Source: an uncultured Actinomycetes bacterium
GTDB lineage: Bacteria; Actinomycetota; Acidimicrobiia; IMCC26256; JAGPDB01
Length of the DNA stretch: 63,184 bases
Reading direction: 5' to 3'
Assembly: GCA_937872965.1 (NCBI GenBank)
Contig: CALMUU010000064.1
Span: forward strand, 1-63,184
Below the pieces are notes generated by a model that did not search any database, was not told the DNA's origin, and saw only the letters and a list, made by a program, of their open reading frames with translations. Below, one piece after another: positions 1-63,184 of this stretch; positions within the stretch are counted from its first letter, which is position 1, and each line of letters starts with the position of its first letter. The translations under genes were made by a program, and so were the position numbers.

Positions 1-1011
1 TTCACTTCTTTTGGAGTAATTCAAATTATTGGCGGACCAAGCAATCCAACAATCGAAGTGGAAATTGCTCGGCGGGCGATTCAGCTCGGTGATGTGGGAG
101 GTGCTGCTGTTCTGGCAATACTGCAAGCACTTATTCTCTTGATTGTGATTATTTTTTCTTCGCGTTGGGCGCGTCGCACTACCCATCAACTCAATGCAAA
201 TAATGTGACTCGGATGCGCCCTCGAAACAACAGACAGCGCGTAGGCGTATATCTCGGAGCTATAACTCTCGCTCTTGTTGTGATCACTCCCCTCGCAGTA
301 CTCATTCGCTCTTCTTTTCGAGTTGGAAACAATTGGTCGCTCTATGCCTGGACTCACCTTCGAGCAGCAGCGCTTCGTCCTGGGATCGGCACAGGAGTTG
401 ATCCTCTGAGCTCAATAGCAACATCTTTTCGCTATGCAATATTGGCAACGTTGATTGCCGTAAGTATCGGCACACTTGGGGCACTAGCCATTTCGTCCGC
501 CCAGCATCGAGGCAAGTTCCTCGACTCTGGGATCATGCTGCCCCTGGGAACATCTGCTGTCACCATCGGCTTTGGCATGCTCATCACTTTCAGTCGATCC
601 CCATTTAACTGGAGAGGTAGTGAATGGCTCATTCCTGTAGGGCATGCATTGGTTGCGATTCCCTTCGTTGTTCGCTCTGTGTTGCCGGTGTTGCGTGCTC
701 GCCCTGCAACTTGGTTAGACGCTGCTGCAACATTGGGTGCTTCACGATTGCGGGCCTTTAAAGAGATTGATCTTGCGCGCCTAACACGACCTCTACAAAC
801 AGCAGCTGCATTCGCTGCAGCTATTTCCTTGGGCGAGTTTGGCGCGACAACATTTCTTACTCGCTCTGGAAATGAGTCAATGCCGATTGCAATAGGGCGA
901 CTACTCGCGCGCACCGGAGACATTCCCCGTGCCCAGGCATTCATGCTGGCATCCATATTGGCAATCGTTACAGCAATCATCGTTGTAGGAATTGAGATGC
1001 GTGATGCTTAA
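1..1011 (+). CDS. ABC importer permease, C-terminal half (5' end outside window)
   Basis: Inner-membrane permease of a binding-protein-dependent importer of the iron(III)/thiamine type. The reading frame is open back to base 1, so the gene begins outside the window; a GTG at 58 is internal. The opening residues (FTSFGVIQIIGG) match the conserved end of the first permease half in ThiP/FbpB-type two-module permeases. The remaining part has about six hydrophobic segments and a good EAA loop (LDAAATLGASRLRAFKEIDL) where the ATPase docks. It overlaps the ATPase gene by 8 bases. Substrate cannot be read from sequence; thiamine or ferric iron are the likeliest classes. Family call is firm, substrate is inference. 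Confidence 0.85.
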   Translation, partial: FTSFGVIQIIGGPSNPTIEVEIARRAIQLGDVGGAAVLAILQALILLIVIIFSSRWARRTTHQLNANNVTRMRPRNNRQRVGVYLGAITLALVVITPLAVLIRSSFRVGNNWSLYAWTHLRAAALRPGIGTGVDPLSSIATSFRYAILATLIAVSIGTLGALAISSAQHRGKFLDSGIMLPLGTSAVTIGFGMLITFSRSPFNWRGSEWLIPVGHALVAIPFVVRSVLPVLRARPATWLDAAATLGASRLRAFKEIDLARLTRPLQTAAAFAAAISLGEFGATTFLTRSGNESMPIAIGRLLARTGDIPRAQAFMLASILAIVTAIIVVGIEMRDA

Positions 1012-1651
1012 GGTAGAAAAGATCAACGTCGCTTTCGACGAACGAATCGTTCTGGATGACATCAGCCTGTCTGTTGCGCAACATGAAGTTGTTGCGCTTC
1101 TAGGCCCATCGGGTGTGGGTAAAACAACTCTGCTGAAAGTTATTGCGCGTCTGCTCATTCCTGACTCAGGAAGCATTTCTATTGATGGACTTGATGTGAC
1201 CCATAAAGCTGCGCATCTCCGTAATATAGGAATGGTTTTTCAAGACAATCAACTCTTCCCCCACATGAATGTTGCACGCAATATCGAATTTGGATTACGA
1301 ATGCAGGGTCTCGAGAAGAAAATTCGTAAAGACAAGATCCATGAAATGCTCGATCTTGTAGGGTTGAGCGGCTTCGAGGATCGTAGTATTGCCGATCTCA
1401 GTGGAGGTGAAGCCAAACGCGTGGCACTTGCTCGATCACTCGCTCCTTCGCCTTCCGTTTTATTGCTCGATGAACCACTCACCGGTTTAGATCGCGAACT
1501 CCATGACCAACTTGCTGGGGAATTAACGACCCTGTTGAAGAAAACAAACACGACAGCAATTCTTGTAACCCATGACGCCCAAGAAGCAGAAACTATCGCC
1601 GATCGGATCCTCGAGTTGTCATCCTCATCCGGCTCCCGTCATTCTGAGTGA
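1004..1651 (+). CDS. ABC importer ATP-binding protein (ThiQ-like)
   Basis: ATPase subunit that powers the permease encoded just upstream. Walker A is GPSGVGKT (residues 34-41), followed by a Q-loop (GMVFQDNQLFPH), the signature LSGGEAKRVALARSL, Walker B VLLLDEP and the switch histidine in LVTHDAQEA. At about 215 residues it lacks the C-terminal regulatory domain of MalK/PotA types, which fits ThiQ-like subunits. I chose ATG 1004 because it gives the normal N-terminus and an 8-base overlap with the permease; TTG 992 is an alternative. The last codons (SRHSE, stop) lie inside a copy of repeat family B, so the repeat supplies the stop codon. Confidence 0.88.
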   Translation: MLKVEKINVAFDERIVLDDISLSVAQHEVVALLGPSGVGKTTLLKVIARLLIPDSGSISIDGLDVTHKAAHLRNIGMVFQDNQLFPHMNVARNIEFGLRMQGLEKKIRKDKIHEMLDLVGLSGFEDRSIADLSGGEAKRVALARSLAPSPSVLLLDEPLTGLDRELHDQLAGELTTLLKKTNTTAILVTHDAQEAETIADRILELSSSSGSRHSE

Positions 1652-1665
1652 AACGAAGAATCTCT
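1637..1665. repeat. Family B repeat overlapping the ABC ATPase stop
   Basis: Copy of the short repeat with core GTCATTCTGAGTGAAACGAA. It overlaps the last five codons of the ATPase gene and provides its TGA stop. Other copies are spread through the window. Confidence 0.7.
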
Positions 1666-1689
1666 AGATGTCCGCGCCTTGGGCCACAC

Positions 1690-1812
1690 CGCTCGATACA
1701 ACTGAACGAACTGCTGCTACATCGTTAGTTTGGGGAGGGTCTGACCTTGGAAAACGTAGAAGAAATCTCTTGTGAGATTCTCTGTTTTCTCCGTTTTTCC
1801 AAGGTCAGACCG
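1690..1812. repeat. Family C element with long hairpin
   Basis: Contains the box ACAACTGAACGAACTGCTG, then GGGGAGGGTC and a large stem. GGTCTGACCTTGGAAAA (from 1738) pairs with TTTTCCAAGGTCAGACC (to 1811), with a second small hairpin (AATCTC/GAGATT) in its loop. It lies between the plus-strand ABC genes and icd, so it could act as a bidirectional terminator. It is nearly identical to the copy at 16998-17116. Confidence 0.75.
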
Positions 1813-1814
1813 AA

Positions 1815-1880
1815 TCACAGGGAGCGACCGGAGGAGCGACCGCGAGAACCGTCGGGCTATGCCCGCGGTTCGACAATAAA
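1815..1880. repeat. Family A element next to icd stop
   Basis: About 66 bases: TCACAGGGAGCGA, then GGAGGAGCGACCGCGAG and a small hairpin around GGGCTATGCCC, ending CGACAATAAA just before the icd stop codon. Recurs at 27012, 35174, 35239, 42643, 42708 and 57779, and in reverse at 43298, 51376, 52843 and 52906. Confidence 0.8.
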
Positions 1881-1881
1881 C

Positions 1882-3090
1882 TCAAGTCATGCGGTCGATC
1901 ATGGCTTGTGCGAACTCCATTGTGCCCACTTCGCTTGCTCCATCCATTGCGCGCGCAAAGTCATAGGTAACAATTCTGTCTGCAATTGCTTGCTCAAGGG
2001 AACTCGTAATCATTGCAGCAACATCAAACCAGCCAAGATGTTCAAACATCAATACACCTGACAAAATGACCGAGCCAGGATTGACTTTATTTTGCCCTGC
2101 ATATTTTGGAGCAGTTCCGTGAGTGGCTTCGAAAATCCCGTGACCTGTGACGTAATTAATGTTTCCACCAGGGGCAATTCCAATCCCACCGACTTGGGCA
2201 GCCAAAGCATCTGATAGATAATCGCCATTCAAATTGCAAGTGGCAAGAACATCGTATTCTTCAGGACGCAACAACGTTTGCTGGAAAGCATTATCTGCAA
2301 TGACGTCTTGAACAAGAATTTTGTTTCCCGGTTCACCACCGCAATCATCCCAGCTGACAAGTACATCTGGGAATTCCTCGCGCGCAACGTCGTAACCCCA
2401 GTTGCGAAAAGCGCCTTCCGTAAATTTTTGGATGTTTCCCTTATGTACCAAAGTCACGCTTCGACGATTGCGTTCGACTGCATATTTCATCGCAGCGCGA
2501 ATAAGTCGTTTCGAACCGGTGATGCTGACAGGTTTGATTCCTATTCCAGAATCGGCACGGATTTTCCAACCATAAGTGTCCAACAAAAACTCGAGCAATT
2601 TCTTCGACTCTGGAGTATTGACTTCTACTTCGAAACCAGCATAGACATCTTCCGTATTTTCTCGAAAGATCACCATGTCAACAGCAGAGGGATTCTTCAC
2701 AGGTGAAGGAACTCCTTGGAAGTATTTCACAGGACGCAAACATACGTAGAGATCAAGTATCTGACGGAGTGCCACATTGAGACTCCGAATACCGCCACCA
2801 ACAGGAGTGGTCAATGGTCCTTTGATTCCCACAAGATACTTTTCAAAAGCATCAACCGTGTCCTGGGGAAGCCATTCCCCTGTTTCATTAAAAGCAGCTT
2901 CACCTGCAAGTACTTTCAACCAAGCAACGCTGTGAGTTCCACCAAAACATTTTTCAATCGCAGCATCAAAGACCGCTTGAGCTGCTGGCCAGATATCTAT
3001 TCCAATTCCATCGCCTTCGATATAAGGAATGATGGGGTCGACAGGAACATTCAGAGTGAGGTCATCGTTAAGCGTGAGAGCCGTAGCCAT
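1882..3090 (-). CDS. icd: NADP-dependent isocitrate dehydrogenase
   Basis: Oxidatively decarboxylates isocitrate to 2-oxoglutarate in the TCA cycle, making NADPH. The 402-residue length fits the homodimeric type I family (E. coli Icd is 416). The substrate loop [13 protein letters not shown] holds the phosphorylatable/substrate-binding serine. The coenzyme region [17 protein letters not shown] carries the Lys-Tyr pair that selects NADP. DGDAD-type metal ligands lie in the central domain. Starts at ATG 3090. It has no operon partner on its 5' side except the zinc-ribbon gene 32 bases upstream. Downstream a family A element begins directly after the stop. Confidence 0.96.
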
Positions 3091-3122
3091 TTATCTATCC
3101 TTAATGGGTGCGGATGAAAAAA

Positions 3123-3380
3123 TTATCGTGCGATTAGTAATGCAACAATAGTAGTCAGATAAACAACTGCTACCGCGCCACCAAAAATTGCGATGTCTCG
3201 ACCGCGAGGTGTTTTTGCTAATGGCTGGTGATAATCGCAACGGGGACACTGCACGTAATGAGAGGAACTCTCTTCTTGGGTGTACGTAATTTCGTGAAGG
3301 CAGAGAGAACATTGAATGGCTGGCGTTTGAATCGGATCAAAGTCAGAAAAGTTGTTGAACGCTTCAGTCACGGATGACAT
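3123..3380 (-). CDS. Small zinc-ribbon membrane protein
   Basis: An 85-residue protein of unknown function. The N-terminal half has two Cys-x2-Cys knuckles (CSLC near residue 24 and CPRC near 45), a typical zinc-ribbon layout. The C-terminal 25 residues (AIFGGAVAVVYLTTIVALLIA) form one membrane segment. So the ribbon is probably tethered at the membrane, most likely facing the cytoplasm. It lies just upstream of icd on the same strand with a 32-base gap and could be cotranscribed with it. I do not recognise a named family; the arrangement is seen in many small actinobacterial proteins. Confidence 0.7.
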   Translation of the reverse strand: MSSVTEAFNNFSDFDPIQTPAIQCSLCLHEITYTQEESSSHYVQCPRCDYHQPLAKTPRGRDIAIFGGAVAVVYLTTIVALLIAR

Positions 3381-3516
3381 CCTTGCATACTTCGCGCCCC
3401 GAGTATCGAATCTTGAACCTTACTAGACACAGCGAGTGAAATTGAGTACATATGTACGCTCCTTGATTAGGGCGTATATTTTGACAGTGGCGATGTCGCC
3501 CCCTATATGGACTATC

Positions 3517-4353
3517 TCAATCTTCCTGTACCCCTTGCAGCACTGCTTGTTCTGCTGGCGCATATTTCTCATCGGTTCGATGAAGGTTATATGCCGGAGT
3601 ATGTGCTGGAGGAAGTTCAGGTTGGGCGAGAATGCGAGGGTGATCTCCCACGCAGAGCTGCCCCCTATGCACTGTAAAAGGATGGAGCAAATATACATCC
3701 CCTGCTTTTCCTGTCGCATGAACTGTTTCATAACGAGCCAAATCGAGACGTTCAACCATACGGACGCCACTAACAACTTCATGTTCATAGTCAGCTAGCT
3801 CACGCGCGATGTCTAAATGCGAACCTCTCTTGATGATAGGAGGCGCATCGGCCTGAGTTTCCATGTCGGAGAACAAAAAAAGAATCAATAATGCACGGCC
3901 ATCAGAAGATAGATTCACTCCGTATGGGTATTTCTGGAGTTCAATGTCGTGACGATCTTTTTCGGGAACAAGCCAGCTTCCATCAATGTGATACCCGTCT
4001 GCCCGCGCTTCTTGGGAGTTCATGTCAGGTCGTTCAGGGAAACGAATGGGGAAGGTTCCGATACCAGTTCGCGGTTTCCAATTTCCGACTCCCACAAGTT
4101 GATCAAAAGTTGCCGTAAGTCGTTCTGTATTCGCAGCTGCGCGCATACATGGAGCATCAGAACCATAGATACGAATAAAGGGTTCCGTCCACGTCTCGGG
4201 ATCGTCGCGAACGATTGACGGATTGCTCTCAGTAATCAATTGCCAGATTTCATTTTGGCACTCAGAAACTATGCCGGCCGGAATCGCTTCACGAACGCAA
4301 ACAAATCCATCACTGATAAAAGCTTCGATTTCTGTATCATTTAAAACGGCCAC
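3517..4353 (-). CDS. PhyH-like Fe(II)/2-oxoglutarate dioxygenase
   Basis: Probable non-heme iron dioxygenase of the phytanoyl-CoA dioxygenase superfamily, which hydroxylates small molecules using O2 and 2-oxoglutarate. The 278 residues begin with the usual 'FISDGFVCVREAIP' opening. GYHIDGSW provides the H-x-D iron ligands. LLHPFTVHRGQ provides the distal His and the Arg that holds 2-oxoglutarate. Substrate is unknown; relatives act on fatty acyl-CoAs, ectoine, halogenated compounds and phosphonates. It stands alone between folD and the zinc-ribbon gene, so context does not narrow the substrate. A sizeable antisense ORF overlaps its 3' end but is a shadow. Confidence 0.8.
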   Translation of the reverse strand: MAVLNDTEIEAFISDGFVCVREAIPAGIVSECQNEIWQLITESNPSIVRDDPETWTEPFIRIYGSDAPCMRAAANTERLTATFDQLVGVGNWKPRTGIGTFPIRFPERPDMNSQEARADGYHIDGSWLVPEKDRHDIELQKYPYGVNLSSDGRALLILFLFSDMETQADAPPIIKRGSHLDIARELADYEHEVVSGVRMVERLDLARYETVHATGKAGDVYLLHPFTVHRGQLCVGDHPRILAQPELPPAHTPAYNLHRTDEKYAPAEQAVLQGVQED

Positions 4354-4468
4354 TGAAAAAGCCTACCCGAGGCACATCACATAGTCGCTGGTATAAATCA
4401 TGTGGAATGGATAGCAAAGCAATCTAACGTGAACATACAATTGCCCCGGTCAAGGAAGCCACTAATCT

Positions 4469-5317
4469 TTAACGGTTGGCTTTTTCTGCTGCAGTCACGG
4501 TGTTGCGCAAAAGCATTGCGATTGTCGTGGGACCCACTCCCCCAATACGCGGAGTAATGAAAGACGCCTTGTCTGCACACCCTTCGGAGATGTCAGGAAT
4601 GAGCCGGCGACCTTCACCAAATGTCATTCCCGCCGATACAAGCACGACTCCATCTTTGACCATATCGGGTGTAATGACATCGGGAACACCCACTGCTGCG
4701 ATCACTACATCTGCATCGCGGGTGTACTGAGCAATATCTGGCGTGCCCGTATGAACAACGGTCACCGTTGCATTCGCACCAGCTTCTTTGAGAGTTAAAA
4801 GATTGGCTAGCGGACGACCAATCGTGAGTCCGCGGCCAACAATCACAACATGCTTACCAGTAAGGTCAATTCCGTTGTCTTTCAACAAAGCTTGAATACC
4901 CAAAGGAGTACACGGGCGAGGAGCATCAACTCCCATCACTAATTTTCCTAAATTCACGGGGTGTAATCCATCAGCATCTTTAACAGGATCAATCGCGAGC
5001 AGCGCTTGTTCTTCATTGCATTGCTGGGGAAGAGGCAACTGCACAATGAATGCATCGACATCCTCGTCGTTATTCATGGCTTCAATCGCTGCAATGACTT
5101 CTTGCTGCGTAGATGATTCTGCTAACTCCACATGATGAGAAACAATTCCCACATCAGCACAGGCCTGATGCTTATGACGAATATAACTTTGAGAGTTAGG
5201 GTCGGCACCCACAAGAATTGTTCCTAATCCCGGAGCCCGATTTAGCCGCATAATTCGATCGCGAAGACGTGCTTTTTCTGCTTCGAGAAATTCGGTGCCG
5301 CTGAGGATTTTTGCCAT
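4469..5317 (-). CDS. folD: Methylene-THF dehydrogenase / methenyl-THF cyclohydrolase
   Basis: Bifunctional enzyme interconverting 5,10-methylene-THF and 10-formyl-THF. It supplies the formyl groups used by PurN and PurH, which are encoded next on the same strand. 282 residues, normal for FolD. The catalytic Tyr/Lys pair is in YIRHKHQACADVGI. QLPLPQQ and PVKDADGLHP are the folate-site signatures. GRGLTIGRPLANLL is the NADP Rossmann loop. ATG 5317 gives the canonical N-terminus (MAKILSGTEF). A repeat-filled gap of 269 bases separates it from purH, so it may have its own transcript. Confidence 0.96.
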   Translation of the reverse strand: MAKILSGTEFLEAEKARLRDRIMRLNRAPGLGTILVGADPNSQSYIRHKHQACADVGIVSHHVELAESSTQQEVIAAIEAMNNDEDVDAFIVQLPLPQQCNEEQALLAIDPVKDADGLHPVNLGKLVMGVDAPRPCTPLGIQALLKDNGIDLTGKHVVIVGRGLTIGRPLANLLTLKEAGANATVTVVHTGTPDIAQYTRDADVVIAAVGVPDVITPDMVKDGVVLVSAGMTFGEGRRLIPDISEGCADKASFITPRIGGVGPTTIAMLLRNTVTAAEKANR

Positions 5318-5340
5318 ATCTCTATGCTAATTCGTAACGG

Positions 5341-5399
5341 CATGTCATTCCGAGGCGTTGGCCGAGGAATCTCGATCCTTCTTTGCACTCAGGATGACA
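5341..5399. repeat. Family B repeat pair
   Basis: Two half-copies head to head: GTCATTCCGAGG...GAGGAATCTC and GATCCTTC...CTCAGGATGAC. They form an imperfect inverted repeat in the folD-purH gap. Confidence 0.65.
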
Positions 5400-5404
5400 A
5401 ATGG

Positions 5405-5577
5405 AAAACCTCGAAACAACTGAACGTTCTGCTGCAACACAGTTGATTTAGGGGAGGGCCGTACCTGCGGACCACGAGTCGCGATACAACTGAACGAACT
5501 GCTGTAGATGCGTTGCTTATGGGGAGGGTCGCACCTGCTGCTCAGTCGCTACGCTCCTGGCACCAGGAACAACCCTA
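5405..5577. repeat. Two tandem family C elements downstream of purH
   Basis: Two copies of the ACAACTGAACG...CTGCTG box, each followed by GGGGAGGG and a hairpin. The second contains the short palindrome CCTGGCACCAGG (5556-5567) and ends AACCCTAAAT, nine bases before the purH stop. Probably the purH 3' end region. Confidence 0.65.
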
Positions 5578-5586
5578 AATTCAGGT

Positions 5587-7110
5587 CTAATGTCGGAAGT
5601 GGCGGGTCCCGGTAAAGATCATGGCAATGCCGTGTTCGTTAGCCGCTTCGATGACTTCGTCGTCGCGCATAGATCCTCCGGGCTGAATCACGACAGTCAC
5701 ACCGGTAGCGACTGCTGCATCAATTCCGTCGCGAAAAGGAAAGAAAGCATCGGATGCACATGCACCGCCCTGGGCTCGATCCCCCGCCTTGTTCGCTGCA
5801 ATTTCAGCTGCATGAACACGACTTTGCTGACCTGCGCCAATCCCCACTGCTTGACAATTATTTGTCAATACAATTGCATTGCTGGATGTTCCTGCGCACA
5901 CAGTCCAAGCAAACTTTGCTTCAGCCATTTCCGCATCAGTAGGTTCGCGTGTGGTGACTACTTTCCATGCGGATTCATTATCAGTAAAGTCATCGGCGTC
6001 TTGTGCAAGAAATGCTCCATCGATGTGTTTAATATCCCATCCCAATTTATTGGGCTTGTCAGCGGTAATAACACGGAGGTTTTTCTTCTGAGAAAAAAGT
6101 TCCATTGCAGCATCAGAGATACTGGAAGCAATAACGACTTCAGTAAACGCATCGGTAACAGCGTTCGCTGTTGCTTCATCAATCTCACCATTAATCGCCA
6201 CTACTCCACCAAAGGCAGAGACATCATCACATGCAAATGCTCGACCGTAAGCATCAAATATATTGCCAGCACTCGCTACCCCACAAGGATTCGCGTGCTT
6301 GACGATCACACAGGAAGGACCATCAAATTGGTTCACCAATGACCACGAAGATTGCAGATCAAGATAGTTAATGTAACTGAGCTCTTTACCCTGATGAACC
6401 ACCATGGACTGCGGCCATGATGTCTCGTGATTGACATAATCATAAAGCGCAGCTTGCTGATGAGGATTTTCTCCATAGCGAAGATCGGTACGCTTCTTCA
6501 GTGAGATAATGATCTCTTCTGGCAATTCGCCAGACTTGCCGGAATCTTGGTTATTCATCCATTCAACAATGGCCGCATCAAACGAAGCAGTGAGCACGTA
6601 TGCTTCACGCGCTAAACGCCAACGAAGTGCGTCGCTTAATTCGTTATTGTTGTTCTTGAGATCATCGAGGACGTCAGCATACTGGCGAGGATTCGTTACC
6701 ACACCGACAAAGGCATTATTTTTTGCCGCTGCACGAATCATTGCTGGGCCACCAATATCGATGGTTTCTATTCCTGGTTTTTCAACAAAGGGATACAGGT
6801 TCACAACAACGAGCCCGAAAGCTTCAATGCCAAACTTTTCCATGTCTTTGTGATGGTTTTCTTTATCGAGATCGGCCAGAATTCCGCCGTGAATTTTTGG
6901 ATGCAAAGTCACAACGCGATGATCCAACATTTCTGGCATGCCCGTGACGTCTTCGACGGTGGTTACAGGAATGCCCGCTTCGGCGATTACAACTGCCGTT
7001 CCTCCAGAGGAAACGATATCGATACCCAAGCTATGCAGACTTTGCGCAAAATCGACAACTCCTGTTTTATCAAAACAGGATATAAGTGCTCGCTTTACAG
7101 GGAAGGTCAT
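5587..7110 (-). CDS. purH: Bifunctional AICAR formyltransferase / IMP cyclohydrolase
   Basis: Performs the last two steps of de novo IMP synthesis, using 10-formyl-THF made by FolD. 507 residues, normal size. The N-terminal MGS-like cyclohydrolase domain (about 1-150) starts [17 protein letters not shown]. The C-terminal transformylase domain has the catalytic Lys-His in [10 protein letters not shown] and the conserved end [20 protein letters not shown]. The start is 14 bases after the purN stop, so the two are surely cotranscribed. Downstream come two family C elements. Confidence 0.97.
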
Positions 7111-7124
7111 TACGGGGCCTTTCG

Positions 7125-7730
7125 TTATTCTTGATTATTAAAATGTTGGGCGCAAAATTGGCGAATTGTTTGAGGATATATTCGATGCTCAACTTTTTGT
7201 ATTCGCTCGTGCAGTGAATCTTCATCATCATTTTCTAATACTTCGACAGACTCCTGCGCGAGAATAGGCCCTGCGTCCACATCTGCGGTAGCAATATGAA
7301 CAGTAACACCCGTTACCTTGACACCAGATTCCAAAGTAGCAGTCATTGTCCCTCGACCATGTGTACCCGTAAACGCAGGCAACAAACTCGGATGAATATT
7401 AAGTACGCATCCCTCAAATTTTTCAAAAAGAATAGGGGTCAAAATTGTCATGAAACCCGCCATCACCACAAGGTCAATATTGCGAGCTTCAAGTTCACCA
7501 ACAACAGCTTGGGTAAACTCTTCGCGTCTACCCTTGTAGAGTGATCGATCCACAACACAGAATTCAATTCCCGCTTTGTTCGCCCGATCAATTGAAGGAA
7601 TGTCAGGACGATCGCACAGCACAAGGGCAACAGTAATTCCATCATCGATGATGGCTTGAAGATTCGTTCCCGAGCCGGAAACGAGTACTGCGATATTTAC
7701 TGCAGAGCCGGACGCATGAGGTGAATTCAA
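7125..7730 (-). CDS. purN: Phosphoribosylglycinamide formyltransferase
   Basis: Transfers a formyl group from 10-formyl-THF to GAR, the third step of purine synthesis. 201 residues; the phosphate loop is VLVSGSGTNLQAI near the N-terminus. The folate-site signature VVMAGFMTILTP and ILNIHPSLLPAF hold the catalytic Asn-His pair, with the catalytic Asp in TADVDAGPIL. No ATG exists upstream in frame, so TTG 7730 is the likely start; the nearby ATG at 7738 reads into a stop after three codons. First gene of a purN-purH operon. Confidence 0.95.
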   Translation of the reverse strand: MNSPHASGSAVNIAVLVSGSGTNLQAIIDDGITVALVLCDRPDIPSIDRANKAGIEFCVVDRSLYKGRREEFTQAVVGELEARNIDLVVMAGFMTILTPILFEKFEGCVLNIHPSLLPAFTGTHGRGTMTATLESGVKVTGVTVHIATADVDAGPILAQESVEVLENDDEDSLHERIQKVEHRIYPQTIRQFCAQHFNNQE

Positions 7731-7790
7731 GTATTCATGCTCTCACATTTCGCAGTGAAAATGCGAAATAATGCAGAAGTAAATGTGACG

Positions 7791-8291
7791 CTAGCCCAGG
7801 TCTGCGGTGTAGTTGACAACACCGAATGCAAAGGAGGCAATCGATAGCCCAATTACACAAATTCCCAAAACCAGTCCTGCAACTGCCATTCCTTGTCCGC
7901 CCAGTTGACCTTGCATCTTCTTAATTTTCGACATGGATAGTGCACCAAAAACTGTTGCAATGATCCCCAAAACGAAAGATAAAGGCGTGCAACAACAAGA
8001 CAGCGGCACACCCACGATTCCCACGACCATCGAGGTAACTGCAAAAGGATCGTTCTTGGGGCCAGAAACCACATAGCCCTGTTGATTGGAATAATACGTT
8101 CCCATCTGGGGGGCAACTGGTTCCATGGGCGGCGGCGGTGGAGGTGGCGGCGATACTTCCACAGGCGGAGGAGGTGGAGGCGGTTGAGTCGGCTGAGCAT
8201 ACGGGCTCGGCGGCGGAATATGAGGTGCATCGGACGATTCAGCCGAAGGCAGTTCGTTACTTTCGTTCGGAGTTTCGTTGTCGTCTGTCAT
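7791..8291 (-). CDS. DUF4190-like membrane protein with proline-rich N-terminus
   Basis: 166 residues. The first 80 are acidic then strongly proline-rich (runs of PPPPPP), a flexible cytoplasmic or extended segment. Residues about 85-165 hold two membrane helices with the pattern of DUF4190 (a VTSMVVGIVGVPLSCCC helix, a short basic loop MSKIKKMQGQ, then GMAVAGLVLGICVIGL). It follows a shorter paralogue by 3 bases. DUF4190 proteins are common in actinobacteria, often with proline-rich leaders, and have no settled function. Prolines and Cys residues are conspicuous in the first helix. Confidence 0.8.
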   Translation of the reverse strand: MTDDNETPNESNELPSAESSDAPHIPPPSPYAQPTQPPPPPPPVEVSPPPPPPPPMEPVAPQMGTYYSNQQGYVVSGPKNDPFAVTSMVVGIVGVPLSCCCTPLSFVLGIIATVFGALSMSKIKKMQGQLGGQGMAVAGLVLGICVIGLSIASFAFGVVNYTADLG

Positions 8292-8294
8292 ATC

Positions 8295-8675
8295 TCACAA
8301 TCCAGTGTTCAGTAAATCGATCATATCAACAATAAGGAAGATAAAGATGGCAACAAGTTGTATCGAACCAAGTATGATCCCGGCACGAGCTAAACCCTCT
8401 CCTTTGGTAGCTCCGTTGCTTTTTTTTATTCGTCGCTGAGCCTTTACCCCAAAAATGACTGCACATAGCCCGGAAATAAGTCCACACGGAATAAGTCCGA
8501 AGACAAGCGAAGTAATAGCAAACCCATCAGTTTTTTGGGCAGAAACTCCAGTGTTTTGGAGATTGGAATAATACGCTCCGACCTCAGGGTCTATGGGCAT
8601 TGCCCTAGGAGGTGGCGTGGCTCCGTCTTCTTGCTCCTGGGCATCTGAAATGTCAGGCGTATCGTTCATAGGCAT
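8295..8675 (-). CDS. DUF4190-like membrane protein, shorter paralogue
   Basis: 126 residues with the same two-helix layout as its downstream neighbour: AITSLVFGLIPCGLISGLCAVIFG, a basic loop (KAQRRIKKSNG), then LARAGIILGSIQLVAIFIFL. The leader is short and carries a few prolines and the shared phrase YYSNLQ/YYSNQQ just before the first helix. That common phrase and the 3-base gap point to a tandem duplication. Function unknown. The next gene upstream is the sucCD operon, separated by a family C hairpin, so the pair is probably transcribed from its own promoter. Confidence 0.78.
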   Translation of the reverse strand: MPMNDTPDISDAQEQEDGATPPPRAMPIDPEVGAYYSNLQNTGVSAQKTDGFAITSLVFGLIPCGLISGLCAVIFGVKAQRRIKKSNGATKGEGLARAGIILGSIQLVAIFIFLIVDMIDLLNTGL

Positions 8676-8729
8676 CTTTCGACAATATGAAGTACAACTT
8701 TAGACAATCGCCACCAAAATATCGGCGAT

Positions 8730-8826
8730 GACTGAACGAACTGCTGCTACTTTCGGTGCTTCCCGGGAGGGCCGGACCTTGGACTACAGCTCGTCGCACA
8801 AAATCTCGTTTCCAAGGTCCAACCCT
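8730..8826. terminator. Family C hairpin at the sucD stop
   Basis: AGGGCCGGACCTTGGA (8769-8784) pairs with TCCAAGGTCCAACCCT (8811-8826). The hairpin begins on the sucD stop codon itself (TAGGGTT on the minus strand) and is followed by the ACTGAACGAACTGCTG box. Likely terminator of sucCD and a copy of repeat family C. Confidence 0.65.
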
Positions 8827-9715
8827 ATGGTGTAAAGCCTGCGATCACGTCTGCCATTGCAGCACCAATTTCCGTTGGGTTCATCACTACGGTTGCTCCA
8901 GCAGCCGTAAGCGCATCCATCTTGCCTTGTGCTGTACCCTTACCTCCAGAAATGATTGCGCCGGCATGGCCCATTTTCTTTCCCGCAGGTGCTGTAACAC
9001 CCGCAATGTAAGCAACAACAGGTTTCGTCATTTTGTTGGCAATGAATTGCGCTGCATCTTCTTCAGCAGAACCACCAATTTCACCAATCAAGATAACAGC
9101 CTTGGTATCTGGGTCAGCTTCAAATCGCTCCAAACAATCAATGTGTGTCACGCCGGGAACAGGGTCCCCCCCAATACCCACACACGTGGTTTGACCAATA
9201 CCTCGTTGTGAGAGTTCATGAACGGCTTGGTAGGTCAGAGTTCCGGAACGAGAAACAACACCGACGGGTCCACCCGCGAGTGCAATCTGTCCAGGAATAA
9301 TTCCTATGTTACATTCACCCGGCGTAATGATTCCAGGACAGTTAGGACCAAGAATAAACGTGTTCGGATGTTCTGTTTTTACTTGGTTGTAAAACTGGGC
9401 TTCGTCGTGACTCGGAACACCTTCCGTGATAACGACAATGAATTCAATTCCTGCTTCTGCTGCTTCGAGCACCGCCCCTTTAACTCCAGGAGCAGGGATA
9501 AAAATACAGCTCGCGGTAGCGCCTGTTGCTGCTTTCGCTTCGGCAACTGTTCCATATACAGGAACACCTTCAACATCCGTACCTGCTTTTTTAGGGTTTG
9601 TTCCTGCAACAACCTGCGTTCCGTATTCCTTATTACGCATTCCATGGAAGTGCCCTTGCGAACCGGTGAGTCCTTGGTAAATAACTTTTGTGTCTTTATC
9701 AACAAAAATACTCAT
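8825..9715 (-). CDS. sucD: Succinyl-CoA synthetase, alpha subunit
   Basis: With SucC it converts succinyl-CoA to succinate with substrate-level ATP or GTP formation in the TCA cycle. 296 residues, normal. The CoA-binding Rossmann start is [14 protein letters not shown]. The phosphorylated active-site histidine lies in [20 protein letters not shown]. Translation starts 2 bases after the sucC stop, so the subunits are made together. A family C hairpin starts at the stop codon. Confidence 0.97.
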
Positions 9716-9717
9716 CG

Positions 9718-10872
9718 CTAACCTTCCTCGGCCTTAACCGATAATTCAACAGCTTTGCGCGCAGCGTCGAGCATGGTCGGAGCTGATACCACCATTGGAT
9801 TGGGATTTGCAGCCAAGATTGCGCGACCTTCTTCTACGTTTGTTCCATCTAAACGAACAACAATGGGAGAAGTGAGATTCACGCGTGATGTAGCTTCAAC
9901 AACCCCGTTGGCAACATCATCACATTTTGTAATTCCACCAAAGATGTTCAAGAAAATTGCTTTTACTTTTTCATCACTGTTGACGACTTCAATTGCATTC
10001 GCGAGAAGGTCAGCACCGGCGCCACCACCCACATCCAAAAAGTTCGCTGGACGACCGCCCACTTGGTTGACAATATCGAGAGTCGACATCACGAGACCCG
10101 CACCGTTGCCAATGATTCCGATTTCTCCATCGAGACCAATGTAATTAAGACCTTTTTCCTTTGCCATGAGTTCGCGCGAATCGAGTTCTTGCGTTCCTTC
10201 ATAAGCTGCCCATTCAGGATGACGGAACTCAGCATTTTCATCAAGCGTCACTTTGGCATCCAGTGCATGAACCTTACCTTCTGGTGTCAGAATCAATGGA
10301 TTGATTTCAGCCAGGTCAGTATCGCCTTCAACGTATGCCCTGTAAAGATTCATCAAGATGTCGACGGAGCCAGCTCGTGCTTCTTCATCTAGGTTGGCAT
10401 CGTTGACCCATACTGTGCATTGCTCTCTGGTTAATCCAATGAAAGGGTCGATCCAAATCTTTGCAATTGCATCAGGATTCTCTTCTGCGATTATCTCTAT
10501 TTCGACTCCACCCTCTGCCGAGAGCATACCGAGATGCTTTTTTGCTGCACGATCAAGTGTGAAACTTGCGTAATATTCTTTTTCGATATCGCTCGCATGT
10601 TCGATCCAGATTGTTTTGACAATATGGCCTTTGATATCGAGACCCAAAATGTTTGTGGCGTGTTCGCGGCATTCGTCTTCATTGGTAGCAAGTTTGACAC
10701 CGCCCGCTTTTCCGCGGCCACCAACAAGTACCTGGGCCTTAACGACAACGGGATATCCCACTTCGCTAGCCGCTACTACTGCACTATCAACATCCGTGAC
10801 CGCTTTACCAGCGCTAACGGGGATGTCAAAGGTAGCAAAAAGCTCCTTACCTTGATATTCCAAAAGATCCAT
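9718..10872 (-). CDS. sucC: Succinyl-CoA synthetase, beta subunit
   Basis: ATP-grasp subunit that binds the nucleotide and succinate. 384 residues, close to the usual 388. Opens MDLLEYQGKELFATFDIPV, the family hallmark. The ATP-grasp lysines are in VVVKAQVLVGGRGKAGGVK and the metal/nucleotide site in LAEINPLILTPEG. The succinate-binding loop is in NIFGGITKCDDVANGV. First gene of the sucCD operon; it lies downstream of pcrA and the phosphotransferase pair, as in the actinobacterial uvrD1-sucC-sucD order. Confidence 0.97.
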   Translation of the reverse strand: MDLLEYQGKELFATFDIPVSAGKAVTDVDSAVVAASEVGYPVVVKAQVLVGGRGKAGGVKLATNEDECREHATNILGLDIKGHIVKTIWIEHASDIEKEYYASFTLDRAAKKHLGMLSAEGGVEIEIIAEENPDAIAKIWIDPFIGLTREQCTVWVNDANLDEEARAGSVDILMNLYRAYVEGDTDLAEINPLILTPEGKVHALDAKVTLDENAEFRHPEWAAYEGTQELDSRELMAKEKGLNYIGLDGEIGIIGNGAGLVMSTLDIVNQVGGRPANFLDVGGGAGADLLANAIEVVNSDEKVKAIFLNIFGGITKCDDVANGVVEATSRVNLTSPIVVRLDGTNVEEGRAILAANPNPMVVSAPTMLDAARKAVELSVKAEEG

Positions 10873-10968
10873 TGTGCTCCTCGTACGAAACGATATTTAT
10901 TAGGAAATGCGAGTCCTTACGCTACTCGAGCGGGAAGAAAGAATCGAAAATCAGTACAGAAATACTCT

Positions 10969-12045
10969 TTACGGATGTCCCAAATCTCGATGTGGTTGTA
11001 AATCTCTTGCAATAATGCGGCGACATGCTTCGCCCGCCAATTGCACATGCCCGCATGCTTCAGCAACGAGGAGGTGCTCCATGCGATAGAGCGCCCAATC
11101 TAATTGCCACACAGTCTCCGCAAAATCAAGTTCCTCCATGAAGTGCGATGCTCTCTCGTAGTCACTTCCAAATCGGGCATCGAGATATGATTGGGCAAAT
11201 TCGTCGAATGTTTCCGGCGAAAAAGTTTTCCAGTTGAGCAAATCGAAGTGTGGAATATTGACATGCGCGCTACCAAAATCAATCACATTTAGAAGCTCAC
11301 CCCGATTGATATTAAAGAAAACATGTTTCGGTTCAAGATCGGAATGTATTAAAACAAGAGGATATTCTTGATAAAGACGTGCAAGCCCTTCCCATACCTG
11401 GAGGAAAGCGTCGTCGATAGCTGCGAATTGTTCTTTAGTCTCATCTAAACGCCGTAACGTTTTTCTTGCTTTATTAAAAAATTTACCCAGTTGAGTTGAG
11501 GCTTCTGCATATGAAAATTTACTTACCATTTTTTCCACTGCAGGATCGCGGTCTCTGAGCAAATGCATCTCTGCGAGAAAAATGCCTGAATTATGAACTG
11601 CATTTCGAATGAGCCCTTGAGCTATACCCGGCATCAAAATGGCCTCTTGAAGATTCATTCCACGTGCAGGGGCTACAAAGGTTATTGCTCCTTCAATAGG
11701 GGATTTACCATTTGCCCGTGACAAATCCGCAGAATGCAATAATCGCACACTGGGCAAACCTGCCTCGTCGCAAGCCTTCATAAGAGTGACTTCGCATCCG
11801 TTACGACTCCCTGCTCCCCGATGAGCAATTCGTAAATAACCCAACAATTTTTTAGTTGATTTATCGTTAACAGGGTAAACCTCGCTCGCTTCACCGGTAG
11901 CAATTCGTTTCCCTATAGAAAAGTTTTTTATCCCCCAACTTGCGAGAATCTTCTTACGTGCACCTTTTTGAGTTGTCCATATACGATGTTGGCTTCTGAA
12001 AAAAAGAGCAATATCATCTTCATGGTCTCTTCCTAAAACGGTCAT
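10969..12045 (-). CDS. APH-like phosphotransferase, copy 1
   Basis: 358 residues with the aminoglycoside-phosphotransferase kinase fold. The G-loop-like region is RIATGEASEVYPVND, the catalytic loop HSDLEPKHVFF, and the metal aspartate is in VIDFGSAHV. The catalytic-loop Asn is replaced by His, as in macrolide-kinase-like relatives. Substrate unknown; small-molecule or maltose-type kinases share this fold. It is a tandem paralogue of the next gene. Both share the opening MTVLGRDH and, at DNA level, nearly identical start regions. Here the codon before the ATG is TGA, where the paralogue has CGA, so the start must be ATG 12045. Confidence 0.8.
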   Translation of the reverse strand: MTVLGRDHEDDIALFFRSQHRIWTTQKGARKKILASWGIKNFSIGKRIATGEASEVYPVNDKSTKKLLGYLRIAHRGAGSRNGCEVTLMKACDEAGLPSVRLLHSADLSRANGKSPIEGAITFVAPARGMNLQEAILMPGIAQGLIRNAVHNSGIFLAEMHLLRDRDPAVEKMVSKFSYAEASTQLGKFFNKARKTLRRLDETKEQFAAIDDAFLQVWEGLARLYQEYPLVLIHSDLEPKHVFFNINRGELLNVIDFGSAHVNIPHFDLLNWKTFSPETFDEFAQSYLDARFGSDYERASHFMEELDFAETVWQLDWALYRMEHLLVAEACGHVQLAGEACRRIIARDLQPHRDLGHP

Positions 12046-12106
12046 TCAAGACATTCTATCGACATCTGGCCTTTTTAGTCAAAAAGTAATGGTAACTTGA
12101 ATCATA

Positions 12107-13204
12107 TTAATAGGACAGGGCACCTTCAGATGCTGTGGGTACCTTTACCCTGGGCGCAATACGATCACAAGCGCTTGCACAATTATGTAAATGGCCTACT
12201 GCTTCATTTACAAGCAGCTGATCCATCCGTACACATGCTGACCTTAAATTACAAGCCGCATATGCCAAGTCAATTTCAGCTTCGAATTCTTGCGCATCAA
12301 TTAAGTCAAAGCCAAATCTCTCATCGAGATAAGCATCAAGAAAAACCTCGTACGTCATAGGAGAAAATGTTTTCCAATGAAAGAAATCGGCATGCGCAAC
12401 ATTTACGTGTGCACCGCCAAAATCGATAAGAGATGTAATATCGCCAGTCAATGGATCAAAGAAAAGATGCTTCGGATCAAAGTCGGCATGCACCAATGCG
12501 CGTGGATATTTGCTCTGTATATCCGCAAGTCCTGCTTTATGATCACGTGCTGCTTGTTTAATGTGTTGTAAAAGAGGAGTTGCTTCTGGAATGTACTGCA
12601 TCGTCCTTCGAAGAAAAGCTAAGTCACGACTAAAATCATCTCTCTGACTTCTCGCCAAACCCCGCTCGACCGCTTGAGCAACACCGACATTAACATCAGG
12701 TAAACTATGAATGTGAGCTAGCAACGCGCCCGCATTACGCAACGCCGTATTTATTACTTCAATGTCGTAGGTACCTTGCTCAATAGCCTCAGCAAGGTTT
12801 AGACCTACCGCTGGAGCAAGGAAAGTTGCGCCCAGATCAGACGATATTTGACCGTTGCGTAATTGATATGGAGAAGAATGTAATAATTCCACACTGGGCA
12901 AGCCTGCAGCACGGCATGCCTCCATTAATATAATTTCCGCATCGTTCAGACCACCATGATTAGCAATCCTGAGATAGCCTAAAAGTCCGTCATCCTGGCC
13001 TTCGGTAGGCCTTTTGTGCACGCGGTACACTTCAGTTGCTTCACCTGTTGCCATTCTCTCACCGATAACGACATCAGTGATTCCCCAGTGATTGAGAATA
13101 GCTCGCTGAATTTCGGTTGGCGTTACCCATTGACCATGTTGAAGTTCCATCCATGTTCTTACATCTTCTGGGTGATCTCTTCCTAAAACGGTCATTCGAG
13201 ACAT
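12107..13204 (-). CDS. APH-like phosphotransferase, copy 2
   Basis: Paralogue of copy 1, encoded 61 bases upstream of it. Key motifs in order: ERMATGEATEVYRVH (nucleotide loop), HADFDPKHLFF (catalytic loop, Asn replaced by His) and LIDFGGAHVNVAHADFFHWKTFSP (metal Asp). I start it at ATG 13204 (MSRMTVLGRDH, 365 residues), because the similarity to copy 1 begins there. A GTG at 13255 would add 17 residues, and ATG 13195 would start exactly where copy 1 starts. No strong ribosome-binding site precedes any candidate. Substrate unknown. Confidence 0.78.
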   Translation of the reverse strand: MSRMTVLGRDHPEDVRTWMELQHGQWVTPTEIQRAILNHWGITDVVIGERMATGEATEVYRVHKRPTEGQDDGLLGYLRIANHGGLNDAEIILMEACRAAGLPSVELLHSSPYQLRNGQISSDLGATFLAPAVGLNLAEAIEQGTYDIEVINTALRNAGALLAHIHSLPDVNVGVAQAVERGLARSQRDDFSRDLAFLRRTMQYIPEATPLLQHIKQAARDHKAGLADIQSKYPRALVHADFDPKHLFFDPLTGDITSLIDFGGAHVNVAHADFFHWKTFSPMTYEVFLDAYLDERFGFDLIDAQEFEAEIDLAYAACNLRSACVRMDQLLVNEAVGHLHNCASACDRIAPRVKVPTASEGALSY

Positions 13205-13269
13205 TCTAATAGGCCAGTGTTGCTCATTCAAATCGATCAGATGAAAAGTTTTCACCCAGTGTTGCAGCT

Positions 13270-13318
13270 AAAGATCCTTTGCTGCACTCAGGATGACGTA
13301 TGTGCTCTCAGGATGACA
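13270..13318. repeat. Family B repeats upstream of copy-2 phosphotransferase
   Basis: GATCCTTTGCTGCACTCAGG followed by a second CTCAGGATGAC. One and a half copies in the short gap after pcrA. Confidence 0.6.
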
Positions 13319-13334
13319 GTTGAAGAAATCAGAA

Positions 13335-15887
13335 TCAGATAAGCGTCAACGGAGGATCGAGTGAAGCCATGAATGTTCTGGTCTTATCACTCGGAAAACT
13401 CACCGTAATCGCAGTATCGCCATTTCGATGGACTTCTACGTTAGTGACAGTCCCCTGGCCATATTTATCATGATGAACATGAACACCCAACACAAAAGGC
13501 GTGACATCAAATGAACTTTCTAATTCATTTACTTCATCAACTGAGCTCAGCGCTTCAGAGTCCTCATCCTCATCTTTCACATCACCCCAAATACGAGATC
13601 GTACACGTGCTGATGTCGCAAAACCCGAACTTCCCCCAATTATTCGTCCGGCACCCAGTTCATCATCGGGATCAATATCATCAAAGATCACATCGTCATA
13701 TACCTGCGAATATCGAGAACGCGACGACGAGGTCGCGCCCGAAGGCTGACGAGAACTCATGAATTCGCTGGGGGAATCTTTATCCTGGATTGCCTTTACT
13801 AGTTCCGCTGGTATTTCTTTCAAAAATCGGCTGGGTGAAAAGTAATCGGGGGTGGCATAGGTCATTCGTGACAGGGCACAGCTTAAAAACAGTCGATCTT
13901 TTGCTCGGGTAATACCGACATAGCAAAGTCGTCGTTCTTCTTCGAGCTCAGACACATCGCCCATAGAGCGTTCATGAGGAAACAATCCTTCTTCGAGCCC
14001 CACAATGAACACAGTGGAATATTCAAGTCCTTTGGCCGTATGAAGAGTCATCAAGGTCACTGCTTCATCATTCGCATTGGCTTGATCTGACTCTGCCAAC
14101 AGAGAAACCGCTTCAAGAAATGCTCCGACGCGATCATGCGGTGATTCAGGATCAAGCAAGCGTTCGTCTTCTTCGGCAAAAACACGTGCAACGGAATCTG
14201 CCTGCCCATCAAATACTTGTGCAACATTTTCTCTTTGATCTTTCCACTTCACATCAATAGCAACATCAAACTCTCGCGCTTGAGAAACAAGTTCAATGAG
14301 GTTCTCCAACCGGCCTTGGGATTCAAACGAGTTTTCTTCTTCAAGCATCTTGATATAGCCCGATGCATGGAGAAGATGGTCCACAATGTCAGCAACATTG
14401 ATTCGCTCCCCATTGGCTGCGACGTCAAACAATGAACAGAGACCTAATGCGGCTTGAGAAGCCTTCTTTGACAAGCCTATTTCGTAGACCCGCTCTAAGG
14501 CCTGCCGGAAGGAGATGTCGTGCATTCGCGCAAAGGCCGCAATTTTGGAAATTGAAGTATCACCGATACCCCGTTTGGGTTCATTAATTATGCGACGCCA
14601 CGAAGCTTCGTCGGAAGAGTTAGCAAAGACACGCAAGTAGGCAATCGCATCTTTGATTTCACGCCGTTCAAAAAACTTCGTCCCGCCGATAATACGGTAT
14701 GAAATGCCAAGACGAATGAGACGCTCTTCGATCAGTCGTGATTGCGCATTCGTGCGATAAAAAACAGCAATTGTGTCGAGCGATTGTGTCATCATCAATT
14801 TTCCGATGGTATCTGCCACATGTTGGGCTTCGTTGCGATCACTATTTGCATAGTAAACCGTGATCGGTTCACCTTCACCTTTGTCGGAGATCAATTCTTT
14901 TTTATGTCGTGAAGAATTGTTCGATATAACAGCATTTGCCGCAGCCAAAATGTTCTCCGTCGAACGATAATTCGTATTCAGAATCACTACGTGAGTATCG
15001 GGGTAGCTTTCCTCAAATCGTTCCATATTGAGATGATCTGCACCACGAAATTTATAGATGGACTGATCAGCATCACCGACAACTGTGACATTGCGGTTTT
15101 TCTGAGATAAGAGATTCACAAGTTCAGACTGTGCCATGTTGGTATCTTGAAATTCATCGACGAGAACATGCGAAAATCGATTTTGATATTTATCTCGTGC
15201 GTGATCGTGATCGCGGAGTAATTCCACACACTTCACAAGTAGATCATCGAAATCGGCGGCATTCGCCGCACGAAGACGTTGCTCGTATTCTGCATAGACT
15301 TTAGCAATGGTGACTTGAGTATCCATCTCGGCACGTTCTAAAGCCTGAGCTGGTGTTATCAGTTCATTTTTCATGGAAGAAATCGTCCGCTGCAAAGTTT
15401 TGGCTGTGAAACGCTTGGAGTCAGCCCCAATATCGCGCCGGGCATAGTCAACAAGACGCGTGGAATCTGACACATCATAAATAGAGAACCCACTTTTAAT
15501 CCCGACGGCTTCTCCATCCATTCGGAGAATTCGCGCGCACGCTGAGTGAAAGGTAGAAACCCACATTCGGGAGGCAATCGGACCTACAACCTGTGCTACG
15601 CGCTCCACCATTTCCGCAGCAGCTTTATTCGTAAAGGTAATAGCAAGAATCTCGTATGGTGAAACACCGCCCTGCGCAATCAAATAGGCAATGCGTCGAG
15701 TCAGCACTCTCGTTTTTCCCGAACCGGCACCGGCAACTACAAGAAGGGGCCCATTACCGTACGTCACGGCTTCGCGTTGAGAATCGTTCAGGGAATCGAG
15801 AATGTGGTCGAGCGGGTTGCGCTTATCTGAGGTGTCGTCAATATCGGGCAGTACTGTTGCTGCGAAAACGTTTGCGGGAAAAGTCAC
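13335..15887 (-). CDS. pcrA: UvrD/PcrA-type ATP-dependent DNA helicase
   Basis: Superfamily 1A 3'-5' helicase for repair and replication-fork clearance. 850 residues; motifs in order: Q motif LNDSQREAV, Walker A AGAGSGKTRVLTRRIAYL, motif II DEFQDTN, motif III GDADQSIYKFRGA, motif IV YRSTENIL, motif V TLHTAKGLEYSTVFIVGLEEGLFPH and motif VI EERRLCYVGITRAKDRL. The C-terminal tail ends in a Tudor-like Ku/RNAP-binding module (GVHVHHDKYGQGTVTNVE...VSFPSDKTRTFMAS). Starts at GTG 15887. An 87-residue gene ends 9 bases upstream. Neighbouring sucCD matches the uvrD1 locus of other actinobacteria. Confidence 0.95.
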   Translation of the reverse strand: MTFPANVFAATVLPDIDDTSDKRNPLDHILDSLNDSQREAVTYGNGPLLVVAGAGSGKTRVLTRRIAYLIAQGGVSPYEILAITFTNKAAAEMVERVAQVVGPIASRMWVSTFHSACARILRMDGEAVGIKSGFSIYDVSDSTRLVDYARRDIGADSKRFTAKTLQRTISSMKNELITPAQALERAEMDTQVTIAKVYAEYEQRLRAANAADFDDLLVKCVELLRDHDHARDKYQNRFSHVLVDEFQDTNMAQSELVNLLSQKNRNVTVVGDADQSIYKFRGADHLNMERFEESYPDTHVVILNTNYRSTENILAAANAVISNNSSRHKKELISDKGEGEPITVYYANSDRNEAQHVADTIGKLMMTQSLDTIAVFYRTNAQSRLIEERLIRLGISYRIIGGTKFFERREIKDAIAYLRVFANSSDEASWRRIINEPKRGIGDTSISKIAAFARMHDISFRQALERVYEIGLSKKASQAALGLCSLFDVAANGERINVADIVDHLLHASGYIKMLEEENSFESQGRLENLIELVSQAREFDVAIDVKWKDQRENVAQVFDGQADSVARVFAEEDERLLDPESPHDRVGAFLEAVSLLAESDQANANDEAVTLMTLHTAKGLEYSTVFIVGLEEGLFPHERSMGDVSELEEERRLCYVGITRAKDRLFLSCALSRMTYATPDYFSPSRFLKEIPAELVKAIQDKDSPSEFMSSRQPSGATSSSRSRYSQVYDDVIFDDIDPDDELGAGRIIGGSSGFATSARVRSRIWGDVKDEDEDSEALSSVDEVNELESSFDVTPFVLGVHVHHDKYGQGTVTNVEVHRNGDTAITVSFPSDKTRTFMASLDPPLTLI

Positions 15888-15896
15888 GCCAATAAT

Positions 15897-16160
15897 TTAG
15901 GCGTCAGATGCGACAATATCCTTGTCCAGGTCCTGTTCAGAATCAGCGGACTCGATATAGCCTCGCAAAAGACGAGTCTTTTCTTCATCTAAAAATACTG
16001 TGAATGCGGAATTATCTGCGTCAATCTCAAGATCTGCATATTTCTGCCAATCGCCATCAAGTACGAATGCATCAGGATTCATATCACGAGGAATTTTTCT
16101 AAAGCGTAAATGTGTATCATCAAAAATCCACCAACTATTCGAAGTAGGAAATTTAATCAT
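15897..16160 (-). CDS. Small protein of unknown function, upstream of pcrA
   Basis: 87 residues, acidic at the C-terminus. It opens MIKFPTSNSWWIFDDTHLRF, with a tandem tryptophan, and has RKIPRDMNPDAF in the middle. No signal peptide or membrane segment. It ends 9 bases before the pcrA start and shares its strand, so the two form one transcript. I do not recognise the family. The ordered spacing and clean start argue that it is real. A hairpin just upstream of the start covers the putative ribosome-binding site. Confidence 0.65.
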   Translation of the reverse strand: MIKFPTSNSWWIFDDTHLRFRKIPRDMNPDAFVLDGDWQKYADLEIDADNSAFTVFLDEEKTRLLRGYIESADSEQDLDKDIVASDA

Positions 16161-16173
16161 CGCAGAACGGAAC

Positions 16174-16194
16174 CTTTACACATTTAGTGTAAAA
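16174..16194 (-). promoter_or_regulatory. Small palindrome over the ribosome-binding site of the pcrA leader gene
   Basis: TTTACAC-N5-GTGTAAA, a perfect 7-base inverted repeat 14 bases upstream of ATG 16160. On the minus strand its right arm runs into AAAGG, the likely Shine-Dalgarno, and TATACT, a good -10 hexamer, lies just upstream. It could be an operator or an RNA hairpin. No -35 is convincing. Confidence 0.35.
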
Positions 16195-16273
16195 GTATAG
16201 ATCCCAGGAGGCAACACCCGCCAATGCAGCTCTTTATACAAGGGTTTCAGGCCGTTATGTAGCTAGAACAGCG

Positions 16274-16319
16274 CCATCTGGGTGCAAACCTGGTTTGTTT
16301 CCAAGTGACGCTCAGATGG
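16274..16319 (-). terminator. Possible terminator after the lipoprotein gene
   Basis: CCATCTG (16274-16280) pairs with CAGATGG (16313-16319), and inside lies the palindrome CAAACCTGGTTTG. It starts 2 bases after the lipoprotein stop. There is no clear U-tract, so the call is tentative. Confidence 0.4.
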
Positions 16320-16321
16320 AA

Positions 16322-16909
16322 CTAATCTAAATTACAATCTTCTAAGCCAAGGCGATCTGCAATAGCTGCTATTTCTTCTCCACGTTGAGATAAGTCTTCA
16401 ACTAATTCTTGCAAATCAGCTTGAACTTCAATCATTTGCGTTTGTGCAGCCTGCGCAGTTGCTGGGTCTGTCGATTGAGAATCTGTAGCGAGTCGAGTGA
16501 GTGATGCCATCCCTTCACCAAGTTGTGGATACGCGTCCCTCATTGCAGAAAAATCATCGAGGAATGTATCCCAGTCATCGGAAAACTTTGATGGAGGATC
16601 GATATCTTCAAGATCAGAAATCACATTATCGAGCTCATCTTCACCGTTCTTCAATGCTTCTTGGAATGCGTCAGGATCGCCAGCAATATCTGAATTAGAC
16701 AATTCGTCGAAGACTTCTCGATCAATTCCTTGACATACTTTTGCAACATCTTTCACAAAATCACTCTTACCACTCGAAGAGCTCACTGACTTGCGTTCCT
16801 CGGACTTACTGTCAGAAGATTCCTTCTTAGAATCTGAACCACATGCGCCCAAAGAGAGAACAAGAACAAGTGCGCAGGCACAGGTAACAAATAATCGGTT
16901 TCGTGTCAT
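16322..16909 (-). CDS. Secreted lipoprotein, helical, unknown function
   Basis: 195 residues starting at ATG 16909 (MTRNRLFVT). This start is preceded by AGAGG at good spacing, and a lipobox (LSLGAC, Cys at 22) follows a hydrophobic stretch. Upstream in-frame residues would spoil the signal. After the Cys comes a Ser/Lys/Glu-rich linker and then a mostly helical domain with heptad-like runs (DFVKDVAKVCQGIDREVFDEL... LTRLATDSQSTDPATAQAAQTQMIEVQADLQEL). Two Cys remain in the mature domain. Probably anchored on the outer face of the membrane. No family recognised. Confidence 0.75.
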   Translation of the reverse strand: MTRNRLFVTCACALVLVLSLGACGSDSKKESSDSKSEERKSVSSSSGKSDFVKDVAKVCQGIDREVFDELSNSDIAGDPDAFQEALKNGEDELDNVISDLEDIDPPSKFSDDWDTFLDDFSAMRDAYPQLGEGMASLTRLATDSQSTDPATAQAAQTQMIEVQADLQELVEDLSQRGEEIAAIADRLGLEDCNLD

Positions 16910-16997
16910 GGGACAACCTCTTTCACTGTGTGAATATATGCATTGCAGTGTAGTTGGAGATGGGATGTCCACGCAGGTTTAGGCTATAAGACTCGGT

Positions 16998-17116
16998 ACA
17001 ACTGAACGAACTGCTGCTGTTTAGTTGTTTTAAGGGGAGGGCCGCCCCTTGGAAAACGTATGAGAAATCTCATGTGAGATTCTCTGTATTTCTCCGTTTT
17101 TCCAAGGGACAACCCT
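16998..17116. terminator. Family C element / terminator after guaA
   Basis: ACAACTGAACGAACTGCTG box, then GGGGAGGGCCGCCCCTTGGA pairing with TCCAAGGGACAACCCT, with AATCTCATGTGAGATT in the loop and a run of T on each strand (CCGTTTTTCC). The interior matches the copy at 1690-1812 almost base for base while the outer stem differs. Located 18 bases past the guaA stop. Confidence 0.7.
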
Positions 17117-17134
17117 AACTGCAAGAACAGCGGA

Positions 17135-18685
17135 TTATTCCCACTCGATAGTGCCGGGGGGCTTCGAGGTAACGTCGTATGCCACGCGGTTCACACCAGG
17201 AACTTCATTAATAATACGATTCGCGATTTTTTCGAGGATATCGAAATCTATGCGAGCAAAATCTGCGGTCATGGCATCATCAGAGGTCACTGCACGAATA
17301 ATAATGGGATAAGCATATGTTCGTTCGTCTCCTTGCACACCCACACTCTTGATAGTGGGTAATACAGCGAAGCTCTGCCAGATCTCTCGATACAATCCTG
17401 CACGACGGATTTCCTCCACCACAATAAAGTCTGCAGCACGCACAATTTCGAGACGCTCAAGCGTGATGTCACCAACGATACGCACAGCCAAGCCGGGGCC
17501 AGGGAAAGGTTGACGCCATACGATATCTTCAGGCAAACCAAGCTCAGCTCCAATTGCACGAACCTCATCTTTAAACAAGTTGCGCAAAGGTTCAACGAGT
17601 TCAAACTTCATGTCTTCAGGAAGACCGCCGACATTGTGATGACTTTTAATTGTTGAAGCATCATCATTACCTGATTCAATTACGTCAGGATACAGCGTTC
17701 CTTGCACAAGAAACTTTGCGTCTTGAATATCGTCTTCTACTTCTTCGAAGATACGGATAAATGTTTCACCGATAATCTTGCGTTTTTCTTCTGGTTCGGT
17801 GACACCTTTGAGTTGTTCGAGGAATCGGTCTTGCGCCTTAACATGAATGAGATCTATCTTGAATTGATCGCGAAAAGTTTTTTCGACCTGCTCAGATTCT
17901 CCGTGACGCATCATGCCCGTGTCCACGTACACACATACAAGTTGATCTCCTACGGCCTTATGCATGAGAGCTGCGGCCACGGAAGAATCAACACCACCTG
18001 AAAGCGCACAAATAACTTTGCTTGATCCAACTTGTTCTTGTATGGCAGCAACAGAATCGTCAATGATGGTGGAATTCGTCCACGTAGGTGCACAGTGTGC
18101 GCCCTCGTAAAGAAAACGTTTGAGAATTTCTTGACCATTGGGAGTGTGTTTTACTTCAGGGTGAAATTGCACCCCGAAAATACTTGCCTCTGCATTTTCC
18201 ATAACAGCAGCGGGCGTATTTGACGTTGTGCCACTTACAAGAAAGCCTTCGGGGGCTTTTGTGATTGTATCGAAGTGACTCATCCACACCGTGTGCTGTG
18301 CATCGAGATCGTGAAGAAGTAGTGAAGAATTGAGTACGGATAATTCTGTGCGACCGTATTCGCCTGATCCTGTTTTTGCTACTTCCCCACCTAATTGTTT
18401 TGCAATCAGTTGTGCGCCGTAACAAATTCCCAAGATAGGAATACCGAGATCATAGATTTCTTGATCAAGTAGCGGTGCGCCATCTTCATGAACCGACTTT
18501 GGTCCGCCAGACAGGATGATGGCAGCAGGCTTTTTTGCTCGAACATCTTGCGCTGTAATTTTTCGTGAAACGATTTCCGAATATACATGTGCTTCGCGCA
18601 CGCGGCGCGCAATCAGTTGGGCGTATTGAGCGCCAAAATCAACTACAAGGACAATTTGTTCGGGTACATGTGCGCTTATGGTCAC
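17135..18685 (-). CDS. guaA: GMP synthase (glutamine-hydrolysing)
   Basis: Converts XMP to GMP with glutamine and ATP. 516 residues in three parts. The class I amidotransferase (about 1-200) has nucleophile Cys in [15 protein letters not shown] and His/Glu in [15 protein letters not shown]. The ATP pyrophosphatase has the P-loop [15 protein letters not shown]. The dimerisation domain ends KPPGTIEWE, the canonical terminus. GTG 18685 overlaps the guaB3 stop by four bases (GTGA), a translational coupling. Downstream is a family C hairpin. Confidence 0.97.
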
Positions 18686-19848
18686 GACTTCTTGCCCATC
18701 CCGATCTGTTGTGCATTTTGAAGAGCTTTACCTTCGGTTTGTAAGCTCGGCGCAACCATGACTTCTGCCTTTTGGAATTCTTTCAATGTGGCGTGGCCTG
18801 TTGTTGCCATTGAGGTTCGCAACGCACCAAATAAGTTCAATGACCCATCGTTTTCTGTTGCTGGGCCAACAAGAATTTCTTTCAGTGTTCCCTTTTGACC
18901 CGCGTACACGCGTGCACCGCGAGGAAGAGATGGATGGAAAGTTGCCATTCCCCAGTGATAACCCTTACCAGGAGCATCTGTTGCTGCTGCAAGTGGAGAA
19001 CCAATCATGACGGCATCCGCACCGCAAGCAATTGCTTTTGCGATGTCACCTCCGAGGCGCATTCCACCGTCAGCAATGACATGAACGTACACGCCCGTTT
19101 CATCCAAGTGACGAATACGAGCTCCTGCTGCATCAGCGATTGCAGTAGCTTGAGGAACACCGATTCCGAGAACTCCACGAGAGGTACAGGCATGGCCTGG
19201 GCCTACACCGACCAAAATTCCTGCAGCTCCTGTACGCATCAAGTGCAAGGCACCCGAATAACTTGCGCAACCACCCACAAATACAGGGATTTCGAGTTCG
19301 CGAATAAATTTGGTGAGATCGAGCGTGGCGCCTGTTTTGGACACATGCTCGGCGCTCACAACGGTTCCTTGGATGACCAAGATATCAAGATCTGCAGCAG
19401 TCACATACTTCAGATATTCGTCGACTTTTTGCGGGGTCAGTGACGCGCATGCAGTAACTCCTGCATCTTTAATTTGGCGAATACGCTCAGTAATGAGTTC
19501 ACCCTTGACTGGCTCTTGGTACAGTTCTTGCATTCGACGAGTTGCTTTGTCGGCTTCTAAGTCTGCAATTTCTTCTAAAACTTTTTCTGGATCTTCATAG
19601 CGCGTGAAAAGACCTTCGAGGTTTAAACATCCCAAGCCGCCGAGTTCGCCCATTTGAATTGCGATCCCTGGAGACATGACGCCGTCCATTGCTGCACCGA
19701 TGACGGGAAGACCAAATTGGTAAGCATCGATTTCCCATGTGATGTCGACATCTTCGGGATCACGTGTTCGGCGTGAGGGAACAATTGCAATGTCATCGAA
19801 ACCATACGCCCGACGACCCGATTTTCCTATACCAATTTCAACTTCCAC
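18682..19848 (-). CDS. guaB3: GuaB3 family IMP dehydrogenase-related protein
   Basis: 388-residue (beta/alpha)8 protein of the IMPDH/GMP reductase superfamily without the CBS insertion. The catalytic loop is [17 protein letters not shown], with the active-site Cys. The phosphate-binding region is [31 protein letters not shown]. The N-terminus [25 protein letters not shown] is diagnostic for GuaB3. Cyanobacterial GuaB3 has been reported to act as an IMPDH; the actinobacterial role is less settled. It is the first gene of an operon with guaA. Starts at GTG 19848. Confidence 0.9.
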
Positions 19849-19892
19849 TAACGCCCACTTTTCTTAACCCAGCAAATAATGATCGTGTCATT

Positions 19893-20669
19893 CTAATGGA
19901 ATGTACCGGAATTCAAACAATGGAGAACATCGGTCAGAATGTGTGCCGTTGCCCCCCAAATGAAGACAGGGAGTCCATTTGTATCACGAACAAAGTACAT
20001 ATGGATAGTCGCTGACATTGTGGGAAAATCCCAGAGCTCAGACACATAGGAATCGGGAGCCAGCAAGCCCGCAACGGGAACAACATGCAACGTATCTACT
20101 TCCCCTGAGCTTGGATCAAATTGAGAGACTACCGATACATCACAGGTAGCCAGCACAGGAGTGATTATTCCATTGCGCGAACGGGTATGCGTGGGCGATC
20201 GTGTTCCCATAATTTCGAAGCTTTCGGGGGAAATTCCTGTTTCTTCCTGAGTTTCGCGCAATGCCGTCTGCACAACATCTTCATCAGAAACTTCCACCAT
20301 ACCTCCAGGAAACGACACTTGCCCCTTGTGATGCGAAACGGTCATCGTGCGTGTCATCAGGATGATCGAATCGATTTCGTCTCCGGCGACATTTGTGATC
20401 AGAGGAACAAGAACTGCTGCAGGTTTTGTCGCAATGTCATTGTCTCCAAGATTTTCCAGCTCAACTTCAGAGAGTTCATTGCGTGAGATCTCATTTAAAC
20501 GAAATTCTTTATCATTTTCTCTATAAATATACTTCTGAAGTTCGGAGATTTTTAAAGAGCGTTCGGTTGGGAGAATATTTGACCAAGGAGAGGGAGGTCC
20601 CGGCATCCAACGTTCCGGCCGCGGTAGAGCGTTGTACTTCTCTCGAAAAAAAGACTCGCTACTACTCAC
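19893..20669 (-). CDS. Nudix hydrolase, CoA pyrophosphatase type
   Basis: 258 residues. A central Nudix domain contains SHHKGQVSFPGGM followed by ALRETQEETGI, which match the UPF0035/NudL (CoA-diphosphatase) signature and the Nudix box that binds Mg2+. The substrate class would be CoA and its derivatives, cleaved to 4'-phosphopantetheine and 3',5'-ADP. The first 90 residues are a leader specific to this lineage (ALPRPERWMPGPPSPWSNILP). Starts at GTG 20669. Monocistronic between guaB3 and groES. Confidence 0.85.
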   Translation of the reverse strand: MSSSESFFREKYNALPRPERWMPGPPSPWSNILPTERSLKISELQKYIYRENDKEFRLNEISRNELSEVELENLGDNDIATKPAAVLVPLITNVAGDEIDSIILMTRTMTVSHHKGQVSFPGGMVEVSDEDVVQTALRETQEETGISPESFEIMGTRSPTHTRSRNGIITPVLATCDVSVVSQFDPSSGEVDTLHVVPVAGLLAPDSYVSELWDFPTMSATIHMYFVRDTNGLPVFIWGATAHILTDVLHCLNSGTFH

Positions 20670-20686
20670 ACTTCACACCCCTCAGT

Positions 20687-20736
20687 CATTCCGAGCCTGC
20701 GAGGAATCTAGATCCTTCGTTGCACTCAGGATGACA
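20687..20736. repeat. Family B repeat pair
   Basis: GTCATTCCGAGCCTGCGAGG and GATCCTTCGTTGCACTCAGG head to head, upstream of the Nudix gene. Confidence 0.65.
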
Positions 20737-20799
20737 GACAGAAGATCCTCTGCTATTCGCCGCCACGCCCGTACGGGCAAAGTTGACAGAAGACGTGAA

Positions 20800-20866
20800 G
20801 AGAGGCGATCGTTTTCTTTGCGTACGTTGCGTTTCAGCATGGGAGCAAAGGAGACGATCGCCTCTC
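20800..20866 (-). terminator. groES terminator-like hairpin
   Basis: GAGAGGCGATCGT (20800-20812) pairs perfectly with ACGATCGCCTCTC (20854-20866). A second stem, CTTTGC/GCAAAG, continues inside after a 3x3 internal loop. It lies 12 bases past the groES stop on the minus strand. There is no long T-run, but its position and stability fit a 3'-end structure. Confidence 0.6.
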
Positions 20867-20877
20867 GATCAAAAATA

Positions 20878-21168
20878 TTATGCAGGGAACTTTGCAAGTA
20901 CGTCGCGTGAAGAAAGAATCAATAGATCTTCCCCATCAACTGTAATTTCAGTTCCGCCATATTTAGAATAAACAACAGTGTCGCCCACGGCTACTTCCAT
21001 AGCAACGCGCTCGTTGTCATCACCAATACGGCCAGGTCCAATAGCGAGGACTTCACCCTGTTGCGGCTTTTCTTTGGCTGAGTCAGGGATAACCAATCCA
21101 CTTACGGTTGTCTCTTCTGCGTCCGCTGGGCGAACGACAATTCGATCTTCTAATGGCTGCAGATTCAT
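20878..21168 (-). CDS. groES: Co-chaperonin GroES
   Basis: Heptameric lid of the GroEL folding chamber. 96 residues. [20 protein letters not shown] is the standard opening, the mobile loop that docks onto GroEL is [17 protein letters not shown], and the end SSRDVLAKF is normal. The ribosome-binding site AGGAGG lies 7 bases before ATG 21168. A perfect CIRCE operator sits 43 bases upstream, so HrcA repression is expected. Unusually, groEL is not next to it: downstream are only a hairpin and a Nudix gene. Confidence 0.96.
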
Positions 21169-21210
21169 GCAGGGCCTCCTGAAAAGGTAAATAAACGGAT
21201 AAATATGCTG

Positions 21211-21237
21211 TTAGCACTCTCGTAGTGAGAGTGCTAA
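21211..21237 (-). promoter_or_regulatory. CIRCE operator (HrcA site) of groES
   Basis: TTAGCACTC-N9-GAGTGCTAA, a perfect match to the CIRCE consensus. It lies 43 bases before the groES start. On the minus strand a possible promoter precedes it: TTGAAT, 18 bases, then TAACGT, whose last bases touch the operator. HrcA binding would block transcription except under heat or misfolding stress. Confidence 0.93.
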
Positions 21238-21388
21238 CACGTTACCAAGCTTTATGGCCAGCATTCAACCTGTAGAACCAGCTCATACGGCGAAAACGGA
21301 CTTGGGGCTTTTTTCGTGTTTGCTCTAGCGTGGTCTGCTGGATCGTGTTTCGATTCCGGGATTGTGATAACTCTCGTTAACAGTTCAC

Positions 21389-21456
21389 TGTTGAGATCCT
21401 TCGTCGCCTAAAGGCTCCTCAGGATAACAGAGGGTTAATGTCCTCAGGATGACGGA
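21389..21456. repeat. Family B repeats forming the tsaD 3' end
   Basis: GAGATCCTTCGTCGCC...CTCAGGATAAC and CCTCAGGATGACGG. On the minus strand two GTCATCCTGAGG-type cores lie in frame with tsaD. They encode its last residues (RHPEDINPLLS) and supply its TGA stop. Confidence 0.65.
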
Positions 21457-22468
21457 TCGTCAGATCCGTCAGTTTCCAGCCGGAATCGATACCTGTAGCC
21501 AACGTGTCTGCCCCACGCAGTTCGTAGTGGATTTTTGCAGCCACGCCGATCATCACTGCGTTATCTGTGCACATCGAACGTTCAGGGATGAGAGCACGAA
21601 TAGAAAATTCGTTAGAGAGTTCTTCGATTCGTTGTCGTAGATGCGAATTGGCTGCCACTCCTCCTCCGATGGAAACACCACGTAGCGGTTGAGTTTCTTT
21701 ATTGACCAATGTGATTGCTGCACGAGTTTTTGCGATGAGAGAATCCACGACTGCTGCTTGAAAGCTCGCACATATATCTTCCACTTTTACATCTGGATTA
21801 TCGCGCACCGCATATTTCACTGCTGTCTTCAAACCTGAAAATGACATGTTGAAAGGATCGTCCTTCATCGGACGAGGAAAATCAAAGGCTTTTCGATCGC
21901 CTTCTTCAGCGAGTTTGTCAATCAGCGGACCTCCGGGGTATCCCAAACCCAGTAGCCGAGCGACTTTGTCATATGCCTCACCTGCCGCGTCATCAATTGT
22001 CCCCCCCAATACGCGGTACTTCCCAAGACCATCGACGACGACAACCATTGTGTGTCCGCCAGAAACCAGGAGAGAAATAAAAGGAAACTCCACATTTTCA
22101 TGCTCCAAAAGTACGCTAAGAATGTGTGCTTCATGGTGATGAATACCAACAAAGTCTTTTCCCAATGCATAGGCATAAGACTTCGCTGCTGTTGTTCCCA
22201 CTAAAAGCGCAGCAGACAAGCCAGGACCGCGCGTACCCGCAAACAGATCAATGTCATCCAAGATCATTTCTGCTTCATCGAGAGCAGTGCGCACAACATT
22301 ATTCACAAGTTCAAGATGATGACGACCGGCAAGCTCGGGAACAACTCCTCCATATTTTTTATGGACATCGATCTGACTCGAAACAACAGAACTTTTTACT
22401 TGTACACCATCGACAACAACTGCTGCAGCCATTTCATCACAGGATGATTCAATACTTAGGATATTCAT
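21419..22468 (-). CDS. tsaD: tRNA t6A37 threonylcarbamoyltransferase TsaD
   Basis: Transfers threonylcarbamoyl to A37 of ANN-decoding tRNAs, working with TsaB and TsaE, whose genes lie just upstream. 349 residues. The metal site is HHHEAHILSVLLEHE (HxxxH). The ASKHA nucleotide motifs are LSIESSCDEMAAAVV at the N-terminus, SGGHT, and GGVAANSHLRQR. Start ATG overlaps the rimI stop (ATGA). The last dozen codons come from repeat family B. Confidence 0.96.
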   Translation of the reverse strand: MNILSIESSCDEMAAAVVVDGVQVKSSVVSSQIDVHKKYGGVVPELAGRHHLELVNNVVRTALDEAEMILDDIDLFAGTRGPGLSAALLVGTTAAKSYAYALGKDFVGIHHHEAHILSVLLEHENVEFPFISLLVSGGHTMVVVVDGLGKYRVLGGTIDDAAGEAYDKVARLLGLGYPGGPLIDKLAEEGDRKAFDFPRPMKDDPFNMSFSGLKTAVKYAVRDNPDVKVEDICASFQAAVVDSLIAKTRAAITLVNKETQPLRGVSIGGGVAANSHLRQRIEELSNEFSIRALIPERSMCTDNAVMIGVAAKIHYELRGADTLATGIDSGWKLTDLTIRHPEDINPLLS

Positions 22469-22947
22469 AGCAATCCCTCAAAAGATCGGAGCCACATAAT
22501 GGCAGCATCTTCCCCATTGTCGACGTAATACTTAGGTCGGATACCTTCGGTCGTGAAACCTAACGATTCATAGAGAGTTCTCGCTGCTTCATTTCCAACA
22601 CGAACTTCCAGCGTGGCCGAGATCGCATCGCGTTCGCTTCCCGCCTGGATAAGGTTCCGGATGAGATTCGTACCTGTTCCCACCCGCCGAAATTCTGTAC
22701 CCACCGCAAGGGAGTGGATGTGCAGCTCGTTACCAATAAGTTGTCCACCAGAAAACCCCACCACTTTTTCTGCATGAGGATGAAGACTGCTGTCAATCAC
22801 TGCCACAAGAAGAATGTGCGTTGGACTATTCATTTCTGAGATAAAGACAGATGCCGACCACGGTGTCGCACTGGTCGCTGATTCGATGGCGACTACATCA
22901 TCGACATGGTGTTCATGCATAGGAATGGTGCGCATACCAGAACTCAT
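22465..22947 (-). CDS. rimI: N-acetyltransferase RimI-like
   Basis: GNAT-fold acetyltransferase, probably acetylating the N-terminus of ribosomal protein S18 or of other proteins. 160 residues. The acetyl-CoA loop is EFRRVGTGTNLIRNLI, which departs from the usual Q/RxxGxG/A only slightly. The C-terminal signature is LEVRVGNEAARTLYESLGF, typical of RimI. It overlaps tsaB by four bases upstream and tsaD by four downstream. This is the standard position between tsaB and tsaD. Confidence 0.9.
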   Translation of the reverse strand: MSSGMRTIPMHEHHVDDVVAIESATSATPWSASVFISEMNSPTHILLVAVIDSSLHPHAEKVVGFSGGQLIGNELHIHSLAVGTEFRRVGTGTNLIRNLIQAGSERDAISATLEVRVGNEAARTLYESLGFTTEGIRPKYYVDNGEDAAIMWLRSFEGLL

Positions 22948-23693
22948 GAAACAGACTCCTGAATGTTCCAGGATAATTCTGCATCCGATTTTCGAATATA
23001 GAGCGCAGAAGGAGCAAAGACATCGGCGACAATCCCTGCCTGTGCTGCTTCGATGACGTGATCGAGCATGTATCGAGCATCAATACTCGCTGGTTGAATA
23101 TGCGAGCGAGATGTTTCTGTGAACTGCGAAAACTCTTCATAGCGTGATATATCGTCCAGAAATACTTGTGTATCTTCACTCACATTGACTGCTTCAACAA
23201 ACTGTTCGGGGGTAAGCAAGGCTTCTTCATGTATACGATTAAGTCGTGTCGAGAATGTCGTTGTGTCAATCGTACATTGCGTAGTCGGAAGAAGTGCAGA
23301 TTCGTATGTTGCACTATAAAGTTCATGCCTGCGTGCGTCGCGTGCCACCACTACTTTTCCACAGACAGGGTGGGACCCTGCAAACGATATGGCGGTGAGT
23401 TCGAGGGAAGAAAAATATACCAAAGGTATATCGAGGGTGTGAGCAAAAGCGTGAGCGGCAGAAATCCCAACGCGCAAACCCGTAAAGAGACCAGGCCCGA
23501 CTCCCACGCCGATCACATCTATATCCTTCATGGTCAGCGATCGTTCCTGGAGAATCTCGTCGATCACAACAAGAATGTTTTCCGAATGAAATGCACGCTG
23601 TTCGACACATCGACTCGAAGCATCACGATCTGAACTTCCACAGGCCACCGCAACAGCATTCGTCGAAGAATCGATGGTTAAAACGTTAGACAT
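22944..23693 (-). CDS. tsaB: tRNA t6A biosynthesis protein TsaB
   Basis: Non-catalytic ASKHA-fold partner that dimerises with TsaD. The N-terminus MSNVLTIDSSTNAVAVACG and the central GVGVGPGLFTGLRVGISAAHAFAHTLDIPLV are diagnostic. I start at ATG 23693 (249 residues), overlapping tsaE by 8 bases; GTG 23708 would add five residues. The C-terminal third is divergent, as is usual for TsaB. Confidence 0.92.
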   Translation of the reverse strand: MSNVLTIDSSTNAVAVACGSSDRDASSRCVEQRAFHSENILVVIDEILQERSLTMKDIDVIGVGVGPGLFTGLRVGISAAHAFAHTLDIPLVYFSSLELTAISFAGSHPVCGKVVVARDARRHELYSATYESALLPTTQCTIDTTTFSTRLNRIHEEALLTPEQFVEAVNVSEDTQVFLDDISRYEEFSQFTETSRSHIQPASIDARYMLDHVIEAAQAGIVADVFAPSALYIRKSDAELSWNIQESVS

Positions 23694-24204
23694 TTTGATA
23701 CCAACCACTCTCGAGTAAGCGATTTTCGAGAAGCGAACTTCTCTCTTTATCTAAATTGCCAACGACTTCGAAAACAAACGAACGCGTGTCAGGCGTTTGT
23801 TCTTCAATAATGAGACGAAAATGATTTCGATCAATATACTCTTCGATACGTTCACCCCATTCAATCATCGTCAAAGCATGAGGAGCAAAGATTGTTTCAA
23901 AACCAAGATCGTAAAGCTCGTTGACTCCGACAAGACGATAGGTATCGACGTGAATAATTTTCTTGATCCCTTGATATTCATTAGCCAATTCATACTCCGC
24001 GACAATCGCGAAGGTAGGAGATGTCACCTGAACATGCGCGCCAAGGAGAGGAGCCATTTCAGCAACCAGAGTAGTTTTACCTGCGCCGATGTCACCAATG
24101 AGGATGACGACATCGCCTCCACAAAGAAATGCGCCTAAGTCAGCAGCCATTTCAGACATGTTCTCTCGGGAAACATTGTCCCGTCTAAAAATCACTTCCG
24201 TCAA
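23686..24204 (-). CDS. tsaE: tRNA t6A biosynthesis ATPase TsaE
   Basis: P-loop ATPase that resets the TsaBD complex. 172 residues, with Walker A in LIGDIGAGKTTLVAEM. TSPTFAIVAEYE is the family's conserved switch region, and HVDTYRLVGVNELYDLGFE and MIEWGERI are its other hallmarks. Starts at TTG 24204, immediately after the glycosylase stop codon (TAG TTG), so reinitiation is likely. First of the t6A trio in an operon that also holds rimI. Confidence 0.94.
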   Translation of the reverse strand: MTEVIFRRDNVSRENMSEMAADLGAFLCGGDVVILIGDIGAGKTTLVAEMAPLLGAHVQVTSPTFAIVAEYELANEYQGIKKIIHVDTYRLVGVNELYDLGFETIFAPHALTMIEWGERIEEYIDRNHFRLIIEEQTPDTRSFVFEVVGNLDKERSSLLENRLLESGWYQNV

Positions 24205-24813
24205 CTATCCTTCGAGAAGTTGTCGAACAACCTCGAGATCTGCTCGCATATCAACTTCTGCTCTCCGTCCATTGCGCAAAACATAGGCGGGATGGACAGT
24301 AGGAATCACAGCACTATTGCCACGTACAAATGCTTTACCTCGCAACTTGGTAATGCCATCTTTTGTATCGAGAACAAATCGTGTTGCAAAGTTTCCTACA
24401 GGAACAATTACTTGTGGTGCCACAAAAGCAATCTGGGATTCAAGAAAAGCTCTGCACTCTTTGATTTCAATAGGCAAAGGATCCCTATTTTCGGGAGGAC
24501 GACATTTCAAAACATTAGCAATGTAAATATCTTCTCGAGAAATACCGATTTCCTCGAAAAGACGAATAAGTAATTGTCCAGATCTTCCAACAAAAGGCTT
24601 ACCCATCTCATCTTCAGTCGCACCGGGCGCTTCCCCCACCACCATCACACGAGCTGTAAGCACTCCATCGCAGAGTACGACATGCGTTCGAGACTGACAA
24701 AGATCGCAACGTGTACACGTCAATGCATCTGCAGTCATCTCGTCATACGAGGTATATGTTCTATCAAAATCAGTCCCAAAGCCCGGAGGTGTTTCTATGC
24801 GCACAGGAACCAT
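24205..24813 (-). CDS. Family 4 uracil-DNA glycosylase (Fe-S type)
   Basis: Removes uracil from DNA. 202 residues with the family-4 iron-sulfur cysteines: CTRCDLC at about residues 33-39, then KCRPPENRDPLPIEIKECRAFL. The active-site motif is GEAPGATEDEMGKPFVGRSG, and the second motif is PTVHPAYVLRNG. The start ATG shares one base with the stop of the upstream hydrolase gene (TAATG). Sits in the t6A operon by transcription, though not by pathway. Confidence 0.9.
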   Translation of the reverse strand: MVPVRIETPPGFGTDFDRTYTSYDEMTADALTCTRCDLCQSRTHVVLCDGVLTARVMVVGEAPGATEDEMGKPFVGRSGQLLIRLFEEIGISREDIYIANVLKCRPPENRDPLPIEIKECRAFLESQIAFVAPQVIVPVGNFATRFVLDTKDGITKLRGKAFVRGNSAVIPTVHPAYVLRNGRRAEVDMRADLEVVRQLLEG

Positions 24814-25790
24814 TATAAAAACTCGCCTGTTTTGTCAAGAAATTCGATTAGTGCCGTATTGAATTCGTCAGGACTTTCCAGCATGGGGCAATGCCCAACA
24901 CCATTGATGATTATCTCTGTAGTGCCAAGCGCCCGCGCAACTTTTTCGGCATCACTGAGCGGTGTCACCGGGTCTGAAGTTCCCACAATAACTGCTGACG
25001 GTGCAACGAACTGTTCCAACGTAGAGAGAAAATTAAACTCGGCAAGCATCTGTAAAACTTTTATACACACATCGCGGTCAGTTGACACAATACAGCGACG
25101 AACAAATTCCACAACTGCGTTCGAAGCTTTGTTACCCAGGGCATAGCGTGCCAAAGGAAACCCGATGAGGGGAATGTCTGAGAGAAAGTGAAATGCATGT
25201 CCTGTGAGCGAAAACTTTGCCAATGCTTCGGAGATGTTCTCCATATGATGATACGGCGGATGTGCCAATGTTGAAACAAGACACAGCCCTCGAACATGAT
25301 GAGATGCATGTTCGGCATATCTATTCAGATACGACATCGCCATCACACCACCGGTGGAGTGGCCTACAAGAACTACATCTTCGAGCTCTAGTTGGTTCAT
25401 AGTCTCGTAGACATCGTCAGCGAAAGCAGCGAGAGTAATCCCGTCTTCCCCAACACTTGAAGCGCCGTGTCCGCGCAAGTCCATTGCTATAACATCATGT
25501 GTATCTCGCAACAGATCGAATTGGTGTGCCCAAATCGGTGAACACAGCGCATACCCATGAAGAAAAAGTATCGTTGGCTTTGTTTTATCTCGAGGTCCAT
25601 CGCGATAAAGAACAAGACGAGTTCCGTCACTCGTAGTCAGGACAAATTGTTCCGCGACAGAGAATTCGAAATCGACGGAAGTATTGGCAAGTGTTCGAAC
25701 AATGATTTTCTGAGCACCATATGCTGCGGAAGCAACACCAAGGGCAGCACCAGCAATAATACCGACTGCTTTAAAGGGGTTGTTTGCCAT
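24813..25790 (-). CDS. Alpha/beta hydrolase with N-terminal membrane segment
   Basis: 325 residues. The nucleophile elbow is VGHSTGGVMA (Ser). The oxyanion-hole segment is LFLHGYALCSPIW, the acid is probably in GTSDPVTPLSDAEK, and the catalytic His in NGVGHCPMLESP. The first 30 residues (AVGIIAGAALGVASAAYGAQKIIV) are hydrophobic and glycine/alanine-rich, a likely membrane anchor. Position next to alr and the t6A genes is the usual actinobacterial one for this hydrolase (M. tuberculosis has a similar gene order). Substrate unknown. Confidence 0.87.
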   Translation of the reverse strand: MANNPFKAVGIIAGAALGVASAAYGAQKIIVRTLANTSVDFEFSVAEQFVLTTSDGTRLVLYRDGPRDKTKPTILFLHGYALCSPIWAHQFDLLRDTHDVIAMDLRGHGASSVGEDGITLAAFADDVYETMNQLELEDVVLVGHSTGGVMAMSYLNRYAEHASHHVRGLCLVSTLAHPPYHHMENISEALAKFSLTGHAFHFLSDIPLIGFPLARYALGNKASNAVVEFVRRCIVSTDRDVCIKVLQMLAEFNFLSTLEQFVAPSAVIVGTSDPVTPLSDAEKVARALGTTEIIINGVGHCPMLESPDEFNTALIEFLDKTGEFL

Positions 25791-25804
25791 AGTGAAAGAA
25801 GATT

Positions 25805-26935
25805 TTAGTCGTAAGAGCGATCAAGCCTTTCGCCCAAGGCACACAAGATTTCATATGAAATGGTTCCAAGAAGATCAGCCCATTCCACAGGCGAAATCGT
25901 GATATCGCCATCTGTTCCTAAAAGCGTCACTTTGTCACCTACAGAAACGGGAAGGTCACCCACATCAATCATCATTTGATCCATAGTGACTGCTCCAACA
26001 ACTGGGCAACGCGAACCCTGAACAATAACGCTCCCGCCGAGCAACCCCAGATTACGAGGAACTCCATCGCCATAGCCCAACGGAAGAGTTGCGATACGCG
26101 TATCTTTCTTTACCTCATATCGGGCACCATATGAAATTGTTTCTCCCACATATGCATTTTTCACAAAGGAAATTTTTGTTGTGAGTGAAAGGACTAATCG
26201 AAGATCAATAAGTTCTGCGTAACTGGGATGCGGATATACACCATATGTTGAAAGTCCGACTCTCACCATAGAAAAACGCGTTGTCGCAAGCCGCAACGCT
26301 GCTCCCGAATTAGCAGCGTGAATCAGAGGTGGAGTTAAACCTGCAGACTCGACAACTTCGAGAACATGTTCAAATCGTTCAAGTTGGATATCACAAAGTG
26401 GATGCTCTGCATCTTCCGCCGTCGCGAAGTGTGTATAGAGACCTTCGAAAAAAAGCGTTTTGTGGCCAATGATTCGTTGAATAAAATCGAGAGTGTCTTG
26501 CGGTTCCATTCCGACACGATTCATTCCGGTGTCAACTTTTAAATGCACATGGGCAGGTTTGTTTGAGGTTGCTACGGATGCAAGCATATCGATCGTGCCA
26601 GTAGTATAAACAGTAAATGTGACATCTGCTTGATAGCAAGGTTCAATAGCATCACGAGGAGGCTCACTCAAAAGGAAGATTGATGTGGTAATTCCATTTT
26701 CCCGAAGCAACAAAGCCTCTTCGACTGTTGCTACACAGAACATATCCACATCAAGGTCAGATAATTTTCGTGCAAGAGGAAGGATTCCATGACCATAGGC
26801 ATTTGCTTTAATTGGGATGGCAAGCAGTGCGGGTTTTACAAGCTCTTTTATTGTACGGATATTGTGCTCGAGCGCATCAAAGCTGATAGAAATAACAGAA
26901 GGTCGATATTGATTCACATCCTCTTGACTGTTCAT
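25805..26935 (-). CDS. alr: Alanine racemase
   Basis: PLP enzyme giving D-alanine for peptidoglycan. 376 residues. The PLP lysine is in IPIKANAYGHGILPLARKL, and the catalytic tyrosine of the second half is in AYVGETISYGARYEV. MDQMMIDVGDLPVSVGDKVTLLG is the C-terminal beta-domain signature. ATG 26935. The upstream gap (26936-27083) holds a palindrome and a family A copy, so alr and the downstream genes probably have a promoter separate from acpS. Confidence 0.95.
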   Translation of the reverse strand: MNSQEDVNQYRPSVISISFDALEHNIRTIKELVKPALLAIPIKANAYGHGILPLARKLSDLDVDMFCVATVEEALLLRENGITTSIFLLSEPPRDAIEPCYQADVTFTVYTTGTIDMLASVATSNKPAHVHLKVDTGMNRVGMEPQDTLDFIQRIIGHKTLFFEGLYTHFATAEDAEHPLCDIQLERFEHVLEVVESAGLTPPLIHAANSGAALRLATTRFSMVRVGLSTYGVYPHPSYAELIDLRLVLSLTTKISFVKNAYVGETISYGARYEVKKDTRIATLPLGYGDGVPRNLGLLGGSVIVQGSRCPVVGAVTMDQMMIDVGDLPVSVGDKVTLLGTDGDITISPVEWADLLGTISYEILCALGERLDRSYD

Positions 26936-26954
26936 TCTCTACCTCCACTTGTTA

Positions 26955-27010
26955 TTTTGCAGGGTCTGACCCTGCAAAGAAGTTTTCCACAACCAGAGCC
27001 TGGCCCTGCA
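26955..27010. repeat. Perfect palindrome, intergenic copy
   Basis: Core AGGGTCTGACCCT flanked by TTTGC/GCAAA: a 23-base palindrome with a single central base (26956-26978). A looser second copy (GAGCCTGGCCCTGCAA) follows. The same 23 bases occur inside truA at 34413-34435. Confidence 0.8.
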
Positions 27011-27011
27011 A

Positions 27012-27078
27012 TCACAGGGAGCGATCGGAGGAGCGACCGCGAGAACCGTCGGGCTTTGCCTGCGGTTCGACAATAAAA
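27012..27078. repeat. Family A element downstream of acpS
   Basis: TCACAGGGAGCGATCGGAGG, GAGCGACCGCGAGAACC, then GGGCTTTGCC and CGACAATAAA. It ends five bases before the acpS stop codon. Confidence 0.8.
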
Positions 27079-27083
27079 GCGGC

Positions 27084-27476
27084 TCAGTCGTTGTATTCTG
27101 CAATCACAACAGCAGCGGCAGTGGTACCAGAGTGAGTGAGCGAACATGTAAATGAAAGTCTTCGTTTAGTAAATGTTCTATGTGTTGGAAAATCAATATA
27201 AGGAACATCATTATTTTTTTTAATCTCGATCGAATGGAGACCCACTGTAAATAGTGAAAGACCCAGAGATTTAACCGTTGCTTCTTTAGCTGCAAAGCGT
27301 GCAGATAATGATTCAATAAATCTCACATCATTAGATGTTGTTTTCCCGTCACAAAAAACGTCTAATTCTTTTTGTTCTTGTTCCGTAAGAATTTTATCGA
27401 TGATTTTTGGCGAGCGCTCGACGGCCAAACGCATGCGAGCGATGTCAACAATATCTATTCCCACACCCACAATCAT
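27084..27476 (-). CDS. acpS: Holo-[acyl-carrier-protein] synthase
   Basis: Transfers 4'-phosphopantetheine from CoA to apo-ACP, activating fatty-acid synthesis. 130 residues. The Mg2+/CoA motifs are IVGVGIDIVDIARM at the N-terminus and SARFAAKEATVKSLGL. ATG follows the GlmS-like stop by two bases, so the pair is translationally linked. Confidence 0.94.
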   Translation of the reverse strand: MIVGVGIDIVDIARMRLAVERSPKIIDKILTEQEQKELDVFCDGKTTSNDVRFIESLSARFAAKEATVKSLGLSLFTVGLHSIEIKKNNDVPYIDFPTHRTFTKRRLSFTCSLTHSGTTAAAVVIAEYND

Positions 27477-27478
27477 TG

Positions 27479-30400
27479 CTACAACCAGCGCTGCGCTAGT
27501 ACGACAACAGGGTCAGTCAATAGCTCCATAATAGAAATTTCGCCTAGCCTATTTTCGTCAAATGTATCTTGAACTTCCGTTACTGCATCCCGCAGTGCAA
27601 AAAGTCGTTGTTTATATCCTTCAAGAACTCGTTTACGAGCAGCGACCGAAATCGATTCATCCACATCGATATGAAGAAGAGTAAGGCCAATGGTTTGAGA
27701 GCGGGAAATCTCGGGAACAAGTATGACATTGCGACCATCGCTTTTCCCTTGCGCTACCCACACGGTCTGCTCACGAGCAGTGAGGCTCTTGGTGCCTCGA
27801 AGAAGCGGATTGCTCGTCACTCGTGAAGTAAGCGAGGCCGCACTCCCCTTTTGCTCAATAATAGAAAGTGTTGCTTCACCTGACCCGGCATCACCTTGAA
27901 TTTGGTAGCGGGTATGACCAGTAATCGAACCGATCATTTCATCGAGCGCAGAAAGCGTACGAATCACCGTGTACTGCAAGAGATCACGACCGACACCCGC
28001 ATCAAGAAGATACGAAACGGATGGCGAGCGAAGAAGTGTATCGTCCGAGCGTGATATTCCCACAGTCACCGTCTTTGCTTGATGACGGATCGCATCGATA
28101 GGGCGTGTGAGCTGATCGATACAGCGTGTCAAGATAGATACAGCACAATTAGCGAGAGCTTGCTCGGTCTTGAGACCTCCGCAGTTTTCTTGAAGAAGAT
28201 CTGGCCGCGCAGGGTTACTCGTAAGAGCGATATAAAGTTTCGTGAGGTTGGTTGCATCACTGGCATCAAGGATTGCATCGAATTCGTTGTTGTTCATTCG
28301 TGCAAAAAAATGATTCGCTGGTTCGAGAAGTATGTTTCTAATCTTGGCCATCGCCGATGAAGATTCAAGTTCTTCAGGTGTAAGAAGCGCAAGCGCCCCG
28401 CGTGCTTCGCGCAATGTTCGCGCCGTTTCATCGATTGCACGAGCTGATTCATAACCAAAAATATGTCCTGCTACTGCAGCGAGGATAAAGCTCACGGCCG
28501 GATGTGATTCCGGAACGTGAATGACTTCTCCGCTTTCATCAAATCGCTCACTCTTATCATCCGTGATGACAATGGGACAAGCCTTGTGTGCGCGATAGAT
28601 GGCTATTTCTTTAGCAACATCATCAGCGGTAGAACCCTGCATCCCTGTCGCGCAGACAACGATGAGTGGTTCAGATGAAAGATCGATATGTTTCTTGTCT
28701 TCAGTGGAATCTAAGGCAATCGCTTTGTAACATAATTCTGAAGATTTAATTCGGATTTCACGGGCAGCAATCGAGTTAGCTCCATTGCCCACAGTAGCCC
28801 AGGAACGCCGCGAAAGGATTGTGCGATATGCAGTGTCAGCGATCTTTTGATGTGATTCATCGCTCAGGATTTTTCGCATTTTGCCAGGCAAATCGATCAG
28901 GTGAGAAATAATGGAAACCGTTCCTGAATCAAATGGTCTCTTGTGTGATCGAATGTACTCAATAGACATAGCCAAGTATGCACCTGCAGCCACCTGTGCG
29001 TAAAAGGCTTTTGTGGATGCCACGGACATTTCCACATCACGACCGCTACTGGTATAACAAACTCCATCGGCTTTTGTTGTGAGATCACTACCGCGACGAT
29101 TGACTATTGCAATAACACTCGCGCCTCGATCACGCAATAAATCTACCGTACGATTGGTATCTGTTGTTGTTCCCGATTGAGATACTGCAATGACAAGAAC
29201 ATCTTTCATGTTGTCTCGTAGGCCGAAGCCGGAAACTTCTGTTGCTAATATTGCGCGCACGGTGAGTTCACTTTTTATTGCAGAAAAGAAGTGTGCACAA
29301 GCAAGACCTGCAACTGCTGCAGTTCCCTGGCCGATTATCAAGATTTCAGTTATAGAACCATTAGAAATTTTGTTTTCCAAGTCATCAGGAAAAATGTCGT
29401 TCGATATAACGGGAGACGTATGCGTTGGATCAAACTTTCCAGCAAGAGTCGTCGCAAAACTCCGAGGAGCTTCGTTAATTTCTTTCCAGAGATAGTGCCG
29501 ATAGTCTCCCCTGTCGATATCTCGCGTCGTGACTTCACTAATGACTATTTCAGAATCCAGCAATGGTAATACTTTTCCATCGTACGCAATTCGCGTAAGA
29601 CCGTCTAAGGTGCCGGCGGAATTTTCATCTAAAGCAAATATCTGACCTCGGGAAGAAACTTTACGATCGGGATTATCATCATATGGCGTTTCCCCATCCA
29701 CACGAATATATTGATCCGAGACTTCAACTACGCCATAGGGTTCACTCGCAATCATAAATTCATCGTCGCCTAAACCAATAAAGAGGCCCTGACCTCCACC
29801 GCGCAGAGCTAACAAGAGCTTGGACGGGTCGTCTGAAGTAACGGCTGCAATTGCGGTAGAACCTTCGAATCTAGTCACAACATTACGGAATGAATCAAGC
29901 ACACTACGTTTAGGATTCTGCTCTCGTTCATGCGTGAGTAAAACAGGAATGAGTTTGGCATCTGTTGTTACCGAAGGATCGATCGAGCATTCACTACGAA
30001 ACGTTTGATGGTTATCAATGTCACCGTTAAGAGCGCCTAATGCAATAACCGAAGAGTCAATATTGATCTCCGAAGAGTCAAGCGGGTGCGTATTGCTGTC
30101 ACTGATGACACCCATAGATGCCCAGCGTGTATGCGCAAGAACCATTTCGTGACATGTTTCCTCAGTCGAAATCGCCTCATAAAGAACTCTGTCTTGTGAA
30201 ATCTGTCGGCGGAGATCTTTTACGTTATCGCCGAGTTCTCCAATTTCCGCAGCGCGCCTATATGTGAAATACGCAGGCTGTTTATCGGAGAACGAAGTAA
30301 GACAGATGCTGATACCAGCACTATCGCGGCCACGTACCTCGATACGATCGATACTACGGAGAACAAGATTGATCGATCTATAGATAGTTATCACATTGTC

Positions 30401-30796
30401 GCTTGAACTCGAAGTGTCTCCGATCAGATCTGCAATTTGTTGTGCGCCTACACAAGCATCCTTACTCATTCTCCACAATGAATCATTGAGCGCGATCAAG
30501 TGTTCTTTGTCGTTTTCAGAAAGGTCAATATTTTCAGCCAAAGAATCGTCGACGTGAGCACGCAGACCATCAGAGTGTTCGCTCAGTTCTTTGCGAAGAA
30601 CAGGGTCTCTCACAAGAGTAATGATGCCACCGACGCTGATACATTGCTCTGCACGTGTAGACAATGCATCATTGTCAACATTCAATAATGCTTCATTGCT
30701 CTCTTTGTCAATGCCGGCAAGAACACCGATCAGATCAGAAAGATCAGCCGGTTGGAGAGTGGTAGGTTTACGAACGAAGGCAACGATTCCACACAT
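27479..30796 (-). CDS. glmS: Oversized GlmS-like glutamine-fructose-6-phosphate aminotransferase
   Basis: Predicted to make glucosamine-6-phosphate from fructose-6-phosphate and glutamine, feeding GlmM next door. 1105 residues versus about 610 for ordinary GlmS. It starts MCGIVAF with nucleophile Cys2, but about 125 extra residues precede RGRDSAGI (near 155). The amidotransferase continues with AHTRWASMG and ALNGDIDNH. SIS domain 1 has VIAVSQSGTTTDTNR and SVASTKAF; SIS domain 2 starts near ATVGNGANS. About 300 C-terminal residues (after about 800) match no domain I recognise, and the standard GlmS tail (PRNLAKSVTVE) is missing. Activity is inferred from homology and from the glmM neighbour. 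Confidence 0.8.
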   Translation of the reverse strand: MCGIVAFVRKPTTLQPADLSDLIGVLAGIDKESNEALLNVDNDALSTRAEQCISVGGIITLVRDPVLRKELSEHSDGLRAHVDDSLAENIDLSENDKEHLIALNDSLWRMSKDACVGAQQIADLIGDTSSSSDNVITIYRSINLVLRSIDRIEVRGRDSAGISICLTSFSDKQPAYFTYRRAAEIGELGDNVKDLRRQISQDRVLYEAISTEETCHEMVLAHTRWASMGVISDSNTHPLDSSEINIDSSVIALGALNGDIDNHQTFRSECSIDPSVTTDAKLIPVLLTHEREQNPKRSVLDSFRNVVTRFEGSTAIAAVTSDDPSKLLLALRGGGQGLFIGLGDDEFMIASEPYGVVEVSDQYIRVDGETPYDDNPDRKVSSRGQIFALDENSAGTLDGLTRIAYDGKVLPLLDSEIVISEVTTRDIDRGDYRHYLWKEINEAPRSFATTLAGKFDPTHTSPVISNDIFPDDLENKISNGSITEILIIGQGTAAVAGLACAHFFSAIKSELTVRAILATEVSGFGLRDNMKDVLVIAVSQSGTTTDTNRTVDLLRDRGASVIAIVNRRGSDLTTKADGVCYTSSGRDVEMSVASTKAFYAQVAAGAYLAMSIEYIRSHKRPFDSGTVSIISHLIDLPGKMRKILSDESHQKIADTAYRTILSRRSWATVGNGANSIAAREIRIKSSELCYKAIALDSTEDKKHIDLSSEPLIVVCATGMQGSTADDVAKEIAIYRAHKACPIVITDDKSERFDESGEVIHVPESHPAVSFILAAVAGHIFGYESARAIDETARTLREARGALALLTPEELESSSAMAKIRNILLEPANHFFARMNNNEFDAILDASDATNLTKLYIALTSNPARPDLLQENCGGLKTEQALANCAVSILTRCIDQLTRPIDAIRHQAKTVTVGISRSDDTLLRSPSVSYLLDAGVGRDLLQYTVIRTLSALDEMIGSITGHTRYQIQGDAGSGEATLSIIEQKGSAASLTSRVTSNPLLRGTKSLTAREQTVWVAQGKSDGRNVILVPEISRSQTIGLTLLHIDVDESISVAARKRVLEGYKQRLFALRDAVTEVQDTFDENRLGEISIMELLTDPVVVLAQRWL

Positions 30797-30800
30797 ACGT

Positions 30801-32153
30801 CTACCCGCAAACTTTGCTAATAACTTTTGTCAATCGATCCATTGACTCTTGTGCAGCTTTTTCGATCAAGCCCTCCACAGTAATACGAACAACGTCCTCA
30901 GTTCCAGACGGTCTGATAATTATTCGTGATTCCTGGCCAAGCAGTGCACGCTCCTGCTCAATGGCATGAAGAATTTCTTGATTATCCTGGGCAGATTCTT
31001 TATGAATCACTTTTATTTGATCATGTAATTGAACCATCGGAGTAAAAAGATCGAATAATTCGAAAGAAGTAACAGCGGGCTCAGTACGGTAGCGCTCAGC
31101 AAAAATGGAACTCACAAGTAGCGCATTGAGTATTCCGTCACCCCACATAGTTTTATCGGCACGAATAATATGGCCTGACTGCTCTCCACCCAGAGTTGCT
31201 TCACTTTCAATCATTTCCGCAAGTACGTACTTGTCTCCAACAGGAGTTTCGAGAAGTTCGATGGAATTAGTTTTGAGAAACGAGCCTAAACCGCCATTAC
31301 TCATCGCAGTAGCAACAACAAGATCATTTTTCAACAACGATTGATTTTTCAGATAGATCGCGAATAAAGCCAAAATGTAATCGCCGTTGCGAACCACACC
31401 TCGATTATCAACAACCATGACCCTATCGGCGTCACCATCAAAAGCAAAACCGATATCTGCATTGTTTGAAACAACCGATTCGCATATGGATTCTAAATGC
31501 GTCGCACCACATCGTTCATTAATATGCATTCCGTCGGATTCTGTATTGATTGCTATAACTTCCGCACCGTACTGAGAAAAGATTTCAGGAGCCATGAGGA
31601 AAGATGCTCCGTTTGCGCAATCGAGAACTATTCGTAAACCAGAAAGATCGCTGCCGTCTGTTTTATTGATAAGAAATTCTTTATAAGTTTTATAGGCTGT
31701 CGTTGCCTGTTCACCCACTTCCGCCACAGGCATGATCTCCACAGGTTGACCAGCTTCTATCAAGTGAGTAACCGTTCGTTCAATCGCGGCTTCAATCTGG
31801 GAATCAATCTTGACTCCCCCGACACCGAACACCTTGATTCCGTTGTCTGAAGCCGGATTGTGGCTCGCAGTTATTGCACAGGCAGCGACATTATTAACAT
31901 ATGCATTACTAGCAATTCCTGGTGTTGTAATGATGCCAATATCAGTGGCGTGTGCGCCACCAGATAAAAGTCCTGAGATCAAAGCATCGCGCAGGACTGG
32001 CCCTGACATCCTCGTATCGCGGCCAACAACGAATTCCACGTTAGACATGACCTGCGCAATTGCTAAACCCAATAGGTAAACAAACTCGGGCGTTAGCGAT
32101 TCATCAAACGTCCCTCGAACACCATCGGTTCCAAACTGTGGACGTGTGTTCAC
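30801..32153 (-). CDS. glmM: Phosphoglucosamine mutase
   Basis: Isomerises glucosamine-6-phosphate to glucosamine-1-phosphate for UDP-GlcNAc. 450 residues. The catalytic phosphoserine lies in ITASHNPASDNGIKVFG, the Mg2+ loop is FDGDADRVMVVD, and the sugar loop is GGEQSGHII. The phosphate-binding C-terminal motif is RPSGTEDVVRITVEG. The stop is 4 bases before the GlmS-like start, so they are one operon in pathway-related order. Confidence 0.96.
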   Translation of the reverse strand: MNTRPQFGTDGVRGTFDESLTPEFVYLLGLAIAQVMSNVEFVVGRDTRMSGPVLRDALISGLLSGGAHATDIGIITTPGIASNAYVNNVAACAITASHNPASDNGIKVFGVGGVKIDSQIEAAIERTVTHLIEAGQPVEIMPVAEVGEQATTAYKTYKEFLINKTDGSDLSGLRIVLDCANGASFLMAPEIFSQYGAEVIAINTESDGMHINERCGATHLESICESVVSNNADIGFAFDGDADRVMVVDNRGVVRNGDYILALFAIYLKNQSLLKNDLVVATAMSNGGLGSFLKTNSIELLETPVGDKYVLAEMIESEATLGGEQSGHIIRADKTMWGDGILNALLVSSIFAERYRTEPAVTSFELFDLFTPMVQLHDQIKVIHKESAQDNQEILHAIEQERALLGQESRIIIRPSGTEDVVRITVEGLIEKAAQESMDRLTKVISKVCG

Positions 32154-32189
32154 AAAAAACCTTTCAACGTCACGGGAGGACCAGCGAAG

Positions 32190-32270
32190 TTAGGGTCTGG
32201 CCTTGGAAAGTAAGGAAAAGTGACCTACAAAGGTCACAACCTTTCCACGGCCGGACCCTCCCCATGGAGC
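32190..32270. terminator. Family C hairpin after rpsI
   Basis: AGGGTCTGGCCTTGGAAAG (32192-32210) pairs with CTTTCCACGGCCGGACCCT (32241-32259), with TGACCT/AGGTCA inside. It lies between the rpsI stop and the glmM start, probably ending the L13-S9 transcript. The same interior occurs in reverse at 44685-44762. Confidence 0.65.
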
Positions 32271-32286
32271 TACCAGTTCGTTAACA

Positions 32287-32685
32287 CTAGCGTTTAGAGA
32301 ATTGAGAAGCTTTACGAGCTTTCTTCAAACCATATTTCTTACGCTCAACTTCACGCGCATCGCGAGAAAGCAGACCTGCACTCTTGAGTGCACCACGTTG
32401 ATCGAGATCGAGTCCCACAACTGCACGAGCAATTCCCAACCGAAGAGCACCCGCTTGACCAGCAACTCCGCCACCGTGAACTGTTGCATCAACGTCATAT
32501 ACCTCATTCGTGTTAGATACACGAAGAGCTTCTGTCGCATGGCGCACAAGGAGATCACTATTTAGGTACTGCTCGATGGGAGTTTTGTTCACAGTGATCG
32601 TGCCCTTACCGGGACGGACCCGAACACGAGCCACTGCACTCTTTCGACGTCCAGTTGCTTGAATCAATGGTTTTGCGTTTGCCAC
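32287..32685 (-). CDS. rpsI: 30S ribosomal protein S9
   Basis: Small-subunit protein whose C-terminal tail contacts P-site tRNA. 132 residues, normal. Motifs RKSAVARVRVRPGKGTITVN and the basic tail ending KKARKASQFSKR, with the universally conserved final Lys-Arg. Follows rplM by 33 bases, the usual L13-S9 pair. Confidence 0.97.
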   Translation of the reverse strand: MANAKPLIQATGRRKSAVARVRVRPGKGTITVNKTPIEQYLNSDLLVRHATEALRVSNTNEVYDVDATVHGGGVAGQAGALRLGIARAVVGLDLDQRGALKSAGLLSRDAREVERKKYGLKKARKASQFSKR

Positions 32686-32718
32686 GAGGTACCTCTTAGT
32701 ATTTTTCGTTAGTGGGGA

Positions 32719-33174
32719 TTATGCGTTTGCGGTTTCTTTTTTCGAAGAAATAACAAATGGTTTTGGTTGTTGTGCTTCGTGAGGATGAGTATCCCCTGCA
32801 TAGACATGGAGCTTCTTTATCATTGCTCGACCTAAACGACCATGAGGAAGCATTCCAGAAATTGACAGTTCCAAGACTTTCGCAGGATTCTTGACCATCA
32901 TTTCACCCAAGGTTGCGCTACGTAAACCGCCTGGGTAACCCGAGTGGAAATAGTAGTTCTTGTCGTTTGATTTGCGGATAGAAATGTCGAGAAGAGCAGC
33001 ATTAATGATGATGACATTGTCGCCCACGTCCATGTGAGGAACCCATGTGGGCTTATGCTTTCCACGAAGAAGGTGGGCAGCTTGAGTTGAGACATGTCCA
33101 AGAACAAGATCTTTTGCATCGATGACGTGCCATTCGCGGACAATATCGCTTGCCTTTGGTTGATAGGTTCCCAT
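32719..33174 (-). CDS. rplM: 50S ribosomal protein L13
   Basis: Early-assembly 50S protein, 151 residues. Start placed at ATG 33174 (MGTYQPKASD), preceded by GAGGAA at good distance; the longer frame to 33240 is not L13-like. Recognised by WHVIDAKDLVLGHVSTQAA and YFHSGYPGGLRS and the C-terminal VYAGDTHPHEAQQPKPF. Confidence 0.96.
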   Translation of the reverse strand: MGTYQPKASDIVREWHVIDAKDLVLGHVSTQAAHLLRGKHKPTWVPHMDVGDNVIIINAALLDISIRKSNDKNYYFHSGYPGGLRSATLGEMMVKNPAKVLELSISGMLPHGRLGRAMIKKLHVYAGDTHPHEAQQPKPFVISSKKETANA

Positions 33175-33251
33175 ATGTTCCTCTTCGTGAAGATTTTTCG
33201 TGTATGTATGTAGCGGAAAAAACGAGAGTATCGTCCGCACAAGGACCTATA

Positions 33252-33281
33252 AATCTAGTGCCTAAGAAGCTATTCAGGCAA
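33252..33281 (-). promoter_or_regulatory. Candidate promoter of rplM-rpsI
   Basis: On the minus strand, TTGCCT (33281-33276), 18 bases, then TAGATT (33257-33252), about 78 bases before the L13 start. It is the best sigma-70-like pair in this divergent gap, but was found by eye only. Confidence 0.35.
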
Positions 33282-33334
33282 TGTGGAGCATTGCAGAGTG
33301 GTCAAATGGCAATTAACCCATTTAAACTGGATAA

Positions 33335-34210
33335 ATGGCAATTGAACGGATTCATGTCGACGACACCTTCGCGGGATTAGCTATTAATGCGCCTCGCAGA
33401 CTACTTAAGCCGGGTAGGGAGCGTGAAGCACTTGAAATGTTACGAGAATCAGTTCCTTCCATTACCCCAGGTACTGATCAAGTTGTCCTTACATTAACTA
33501 ATCAACAACGACGGTATTTTGCTTCTGATTTAATGAGACCTGCTCCACGAGCACCTCAGTCAGATGATCGACGAGAACGAACACGGTTTGGCTTATTGCA
33601 TCTCGCAATAGCGTGTTCTCTAGGCACACCTTTTGGAATAGAGGATCAACAGTTTGGGGTTCTTGCACAAGACGTGTTTCCTCTCAAGCGTCACAACGGT
33701 AAGAAGAATACAGGTTTAGGATCACAACAGCGATTTGGTTTTCATACCGATCAAGCATCCAACCCAGACACTGATGAAATACCCGATATCGTAATTCTTG
33801 GATGTTATAAAAACGGTGAGCGTGCTAAAACACTCGTCGTCTCGCTAGCCGATGTCCTTGCAGAACTCGATGCAGAAACTATCGACATTCTAAGAAGCCC
33901 TGTGTTCACTTTTGTTAGAGGGTCCGACCCTACAAAGAACCCTGTTCCGATATTGACTCAAAAAGGGAGTGGAATCACCGCTCGTCTGTCCGCTGGAACA
34001 CATACGCCCTACGCATCGAGAGAATCATCAGCATTACTAAGCCTATTTTCTGCATGTAAACATGTTGCCACGGACATCATTCTTGAACCTGGAGAGTTTC
34101 TAGCTTTTGTAAACGGCGTTTCTCCGCATGGTCGGGAAGCATTTAAACCTGCACGGAATCCATCAGAGAGGCGATTTCTTCAACGCACCTTCATAAATGA
34201 GCGTGTTTAA
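33335..34210 (+). CDS. Clavaminate-synthase-like Fe(II)/2-oxoglutarate oxygenase
   Basis: 291 residues of the CAS/AsnO/VioC-like family, which hydroxylate amino acids or amino-acid derivatives. H-x-D iron ligands are in RFGFHTDQA. The family phrase DIVILGCYKNG follows. The distal His and 2-oxoglutarate Arg region is VNGVSPHGREAFKPARNPSERRFLQRTF, a close match to the family's VVHGR...RWLQR ending. Only plus-strand gene in the interior of the window. ATG 33335 has no strong ribosome-binding site. A short duplication (AAATGGCAATT) spans the start. Its stop overlaps the truA stop by two bases. Codons 195-199 lie on the palindrome core AGGGTCCGACCCT. Confidence 0.82.
   Translation: MAIERIHVDDTFAGLAINAPRRLLKPGREREALEMLRESVPSITPGTDQVVLTLTNQQRRYFASDLMRPAPRAPQSDDRRERTRFGLLHLAIACSLGTPFGIEDQQFGVLAQDVFPLKRHNGKKNTGLGSQQRFGFHTDQASNPDTDEIPDIVILGCYKNGERAKTLVVSLADVLAELDAETIDILRSPVFTFVRGSDPTKNPVPILTQKGSGITARLSAGTHTPYASRESSALLSLFSACKHVATDIILEPGEFLAFVNGVSPHGREAFKPARNPSERRFLQRTFINERV
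33919..33931. repeat. Palindrome core inside the oxygenase gene
   Basis: AGGGTCCGACCCT, one base different from the core in truA and in the alr-acpS gap. It is translated as RGSDPT. The flanks have partly decayed (TTGTTAG on the left, ACAAAG on the right). Confidence 0.55.
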
Positions 34211-35022
34211 TACTTAACATGCCACAAGGTAAGACCATGCGCTGGAGCGAGCTGGCTTGTGTTTGTTCGACGATCTTTATTCTCGAGGAGAGCAGTGATG
34301 TCATGAGGAGATATTTTTCCTCGCCCAACATCAACGAGAACTCCGACAATTGAGCGCACCATCTGCCAACAGAAAGCATTGGCCGAAATCTCAAAGCACA
34401 ACAAGCTGCTACTTTGCAGGGTCTGACCCTGCAAAGCTGGCATAGAGAAAATTTCAGGGTAGTCCACTTCAATAAAATCAGCTGAGAAGACTTCGCGGAT
34501 GTTGTGTGAAATGGAATCGTCGGCGCGACATACGCTCGAAAAATCCTGCTCGCCCACAAAGCACTTAGCTGCACTCTTCATAGCATCAAGATCAAGCGGA
34601 GCACTTACATTCCACGCATAGTCAGCAAGAAAGAGGTTCGCCTGCGCACTGTTATCAATAAAGTAGCGATACGTTCGAGCCTTCGCGTTATAACGCGCAT
34701 TGAAATCTTCGCGTGCTTCCACTATTTCGTGCACTACGACTTCCGGGCCTAACCGCTTATTGCACACATGCATCAGACGATCAAGATCAATCGTTAAATT
34801 CTCAGGAAAACTAAAAGAAATAACTTGCTCACGAGCATGAACACCTTTATCGGTGCGCCCTGACACAACAATTGAAGGACTAGCTTGCGCAACCATCTCA
34901 ATAACTGCCCGCAACTCCCCCACAACTGTTCGTACAGGTGTTTGACCGGGCTGTGTCACCTGTTCAGCAACCCCATGAAATTTGGATCCGTTATAAGAAA
35001 TGATGGCACGAAAGTTTTTCAT
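34207..35022 (-). CDS. truA: tRNA pseudouridine(38-40) synthase TruA
   Basis: Makes pseudouridine at positions 38-40 of the tRNA anticodon arm. 271 residues. The catalytic Asp is in VSGRTDKGVHAREQ (Asp58), and the other family motifs are RTYRYFID and NAFCWQMVRSIVGVLVDVGRGK. Residues about 196-204 (ALQGQTLQS) are encoded by a perfect 25-base palindrome and fall in a loop before the conserved FEISANAF strand. Downstream of rplQ as usual, but separated by repeats. It converges with the oxygenase gene. Confidence 0.94.
   Translation of the reverse strand: MKNFRAIISYNGSKFHGVAEQVTQPGQTPVRTVVGELRAVIEMVAQASPSIVVSGRTDKGVHAREQVISFSFPENLTIDLDRLMHVCNKRLGPEVVVHEIVEAREDFNARYNAKARTYRYFIDNSAQANLFLADYAWNVSAPLDLDAMKSAAKCFVGEQDFSSVCRADDSISHNIREVFSADFIEVDYPEIFSMPALQGQTLQSSSLLCFEISANAFCWQMVRSIVGVLVDVGRGKISPHDITALLENKDRRTNTSQLAPAHGLTLWHVKY
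34412..34436. repeat. Perfect 25-base palindrome within truA
   Basis: Twelve-base arms around a central T, core AGGGTCTGACCCT, flanked CTTTGC/GCAAAG. The 23 inner bases are identical to 26956-26978. It keeps the truA frame open. Confidence 0.85.
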
Positions 35023-35036
35023 GAGTTATCTACTAT

Positions 35037-35105
35037 AGGGTCGTTCCTGCTGTGCAGGTGCGGCCCTCCCCAAAAGCAACGTGTTCGCAGCAGTTCGTTC
35101 ACTTG
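35037..35105. repeat. Family C element, reverse orientation
   Basis: TAGGGTCGTTCCTG...CGGCCCTCCCC and the reversed box GCAGCAGTTCGTTCACTTGT. Located just upstream of truA. Confidence 0.65.
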
Positions 35106-35146
35106 TATCGAGTCTTGTGACTCCGATTTATCCCGCTGCGCGGAGA

Positions 35147-35172
35147 TCCTTCGCAAGCTCAGGATGACGACA
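35147..35172. repeat. Family B repeat
   Basis: GAGATCCTTCGCAAGCTCAGG and ATGACG. Lies between family C and family A copies downstream of rplQ. Confidence 0.65.
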
Positions 35173-35173
35173 G

Positions 35174-35305
35174 TCACAGGGAGCGAGGGACGAGCGACCG
35201 CGAGACGTGTGCGCTTTGCGTACTCGTCGACAATGGAGTCACAGGGAGCGATCGGAGGAGCGACCGCGAGAACCGTCAGGCTTTGCCTGCGGTTCGACAG
35301 AAAAC
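35174..35305. repeat. Two tandem family A elements downstream of rplQ
   Basis: Copies at 35174-35238 (hairpin GCGCTTTGCG) and 35239-35305 (hairpin AGGCTTTGCCT), both in the same orientation. The second ends ...AAAAC, directly before the rplQ TGA. Confidence 0.8.
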
Positions 35306-35659
35306 TCAGACGAGTTCGATGCGCGCCATCATTGCACGGTCACCATCACGTGGCCCAAGCTTCAAGATGCGAGTGTATCCACCTTGGCGAGTTGCGTATT
35401 TCGGTGCAATCTCTTCTACGAGCTTGTGTGCAACACCTTTGTCACGAAGAACAGCAACGAGCTGTCGTTGAACGTGTTGGTTGTTTCCCTTACGTGCTTT
35501 GGTAATCATACGTTCCAATTCGGGGCGCATGTGCTTAGCTTTAGCAAGGGTTGTTTCCATTGCACCATGCGTGAAGAACTGTCGCGCCATTGTAGAAACA
35601 ATGAGCTTCTGGTGTTTGGGGTCGCGCCCGAGACGTGGACCCTTCTTTGGAGTAGCCAT
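35306..35659 (-). CDS. rplQ: 50S ribosomal protein L17
   Basis: 117 residues, the core bacterial length. Opens MATPKKGPRLGRDPKHQK, with RQFFTHGAMETTLAKAKHMRPELERMITKAR in the middle. Follows rpoA by 35 bases, the conserved last gene of the alpha operon. A family A copy begins directly after the stop. Confidence 0.97.
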   Translation of the reverse strand: MATPKKGPRLGRDPKHQKLIVSTMARQFFTHGAMETTLAKAKHMRPELERMITKARKGNNQHVQRQLVAVLRDKGVAHKLVEEIAPKYATRQGGYTRILKLGPRDGDRAMMARIELV

Positions 35660-35694
35660 AGTTGTTTGCCTTCTCTGCTATCTTCGCGTATTAA

Positions 35695-36630
35695 TTAGTG
35701 CTTGTTAGGGAGTGCCAAGCCGCGCTCATCAAGTTTCTCGATGATTTCATCAAGCGACTTTTGACCGAAGTTGGTAAGAGCGAGAAGCTCTTCTGCACTC
35801 ATGGCCAACAATTGACCGATTGTTTCAAGACGCGCACGACGCAAGCAGTTGCGAGGACGTTCCGAAAGGTCGAGTTCGTCAACCGAAAGATCAAGGTCAG
35901 GCGATGTTGTGCTTGCAGGAGCAAGTTCACCAAGTTCAAGACCCTGAGGGTTCTCAGAAAGTTCTGAGATAAGACCCATAAGGTTTTGCAAAGTCGATGT
36001 TGCGCTTGCAAGTGCCTCACGAGGAGTCATGGAACCATCGGTCTCAATCTCAACAGTGAGTTCGTCGAAGTTTGTTGCTTGTTCTACACGGGTTGGAGCT
36101 ACTGCATAGCTCACTCGACGTACTGGTGAGAAAATCGCATCAATAGGTATAACACCGATCGTTGATGTTCCCTTTGCACGATCCACGCTCTGGTAACCAC
36201 GACCTTGCTCGATCGTTAAGTCACAGGCAAAGTGTGCTTTGTCGTTTAAGTTTGCAATAACAAGATCAGGATTAATGATCGTTACTTCAGAAGACACTTC
36301 AATGTCTCCGGCAGTAACTTGACCAGGCCCTGTTTTGTCGATACGTGCTGTGATTGCTTCATCTGAAAAAGAAGTCAACACGATGTCTTTAATGTTCAAA
36401 ATAACGTCTGTAACGTCTTCCTTCACGCCAGCAATAACGTCGAACTCATGGAGAACGGTGTCAAAACGCACTTGAGAAACCGCTGTACCGGGAATCGATG
36501 ACAGCAAGGTGCGACGAATGGAGTTACCTAATGTCTGACCAAACCCAGGTTCGAGTGGTGAGATCGTGAACTTACAGGTGTTGCCGATTTGTTCGCCGGC
36601 TTCTACCTCAGGTCGTTGGATGATGAGCAT
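35695..36630 (-). CDS. rpoA: RNA polymerase alpha subunit
   Basis: Scaffold for polymerase assembly. 311 residues: N-terminal dimerisation domain (about 1-225; PLEPGFGQTLGNSIRRTLLSSIPG) and C-terminal DNA/activator-binding domain (about 245-311; LSERPRNCLRRARLETIGQLL, LTNFGQKSLDEI). The linker is acidic and Pro/Thr-poor. In the alpha operon between rpsD and rplQ. Confidence 0.98.
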   Translation of the reverse strand: MLIIQRPEVEAGEQIGNTCKFTISPLEPGFGQTLGNSIRRTLLSSIPGTAVSQVRFDTVLHEFDVIAGVKEDVTDVILNIKDIVLTSFSDEAITARIDKTGPGQVTAGDIEVSSEVTIINPDLVIANLNDKAHFACDLTIEQGRGYQSVDRAKGTSTIGVIPIDAIFSPVRRVSYAVAPTRVEQATNFDELTVEIETDGSMTPREALASATSTLQNLMGLISELSENPQGLELGELAPASTTSPDLDLSVDELDLSERPRNCLRRARLETIGQLLAMSAEELLALTNFGQKSLDEIIEKLDERGLALPNKH

Positions 36631-36674
36631 GTGTTCTCCTTATTTAAGAGGTTGGTGCAGTTAGCGAGGAGCTA

Positions 36675-37298
36675 CTACTTCGAGTACAACTCGACGATGA
36701 GCTGTTCGCGGACAGGAACGTCGATCTGTTCTCGGATCGGTAATTCAGAAATGGTAATTTTGGCATCGTTCTTGTTGACTTCGATCCACATCGGTGGAGT
36801 GTGGTCAACAACTTCGATGGAGTGACGGACAACGATCATTTCTTTCGCACGAGAAGTCAAAGCAATAACATCGCCCTTGAGTAACTGGTAGCTAGGAATG
36901 TCGACGCGCTTGCCATTGACGTGAATGTGACCATGTCGAATGAACTGGCGAGCTTGCGAACGAGACGCTGCAAAACCGGAACGGAAAACAACGTTGTCGA
37001 GACGCGATTCAAGAATCTGAAGAAGATTGTCACCCGTCTTACCTGCACGACGTGCAGCTTCCTTGAAAGTAATACGGAATTGCTTTTCGAGCACACCGTA
37101 AATACGACGAGCCTTCTGCTTTTCACGCAACTGGAGTAAGTACTCGGTTTCACGCACTCGCCCACGACCGTGTTGGCCTGGAGGGTAAGGGCGACGTTCG
37201 ATTGGGCACTTCATTGAGTCACACTTTGCGCCCTTGAGAAATAACTTCATTCGTTCGCGACGACACAAACGACATACGGGTCCGGTATAACGAGCCAT
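36675..37298 (-). CDS. rpsD: 30S ribosomal protein S4
   Basis: 16S-binding assembly initiator, 207 residues. This is the zinc-binding (C+) form: Cys 9, 12, 26 and 31 (CRLC...KCDSMKC). The S4 RNA-binding domain is SRLDNVVFRSGFAASRSQARQFIRHGHIHVNGKRVD. Starts 2 bases after the rpsK stop. Confidence 0.97.
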   Translation of the reverse strand: MARYTGPVCRLCRRERMKLFLKGAKCDSMKCPIERRPYPPGQHGRGRVRETEYLLQLREKQKARRIYGVLEKQFRITFKEAARRAGKTGDNLLQILESRLDNVVFRSGFAASRSQARQFIRHGHIHVNGKRVDIPSYQLLKGDVIALTSRAKEMIVVRHSIEVVDHTPPMWIEVNKNDAKITISELPIREQIDVPVREQLIVELYSK

Positions 37299-37300
37299 GC

Positions 37301-37696
37301 TTATACCCTCCGTCTCTTAGGTAAACGACATCCATTATGAGGCAGTGGGGTGACATCTTTGATACCCACAACTTCGATGCCGAGAGCTTGGATAGAACGG
37401 ATTGCTGTTTCGCGGCCAGATCCAGGACCTTTAACGAGAACATCAACTTTTTTCACGCCGTGTTCCATTGCAGCCTTGCCAGCTTGTTCTGCAACAAGTT
37501 GAGCAGCATAGGGAGTTGACTTTCGTGAGCCTTTGAATCCGACCTGTCCGGAACTTGCCCAACAGATGACATTTCCCTGCTGGTCAGAAAACGAAACAAT
37601 CGTGTTATTAAAGGAGCTCTTGATATGTGCCACACCATAGAAAACGTCTTTACGTTCTTTTTTCTTAGGGCGGCGAGTTTTAGTAGGAGTCGCCAT
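37301..37696 (-). CDS. rpsK: 30S ribosomal protein S11
   Basis: 131 residues. Signatures: [41 protein letters not shown] and the end [15 protein letters not shown]. Start shares one base with the rpsM stop (TAATG), so translation is coupled. Confidence 0.97.
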
Positions 37697-38073
37697 TACT
37701 TAGTTACCTTCTTCTTACCGGCCACTGTCTTCTTTGGTCCCTTTCGCGTACGAGCATTGGTGCTTGTGCGTTGCCCGCGAACAGGAAGACCACGACGGTG
37801 GCGAATACCGACGTAACAGCCGATTTCCATTTTTCGTTTAATGTTTTGTGAAACATCTCGTCGAAGGTCACCTTCAACTTTGACGTTTGCGTCGATGTAC
37901 TGACGAAGCTTGGCCACTTCTTCTTCGGAAAGATCGCGAACACGCGTCTGACCGGGAAGGTTGGTTGCTTCACAGATTTGGAGAGCAGTTCTGCGTCCAA
38001 TTCCATATATATAAGAGAGAGAGATGTCGATCCGCTTTTCGCGGGGAATGTCGACGCCGGCGATACGTGCCAT
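37696..38073 (-). CDS. rpsM: 30S ribosomal protein S13
   Basis: Head protein contacting tRNA and L5. 125 residues from ATG 38073 ([13 protein letters not shown]); the 12 upstream in-frame residues are not part of S13. Conserved [18 protein letters not shown] and [23 protein letters not shown]. Confidence 0.97.
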
Positions 38074-38109
38074 AGAAACCTTCAGTACCTTTCTTAATTG
38101 TAAAAACAA

Positions 38110-38223
38110 TTACCCTTGACGTTGTTTGTGTCGTGGGTTTTCACAAATGACGCGTACAGATCCGTGTCGACGAATAACGCGACACTTCTCACACATCTTT
38201 TTTACGGACGGACGAACTTTCAT
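38110..38223 (-). CDS. rpmJ: 50S ribosomal protein L36
   Basis: 37-residue zinc protein found by direct translation: [20 protein letters not shown], then [17 protein letters not shown]. Cys 11, Cys 14, Cys 27 and His 32 form the zinc site. Between infA and rpsM in standard order. Confidence 0.96.
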
Positions 38224-38275
38224 TTATTTACCTTTTTGGTTCAATCTTGTATGTGCTACGAAGTGAGTTCTCAAA

Positions 38276-38506
38276 TTATTTATACCGATAGGTGATGCGG
38301 CCCTGATTGAGATCATATGTAGTGAGCTCAACTTGGACTTTATCTCCGGGAAGAATTCGAATGTAGTGCATTCTCATTTTTCCTGATATCTGCGCGATGA
38401 TTTTGTGACCATTTTCGAGTTCAACTCGAAACATTGCATTACCCAAAGCTTCGGTGACTGTGCCATCAAGCACAATGACATCTTCTTTATCTTTGGACAA
38501 GTCCAC
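38276..38506 (-). CDS. infA: Translation initiation factor IF-1
   Basis: OB-fold factor occupying the A site during initiation. About 74-76 residues: [20 protein letters not shown], then [10 protein letters not shown] and the end [14 protein letters not shown] 38506 is the longest start; TTG 38500 is at least as likely, because GGAG lies five bases before it. Heads the rpmJ-rpsM-rpsK-rpsD-rpoA-rplQ transcript. The usual map gene is not upstream. Confidence 0.96.
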
Positions 38507-38822
38507 TCCATCATCATCGTTTTTTCTCGCGAAAAAATGACATCGTTATTTTCGGGTGAGAATCTGTGCCATTGCCGCAGCACAACATTCTCGGTTTTGA
38601 GACGAGGGACAATATTAGACTATTTGCCCTGTCATCGGCGAATTCCGCTGGAAAGGTGTCTCGTTCTTGCGCTGCGCGGATATCCTTCGCGAGCTCCTTC
38701 GTTTCACTCAGGACTCCCTACGGTCGGTTCAGGATGGGAGTAATACTCATTAAGTGTTGATGTTTTCGCGTGTTCGTCCTGGTAGATACTCGTTTTGTGT
38801 GGGTTGCATGCTTGGGGCATCA
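38507..38822. other. Gene-free gap upstream of infA
   Basis: Holds the infA leader and presumably its promoter, then family B copies (38688-38738: TCCTTCGCGAGCTCC, CACTCAGGACTCC and GGTTCAGGATGGG). I see no other gene or clear RNA structure here. Confidence 0.5.
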
Positions 38823-38825
38823 TAG

Positions 38826-39056
38826 GTTGATGAAAAAGCTTGTGTTCGGTGTGTTGCTTGTGGGTCTTTGAAAATGGTTCGAAACGGTAAAGCAAGTGGG
38901 TCTAAACAGCGGTTTAAGTGTTGTGATTGTAGCCACAAAGTTGTCGTTGTGCCCTGCCACGAGGTCCAGGATATTTACCCGAGGCCAACAAGGGCAAAGG
39001 AATTAAGAAAAGCGGGTGCATCAGGATCATCACCCGCAAAAGACAAAAGTTCATAG
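38826..39056 (+). pseudogene. Transposase-like zinc-ribbon remnant
   Basis: Open frame from a stop at 38823 to 39056 with no good start. Translation gives ACVRCVACGS, then KMVRNGKASGSKQRFKCCDC. This is the N-terminal zinc ribbon of IS1/ISNCY-style transposases (CxxC...NGKxxxxKQRxxCxxC). The next 40 residues no longer match a transposase and there is no catalytic domain. Plausibly the stub of an insertion that removed map. It is the only trace of an insertion sequence in the window. Confidence 0.55.
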
Positions 39057-39189
39057 TTCCTAAAAGTCAGATCATTGCATGAGAAATCTCAGTTCGTGAT
39101 TATCAATTATCTATCAATGAATAAAGTGTGCACTTTCTGAGGACAAGGGGCAATAATGCTGGATACAGTGATGGGCTGAGCCCTCAATG

Positions 39190-39864
39190 CTAGAGGGATT
39201 GAGATCGTCGATCTACAACTTCAGTGATGCGAGAAAAAACCACTTCTGTTGTTCCTAGACCGTCCACTATTTCAAGTAAACCACGATCTTCATAGAATGC
39301 CAAAAGCGGTTGCGTTTCTTTTTCGTAAATCTCAAGTCGTCGCTTAATAGCAAGTTCGCTATCATCAGAACGTTGGCGAACTTCTCCCCCACATCGATCA
39401 CAAATCCATTGTTCTTTAGGCGGACGCTCAACATGATAATTTGTCCCACACTCAATACACACACGACGACCCGTTAAGCGTTTGAGCACAACATCACTAT
39501 CAACTTCCACATTGATTGCGCAATGCAGTGGTGAATTCTTTTCTTTCAGGAGAACTTCTAGCGCAACTGCTTGAACATTAGTGCGAGGAAACCCATCGAG
39601 AACGAAACCTTTTGTAAGAAGTTCAGGCATCGTTTCAAACTTTTCTTGTACAACCTTGATGACAGTATCATCAGGGACAAGCTCGCCTTGATCAAGAAAG
39701 GATCGTGCTTCGCGACCTGCAGGTGTACCCTGACGAATAGCGGTACGGAAGATTTCGCCCGTCGACAAATGTTCCAATGCGAAGTGCGCAACCAACAGCT
39801 CAGCCTGGGTACCTTTACCGGCTCCCTGCTTGCCAAAAAGAATGATTCGAGGTGCTTGCGTCAT
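39190..39864 (-). CDS. adk: Adenylate kinase
   Basis: Balances ATP, ADP and AMP. 224 residues. P-loop FGKQGAGKGTQAE; AMP site GFPRTNVQA. The lid domain is the long zinc form: CIECG...CDRCGG (two Cys-x2-Cys pairs), as in many Gram-positives. Downstream of secY in the spc operon, but separated from it by 450 bases of repeats. Confidence 0.96.
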   Translation of the reverse strand: MTQAPRIILFGKQGAGKGTQAELLVAHFALEHLSTGEIFRTAIRQGTPAGREARSFLDQGELVPDDTVIKVVQEKFETMPELLTKGFVLDGFPRTNVQAVALEVLLKEKNSPLHCAINVEVDSDVVLKRLTGRRVCIECGTNYHVERPPKEQWICDRCGGEVRQRSDDSELAIKRRLEIYEKETQPLLAFYEDRGLLEIVDGLGTTEVVFSRITEVVDRRSQSL

Positions 39865-40314
39865 AGTGAATTAGACAAAGACTATAGGGGCTGATTGCCC
39901 ACTATGTCGCACCAACCCGGCAACAACTGTGCACAGTTAGGGTCTGATCTTGGAAAAGCGACACAGTCGTCCTGAGGCTTTAGCCGAAGGATCTCAAAAT
40001 CGAAGTGGTCAACGAAGTTGAGATCCTTCGTAAACTCAGGATGACTAGTCGGACCCTCCCCACAAAAATCGGCGTGTTGGCAGTTCGTTCAGTTGTCACG
40101 AGATTATTCCAAGCAGGTGCGACCCTCCCCGCACGCGACGACGCATCAGCAGGCCGTTCAGTTGTTACACGATCCAAAAACGTAAGGTCTGTCCTCACGG
40201 AAAGTGCGGACAGACCTCTTACTGTAAGTCGAGATCCTTCGTCGAGGTCCTTCGTAAAACTCAGGACTCCCTTCGGTCGGCTCTCACTCAGGATGATTGA
40301 GCGCTAGCGCTCAA
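39865..40314. repeat. Nested repeat region between secY and adk
   Basis: A family C element (39937-40090, reverse) whose loop contains two family B copies (39970-40046). A second family C element follows (40115-40165). Then a 10-base hairpin, AGGTCTGTCC/GGACAGACCT (40185-40217), and further family B copies (40230-40296). No gene. Confidence 0.7.
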
Positions 40315-40316
40315 TC
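40295..40316. repeat. 22-base perfect palindrome at the secY stop
   Basis: GATTGAGCGCT and its exact complement AGCGCTCAATC, overlapping the first bases of the secY TGA. As RNA it would be a short stem; no T-run follows. Confidence 0.6.
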
Positions 40317-41646
40317 ACTTAGAAAGAAAGCCCTCATAATTGCGCAACGACATCTGAGCGTCAATCTGCTTCATCGTTTCAAGTGCAACACCAACAAGGA
40401 TCAACATCGATACACCACCGAAAGGAAACTGACTGATGTTCCATAGAATTGTAACAACAATTGGTAATCCAGCAATTGCGGCGATTGTCATCGCGCCCGG
40501 CAATGTAATTCGATTCACAATTCGTGCCAGATAACGTTCAGTTTCTTGTCCCGGTTTGATACCCGGAATATAGCCGCCTTGTTTACGAATGATATCTGCT
40601 TGTTGCGTGGGGTTAAAAGCAATGTACGTATAGAAATAAGCAAACGCAAGAATCAGAGTGACTTCAACAAGAAGGTACCACCACGACTGACCATTAATGA
40701 AGTGCGTGTCAACGAAATCACGAAGGCCTTTGTTGTCGACCAGCCCTGCAACGAGCGCCGGAAATAACAGCAACGATTGAGCAAAAATCACAGGAACGAC
40801 ACCTGCAGTATTGACCTTGATCGGGATGTATGTACTTTGTCCACCCATCATCTTTCGACCGACAACTCGTTTTGCGAATTGCACGGGGATACGCCGTTGA
40901 CCAGATTCTATGAAAACAACACCTGCGATCATAGCAATACCCATTGTTGCGATCACCCAGAACTTATACGTTCCACCTTCTGTCCACACGGCAGCAAACT
41001 GAAAAGGAACCGAACTTGCCACAGAAGCAAAAATCAGAATCGACATTCCATTACCAATACCCTTTTGCGTGATCAACTCACCGAGCCACATCAAGAGTGC
41101 AGTACCTGCGACCAGTGTCAGAATCATGAAAAGAAATTTTGGCGTCGTCATATTCTTCACAAGAAAGGATGTAACCGTAGTATCGTCAGCCGTTTGGAAA
41201 CTTTGTCCGTAGAGCTGTCCTTTATTCAATTGGTATACAAGAACGGACGATTGAAGGAGCGCAAGCAACATCGTTACGTAGCGTGTTGTTTGTGTAACTT
41301 TCTTTTGACCATCAGGTCCTTCTTGTTGCCAAGCTTTAATCTTGGGAATTACTTCTCCTAGTAGTTGCATGATAATACTGGCCGTAATATAGGGCATGAT
41401 TCCCAAGGCAAAGACAGCTAAGTTACGCAAACCTCCACCAGCGAGAAGTGCGAAGTAATTGAGAAGCCCTCCGCCCTGCTTTGAGAAGATGTCATTGTTT
41501 CCCAATGTATCTTGGACGACGTCGTAGTCGACGAATGGCAGGATGACGAAAGAACCTACGCGGTAAATAACGATAATCAGAAGCGTAAAGAGAATTTTTT
41601 TGCGCAAGTCCGCTATGCGAAACATCGATGCGAGTCGGTCAATCAC
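40315..41646 (-). CDS. secY: Protein translocase subunit SecY
   Basis: Channel of the Sec translocon, ten membrane helices. 443 residues from GTG 41646 (VIDRLASMFRIADLRKKILFTL). I chose this start because GGAGG lies 8 bases before it, and the longer frame adds a non-homologous leader. Plug and pore region includes GIMPYITASIIMQLL; cytoplasmic loop GIKPGQETERYL; the end MKQIDAQMSLRNYEGFLSK is canonical. Normally directly after rplO; here a VOC gene intervenes. Confidence 0.96.
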   Translation of the reverse strand: MIDRLASMFRIADLRKKILFTLLIIVIYRVGSFVILPFVDYDVVQDTLGNNDIFSKQGGGLLNYFALLAGGGLRNLAVFALGIMPYITASIIMQLLGEVIPKIKAWQQEGPDGQKKVTQTTRYVTMLLALLQSSVLVYQLNKGQLYGQSFQTADDTTVTSFLVKNMTTPKFLFMILTLVAGTALLMWLGELITQKGIGNGMSILIFASVASSVPFQFAAVWTEGGTYKFWVIATMGIAMIAGVVFIESGQRRIPVQFAKRVVGRKMMGGQSTYIPIKVNTAGVVPVIFAQSLLLFPALVAGLVDNKGLRDFVDTHFINGQSWWYLLVEVTLILAFAYFYTYIAFNPTQQADIIRKQGGYIPGIKPGQETERYLARIVNRITLPGAMTIAAIAGLPIVVTILWNISQFPFGGVSMLILVGVALETMKQIDAQMSLRNYEGFLSK

Positions 41647-41746
41647 TGAGTTATCCTCCAAATATTGATTCGTTGATGTAAGGGCATAAAACATGCCCCA
41701 CGATCCGGTACGAAGCGGGATTTATCCTAGTGGAGACTGGATGGAA

Positions 41747-41779
41747 ATACTCACATAAGGACTGTCCTTATGTGAGTAT
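41747..41779 (-). terminator. Perfect 33-base inverted repeat at the VOC gene stop
   Basis: ATACTCACATAAGGAC, one base, then the exact complement. The VOC stop codon (41768-41770) lies within it and the last codons (ILT) form one arm. It separates the VOC gene from secY. Probably a terminator or attenuator, or a DNA-binding site. Confidence 0.65.
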
Positions 41780-42253
41780 ACGTGCGGGCGTATCTGCACC
41801 AAAACGGGCAATTTCCTTGTCCATATCTAAGCGAGTGGTTTTCATCTCATCGCCCGAACCAATCAGTTCTGAGGGGACGATCCACATAATTTCGAATTCA
41901 TTGTTGTCGATATCGTGACCATAGACGCTCTTGGTTACACCATGGTCAGTAGCTCCCACGAAAGCGCCCAGTTCTTTAAGCTTCTTCTCAAAATCAACGA
42001 GATCCGAAAGTGTCTCAACCTGCCACGCGAGGTGATACAAACCCACGGCTGCACCACGGGGAATGATCGGAGCATCGTCACCTAACGAGAAAAGTCCAAG
42101 ATCATGGTCGTTAAGAGATCCCTTCGCTTTCAAGAACACGGCTCCCGGCATCTCGACGAGAGATTCCATCTCAAAAACGTCTTTGTAGAACTGTGCAGCT
42201 TTTGCAGCGTCGCGAACATAGAGGACTGCGTGATTGAGTCGAGTGATTGCCAT
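41768..42253 (-). CDS. VOC-superfamily (glyoxalase/dioxygenase-like) protein
   Basis: 161 residues with paired beta-alpha-beta-beta-beta modules. Candidate metal ligands are His8 (RLNHAVLYVRD), the mid-protein His in LYHLAWQVE, and Glu in NEFEIMWIVP. This pattern fits catechol-2,3-dioxygenase-like VOC enzymes; the reaction cannot be told. It is inserted between rplO and secY, which are normally adjacent, with repeat-filled gaps on both sides. Confidence 0.82.
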   Translation of the reverse strand: MAITRLNHAVLYVRDAAKAAQFYKDVFEMESLVEMPGAVFLKAKGSLNDHDLGLFSLGDDAPIIPRGAAVGLYHLAWQVETLSDLVDFEKKLKELGAFVGATDHGVTKSVYGHDIDNNEFEIMWIVPSELIGSGDEMKTTRLDMDKEIARFGADTPARILT

Positions 42254-42325
42254 AAGGCCACTATAACAATCCTGCTTTCAACACGTCATTCTGAGTGTAA
42301 CGAAGAATCTCTGATCAATGCGGTC

Positions 42326-42375
42326 AGCGTTGTGGATACTTTTTATCTATATGGATAAAAAGTATCCACAACGCT
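42326..42375. repeat. Family D hairpin, copy 1
   Basis: 22-base perfect arms (AGCGTTGTGGATACTTTTTA... and complement) around TATATG. The second copy is at 53335-53384. Both are followed by GCTTGAG and TCCTTCG. Confidence 0.85.
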
Positions 42376-42434
42376 GCTTGAGATCCTTCGCAAGCTCAGG
42401 ATTGTAGATGTCACGTTATTCGGTGTCGGTTTTC

Positions 42435-42562
42435 ATAGTGTTGGAGTGCCAAACGCTCACTATGTGAGTCTCAATCGACAAGACACTCGATCATTGCATA
42501 ACCACCACCACCGTTTAGTCAATTAAGACTCACCACATAAGTCTTTGACGCTCCAACACTAT
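42435..42562. repeat. Family E structured element, copy 1
   Basis: 128 bases bounded by ATAGTGTTGGAGTG and CGCTCCAACACTAT (13 of 14 paired). Inside, AGACTCACCACATAAGTCT near the 3' side and CTCACTATGTGAG near the 5' side form two more stems. Closely similar in plan to 55046-55160. Confidence 0.75.
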
Positions 42563-42642
42563 CAACACGATACCGTGATCCTTGGGCCTATTCCGCCACA
42601 AAACCCGAATTCTGTCACCGAAAAACGTGACATCTACAAGGA

Positions 42643-42774
42643 TGACAGGGAAGGACGAGCGACTGCGAGTTGCGTCGGGCTTTGCCCGCGCAACGACAAC
42701 AAACAAATCACAGGGAACGATCAGAGGAGCGACCGCGAGGCGTGTGCGCTTTGCGTACTCGCCGACGGACAAAC
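42643..42774. repeat. Two tandem family A elements downstream of rplO
   Basis: Copies at 42643-42707 (hairpin GGGCTTTGCCC) and 42708-42774 (hairpin GCGCTTTGCG). The second ends ACAAAC, directly before the rplO TGA. Confidence 0.8.
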
Positions 42775-43272
42775 TCAGTGATTGGTGTGTTGATTACCTT
42801 GTGCAGGTCGACGCTGATCGCCCCATGGAAGAGGAACGATTACACATGTTCCACCAGCAGCTTCAATTGCAGCTTTCGCTGTTGCTGAAAATCCATGTGC
42901 ATGAACATTTAAGGCTTTGTCTATTGCACCGCCACCAAGGACTTTAACGAAACCTTGTTTCTTTAAAATTCCTGCTGTACGCATCTTGCCTGGGTCGACT
43001 GTTGCGCCAGCATCAAAAGCTTCTGCAAGTGCATCAAGATTGAGAGAAAGATACTCCACACGGAAAGGGTTCGTGAAACCCTTGGCCTTAGGAGAACGGC
43101 GGTAAGTGGGTACTTGTCCACCTTCGAAACCTGCGAACACGGTGTTGCGGGCGTGCTGTCCTTTCGAACCACGTCCTGCTGTTTTTCCACCCTTACCTGA
43201 GATACCACGACCAACACGCTTTTTCTTGTGCTTTTCGCCTTCTGCTGGAGCTAAATCGTTAATTTTGATCAT
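42775..43272 (-). CDS. rplO: 50S ribosomal protein L15
   Basis: 165 residues. Glycine-rich N-terminus KRVGRGISGKGGKTAGRGSKGQHARN, then FEGGQVPTYRRSPKAKGF, and the C-terminal KALNVHAHGFSATAKAAIEAAGG. Starts 2 bases after the rpmD stop. The last residues (DQRRPAQGNQHTNH) exceed the family's usual end. Confidence 0.96.
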   Translation of the reverse strand: MIKINDLAPAEGEKHKKKRVGRGISGKGGKTAGRGSKGQHARNTVFAGFEGGQVPTYRRSPKAKGFTNPFRVEYLSLNLDALAEAFDAGATVDPGKMRTAGILKKQGFVKVLGGGAIDKALNVHAHGFSATAKAAIEAAGGTCVIVPLPWGDQRRPAQGNQHTNH

Positions 43273-43274
43273 GG

Positions 43275-43547
43275 TTATTCCTTCGCTGCGCTGGGATTTT
43301 TCGTCGAAGCACCGGCAGAGCCGGATGCTTCTCGCGGTCGCTCATCCTTCGCTTCCTGTGATTGTGCATCAGCTTCGCTAACTTCTACCAAGTGAGGAAC
43401 ACGTGCAATCATGCCGCGAACTACTGGGTTATCTTCGTGTGTACGAGAACGACCAATGCGACCAAGTCCAAGGGCGCGAATAGTTCCGCGTGTCTTGGGC
43501 TTCGCACCGATAGTACCCTTAACTTGGGTTACTACAATTTTTGCCAT
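43275..43547 (-). CDS. rpmD: 50S ribosomal protein L30 with repeat-encoded C-terminus
   Basis: Core residues 1-63 are ordinary L30 (VTQVKGTIGAKPKTRGTIRALGLGRIG... VRGMIARVPHLVEV). The last 27 residues (EAKDERPREASGSAGASTK...) are encoded by a family A repeat in sense orientation, giving 90 residues versus about 60 for the family. One base of overlap with the rpsE stop (TAATG). Confidence 0.95.
   Translation of the reverse strand: MAKIVVTQVKGTIGAKPKTRGTIRALGLGRIGRSRTHEDNPVVRGMIARVPHLVEVSEADAQSQEAKDERPREASGSAGASTKNPSAAKE
43298..43361. repeat. Family A element inside rpmD
   Basis: Reverse complement reads TCACAGGAAGCGAAGGATGA, GCGACCGCGAG, hairpin CCGGCTCTGCCGG, then TTCGACGAAAAA. This is the family A plan throughout, open in the rpmD frame. 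Confidence 0.85.
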
Positions 43548-44281
43548 TATGCCTTCACCTCTGCAGGTTCTTTAGCGCTGTCTTTTGCAGCGTCTTTGCG
43601 TGAACGTTGAGTTTCTTTATACGCAGCGTACATACCCTTGGTTGTAACTTCTTCTGGAGACTTTCCACGAAGACGTGCAACATCTTCGGGACGCTTCATT
43701 GTTTTGAGACCATTGATTGTTGCGTAGCTTACGTTGATTGCGTTTGCGGATCCAAGCGATTTAGCAAGAATGTCTTGCACGCCCGCAGCTTCAAGAATCG
43801 TACGAACAGCACCACCGGCGATAACTCCAGTACCAGGAGCAGCAGGCTTGAGCATCACGCGCGCAGCGTCATGGATACCAATGTTCATGTGCGTTACGGA
43901 TGCGCCAGCAAGAGGAACAGAAAAAACATTCTTCTTCGCTTCTTCGATACCTTTTTGGATAGCAGCAGGAACTTCTTTTGCCTTACCGTATCCAAGACCA
44001 ACGTTTCCGTTACCGTCACCGACGACGACAAGTGCGGTGAAAGCGAAACGACGTCCACCCTTAACAACCTTTGCTACACGGTTGATCGCAATAACGCGTT
44101 CTTCGAGTCCACCAGCGTCACGTTCGCGGTCTCCACCACGTCCACCATCACGGTTATCACGTCCACCACCAGAACGTCCGCCATCACGGCCACCACCTTT
44201 GGCGCCACGTGTATCTTTAGCAGCAGCTGGAGCAGCTGCGGCTGTTGGCTCTGTTGGAGTTGTTGCATCAGTCATAATCAA
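43547..44281 (-). CDS. rpsE: 30S ribosomal protein S5, with N-terminal Arg/Gly/Asp extension
   Basis: 244 residues versus about 165-200. Residues 1-55 are low complexity ([10 protein letters not shown], then [22 protein letters not shown]), resembling RGG boxes. The core follows: [37 protein letters not shown], and the C-terminal domain [19 protein letters not shown]. The tail is acidic/basic ([14 protein letters not shown]). Extended S5 N-termini are common in actinobacteria. Confidence 0.95.
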
Positions 44282-44290
44282 TAATCTTTC

Positions 44291-44644
44291 TTAAAACTCA
44301 AGGCCAGCTTCGCGAGCTGCGTCTGCAACGGCAGCGACACGACCATGATATTTATATCCACCGCGGTCAAAGACCACTGTGGCAATTCCTTTTTCCTTTG
44401 CACGTGACGCAACAGATGCGCCGATTTTTTTGGCAGCTTCAACATTTGAACCTAAACCAGAAAAGTCTTTTTCATTTGTTGACGCTGAAGCAATGGTGAC
44501 ACCAGCGATGTCATCAATAATTTGTGCAACGATGTGCTTGTTGGAACGAAACACGGCCAAGCGTGGACGTGCAGCAGATCCTTCGACCTTGCGGCGCACA
44601 CGAATGTGGCGACGAGTTCGCGCATTCTTCGATGTCTTAAGCAT
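44291..44644 (-). CDS. rplR: 50S ribosomal protein L18
   Basis: 117 residues, 5S rRNA-binding. [24 protein letters not shown] at the N-terminus and [28 protein letters not shown] at the end. Normally a few bases behind rplF; here 128 bases with a family C hairpin separate them, so it may use its own promoter. Confidence 0.97.
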
Positions 44645-44684
44645 GTGTTGTCCTTTTTACTTTCTAATGGCTAATCTACTTGTT

Positions 44685-44762
44685 GGTGGGGAGGGTCCGA
44701 CCTTGGAAAGATTGTGACCTTTGTAGGTCACTTCTCCTTACTTTCCAAGATCAGACCCTAAC
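44685..44762. repeat. Family C hairpin within the spc operon
   Basis: AGGGTCCGACCTTGGAAAG (44692-44710) pairs with CTTTCCAAGATCAGACCCT (44741-44759), with GTGACCT/AGGTCAC inside. Lies between rplF and rplR. Reversed relative to the copy at 32190. Confidence 0.75.
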
Positions 44763-44772
44763 TACGTTTTGT

Positions 44773-45312
44773 TTACTTCGCGGACTTTCCTGCCTTGCGA
44801 CGAACATGTTCGCCTTCGTAACGGATACCCTTACCCTTGTAGGGCTCAGGCTTGCGGAGTTTCCGAATATTTGCAGCGACTTGTCCAACAAGTTGCTTGT
44901 CGATTCCACTGATTTCGATTCGCGTCTGAGTCGGAGTTACGAAAGTAATACCTTCAGGTGCTTCGAAAACAACAGGGTGAGAAAATCCAAGAGCCATATC
45001 GAGCTTGGATGTTCCTTGTGCAGCTGCACGGTAACCAACACCAACGATTTCAAGCGCTTTGGTAAAACCGTCGGCTACACCAACCATATTGTTCGCAATG
45101 AGTTGACGGGTTAAACCGTGGAGAGCTTTGGATTGACGTTCTTCATTTCCACGCGAAACATTGACAATTCCGTCAGTAATATCGACAGTAATGACATCAG
45201 GAATTTCGTTTGCGAGTTCGCCTTTAGGCCCTTTGACCTTACAGATGGAACCAGAAACAGAAACTTCTACGCCGCTCGGTACGGGAATGGGTTTCAGACC
45301 TACTCGTGACAT
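44773..45312 (-). CDS. rplF: 50S ribosomal protein L6
   Basis: 179 residues, two homologous domains. [20 protein letters not shown] at the start and the C-terminal signature [27 protein letters not shown]. Follows rpsH by three bases. Confidence 0.97.
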
Positions 45313-45315
45313 TTT

Positions 45316-45720
45316 TTACCACACCTCACAGAGAATTTCGCCGCCAACGCGACCGGCTCGGGCTTCGCGATCGGTGATCACGCCTTTGCTCGTCGAAAGG
45401 ATTGCAATGCCCATTCCACCAAGTACGCGAGGTGCGTCGCTTGATGGCGTGTACACGCGCAATCCAGGTTTTGAGATTCGTTGAATACCCGTAATAACGC
45501 GCTCGCGTTTTGGTGAGTATTTCATTGTGATGTTCAGAGTCTTGAAAGATTTGCCCTCAACATCGGTGACATTGAATTCTTCGATATAACCCTCGCGAAG
45601 AAGAATCTTTGCGACTGCTTCTTTCAACTTGGAAGACGGCATCGACACGTTGTCATGCATCGCAACGTTTGCGTTACGAATTCGGGTCAGCATGTCTGAG
45701 ATTGGATCAGTTATATTCAT
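45316..45720 (-). CDS. rpsH: 30S ribosomal protein S8
   Basis: 134 residues, central-domain 16S binder and, in E. coli, the spc operon translational repressor. [18 protein letters not shown] opening; C-terminal [22 protein letters not shown]. Downstream of rpsZ. Confidence 0.97.
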
Positions 45721-45732
45721 TGCTTTCCCCCT

Positions 45733-45918
45733 TTACCACGATGACTTTGTGACACCGGGCAGTTCGCCGTTGTGTGCCATATTGCGGAAGCAGATTCGAC
45801 ACAGACCAAATTTACGGAGCACGGAACGTGCACGGCCGCATTTGCGACAGCGTGTGTATCCGCGCACCTTGAACTTAGGTGTTTTCTGCTGCTTATTAAC
45901 AAGACATTTCTTCGCCAT
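45733..45918 (-). CDS. rpsZ: 30S ribosomal protein S14, zinc (type Z) form
   Basis: 61 residues with the two Cys-x2-Cys knuckles (CRKC and CRIC) of the short zinc S14. This form replaces the 100-residue zinc-free type. [18 protein letters not shown] opening. In the normal L5-S14-S8 order. Confidence 0.97.
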
Positions 45919-45938
45919 GAATTCCTCTTATCCTCGGC

Positions 45939-46490
45939 CTATTGACCTGGTCGACGAAACGGAAAACCAAGTGCTTCGAGAAGCGCTTTTCCGTGTTCAT
46001 CTGTGTTAGCTGACGTACATATCGTGATATCCATACCGCGGGCAGTATCGACGTCATCGTAATTAATCTCCGGGAAAATCAATTGTTCGTTGATTCCAAA
46101 GGTGTAATTTCCCCGTTGATCAAAACTCTTTGGGTTGAGACCACGAAAGTCACGCACGCGAGGAATCGCGAGGGTAACAAGGCGGTCATAAAATTCCCAC
46201 ATCTGATCGCCGCGTAAAGTTACCTTTACGCCGATGGCTTGACCTTCACGTAACTTAAATCCAGCAATGGATTTGCGTGCACGTGTTATCGCAGCTTTTT
46301 GGCCCGAGATAGCAGTGAGATCTTTAACTGCACCTTCAATCAAGTTTCCTTGTTGCGTTGCACGACCGACACCAGAGTTAATAACAATTTTTGTAATCGT
46401 AGGAACTTGGTGAACGTTCTTGAGTTCAAGATTCTTCTTCAGTTCGTCGCGAAGCTCGGTTGTGTACTTTTCTTTAAGTCGAGGTGCCAT
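45939..46490 (-). CDS. rplE: 50S ribosomal protein L5
   Basis: 183 residues, contacts 5S rRNA and P-site tRNA. Signatures: [32 protein letters not shown], and [20 protein letters not shown]. Shares one base with the rplX stop (TAATG). Confidence 0.97.
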
Positions 46491-46804
46491 TAGATAACGC
46501 TCCCTGTCTTCTTAGAAAAGCGAACTTTCTTACGCTTACCGTCTTCGATTTCTACACGAATACCAACACGAGTTGCTTGACCGTCTGCATCGATGAGCAT
46601 GACATTGCTGACATCTAAGGGCATGTCTTTGTCGATGATGCCGGCCTGCATTGTTGATTTAACTTGTTTTTGGTGTTTCTTGACAACGTTTGCGCCTTCG
46701 ACAAGAACTTTGTTTTTGGAAGGATACGTACGAATAACTTCGCCTTCCTTACCCTTGTTCTTGCCAGAGATCACGCGCACGCGATCACCTTTACGGATTT
46801 TCAT
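46490..46804 (-). CDS. rplX: 50S ribosomal protein L24
   Basis: 104 residues, KOW-domain assembly initiator. [20 protein letters not shown], then [12 protein letters not shown]. One-base overlaps with genes on both sides indicate coupled translation. Confidence 0.97.
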
Positions 46805-47172
46805 TACAAGACCTCCGGAGCAAGCGAAACAATTCGCATGAATTTCTTGTCACGCAGTTCGCGCCCAACGGGACCGAAGATGCGTGTGCCGCGTGGCGAA
46901 AGATCATCTTTGATGACAACGCATGCATTCTCATCAAATCGAATGTAACTTCCGTCAGGACGACGAGTTTCTTTTTTGGTACGGACGACAACGCATTTCA
47001 CGACATCACCCTTTTTGACTTGACCACCCGGCTGTGCGTCTTTCACGGTCGCAACGAAGATATCTCCGAGACGGGCGTAACGACGACGAGTACCGCCCAA
47101 TACCTTGATGCACAACACTTCGCGTGCACCTGTATTGTCGGCTACCTTGAGTCGACTCTCTTGTTGAATCAT
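46804..47172 (-). CDS. rplN: 50S ribosomal protein L14
   Basis: 122 residues. [20 protein letters not shown] opening; [18 protein letters not shown] and the C-terminal [23 protein letters not shown]. Follows rpsQ by six bases. Confidence 0.98.
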
Positions 47173-47178
47173 TAGGGC

Positions 47179-47460
47179 CTACTTTGCCTTCTCGATGATT
47201 TCGACGAGTCTCCAGCGCTTGGTTGCACTGAGAGGTCGAGTTTCTGCGATGCGAACCTTGTCGCCGATACCGGCTTCATTATTCTCATCATGGACATAGA
47301 ATTTCTTCGTTCTAATTTGGGTTTTGCCATAAACAGGGTGTGGTTTTCGGTAGGTCAAGGTAACAACGATGGTTTTATCCATCTTGTCGCCACTTGTCAC
47401 CATTCCTTCACGAACCTTTCGGCTCGCTCGAGCTGTTTCAGCTGTTTGCGTTTCACTCAT
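47179..47460 (-). CDS. rpsQ: 30S ribosomal protein S17
   Basis: 93 residues, OB fold. [20 protein letters not shown] and the C-terminal [20 protein letters not shown]. Start overlaps the rpmC stop by four bases (ATGA). Confidence 0.97.
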
Positions 47461-47684
47461 GACTTGTCTCCGTCTGCATCAGTTGTAGCACTCGCGGTGA
47501 TGTCACGTTCGTTAAGAACTGTTTGTACACGAGCAATATCTTTTTTCAATCGAGGGATGAGGTTGTGCTTTTCCAACGAACCTGTTGCAAGTTGAAAACG
47601 CATCGTGAAAAGTTCTTCTTTAAGATCAAGAAACTTTGTCACAAGTTCAGCGTCATTGAGTTGACGAATTTCTGTTGCGTACAT
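47457..47684 (-). CDS. rpmC: 50S ribosomal protein L29
   Basis: 75 residues, helical hairpin near the exit tunnel. [20 protein letters not shown] and [23 protein letters not shown]. One-base overlap with the rplP stop; short acidic C-terminal addition ([11 protein letters not shown]). Confidence 0.97.
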
Positions 47685-48100
47685 TATTCACCTTCCTCAC
47701 GAATAATAAAGCGAGACTTCATGGGGAGCTTATGGATAGCAAGGCGCATAGCTTCACGAGCAACTTCTTCAGTTACACCAGAGAGTTCGAAAAGAACGCG
47801 TCCTGGTTTAACAACAGCAACCCATCCTTCGACGTTACCCTTACCCTTACCCATTCGAACTTCGGCAGGTTTGTGGGTGACGGGCTTATCTGGATAAATA
47901 TTGATCCAAACTTTTCCACCACGCTTGATATAACGAGTCATAGCAATACGAGCTGCTTCGATCTGACGGTTCGTCACATGTGCTGGCGCAAGTGCTTGGA
48001 TTCCGTAGTCACCGAAGTACAACTGAGTACCGCCCTTGGCGATTCCCTGCGTACGTCCGCGCATTTGCTTTCGGAATTTGGTTTTACGAGGCATCAACAT
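47684..48100 (-). CDS. rplP: 50S ribosomal protein L16
   Basis: 138 residues. [45 protein letters not shown] and [23 protein letters not shown]. Five bases behind rpsC. ATG 48094 (MPRKTK) is an alternative start. Confidence 0.97.
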
Positions 48101-48105
48101 AGAAA

Positions 48106-49050
48106 TCAGTCCTCTCCGCCACGGAAGTGTGGAGTTTCGTGTCCACCCTTAATCGTGCGACGTTCGATGTCTTCTTCTTCTTGCAAGAGGCGTTCGAGTT
48201 CTGGATCAGCTTCGTTCACAATTGACTTTATTTCGCTTTCAACTTCTTCTTGAGCTGCAATTTTCTCAACAGGAACTTCTTCCGCTACATCTTTACGACG
48301 CTTGCCTCCACCAGAGGAAACAATGCGCGGTGTTGGCGCTGCTTCAACTGCTGTGTGAGAAGTTTCGCCTGTAGCCATTGCTGCTTCACGCGCGATCTTG
48401 TCATCTGCAGAAACTTTGACGGGAGTTATATCACCCTTGTATACCCAAACTTTCACGCCGATACGACCTGAGTTTGTTTTTGCAGAAATGGAACCATAAT
48501 CGATGTCTGCACGTAATGTGTGAAGAGGAACACGACCTTCGCGGTACCATTCACGACGAGCCATTTCAGCTCCACCCAAACGACCAGAACATTGGATCTT
48601 AATTCCCAATGCGCCAGCTTTGAGTGCAGTTTGAACAGCGCGCTTCATCGCTCGACGGAAAGAGACACGACCAGCAAGCTGATCAGCAACACCTTGTGCG
48701 AGCAGCACAGCATCAAGTTCAGGATTCTTGATTTCTTGAACATTCAGTTGTGCTTTAGGATTTCCGGTGAGCTTCAAGAGCATTTTGCGGTGCTTCTCGA
48801 TTTCTGCACCTTTACGTCCAATAACAATTCCAGGACGCGCTGTGAAGAGATCGACACGAACACGGTCACCGGTGCGCTCGATTTCGATACGACTTAGCGC
48901 AGCGTGCTCGAGTTGTTTGGTGAGATATTCACGAATTTTTGAATCTTGAATGACGTTTTCTGTATATTCAGTACCGCTGGCGATCCAACGAGACTTCCAG
49001 TCGGTTGTATAACCTAGACGAAAACCGTATGGATGGATTTTCTGACCCAT
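48106..49050 (-). CDS. rpsC: 30S ribosomal protein S3 with long C-terminal tail
   Basis: 314 residues versus 210-280. Residues 1-210 are standard: [22 protein letters not shown] domain [18 protein letters not shown], and [21 protein letters not shown]. The last 105 are acidic and low complexity ([33 protein letters not shown]), probably disordered. One-base overlap with the rplV stop. Confidence 0.96.
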
Positions 49051-49904
49051 TATTCTGCGCCCTCTTCTTTAGATTTTTTAGTCTTTTTCTTTGAAGCTGA
49101 TGATGTTTCTTCTTCACTCGCGGCTTCGCGCCCTTCGGGACTCGATGAGCCTGAGGTCTCATCGCTCGCTGCAGATGCTCGTTCCGAAGAAGCATCATCG
49201 TCAACAACTTCGGTCTTCTTCTTAGCAGGAGCTTTTTTAGCAACGGGCTTCGAATCTGTATCAGAATCTTTCTTCGCAGCTGTCTTCTTTTTCGGTTTAT
49301 CCTCGCCTGAAGTCTCTTTGGCTTCGTCAGCTGATTTTTTAGAGGCTTTCTTGGCGGGCTTATCTGAATCAACTTCAACTTCTTCGCCTTCGAGCAAAGC
49401 TGTCTCGTCAATTTCTGCATCAAGTGCTTCTTGCTTTGCCTTTGCGGCAGCTTTCGATGCTTCTGCACGACGACGACGTTGTTCACGTGCGCCTGCTGCA
49501 CCCGATGTTGAATCTTTGGCTGCTTTTGTAGCTATCGCAGTTTCTTCCATGCGTTCAAGAATGATTGTGATGTGAGAAGAACGCTTTAAGATGCGGTTAC
49601 CACGACCACGCGCACGAGGGCGGAAACGCTTTGCGGTAGGTCCCTCGTCAACGAAAGCTTCTTTAACACGAAGTTCTTCGAGAGGAATCTGTTGGTTGTG
49701 TTCAGCGTTTGCAACAGCAGAGTTGAGCAACTTGCCCACTTCTTCAGTTGCACCACGTTCACACAACAACAAAATATTTTGCGCTTCTTCTACATCTTTG
49801 CCGCGGATTAAAGCAACAACATGGCGCACCTTGTAAGGAGAACGTCCGATGTAGCGAACAACAGCACGAGTTGTTGGGCGCTCTTCAATGGATGTTTTAG
49901 CCAT
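49050..49904 (-). CDS. rplV: 50S ribosomal protein L22 with 165-residue disordered tail
   Basis: 284 residues versus about 110-120. The core (1-120) lines the exit tunnel: [30 protein letters not shown]-type segment, and [21 protein letters not shown]. The tail alternates Lys/Ala blocks ([23 protein letters not shown]) with Ser/Glu blocks, resembling histone-H1-like proteins. Large antisense frames over the tail are composition artefacts. Confidence 0.95.
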
Positions 49905-49906
49905 TT

Positions 49907-50182
49907 TTAGCGTCCCTTCTTCTCGTCTTTAGAGTGACTACGGAAGGTTCGTGTGATCGCGAACTCTCCGAGCTTGTGACCCACCATAGATTCGGAAACA
50001 AAAACAGGAACATGCTTGCGTCCGTCATGGACAGCAATGGTGTGTCCCACCATGTCAGGGATAATCATTGAACGACGAGACCAGGTCTTGATGACCTTCT
50101 TCGTGCCGGCTTCATTTTGCGCTTCCACCTTTTCCATAAGGTGGTCGTCAATGAAAGGACCTTTTTTAAGACTACGTGACAT
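49907..50182 (-). CDS. rpsS: 30S ribosomal protein S19
   Basis: 91 residues. [40 protein letters not shown] and [22 protein letters not shown]. Two to three bases from both neighbours. Confidence 0.98.
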
Positions 50183-50184
50183 AA

Positions 50185-51021
50185 CTACCTCCGTGCTCCA
50201 CGACTACGACGTCGACGCACGATCATTTCGGATGATTTCTTTTTCTTGTGACGAGTTCGTTTTTCAGGAACACCCCATGGAGATACAGGATGACGACCTC
50301 CAGAGGTCTTTCCTTCTCCACCACCATGTGGATGGTCCACTGGGTTCATGGCCACACCACGAACATGAGGGCGCTTGCCCAACCAACGATTACGACCGGC
50401 TTTACCAATTTTGATCAAGCCGAATTCTGAGTTGCCAACTTCACCAACAGTTGCACGACAATCAATAGGAACTCGACGCATTTCTGTAGAAGGAAGACGT
50501 ACAGTTGCATACGCACCTTCTTTAGCAACGAGTTGGATCGATGCACCAGCACCGCGGCCCATTTTTGCTCCCGCACCTGGCTTGAGTTCAACATTGTGAA
50601 TGACAGTACCTACAGGAATGAATCGCATTGGCAAGGCATTGCCAACTTTGATGTCACTCTTAGGACCTGATTCAACAAAGGAACCAACTTCGAGATCTTT
50701 AGGAGCAATAATGTATCGCTTTTCACCATCTACGTAGTGAAGAAGCGCAATACGCGCATTTCGGTTCGGGTCGTATTCAATAGCTGCAACTTTTGCAGGA
50801 ACACTATCTTTGTTGCGCAAAAAGTCGATGATTCGATATTGCTGCTTGTGACCACCACCGCGGTGACGTGATGTCATGCGGCCTAGGTTGTTACGTCCAC
50901 CGGTGCGTGACTTCTTTGCAAGAAGAGAACGTTCTGGTTTTGTTTTTGTAATTTCAGCAAAGGTCGACGAACTTTGAAAACGACGGCCAGGGCTGGTTGG
51001 TTTACGTGATCGAATAGCCAT
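50185..51021 (-). CDS. rplB: 50S ribosomal protein L2
   Basis: 278 residues, needed for subunit joining and peptidyl transfer. [21 protein letters not shown] and the near-universal [20 protein letters not shown], which holds the functionally key His. Starts right after the rplW stop. Confidence 0.98.
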
Positions 51022-51360
51022 TTATGCTCCCAACACTTCAATAGAGTCGCCATCTTTAAGTGTGACGATTGCAATTTTCTTGTCAGCGCGCTTACCAAAT
51101 GTTCCGCTCTTGCGGTTTCGCTTGCGCTTACCGTTACGGTTATGCGTGCGAACATTTTCGACCTTGACACTGAAGAGTGCTTCGACTGCTTGACGAATTT
51201 CAACCTTGTTCGCGGTGACATCAACAAGGAAGGTATAGATACCTTGATCAAAACCTGCATAGCTTTTTTCTGAAACAACCGGTGCCTTGATGACATCGCG
51301 GTATCTCGAAAGCGTGCGGGCTTGTGCTGCTGCGCGAGAATCTACTGTGCTCACACTCAT
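51022..51360 (-). CDS. rplW: 50S ribosomal protein L23
   Basis: 112 residues, docking site for SRP and trigger factor at the tunnel exit. DVIKAPVVSEKSYAGFDQGI, FLVDVTANKVEIRQAVEALF and the loop NRNGKRKRNRKSGTFGKRADKK. Overlaps the rplD stop by four bases. Confidence 0.97.
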   Translation of the reverse strand: MSVSTVDSRAAAQARTLSRYRDVIKAPVVSEKSYAGFDQGIYTFLVDVTANKVEIRQAVEALFSVKVENVRTHNRNGKRKRNRKSGTFGKRADKKIAIVTLKDGDSIEVLGA

Positions 51361-52163
51361 TTGACACGCTCCGCTTCTTTCGAGGCAGCGGCAGAGCCAC
51401 TACCTCTTCGGGTCGCTCCTCTGTCGCTTCCCTCAGTTGTTTCTAATGCGTCGATGCCAGCGTCAACAATGTCGTCCATGGAAAGATCCATTGGATCAAA
51501 GCTTGCAATGTGATCGCCACGAAGAACGCGAAGCGTTGCTTCGAGTGTGTCGCTCGAAAAGACGAGAACGTCACTGCACAGAACATCGTACGCACTGAGT
51601 TCGCGAGGCAAAATCAATTGAACTTGATCGGAAAGTCCGCGAAGAGACTTCCATGCTGCTTCTTCTGTGTGATGAACAACAACCAACAAGCGAGGAAGTT
51701 TTTCCTTTACATTGCTAGAACGAAGTTCGAGAGCTTCAAGAACCTTGATGGCTTCTTTTGTTTTAGGAGCTTCAATGTCCCAGCTCTGTACAACAACAAT
51801 TTTGTTTTCTTTCGCACGGTCAGACAGAGATTGCAATAGTGCAGCGCGCACCATTTTCTTCGGTGTCTTTTGTGAGTAGTCGCGAGGCTTAAGAGCGTGG
51901 CTCATGCCACCTCCGCGCCAGATTGGTGAACGAGAAGAACCCGCGCGTGCGCGACCTGTTCCCTTTTGTCGCCATGGCTTTGAGCCACCGCCGCTAACCT
52001 CGGAACGAGATTTTGCGGATTGCGTTCCTCGACGTGCTGCTGCGAGCTGGGCGAGAACGACCTGGTTGAGAAGAGAAAGATTCGGTTCGCGACCAAAGAA
52101 TTCGTCAGGAAGTTCAACCTTTCCTGCGTCTTTACCTGTAGAAGTTTTAACGGTGATATTCAT
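51357..52163 (-). CDS. rplD: 50S ribosomal protein L4 with repeat-encoded C-terminus
   Basis: 268 residues versus about 205-225. The core includes RRGTQSAKSRSEVSGGGSKP, WRQKGTGRARAGSSRSPIWRGGG and SAYDVLCSDVLVFSSDTLEA. The end (TEGSDRGATRRGSGSAAASKEAE) is encoded by a family A repeat in sense orientation. One base shared with the rplC stop. Confidence 0.95.
   Translation of the reverse strand: MNITVKTSTGKDAGKVELPDEFFGREPNLSLLNQVVLAQLAAARRGTQSAKSRSEVSGGGSKPWRQKGTGRARAGSSRSPIWRGGGMSHALKPRDYSQKTPKKMVRAALLQSLSDRAKENKIVVVQSWDIEAPKTKEAIKVLEALELRSSNVKEKLPRLLVVVHHTEEAAWKSLRGLSDQVQLILPRELSAYDVLCSDVLVFSSDTLEATLRVLRGDHIASFDPMDLSMDDIVDAGIDALETTEGSDRGATRRGSGSAAASKEAERVK
51376..51435. repeat. Family A element inside rplD
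   Basis: Reverse complement reads CTGAGGGAAGCGACAGAGGA, GCGACCCGAAGAGG, hairpin region GTGGCTCTGCCGC, then CTCGAAAGA. Its 5' half is read in a different frame from the copy in rpmD. Confidence 0.75.
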
Positions 52164-52819
52164 TACTTGCTCACCTTCTTCTTTGGAGTTTTAACTGCAG
52201 TGCGAACAAAAACAACAGAACCTTTATTGCCCGGAACTGATCCCTTAATAAGAAGTACGTTGCGTTCTGCATCTGCAGCAACAACAGCAAGGTTTTGCGT
52301 TGTTACTGTTACTTGACCCATGTGACCAGCCATTCGCATACCTTTAAATACGCGTCCGGGTGTTGCACATGCACCAATTGAACCAGGGGCGCGGTGATGC
52401 TTATGGTTACCGTGTGATGCGCCTTGACCCTTAAAGTTGTGACGCTTCATTCCACCAGCAAAACCGTGACCTTTTGTGATTCCGGTTACGTCGACTGCTT
52501 CACCTTGTTCGAATTGCTCAACGGTGATTGCTTGACCAAGTTCGTATCCTTCAAGACTGGCGACACGTAGTTCTGCAAGCTTGGATGCACTTTCGATTTT
52601 CGCGGCTTTGAGATGACCCTTTTCTCCAGCGGAGAGTTTGCGTTCTTTCTTGGTTCCCATCGCAAGTTGGATAGCGGTGTATCCATCTCGTTCAGAAGTT
52701 TTAAGTTGCGCAATATGACAGGGTTCACATTTAATAACCGTTACCGGTATGACCTTGTTGTTTTCGTCCCAGAGCTGAGTCATTCCGACCTTTACTCCGA
52801 GCATGCCTTTGGTGTCCAT
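52163..52819 (-). CDS. rplC: 50S ribosomal protein L3
   Basis: 218 residues. GMLGVKVGMTQLWDENNKVI, then VTGITKGHGFAGGMKRHNFK and the loop near the peptidyl-transferase centre ASHGNHKHHRAPGSIGACATP. In most bacteria it follows rpsJ directly; here 1.8 kb with another gene intervenes, so it needs its own promoter. Confidence 0.97.
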   Translation of the reverse strand: MDTKGMLGVKVGMTQLWDENNKVIPVTVIKCEPCHIAQLKTSERDGYTAIQLAMGTKKERKLSAGEKGHLKAAKIESASKLAELRVASLEGYELGQAITVEQFEQGEAVDVTGITKGHGFAGGMKRHNFKGQGASHGNHKHHRAPGSIGACATPGRVFKGMRMAGHMGQVTVTTQNLAVVAADAERNVLLIKGSVPGNKGSVVFVRTAVKTPKKKVSK

Positions 52820-52842
52820 GACATTGGCTCGTTTCTGTATTT

Positions 52843-52962
52843 ATTTCGAAGCACCGGCAAAGCCGGATACTTCTTCGGGTCGCTCCTCTGTCGCTTCCCT
52901 CAATTGATTTCGCAACGCTGGCAAAGCCAGATATTGCTTCGGGTCGCTATCGCTTCCCTCAA
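52843..52962. repeat. Two tandem family A elements in the rplC leader
   Basis: Copies at 52843-52903 and 52906-52962, reversed, with hairpins CCGGC.AAA.GCCGG and CTGGC.AAA.GCCAG. They would be transcribed in the rplC 5' leader. Confidence 0.75.
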
Positions 52963-53230
52963 TATTTATACGGGCATATCCGCAATTTCTTGCGTATTTT
53001 TCTGGTGTTAGTCACACCAACGCTCCTCAAATGCATGTGCATCGGGAGCGTAAATTCTGTGTGTTGCTTGGTTCCGAATCCTGGTTATTTCCAGCGGCCT
53101 GAGCAAACGTCAATTAGATCTTGCGCACATTTCATTTCTGAAAAAGTGCAAGGTTGAATATATTAGGCGGGCTATGAGGCTTTTGTACAATCGGGCGCTA
53201 GAACAAATTCGACTCCAACCCCCTTCTCAA

Positions 53231-53281
53231 TTGTGTTGGCACGATTTTGTGCCACTATTGACACTTTTCGTGCCAACACAA
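53231..53281. repeat. Family F inverted repeat
   Basis: TTGTGTTGGCACGA (53231-53244) and its exact complement (53268-53281), with TGTGCCACTATTGACACTTT between. The plan resembles family E but the sequence is distinct. Confidence 0.7.
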
Positions 53282-53334
53282 ATAGATACCGTCATTCTGG
53301 GCATCACCGAAGGAGCTCTGACCTACTTACTTCC

Positions 53335-53384
53335 AGCGTTGTGGATACTTTTTACTCTTGGAGGTAAAAAGTATCCACAACGCT
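53335..53384. repeat. Family D hairpin, copy 2
   Basis: 21-base perfect arms, same sequence as 42326-42375 except for the loop (TCTTGGAG). Confidence 0.85.
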
Positions 53385-53559
53385 GCTTGAGGTCCTTCGG
53401 CTTTGCATCTAGGAGGCATGCAATCAATCCAGGTGGCCAAATTAACTACAGCAGTTGACAAAACATCCTTTTCCCTCCATAAAATACTTAAAATAATCTT
53501 TTACCGCCAACACGACCACAGGATCCACCTGCCCGGGAATGTTGAGCTGAGGATAAGCA

Positions 53560-53592
53560 GGCCTGGCCTCCCGTTAGCGGGGAGGGCCAGGG
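53560..53592 (-). terminator. Hairpin overlapping the YHYH gene stop
   Basis: CCTGGCCTCCC and GGGAGGGCCAGG flank the loop that contains the TAA stop (53574-53576). It is built like the 3' half of a family C element. The last residues NPGPPR are encoded by the stem. Confidence 0.55.
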
Positions 53593-54569
53593 TTACCGGG
53601 ACCGCCAGGTCCACCCATCGCTCCGGGTCCACCTGTACTTTGAGGTTTCACGGCATCGGCTTTGAAACATGCAACTGTGTAAGGAAATTCAGCCGTTGCA
53701 TGGTAGTGATACATCGATGCTTCTTTGCCTTCCCACAAGACATCGCTTGCATGACCGTGGCATTCGTCTAAATCAGCATTTCTGAGCGTTTTGCCGCCTT
53801 CAGTAGGTCCAAAAATGCCGAAACCATCGAGCGCGAAGCCGATGAGGGCAGAATGAACATCAGCGTCTTCAGTAATCTCGAGGCAAGTACTCAAATTGTG
53901 ATAGTGGTATTCACCTGCAACCTGAGGATGACCTCCGCACTCATCTTGAACCTCATGAGCAACCGCATCGCGACCACCAGCATCAAAACCGTCAAAGATA
54001 GGAACTCCGTTCACTGAAATTCCTACTTCCCCACCAACACATTCCGGCTCATCGGCTTCCGTTGGATTAACAGGAAGTGTATAGGAAATTGTTTGGGCTT
54101 TAATAGAGTTAGGGTTTCGATCGTATTGGTATGCGTCATCGCTTGAAGCAATCGGGAATGTTCCGGTGTTGCTATTCGTAGGTAATGCGTTCGATGAAAT
54201 AATGCGATTCGAACCTGAAACTTTAAAGGTTGCCGATGCTGCATCCCATTTCACATCACCATCGACAGTGACTTTGGATGTCGAATCCCATGTTTTGTTA
54301 ACTGCATCGATCCATGGGCCGTCGGTTCCTGCTCCACCTTCCGATGAATCGTAACTACTTCGACAGGAAAAGATGTAGCCGACTTTGGGAGAACTGGAAT
54401 ACATATCATCACCAAGAGGAAGTTTGGTGAGATCGACAGAACTATTGGAACTCTTGGCAGTCGTTGTGGTTGATGATGTCGTGGACGAAGATTTCTTATC
54501 ATCGGAACACGCCGAAACACTCACTAAAAGAAGTGCCGAAATTGTAAGAATGAAAATAAAACGTTTCAC
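53574..54569 (-). CDS. YHYH-domain lipoprotein
   Basis: 331 residues. Signal and lipobox: MKRFIFILTISALLLVSVSAC (Cys 21), so it is outer-leaflet anchored. A Ser/Thr linker follows (SSSTTSSTTTTAKSS). The body has the family motifs: GEYHYHNLSTCL, GFALDGFGIFGP, DLDECHGH and MYHYHATAEFPYTVACF. YHYH proteins are widespread and uncharacterised; the paired His clusters suggest metal binding. The C-terminal tail is Gly/Pro-rich (GGPGAMGGPGGPGNPGPP). It interrupts the S10 operon between rpsJ and rplC. Confidence 0.88.
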   Translation of the reverse strand: MKRFIFILTISALLLVSVSACSDDKKSSSTTSSTTTTAKSSNSSVDLTKLPLGDDMYSSSPKVGYIFSCRSSYDSSEGGAGTDGPWIDAVNKTWDSTSKVTVDGDVKWDAASATFKVSGSNRIISSNALPTNSNTGTFPIASSDDAYQYDRNPNSIKAQTISYTLPVNPTEADEPECVGGEVGISVNGVPIFDGFDAGGRDAVAHEVQDECGGHPQVAGEYHYHNLSTCLEITEDADVHSALIGFALDGFGIFGPTEGGKTLRNADLDECHGHASDVLWEGKEASMYHYHATAEFPYTVACFKADAVKPQSTGGPGAMGGPGGPGNPGPPR

Positions 54570-54617
54570 GATATTCCCCCTATGTTCTTCCTAAGAGAGA
54601 TTGTGTTGCGTCCGTTG

Positions 54618-54935
54618 TTAAGCAGTCTGGATTTTAATTTCGATGTCCACACCTGCAGGTAAATCAAGGCGCTGCAAAGATTCAACGGTATTTCCTGAAG
54701 GTTCGAGGATGTCGATAAGACGTTTATGGATGCGCATTTCGAAGTGTTCACGGGCATCTTTGTCTACATGAGGAGATGTAGTAACGGTGTATCGATGCTT
54801 TTCTGTAGGCAAGGGAATGGGGCCAACGACTTTTGCTTTTGTGCGAAGAACAGTTTCAACAATTTTCTTCGATGACTGGTCGATCAATTCGTGATCGTAC
54901 GCCTTCAATCGAATACGGATCTTCTGGTCTGCCAT
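54618..54935 (-). CDS. rpsJ: 30S ribosomal protein S10
   Basis: 105 residues, also the NusE partner in antitermination. [35 protein letters not shown] and [20 protein letters not shown]. Isolated from the other S10-operon genes by the YHYH gene downstream and the GGDEF-EAL gene upstream. Confidence 0.98.
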
Positions 54936-55045
54936 TTTTATTCCCTTGTCAAGAAGCGGTTACGTCACCCCGGATTTATCGGGGCAAAATGATGTTGTAT
55001 CAGTATAGCGGCGACATTTCGCCCGTACCAACTCCACGCATATAA

Positions 55046-55160
55046 CCGTGTTGGAGCGTTTGAGACTCATATAGTAAGTCTCAAACGCTACAACGAAAAA
55101 TGGTAGCAAGTGTTTGGTCGAACAAGACTCATGTGGTGAGTCTTTGGCGCTCCAACGCGG
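55046..55160. repeat. Family E structured element, copy 2
   Basis: 115 bases bounded by CCGTGTTGGAGCG and CGCTCCAACGCGG. Inside are two hairpins: TTTGAGACT/AGTCTCAAA (near 55058-55085) and AAGACTCA/TGAGTCTT (near 55123-55145), so the fold is a multi-arm junction. Lies between the GGDEF-EAL stop and rpsJ. Confidence 0.8.
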
Positions 55161-55173
55161 AGAGGGGTGCAAA

Positions 55174-57555
55174 TTAGGCGGTTTTGCGAGGGGCGTGGTC
55201 GACAATCTCAGAAGGATCGAGTTTGGGAAGAACAATCTCGGTCGCTTCAAGTGGTTCTGAATAGAAGTATCCCTGACCTAGGGTACAGCCCAGTTCGACC
55301 AAGCCATCACGCGTTGCTTGGTCTTCAATCCCCTCAGCTGTAACTACAAGGTCCATTGATTTTCCCAACCCAACGAGAGCAGTGACAATAGCCGTGTCGT
55401 TTTCTTCATGCCCAAAACCCTGAACAAAGGACTTGTCGATTTTGAAGCCTGAAATCGGGAACTTCTTAAGATAAGAAAGGGATGAATATCCTGTACCAAA
55501 ATCATCGATATGGAACCTGAATCCATATGATTGAATTTCATTAAGCGTGGTTATTGCGTTACGAGCATCCCCTAAGAGCGACGACTCTGTCATTTCGAAT
55601 ATCACCGATTTTGGACTAACCCTATAACGACTACATCCCGAAACAATAGTTTCCAAAAGATAAGGATCGCTCAGCTGACGAGATGAGAGATTGATGTTCA
55701 TCGACAATGGGCTCTCTCCGGGTTGAAAATGTTTTTGCCACTCGCTGAGTTGCATATATGCCTGGTTAATCACGATGTTCCCAATATCGATGATACGACC
55801 ATTATCTTCAGCAACTGAAATGAACTCATCCGGTGAAATTAGTCCTAACGTTGGATGGCTCCATCTTGAAAGGGCTTCGAATGCGACAACTTTGTTTGTT
55901 TTTAAGTCGTAGATTGGTTGATAGAAAATCTTAATTTCGTTTTGAACGATTGCACGATGCAAATCACTCAGCGACCACCCAGTTTTTGTGGCGACGGGCT
56001 TGACAAAATCATCTGCGTATTCAATACGGTTACGTCCTAACTCTTTCGCACGATACATTGCAGCATCTGCATTACGAAGAAGCGATTGTGGATCGTGCTG
56101 TGCCCCACTGCTAAAAGCAACACCAATGCTGCATGACAAATATGATACCGAGCCAGCTATGTCTAGAGGTTGGGTGGCAACATTTAATATGCGTGAAGCA
56201 ATATCAAAAATGATGTCTCGCTCAACCGCGGGGGCAATGAGAACAGAAAACTCGTCGCCTCCAAGACGGCATACAACACCGTCATTGCCAACAATTGTGC
56301 GAATCCGCTGAGCGATCTCACGAATCACATCATCTCCAACATTATGTCCATGTGTATCATTGATTTCTTTAAAGCGATCTAAGTCGATAAAAAGGACAGC
56401 GATTTGCGCATCGCTTCCTTTTCTCTCGACTAAGGCTCTCTTAAGTTCATCGATAAAGAATGTACGATTACATAAATCGGTCAGAGTATCATGCGTTGCT
56501 AAATCCTGGAATTTCTCTTCGCTCTGCGTAATGCGCATAATGGCAAGCTGCTGGTCTGCTTGAATTCTTTTGTTTTCGAAGTGGCCCACAAGCTGTGCCA
56601 CGAGAACAATGACAAACATCATTAGAAAGCTATAAGAAACCGCATGGGGAACAACTTCAAGAGTGGGAAACTTTATTGCTGCAAACATAATCGTAAACAA
56701 AACAAAAACATTAACCCCGATGGTTAGATAATTCTCGCCCTTAATAGTTGGTTTGTTCGTGGGCTTCCCTGATTTTTGAGTGGATGCAATTATCCAAAAG
56801 AGCAAAGCGGGAAGTTGAGATAGTCGCGTTGCAACAGTGAGGTATCTATAGTTCTCGAAGTGAAGAACAATAAAAAGAATATCCGACGTTGCCGCAATAA
56901 TCATTCCGAAACACAGAGCAAGGATGTTCCTATCCATTCTTCGATACAAGATAATTGCTAAAGGAAAAGAAATTAACATCACATCAATGACGAAAGTGGA
57001 GAGATTGACCCATTCACGATCGATGTCGATCTTGCGGCCATTTACAACAAGTTGAGAAATGAAAACAATACCCATGAACGAGATGCACGACCCAAAGGAC
57101 AATACATTCAAACTCAAACGAATCCTTTCACGTCTGTTTAGGCCGTCAAGACCCACAGCAATAATTCCGATCACAGCAAACAAAGTCGCAACGATAACGA
57201 ACGTTCCTACATCTTCTGCTGATACCAATGGATCGTGACGACTAAATGTCCATATCGTAAGAATCACCTGTGCAGGCATCCATGAAATTGCTCCAATCCC
57301 CATAAGTGCCCAACCACGTAAATGCTCTTTTTTATAAAGCCTAAAGCACCCATAACTCATAAAGATATATAGGAGGACTTGAATAATTTGGTAGATGCCG
57401 ACGTATAAATATCCTGTACTCGGATTAAATCTTTGAATCCATACAAGCAATGCAAAATATGAGAAGTAGAAGCTTCCGTAAACTGGTATCACATATCTAG
57501 CCTTACGAAAACGTTCAATTAGTGCACTATCCTTCGCGGACACATTTTCGCTCAT
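55174..57555 (-). CDS. Membrane GGDEF-EAL cyclic-di-GMP protein
   Basis: 793 residues from ATG 57555 (MSENVSAKD); 22 upstream in-frame residues are less likely. About eight to ten membrane helices fill residues 20-320. GGDEF domain: LCRLGGDEFSVLIAP, with no RxxD inhibitory site before it. EAL domain: VAFEALSRWSHPTLG, MNINLSSRQL, FEMTESSLL, IDDFGTGYSSLSYLK, FKIDKSFVQG, TAEGIED and GQGYFYSEPL, so catalytic residues look complete. It could make or break c-di-GMP. Placed between tuf and rpsJ, an unusual site. Confidence 0.92.
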   Translation of the reverse strand: MSENVSAKDSALIERFRKARYVIPVYGSFYFSYFALLVWIQRFNPSTGYLYVGIYQIIQVLLYIFMSYGCFRLYKKEHLRGWALMGIGAISWMPAQVILTIWTFSRHDPLVSAEDVGTFVIVATLFAVIGIIAVGLDGLNRRERIRLSLNVLSFGSCISFMGIVFISQLVVNGRKIDIDREWVNLSTFVIDVMLISFPLAIILYRRMDRNILALCFGMIIAATSDILFIVLHFENYRYLTVATRLSQLPALLFWIIASTQKSGKPTNKPTIKGENYLTIGVNVFVLFTIMFAAIKFPTLEVVPHAVSYSFLMMFVIVLVAQLVGHFENKRIQADQQLAIMRITQSEEKFQDLATHDTLTDLCNRTFFIDELKRALVERKGSDAQIAVLFIDLDRFKEINDTHGHNVGDDVIREIAQRIRTIVGNDGVVCRLGGDEFSVLIAPAVERDIIFDIASRILNVATQPLDIAGSVSYLSCSIGVAFSSGAQHDPQSLLRNADAAMYRAKELGRNRIEYADDFVKPVATKTGWSLSDLHRAIVQNEIKIFYQPIYDLKTNKVVAFEALSRWSHPTLGLISPDEFISVAEDNGRIIDIGNIVINQAYMQLSEWQKHFQPGESPLSMNINLSSRQLSDPYLLETIVSGCSRYRVSPKSVIFEMTESSLLGDARNAITTLNEIQSYGFRFHIDDFGTGYSSLSYLKKFPISGFKIDKSFVQGFGHEENDTAIVTALVGLGKSMDLVVTAEGIEDQATRDGLVELGCTLGQGYFYSEPLEATEIVLPKLDPSEIVDHAPRKTA

Positions 57556-57778
57556 ATGTCTACAATCGGCCAGATTGATGAACGAATAAAGGGCAATGAC
57601 TTTTCGAATTGAAGGACACAAACCTCATTGAGGGAAAGTTCGAAACCACAATTTCGCATCAGGCTATCTAACTAGCACCCATTCGCCCCCTGCGTTTTCC
57701 CTTCCAAACGTCATCCTGAGGGGGCTTTAGCCCGAAGGATCTCCGCGCAGCGGATGTACGAGATTTTCCGCTGCGTAA

Positions 57779-57842
57779 TCACAGGGAGCGAAGGATGAGT
57801 AGACCGCGAGTTGTGTCCGGCTTTGCCGGCACAACGATAACA
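57779..57842. repeat. Family A element near tuf
   Basis: TCACAGGGAGCGAAGGATGA, GTAGACCGCGAG, hairpin CCGGCTTTGCCGG flanked by TTGTGT/ACAACG. Confidence 0.8.
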
Positions 57843-57914
57843 AGTGGAGATTCCTCGAGATCCTTCGCAAGCTCAGGACTCCCTTCGGTCGGCTCTCTCG
57901 GAATGACAAACGCA

Positions 57915-57945
57915 CAAAAAAAGGGAGGCCCGAAGGCCTCCCTAT
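57915..57945 (-). terminator. Rho-independent terminator of tuf
   Basis: On the minus strand AGGGAGGCC-TTCG-GGCCTCCCT followed by TTTTTT. A strong stem with a UUCG tetraloop and U-tract, about 65 bases past the tuf stop. It is the clearest intrinsic terminator in the window. Confidence 0.92.
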
Positions 57946-58008
57946 GATATATCCTCAACCGCTGCGCGGAGATCCTTCGGCTAAAGCCTCATGATGACAT
58001 GAAGAAAA

Positions 58009-59199
58009 CTACTTTGTAATTTTGCTGACAACTCCAGCACCAACTGTGCGTCCACCTTCGCGGATAGCGAAGCGCAAACCGTCTTCCATAGCGATGGGCT
58101 TTTGAAGCTCAACAGCAAGGGAAACGTTGTCGCCAGGCATAACCATTTCGGTTCCTTCTGGCAATGTGATTGCACCCGTCACGTCCGTTGTACGGAAGTA
58201 GAACTGAGGTCGGTAGTTGGCGAAGAATGGAGAGTGTCGTCCACCTTCATCTTTAGCCAAAATGTAAACCTCACAAGTGAAGTCAGTGTGTGGCGTCACA
58301 GAACCTGGCTTAGCCAAAACTTGACCGCGCTCAACTTCTTCTTTCTTCGTACCACGAAGAAGACAACCAACGTTCTCGCCTGCTCGACCTTCGTCAAGAA
58401 GCTTGCGGAACATTTCAACACCAGTAACAACTGACTTGGTTGTATCAACAAGACCAACAATTTCAACTTCTTCGTTGACCTTGATGATTCCACGCTCGAT
58501 ACGACCAGTAACAACTGTTCCACGACCGGTAATTGAGAACACGTCCTCAATAGGCATCAAGAAAGGAAGGTCAATGTCACGCTCTGGTTGAGGAATGAAT
58601 TCATCAACTGCTGTCATGAGTTCCATGATCTTGTCTTGCCATGCGCTGTCGCCTTCAAGAGCCTTGAGAGCAGACACGCGAACAATAGGAGTATCGTCGC
58701 CAGGGAATTCGTTCGCTGTGAGAAGTTCACGAACTTCCATTTCAACGAGTTCAAGAAGTTCTTCGTCTTCAACCATGTCGGACTTGTTAAGAGCAACAAC
58801 GATAGATGGAACACCCACCTGACGTGCAAGCAAGATGTGCTCGCGAGTTTGCGTCATAGGACCATCGGTTGCAGCAACCACGAGGATCGCTCCGTCCATT
58901 TGCGCAGCACCGGTGATCATGTTCTTGACATAGTCAGCGTGGCCTGGGCAGTCAACGTGTGCATAGTGACGTGCTTCTGTTTCGTACTCAACGTGAGTAA
59001 CCGAAATAGTAATACCGCGATCGCGCTCTTCTGGAGCGTTGTCGATATCTTTGAAATCTGTGAAAGTGTTCTTTCCGCCAACACGGTCGAACAGAGTCTT
59101 CGTGATTGCAGCGGTCAGAGTTGTTTTACCGTGGTCAACGTGGCCGATAGTACCAATGTTGACGTGGGGCTTGGAGCGCTCAAATTTTTCTTTAGCCAT
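58009..59199 (-). CDS. tuf: Elongation factor Tu
   Basis: GTPase that delivers aminoacyl-tRNA. 396 residues from ATG 59199 ([16 protein letters not shown]), preceded by AAAGG; a TTG nine bases upstream is less likely. G1 GHVDHGKT, G3 [19 protein letters not shown]4 NKSD, and the C-terminal barrel end [13 protein letters not shown]. fusA, rpsG and rpsL are not next to it in this window. A strong terminator follows. Confidence 0.98.
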
Positions 59200-59325
59200 T
59201 GACGGCAACCTTTCTTATAAGGGTATGCATTACGTATATTTCTACGTTTGCGAACAGACAGATTACCTTATCATGTGTCGCGTTGCGAAGTTGTGCTCGG
59301 TATGTGGGTTTTAGGTGTTTCTTAG

Positions 59326-59414
59326 CGTGTCATCCCGAGCCTGCGAGGGATCTCCGCGCTGTGGCGTGTACGAGTTTCCGCTGCGCGGAGATTCCTCGGC
59401 GATGCCTCAGAATG
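59326..59414. repeat. Family B repeats upstream of tuf
   Basis: GTCATCCCGAGCCTGCGAGG and GAGATTCCTCGGCGATGCC with CTCAGAATGAC. The element starts directly after the stop of the Nudix gene at 59416. Confidence 0.6.
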
Positions 59415-59415
59415 A

Positions 59416-59901
59416 CTATACGTCAAGGGTGTACATCATCTTGCGCCACTCCTTGGGTTTGAGGTGGTATCCCTTTTTGCCCAACGTCTCTTTTGTAAGG
59501 CTCTTAACCTTAACAATTTCGAAAGTGCCTTTGTTGGGATTGGAAAATTCCTTACCGGTGCGCGCTTTCCAATCGAATGAAGAAATATCGACATGGAACA
59601 ACACTTCTCTATCGTGCTTATAGTGCTTAGAAATGCCCAGCAACTCACCTATTTCAACACCCGTAGCAGCAAGCTCTTCATATAATTCACGCTCGAGAGC
59701 AGTCTTGAAAGTTGTCAAAAGATTTGTTTTGTCATTTCTCGGACGATCTGACTTCTTTACACGTCCACCTGGGAAAACGAGATATTTCTTATGGCGGCCA
59801 TAGCGGCAGCGTTGGATAAAAATGTACTCATCGCCGCATTTGACAAGGCCTCTTACTTTGATGCGTGCGAGGGGAAGTTTGTGAAGATCAGAAATGTCCA
59901 T
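59416..59901 (-). CDS. Nudix hydrolase family protein
   Basis: 161 residues. VRGLVKCGDEYIFIQRCRYG, then KYLVFPGGRVKKSDR and the Nudix-box helix ALERELYEELAATGVEIGEL. The spacing between FPGG and REL..EE is about 14 residues longer than the classical box. Rich in Lys and His, unlike its neighbours. Substrate unknown. Its TAG stop abuts a family B repeat. First of a small group of genes that may be of foreign origin. Confidence 0.78.
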   Translation of the reverse strand: MDISDLHKLPLARIKVRGLVKCGDEYIFIQRCRYGRHKKYLVFPGGRVKKSDRPRNDKTNLLTTFKTALERELYEELAATGVEIGELLGISKHYKHDREVLFHVDISSFDWKARTGKEFSNPNKGTFEIVKVKSLTKETLGKKGYHLKPKEWRKMMYTLDV

Positions 59902-60050
59902 ATGTCATCTATGCTACAGGAACCTTACGACAGAATTGTCACGTAATTGTTGGCAGGTCTGACATACCACAAGGCACAAAAGTGGGCCAGCAAAAAATGG
60001 ACCCGCTATCTCAGCGGGCTCATTTGGTGTTCTAACTCAACGAAACGACG

Positions 60051-60530
60051 TTATTCGTTCTTAGTCTTTGTTGTTGTTGCCGCTGGAGCTGTAGTGGTTG
60101 TTGTATTTTCGATGATCAACGAAGCAGCATTAATAATTTTGTTGTTGCTTTCTCGATACAAAATCGCTTGCTTTGCTTCAGTGTAGATCAAAACAACGTC
60201 ACCATTTTCTGACTTTGAAAAGAAAGGTTGCTCCTTAAGCACCTTCTTGTCTTCAACAATAAGCAACGATGGGTTGCCCTTAGGAAGCTCCATAAGCTTT
60301 CCGACCTTATCGACAATCTTATTTACTTTCTTTGGTGCACTCGAGGCAATAACTTTCTTGAAATTCTTGTTTTCATCTGTAAGGCGCTTCACGTATACAC
60401 CGCCGCCGACTAATAGGGCTACGACAAGAACCCAAGCGAGTAGTTTAAGACTCCTCCAAGATCTTTTCTCATTACCGTGAAAAATCTGAGCACTGTCTTT
60501 ATTCTGTGTGCCGCTGCTTGTTACTGTCAT
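60051..60530 (-). CDS. Single-pass membrane protein, CPR-like
   Basis: 159 residues. A short polar N-terminus, one helix (LLAWVLVVALLVGGGVYV, about 31-48), then an outside domain with PKKVNKIVDKVGKLMELPKG and SENGDVVLIYTEAKQAILYR. The C-terminus is Thr-rich (NTTTTTAPAATTTKTK). The ENGD...LIY...AILYR...NKIIN phrase recalls a conserved family I associate with Saccharibacteria and Parcubacteria genomes; this is memory of a pattern, not a search result. Function unknown. Confidence 0.7.
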   Translation of the reverse strand: MTVTSSGTQNKDSAQIFHGNEKRSWRSLKLLAWVLVVALLVGGGVYVKRLTDENKNFKKVIASSAPKKVNKIVDKVGKLMELPKGNPSLLIVEDKKVLKEQPFFSKSENGDVVLIYTEAKQAILYRESNNKIINAASLIIENTTTTTAPAATTTKTKNE

Positions 60531-61270
60531 CTTTAATCCTTGTCATTATATTTACACCAAATCAGTACTCTAGCATGCCGATGGTACATAATGGGACATG
60601 AAATTCCCCCGTCATGTAACGGACGGTATTACTTGTTCGATTTCCGGCCCATGACGAATATAAATTATATGGGTTTCGCCCAAGACGTATCTCGTCTGCT
60701 TTCGATAACTTCAACATGAACATTGGGAAATGTATTTAGAAAACAAGCAGTCATTAAACAAGTAATTCCGCCGTCTACAATCTTCACTCAGCGAGAAGCC
60801 CCCTTCAAGGGGTATTTATGTCAGTTGCTCCCATATAGCAAGAATGCATGAGATGCTGACCATTGTACAAAATCTAGGCATACTCGACCCGCTGAGCAAG
60901 CGGGATCGTATCGCCGTAATTAACAGTGTTGGTTGCTCGGCGCATTTAGGCCGACCAGGCATCCGAACCCGACTCGCGCACGCCTTAAATGTGCTGTTCT
61001 CCACCCATTCCGGTACCCGAGGAGCAGATACTGTACCTGCCGCAGAACACGGAATCACTCGCACACCCAGGTCAAGGTCCACGTAGTTGAAAAGTTCATG
61101 ATAGGCATCAAAAGCTGAAGAAAACCTACGCAAAGAAAAAACCAGATCTTTGTTGACCATAAAGCTTTTTCGGCTCTCCTACAAAACCACCCAAGCCCGC
61201 GAAGGACAAATCGCGAACTAGTACCTCAAACCACGCACCCCATCAACGGAAAATGATTTTTAGATCACTA
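60531..61270. other. Long gap with no confident gene
   Basis: 740 bases. A C/G-symmetric motif, CCCCTTCAAGGGG, near 60807 could be a small terminator. Two antisense frames (60816-61160 minus, 60844-61086 plus) overlap each other; neither resembles a known protein. No tRNA or other RNA gene was recognised. Confidence 0.4.
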
Positions 61271-63184
61271 TTAGAGCGCAAGCCAGTCAAACTCAACGTC
61301 TGTTGATTGGACAGGGGCAAGCTCAATATCAAAGCCTGTTGTTGTCACATTCTTAACAGCGTAGTTGAATTGACTTAAGGTTTTCGGTGTTGCCGAAATT
61401 CGCGGTATAGAATCTCGTGTCTTCGCAAAGGCTACATGGACATTCGTTTGTCCGGCATAAACCGTTACGGATCCTTTATTGTCGCTACCAAGTATCAATA
61501 GATCGTTTATTGTGACTGGTCCAGCAAAAGTAGCACCTGCATTAAACTGACTGGTCGCGTTGAATGTTGTCAGTGCCTTAAAGAGCGCTTGGCCAGCGAA
61601 TTCGGTATTGCCGCTGACGAGTCCACCATTAAAGATGCCTTGATTCAGACTGGATTCAAGCGCGCTGACGCGTGCATCAAGGGCACTTAATGAGCTAACA
61701 AGATCTGCTAGAGCAATGTCCTGTTGCGCATTCACCTCAACAAGACCATCAATCTGTGCACCCGAAGTGCCGTTTGCGAAAGCACTAAGTCCTGCAATCT
61801 GCCCTTGTTGTTCTTTAACAGAGTTCACAACTAATGCGAGCACAGCGTTACTATCAAAACCAAGGGAGCCATTTTTCTGCAATGGTGAAGCTTCTGGCAA
61901 AACAGAACCAACGTTTTGTGCAGAGAAACCTACATGCGTGTATCCCTCACCCTTGTAGTTGAACTTAATGGTATTAATCGCCATGAGTTCATCCAAACCA
62001 CCCGCATATTGGCCCTGAACATCTTTGAGGGTCTCATCCGATACACATTGGATGTCACCCGAAGCATTGGAAGTAAGAGCACAACTAACTGCAGCGCTCT
62101 GCCGGATAGTACCCACAACTTCTAATGCTTGATTAGGAGCGCTAGTTCCAATCCCAACATTACCATTCGACAAAATCCGCATCTTCTGAGTTAGCCCGGC
62201 ACCATTATTGGTTTGGAATGCAATATCACCTTGTCCGGTTGCGTGGACTACGTTAATAAAGTCAATCGAAGCAGAATCAAGCCCCGACGCATTAACCGCT
62301 CTAATCCCCTCAAAGTTATTTGCCGTTGAATCTGTATTGGCAATAACGAAACCGCTCTGTACGCCACTAGCAAACACAGCATTATTCACAACTGAAAAAC
62401 CTGCGCCCACGTTGCTTGTAGAAGCTACTACCAATTTAAGGTTAGGAGCGCTAGTTCCTATCCCAACATTACCATTCGACAAAATCCGCATCTTCTCAGT
62501 TTGTAAACCACTGTCGGACGTCGTAAAAGCTAAATCTCCTGATGCCAGACCAAAACTGTGATTTCGGTTAATGAAGTCAATAGCGCCAGTCGGAGAGCCT
62601 ACTGCATTTACTGAACGGATACCTGTCGAATTATTAACTGTGGCGTCAGTGTTGTAGAGCACAAGCGCGCCTCCGCCAGGGGTCGTTGTAGAATCTGAAT
62701 TCTGAACTCCAAGGACAGAGTTACCAGTTCCAACTACATGAAGCTTCGTACCCGGAGCCGCAGTACCAATACCAACATTTCCTGCAGCGTCTATCCGGGC
62801 ACGCTCAACACCATTCGTCTCAAACGTAAGAACATTGGCATCATTCGTACCAAGAGTAAGTGCCGCACCCAAAGTATTACCATTGTTACAAGCAAAACTT
62901 CCTGTTGGATCACAAACAAGAGCCGATAGAGATTGGTACTCAGCTTCACCTAAAGCATTAAATCCTAACAACTGTGTCAGCGCACCAGACGGGATAGCCT
63001 GAAGAGAACTCACACCATTGACAGTAGAGGTAAGTCCAGTAGCCTGATCCAACGTAATCGCATTCGTAACCGGCAACGAACCAGCCGGAGCAGAAAGAAC
63101 ATTGCCACTAGCATCAGTATAAAGAAAATTAACAGGAGAAAAAGTACCCGTATCGTCACGAGTACTAGGAAAAGCACTAAGCGT
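61271..63184 (-). CDS. Peptidase S74-type tail-fibre-like protein (5' end outside window)
   Basis: At least 637 residues; the frame is still open at the window edge. Repeated phrases ILSNGNVGIGTSAPN (three variants) and GTNDANVLTFETNG are typical of beta-helical fibre proteins. The intramolecular-chaperone S74 domain starts at QCVSDETLKDVQGQY (Ser and Lys of the self-cleavage dyad) and ends near HVGFSAQNVGSVLPEAS. After it come a coiled coil (ALDARVSALESSLNQ) and a small beta C-domain ending STDVEFDWLAL. Phage tail spikes and bacterial, especially CPR, surface proteins share this plan. Whether this one is phage or surface is unknown. Confidence 0.82.
   Translation of the reverse strand, partial: TLSAFPSTRDDTGTFSPVNFLYTDASGNVLSAPAGSLPVTNAITLDQATGLTSTVNGVSSLQAIPSGALTQLLGFNALGEAEYQSLSALVCDPTGSFACNNGNTLGAALTLGTNDANVLTFETNGVERARIDAAGNVGIGTAAPGTKLHVVGTGNSVLGVQNSDSTTTPGGGALVLYNTDATVNNSTGIRSVNAVGSPTGAIDFINRNHSFGLASGDLAFTTSDSGLQTEKMRILSNGNVGIGTSAPNLKLVVASTSNVGAGFSVVNNAVFASGVQSGFVIANTDSTANNFEGIRAVNASGLDSASIDFINVVHATGQGDIAFQTNNGAGLTQKMRILSNGNVGIGTSAPNQALEVVGTIRQSAAVSCALTSNASGDIQCVSDETLKDVQGQYAGGLDELMAINTIKFNYKGEGYTHVGFSAQNVGSVLPEASPLQKNGSLGFDSNAVLALVVNSVKEQQGQIAGLSAFANGTSGAQIDGLVEVNAQQDIALADLVSSLSALDARVSALESSLNQGIFNGGLVSGNTEFAGQALFKALTTFNATSQFNAGATFAGPVTINDLLILGSDNKGSVTVYAGQTNVHVAFAKTRDSIPRISATPKTLSQFNYAVKNVTTTGFDIELAPVQSTDVEFDWLAL

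Follow-up and report, generated by a model that had tools for sequence, protein, structure and literature searches.

Two loci in the window (the whole 63,184-nt stretch of DNA that was analysed) belong to a family of repeats, here called family E. It is probably a REP/REPIN-type palindromic DNA repeat, dispersed and non-autonomous, that carries neither the GTAG nor the CGTC tag. Most descriptions of REP and REPIN repeats concern Proteobacteria and proceed by way of their RAYT enzymes. Family E has in common with them that it is a dispersed extragenic palindrome in multiple copies, that its units pair up as inverted doublets whose ends are conserved and whose spacing is constant, and that it lies just behind gene 3′ ends and rarely between divergent genes. 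Two marks of membership are missing: linkage to a RAYT gene, and a GTAG or CGTC tag at the hairpin foot, which is absent in 35 E units and replaced by the foot GYGTTGGAGCG. A copy number that is low for a REPIN family and the indirect nature of the evidence for movement also count against the REPIN reading.

Copy number and anatomy of family E

The genome that contains the window (G000; 1.88 Mb in 264 contigs), which its WhiB genes place in the phylum Actinomycetota, was searched by BLAST with copy 2 and with a covariance model built on 16 copies. The first-pass annotation had described a family of two copies; the genome holds 22 full-length loci. Six of these represent a single copy transported by a larger element (element F, below), leaving 17 independent ones. 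Also present are three solitary 49-nt hairpins with the family's sequence, two half copies and, on contig C47, one single hairpin with a different interior. In a 380-kb sample of this genome, chosen to include copy-bearing contigs, GTTGGAGCG was counted 31 times against 2.9 expected. The two copies in the window are composed as follows.

42438..42559, unstranded: copy 1, a 122-nt dimer (42435-42562 with its ATA/TAT extension)
42438..42486, + strand: left unit of copy 1
42511..42559, − strand: right unit of copy 1
55048..55158, unstranded: copy 2, a complete 111-nt REPIN-like dimer of the hybrid subtype (55046-55160 with its CCG/CGG extension)
55048..55096, + strand: left unit of copy 2, a near-perfect hairpin resembling the single hairpins elsewhere
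55110..55158, − strand: right unit of copy 2, GCGTTGGAGCG...CGACCAAACAC

Both loci, the outer stem GTGTTGGAGYG/CGCTCCAACRC common to them and the two GACTCA/TGAGTC-type hairpins in each had been proposed at first pass and are confirmed here, with the left hairpin of copy 1 altered to GCTCAC/GTGAGTC. The covariance-model match to copy 2 spans 55044-55162.

A full copy is a 111-nt palindrome made of two inverted 49-nt hairpin units, arranged head-out on either side of an approximately 13-nt spacer; the terminal inverted repeats are some 20 nt long. From GTTGGAG to CTCCAAC, all independent copies have a core of 107 or 108 nt (107 nt on C210) except copy 1 (118 nt), the middle of which is 10-11 nt longer than in the other copies. 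Hardly any variation is seen in the outer feet GYGTTGGAGCG, and the interior has decayed: foot positions 3-9 (GTTGGAG) and positions 46-47 (AC) are the same in 35 of 35 units, in which the GACTCA/TGAGTC arms are mostly retained and the loop and inner arm vary. The inner arm, CGACCAAACRC, has GYGTTTGGTCG as its reverse complement and so looks like the outer foot, which makes the 49-nt hairpin read as the family's basic unit. Hybrids account for five copies (L001-L004 and L017), in which the left half is a near-perfect hairpin as in the single ones. In 14 of 17 copies the terminal base at one end of the dimer matches that at the other (Fisher P 0.015), a pattern more in keeping with copying of the whole dimer than with selection for an RNA stem.

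Copy 1 rides inside a MITE

Copy 1 lies inside a 236-bp element, element F, near the stop codon side of rplO.

42398..42402, + strand: left 5-bp target duplication of element F, AGGAT
42403..42638, unstranded: element F, a 236-bp MITE carrying copy 1, with terminal inverted repeats TGTAGATGTCACGTT.../...AACGTGACATCTACA (also given as TGTAGATGTCACG.../...CGTGACATCTACA)
42639..42643, + strand: right 5-bp target duplication of element F, AGGAT
42775..43272, − strand: rplO, ribosomal protein L15, neighbour of element F and copy 1, stop codon towards F

The genome contains six complete copies of F, differing from that in the window at 0-5 bases, and a seventh cut by a contig end. Duplications of AGGAT or ATCCT flank all six complete copies, in one case with one mismatch, and the insertion point is always GTC^ATCCT^GAG inside another dispersed repeat (GTCATCCTGAG), relative to which F occurs in both orientations. 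F therefore has both of the MITE marks tested, terminal inverted repeats and a target duplication of constant length (5 bp); no transposase gene with F ends was found. Copy 1 is an older E copy multiplied as a passenger inside F and, because it rides in F, the six identical copy 1 loci are one lineage. A MITE with terminal inverted repeats had been offered as one reading of the two loci, and part of this stands: E is a dispersed non-autonomous inverted-repeat DNA element, albeit one without target duplications, and copy 1 does sit within a MITE that has them, the ends of which belong to the larger element. Immediately to the left of F, at 42328-42378 of the window, is a separate long hairpin, AGCGTTGTGGATACTTTTTATC...GATAAAAAGTATCCACAACGCT.

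Placement behind genes and at syntenic sites

Copy 2 follows the stop codon of a gene for a cyclic-di-GMP protein at a distance of 15 nt and precedes rpsJ by 112 nt.

54618..54935, − strand: rpsJ, ribosomal protein S10, downstream neighbour of copy 2
55174..57621, − strand: GGDEF/EAL cyclic-di-GMP protein gene, upstream neighbour of copy 2, stop codon towards copy 2

This position is typical of the family. Among the 21 E copies outside element F, 19 are 4-26 nt from a facing stop codon and none lies between divergent genes. By ORF-based heuristic gene calls on 380 kb, which make the figures approximate, 15% of intergenic bases are that close to a stop codon (P about 6e-14) and 23% lie in divergent gaps (P 0.004 for the absence of E there). 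Convergent REPs mostly lie within 20 bp of both 3′ ends, and unidirectional ones adjoin the upstream ORF (PMC3733652); the placement of E is this published REP placement. An inserted copy would usually end up in the 3′ untranslated part of the preceding gene's transcript, and E may have a secondary effect on upstream mRNAs.

At syntenic gene 3′ ends the family was found at none of 14 sites in the congener G002 and none of 11 in the congener G001, the latter set including one weak match (for L009). Twelve of the 14 sites in G002 carry no related element; the other two, behind infB and behind the gene of locus L002, hold a unit of a G002 sister family (see below), which at infB stands almost exactly as far from the stop codon as E does. 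Because these two units stand behind the same genes, some E sites may be old and inherited. In G002, palindromes unrelated to E occupy L100 (between gyrB and gyrA), L110 and L114, at the 3′ ends of genes that bear E in the window's genome, as if the same short gaps received different repeat families in different species.

Alternative explanations

The first-pass annotation had also considered a structured RNA. In its wider form, this explanation makes E a structured RNA, or a transcription terminator or 3′-end processing hairpin of the upstream gene, that is kept by selection. The position directly behind stop codons would suit such a role, as would the very stable folds of copies 1 and 2, which have z scores of −7.5 to −9.1 on either strand, with none of 200 dinucleotide shuffles as good. 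The pattern of substitution points the other way. Neither a covariance model of the family nor the pair counts gave support, covariation being below nearly all shuffles: pairs of the clover structure form in 81.5% of the cells of the E alignment compared with 84.3% in column shuffles, double-change cells number 9 compared with 17.8, and the covariation score is 0.107 compared with 0.138; the long-rod structure behaves in the same way. Stem changes are mostly one-sided, and the sole pair with frequent two-sided change is the outermost variable one (8 CG, 6 UA, 2 UG). What had been read as a compensating G-U change is a one-sided replacement of C-G by U-G with no double change. With most stem changes lacking a compensating partner, covariation at the RNA level does not maintain the structure. 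In addition, a search of Rfam gave no credible match, neither copy 1 nor copy 2 has an intrinsic terminator (a GC hairpin followed by a T-run), the syntenic genes of the congeners manage without E, and the covariance model matches either strand of every copy with no strand preference. A structured RNA is thus not supported, and we regard this explanation in either form as very unlikely. For annotation, such hairpins should not be labelled as regulatory RNAs or terminators from the fold alone.

If E is a DNA element, it might be an ordinary MITE, that is, a deletion derivative of an insertion sequence with a DDE transposase, the terminal inverted repeats being GYGTTGGAGCGCCAAAGACTCA. Compatible with this origin are the approximately 20-nt terminal inverted repeats, the dispersal of the copies and the absence at syntenic sites, and element F, which is of exactly this kind, is active in the same genome. 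We nevertheless judge it improbable: 19 E copies tested have no target duplication (direct-repeat sum 26, compared with 23.8 for mismatched flanks) whereas F has one in six of six, 49-nt hairpins occur singly, and this fragmented assembly yielded no longer element that combines E ends with a transposase. One candidate for an autonomous E, on contig C234, was rejected because the genes between its two nearby copies resemble an ordinary suf operon. The alternative that the genome's own RAYT-like Y1 transposase mobilizes E, which would make it a REPIN in the strict sense, also seems unlikely to us. The window's genome, G001 and G002 each have exactly one such gene (L095 on G000:C130, L096 on G001:C5 and L097 on G002:C104), which matches the model for REP-associated tyrosine transposases with an E-value of about 1e-9, a match that falls below the model's curated cut-off. 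In all three genomes this gene is bracketed by inverted GGTCC-type repeats (GCAGGGTCCAACC, AAGGTCCGTCCCTGC and GAGGGTCCGACCCTC), relatives of which occur elsewhere in these genomes (for example, GGTCCGACCTTG 10 times in 380 kb of the window's genome). The RAYT-flanking repeat of the window's genome has the hexamer GTTGGA in common with the E foot, but in none of the three is a RAYT gene flanked by E, so that E is not a RAYT-flanking REP, with the proviso that a gene could have been missed in the 264 contigs of G000. Moreover, G001 carries the RAYT gene and lacks E, and G010, a genome of another family of the same order, has similar hairpins and no detected Y1 transposase. The GTAG tetranucleotide is important for RAYT recognition (PMC8266576); E lacks this tag and has GTTG instead, in a different setting. 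An enzyme that mobilizes E was not found.

Comparison with known repeat systems

Anatomy and placement are what E shares with REPINs. By definition, a REPIN consists of two REPs in inverted orientation, conserved at the ends and separated by a spacer, that can form either a long hairpin or a clover (Bertels and Rainey 2011, PMC3116915). E resembles them in its two inverted hairpin units, highly conserved outer ends, variable but length-constrained middle and length of about 110 nt, in its long-hairpin and clover folds, in single units that read as remnants and in being extragenic. It differs from them in having no RAYT flanked by the repeat, just 17 independent copies, units of 48-49 nt and interior changes that are largely uncompensated. 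With the GTAG and CGTC REPs (PMC3733652), E shares palindromic units, mostly in head-out dimers, placed in convergent or unidirectional gaps near 3′ ends, and the CGTC class likewise lacks a dedicated transposase. Unlike these REPs, E has neither tag, its feet GYGTTGG...AACRC are paired and not unpaired tags, and its units exceed the usual 20-40 bp. Actinobacteria are not mentioned in the text of the REP survey (Di Nocera et al. 2013, PMC3733652). Classical MITEs are also non-autonomous and dispersed with terminal inverted repeats; unlike E, a MITE such as F has 5-bp target duplications and inserts into another dispersed repeat. With REPIN anatomy and placement at gene 3′ ends, other feet and no linked RAYT, E joins the CGTC repeats in raising the question of what moves them.

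Two further classes were considered and rejected. A signal of the DNA-uptake type is contradicted by the frequency of the foot GTTGGAGYG, which, with one mismatch allowed, is not enriched in the window (27 occurrences, 26.8 expected). The attC sites of integrons have ends that run RYYYAAC...GTTRRRY, and those of E run GTT...AAC.

As to how E spreads, the mobile form is most likely the whole 111-nt dimer, which as a single strand can fold as one long hairpin or as a clover with two side hairpins. We infer a trans-acting enzyme that recognizes GYGTTGGAGCG, the sequence of the feet, and transfers the folded single strand, or a copy of it, into gaps just behind stop codons, without target duplication. 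The single 49-nt hairpins and half copies would then be remnants or recombinants. Copy 1 arrived by another route, inside the F MITE.

Sister families in related genomes

Sister families occur in the congener G002; their feet are similar, their units measure 48-49 nt and their interior is different. They comprise about nine near-perfect 49-nt hairpins, GTGTTGGGGCG...CGCCCCAACAC, and eleven 48-nt units, GCGTTGGGCCG...CGACCAWACRC, some G002 units forming head-out dimers of 107, 108, 110 and 132 nt. G010 contains six 48-nt palindromes, GCGTTGGCGCGATCC...GGATCGCGCCAACGC (L158, L161, L163, L166, L168 and L170), with a foot pattern as in E and several apparently behind stop codons; the likeness is suggestive of common descent with E.

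Elsewhere the pattern is absent. Family E was not found in G001, and neither the other searched genomes of the order nor a 397-genome sample of the phylum has a comparable set of palindromes; a palindrome search across that sample gave just two matches outside the genus, both chance-looking. The sole match in the genome-contig database, at L032 (Acidobacteria), has no palindrome and was dismissed as chance. Searches for phage, plasmid or viral relatives of E, and of the literature for palindromic repeats in Acidimicrobiia, found nothing.

We tentatively raise the possibility, which we hold to be less than probable, that these repeats form a further tag-superfamily of REP-like repeats in one actinobacterial order, with feet GYGTTGGNGCG. 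Its interior would turn over between species while the feet, the 48-49-nt unit and the head-out dimer persist, an unrecognized enzyme acting on single strands would move the repeats, and the six G010 hairpins would be distant members. Retention of the feet with exchange of the interior from species to species amounts to a natural experiment on recognition by the enzyme.

At L158 in G010 a second, imperfect copy of the palindrome adjoins the first. At L182 (G002:C61) the spacer of a sister-family dimer holds another hairpin with similar feet, GTGTTGGCGG...CAGCCAACGC, an apparent nested insertion.
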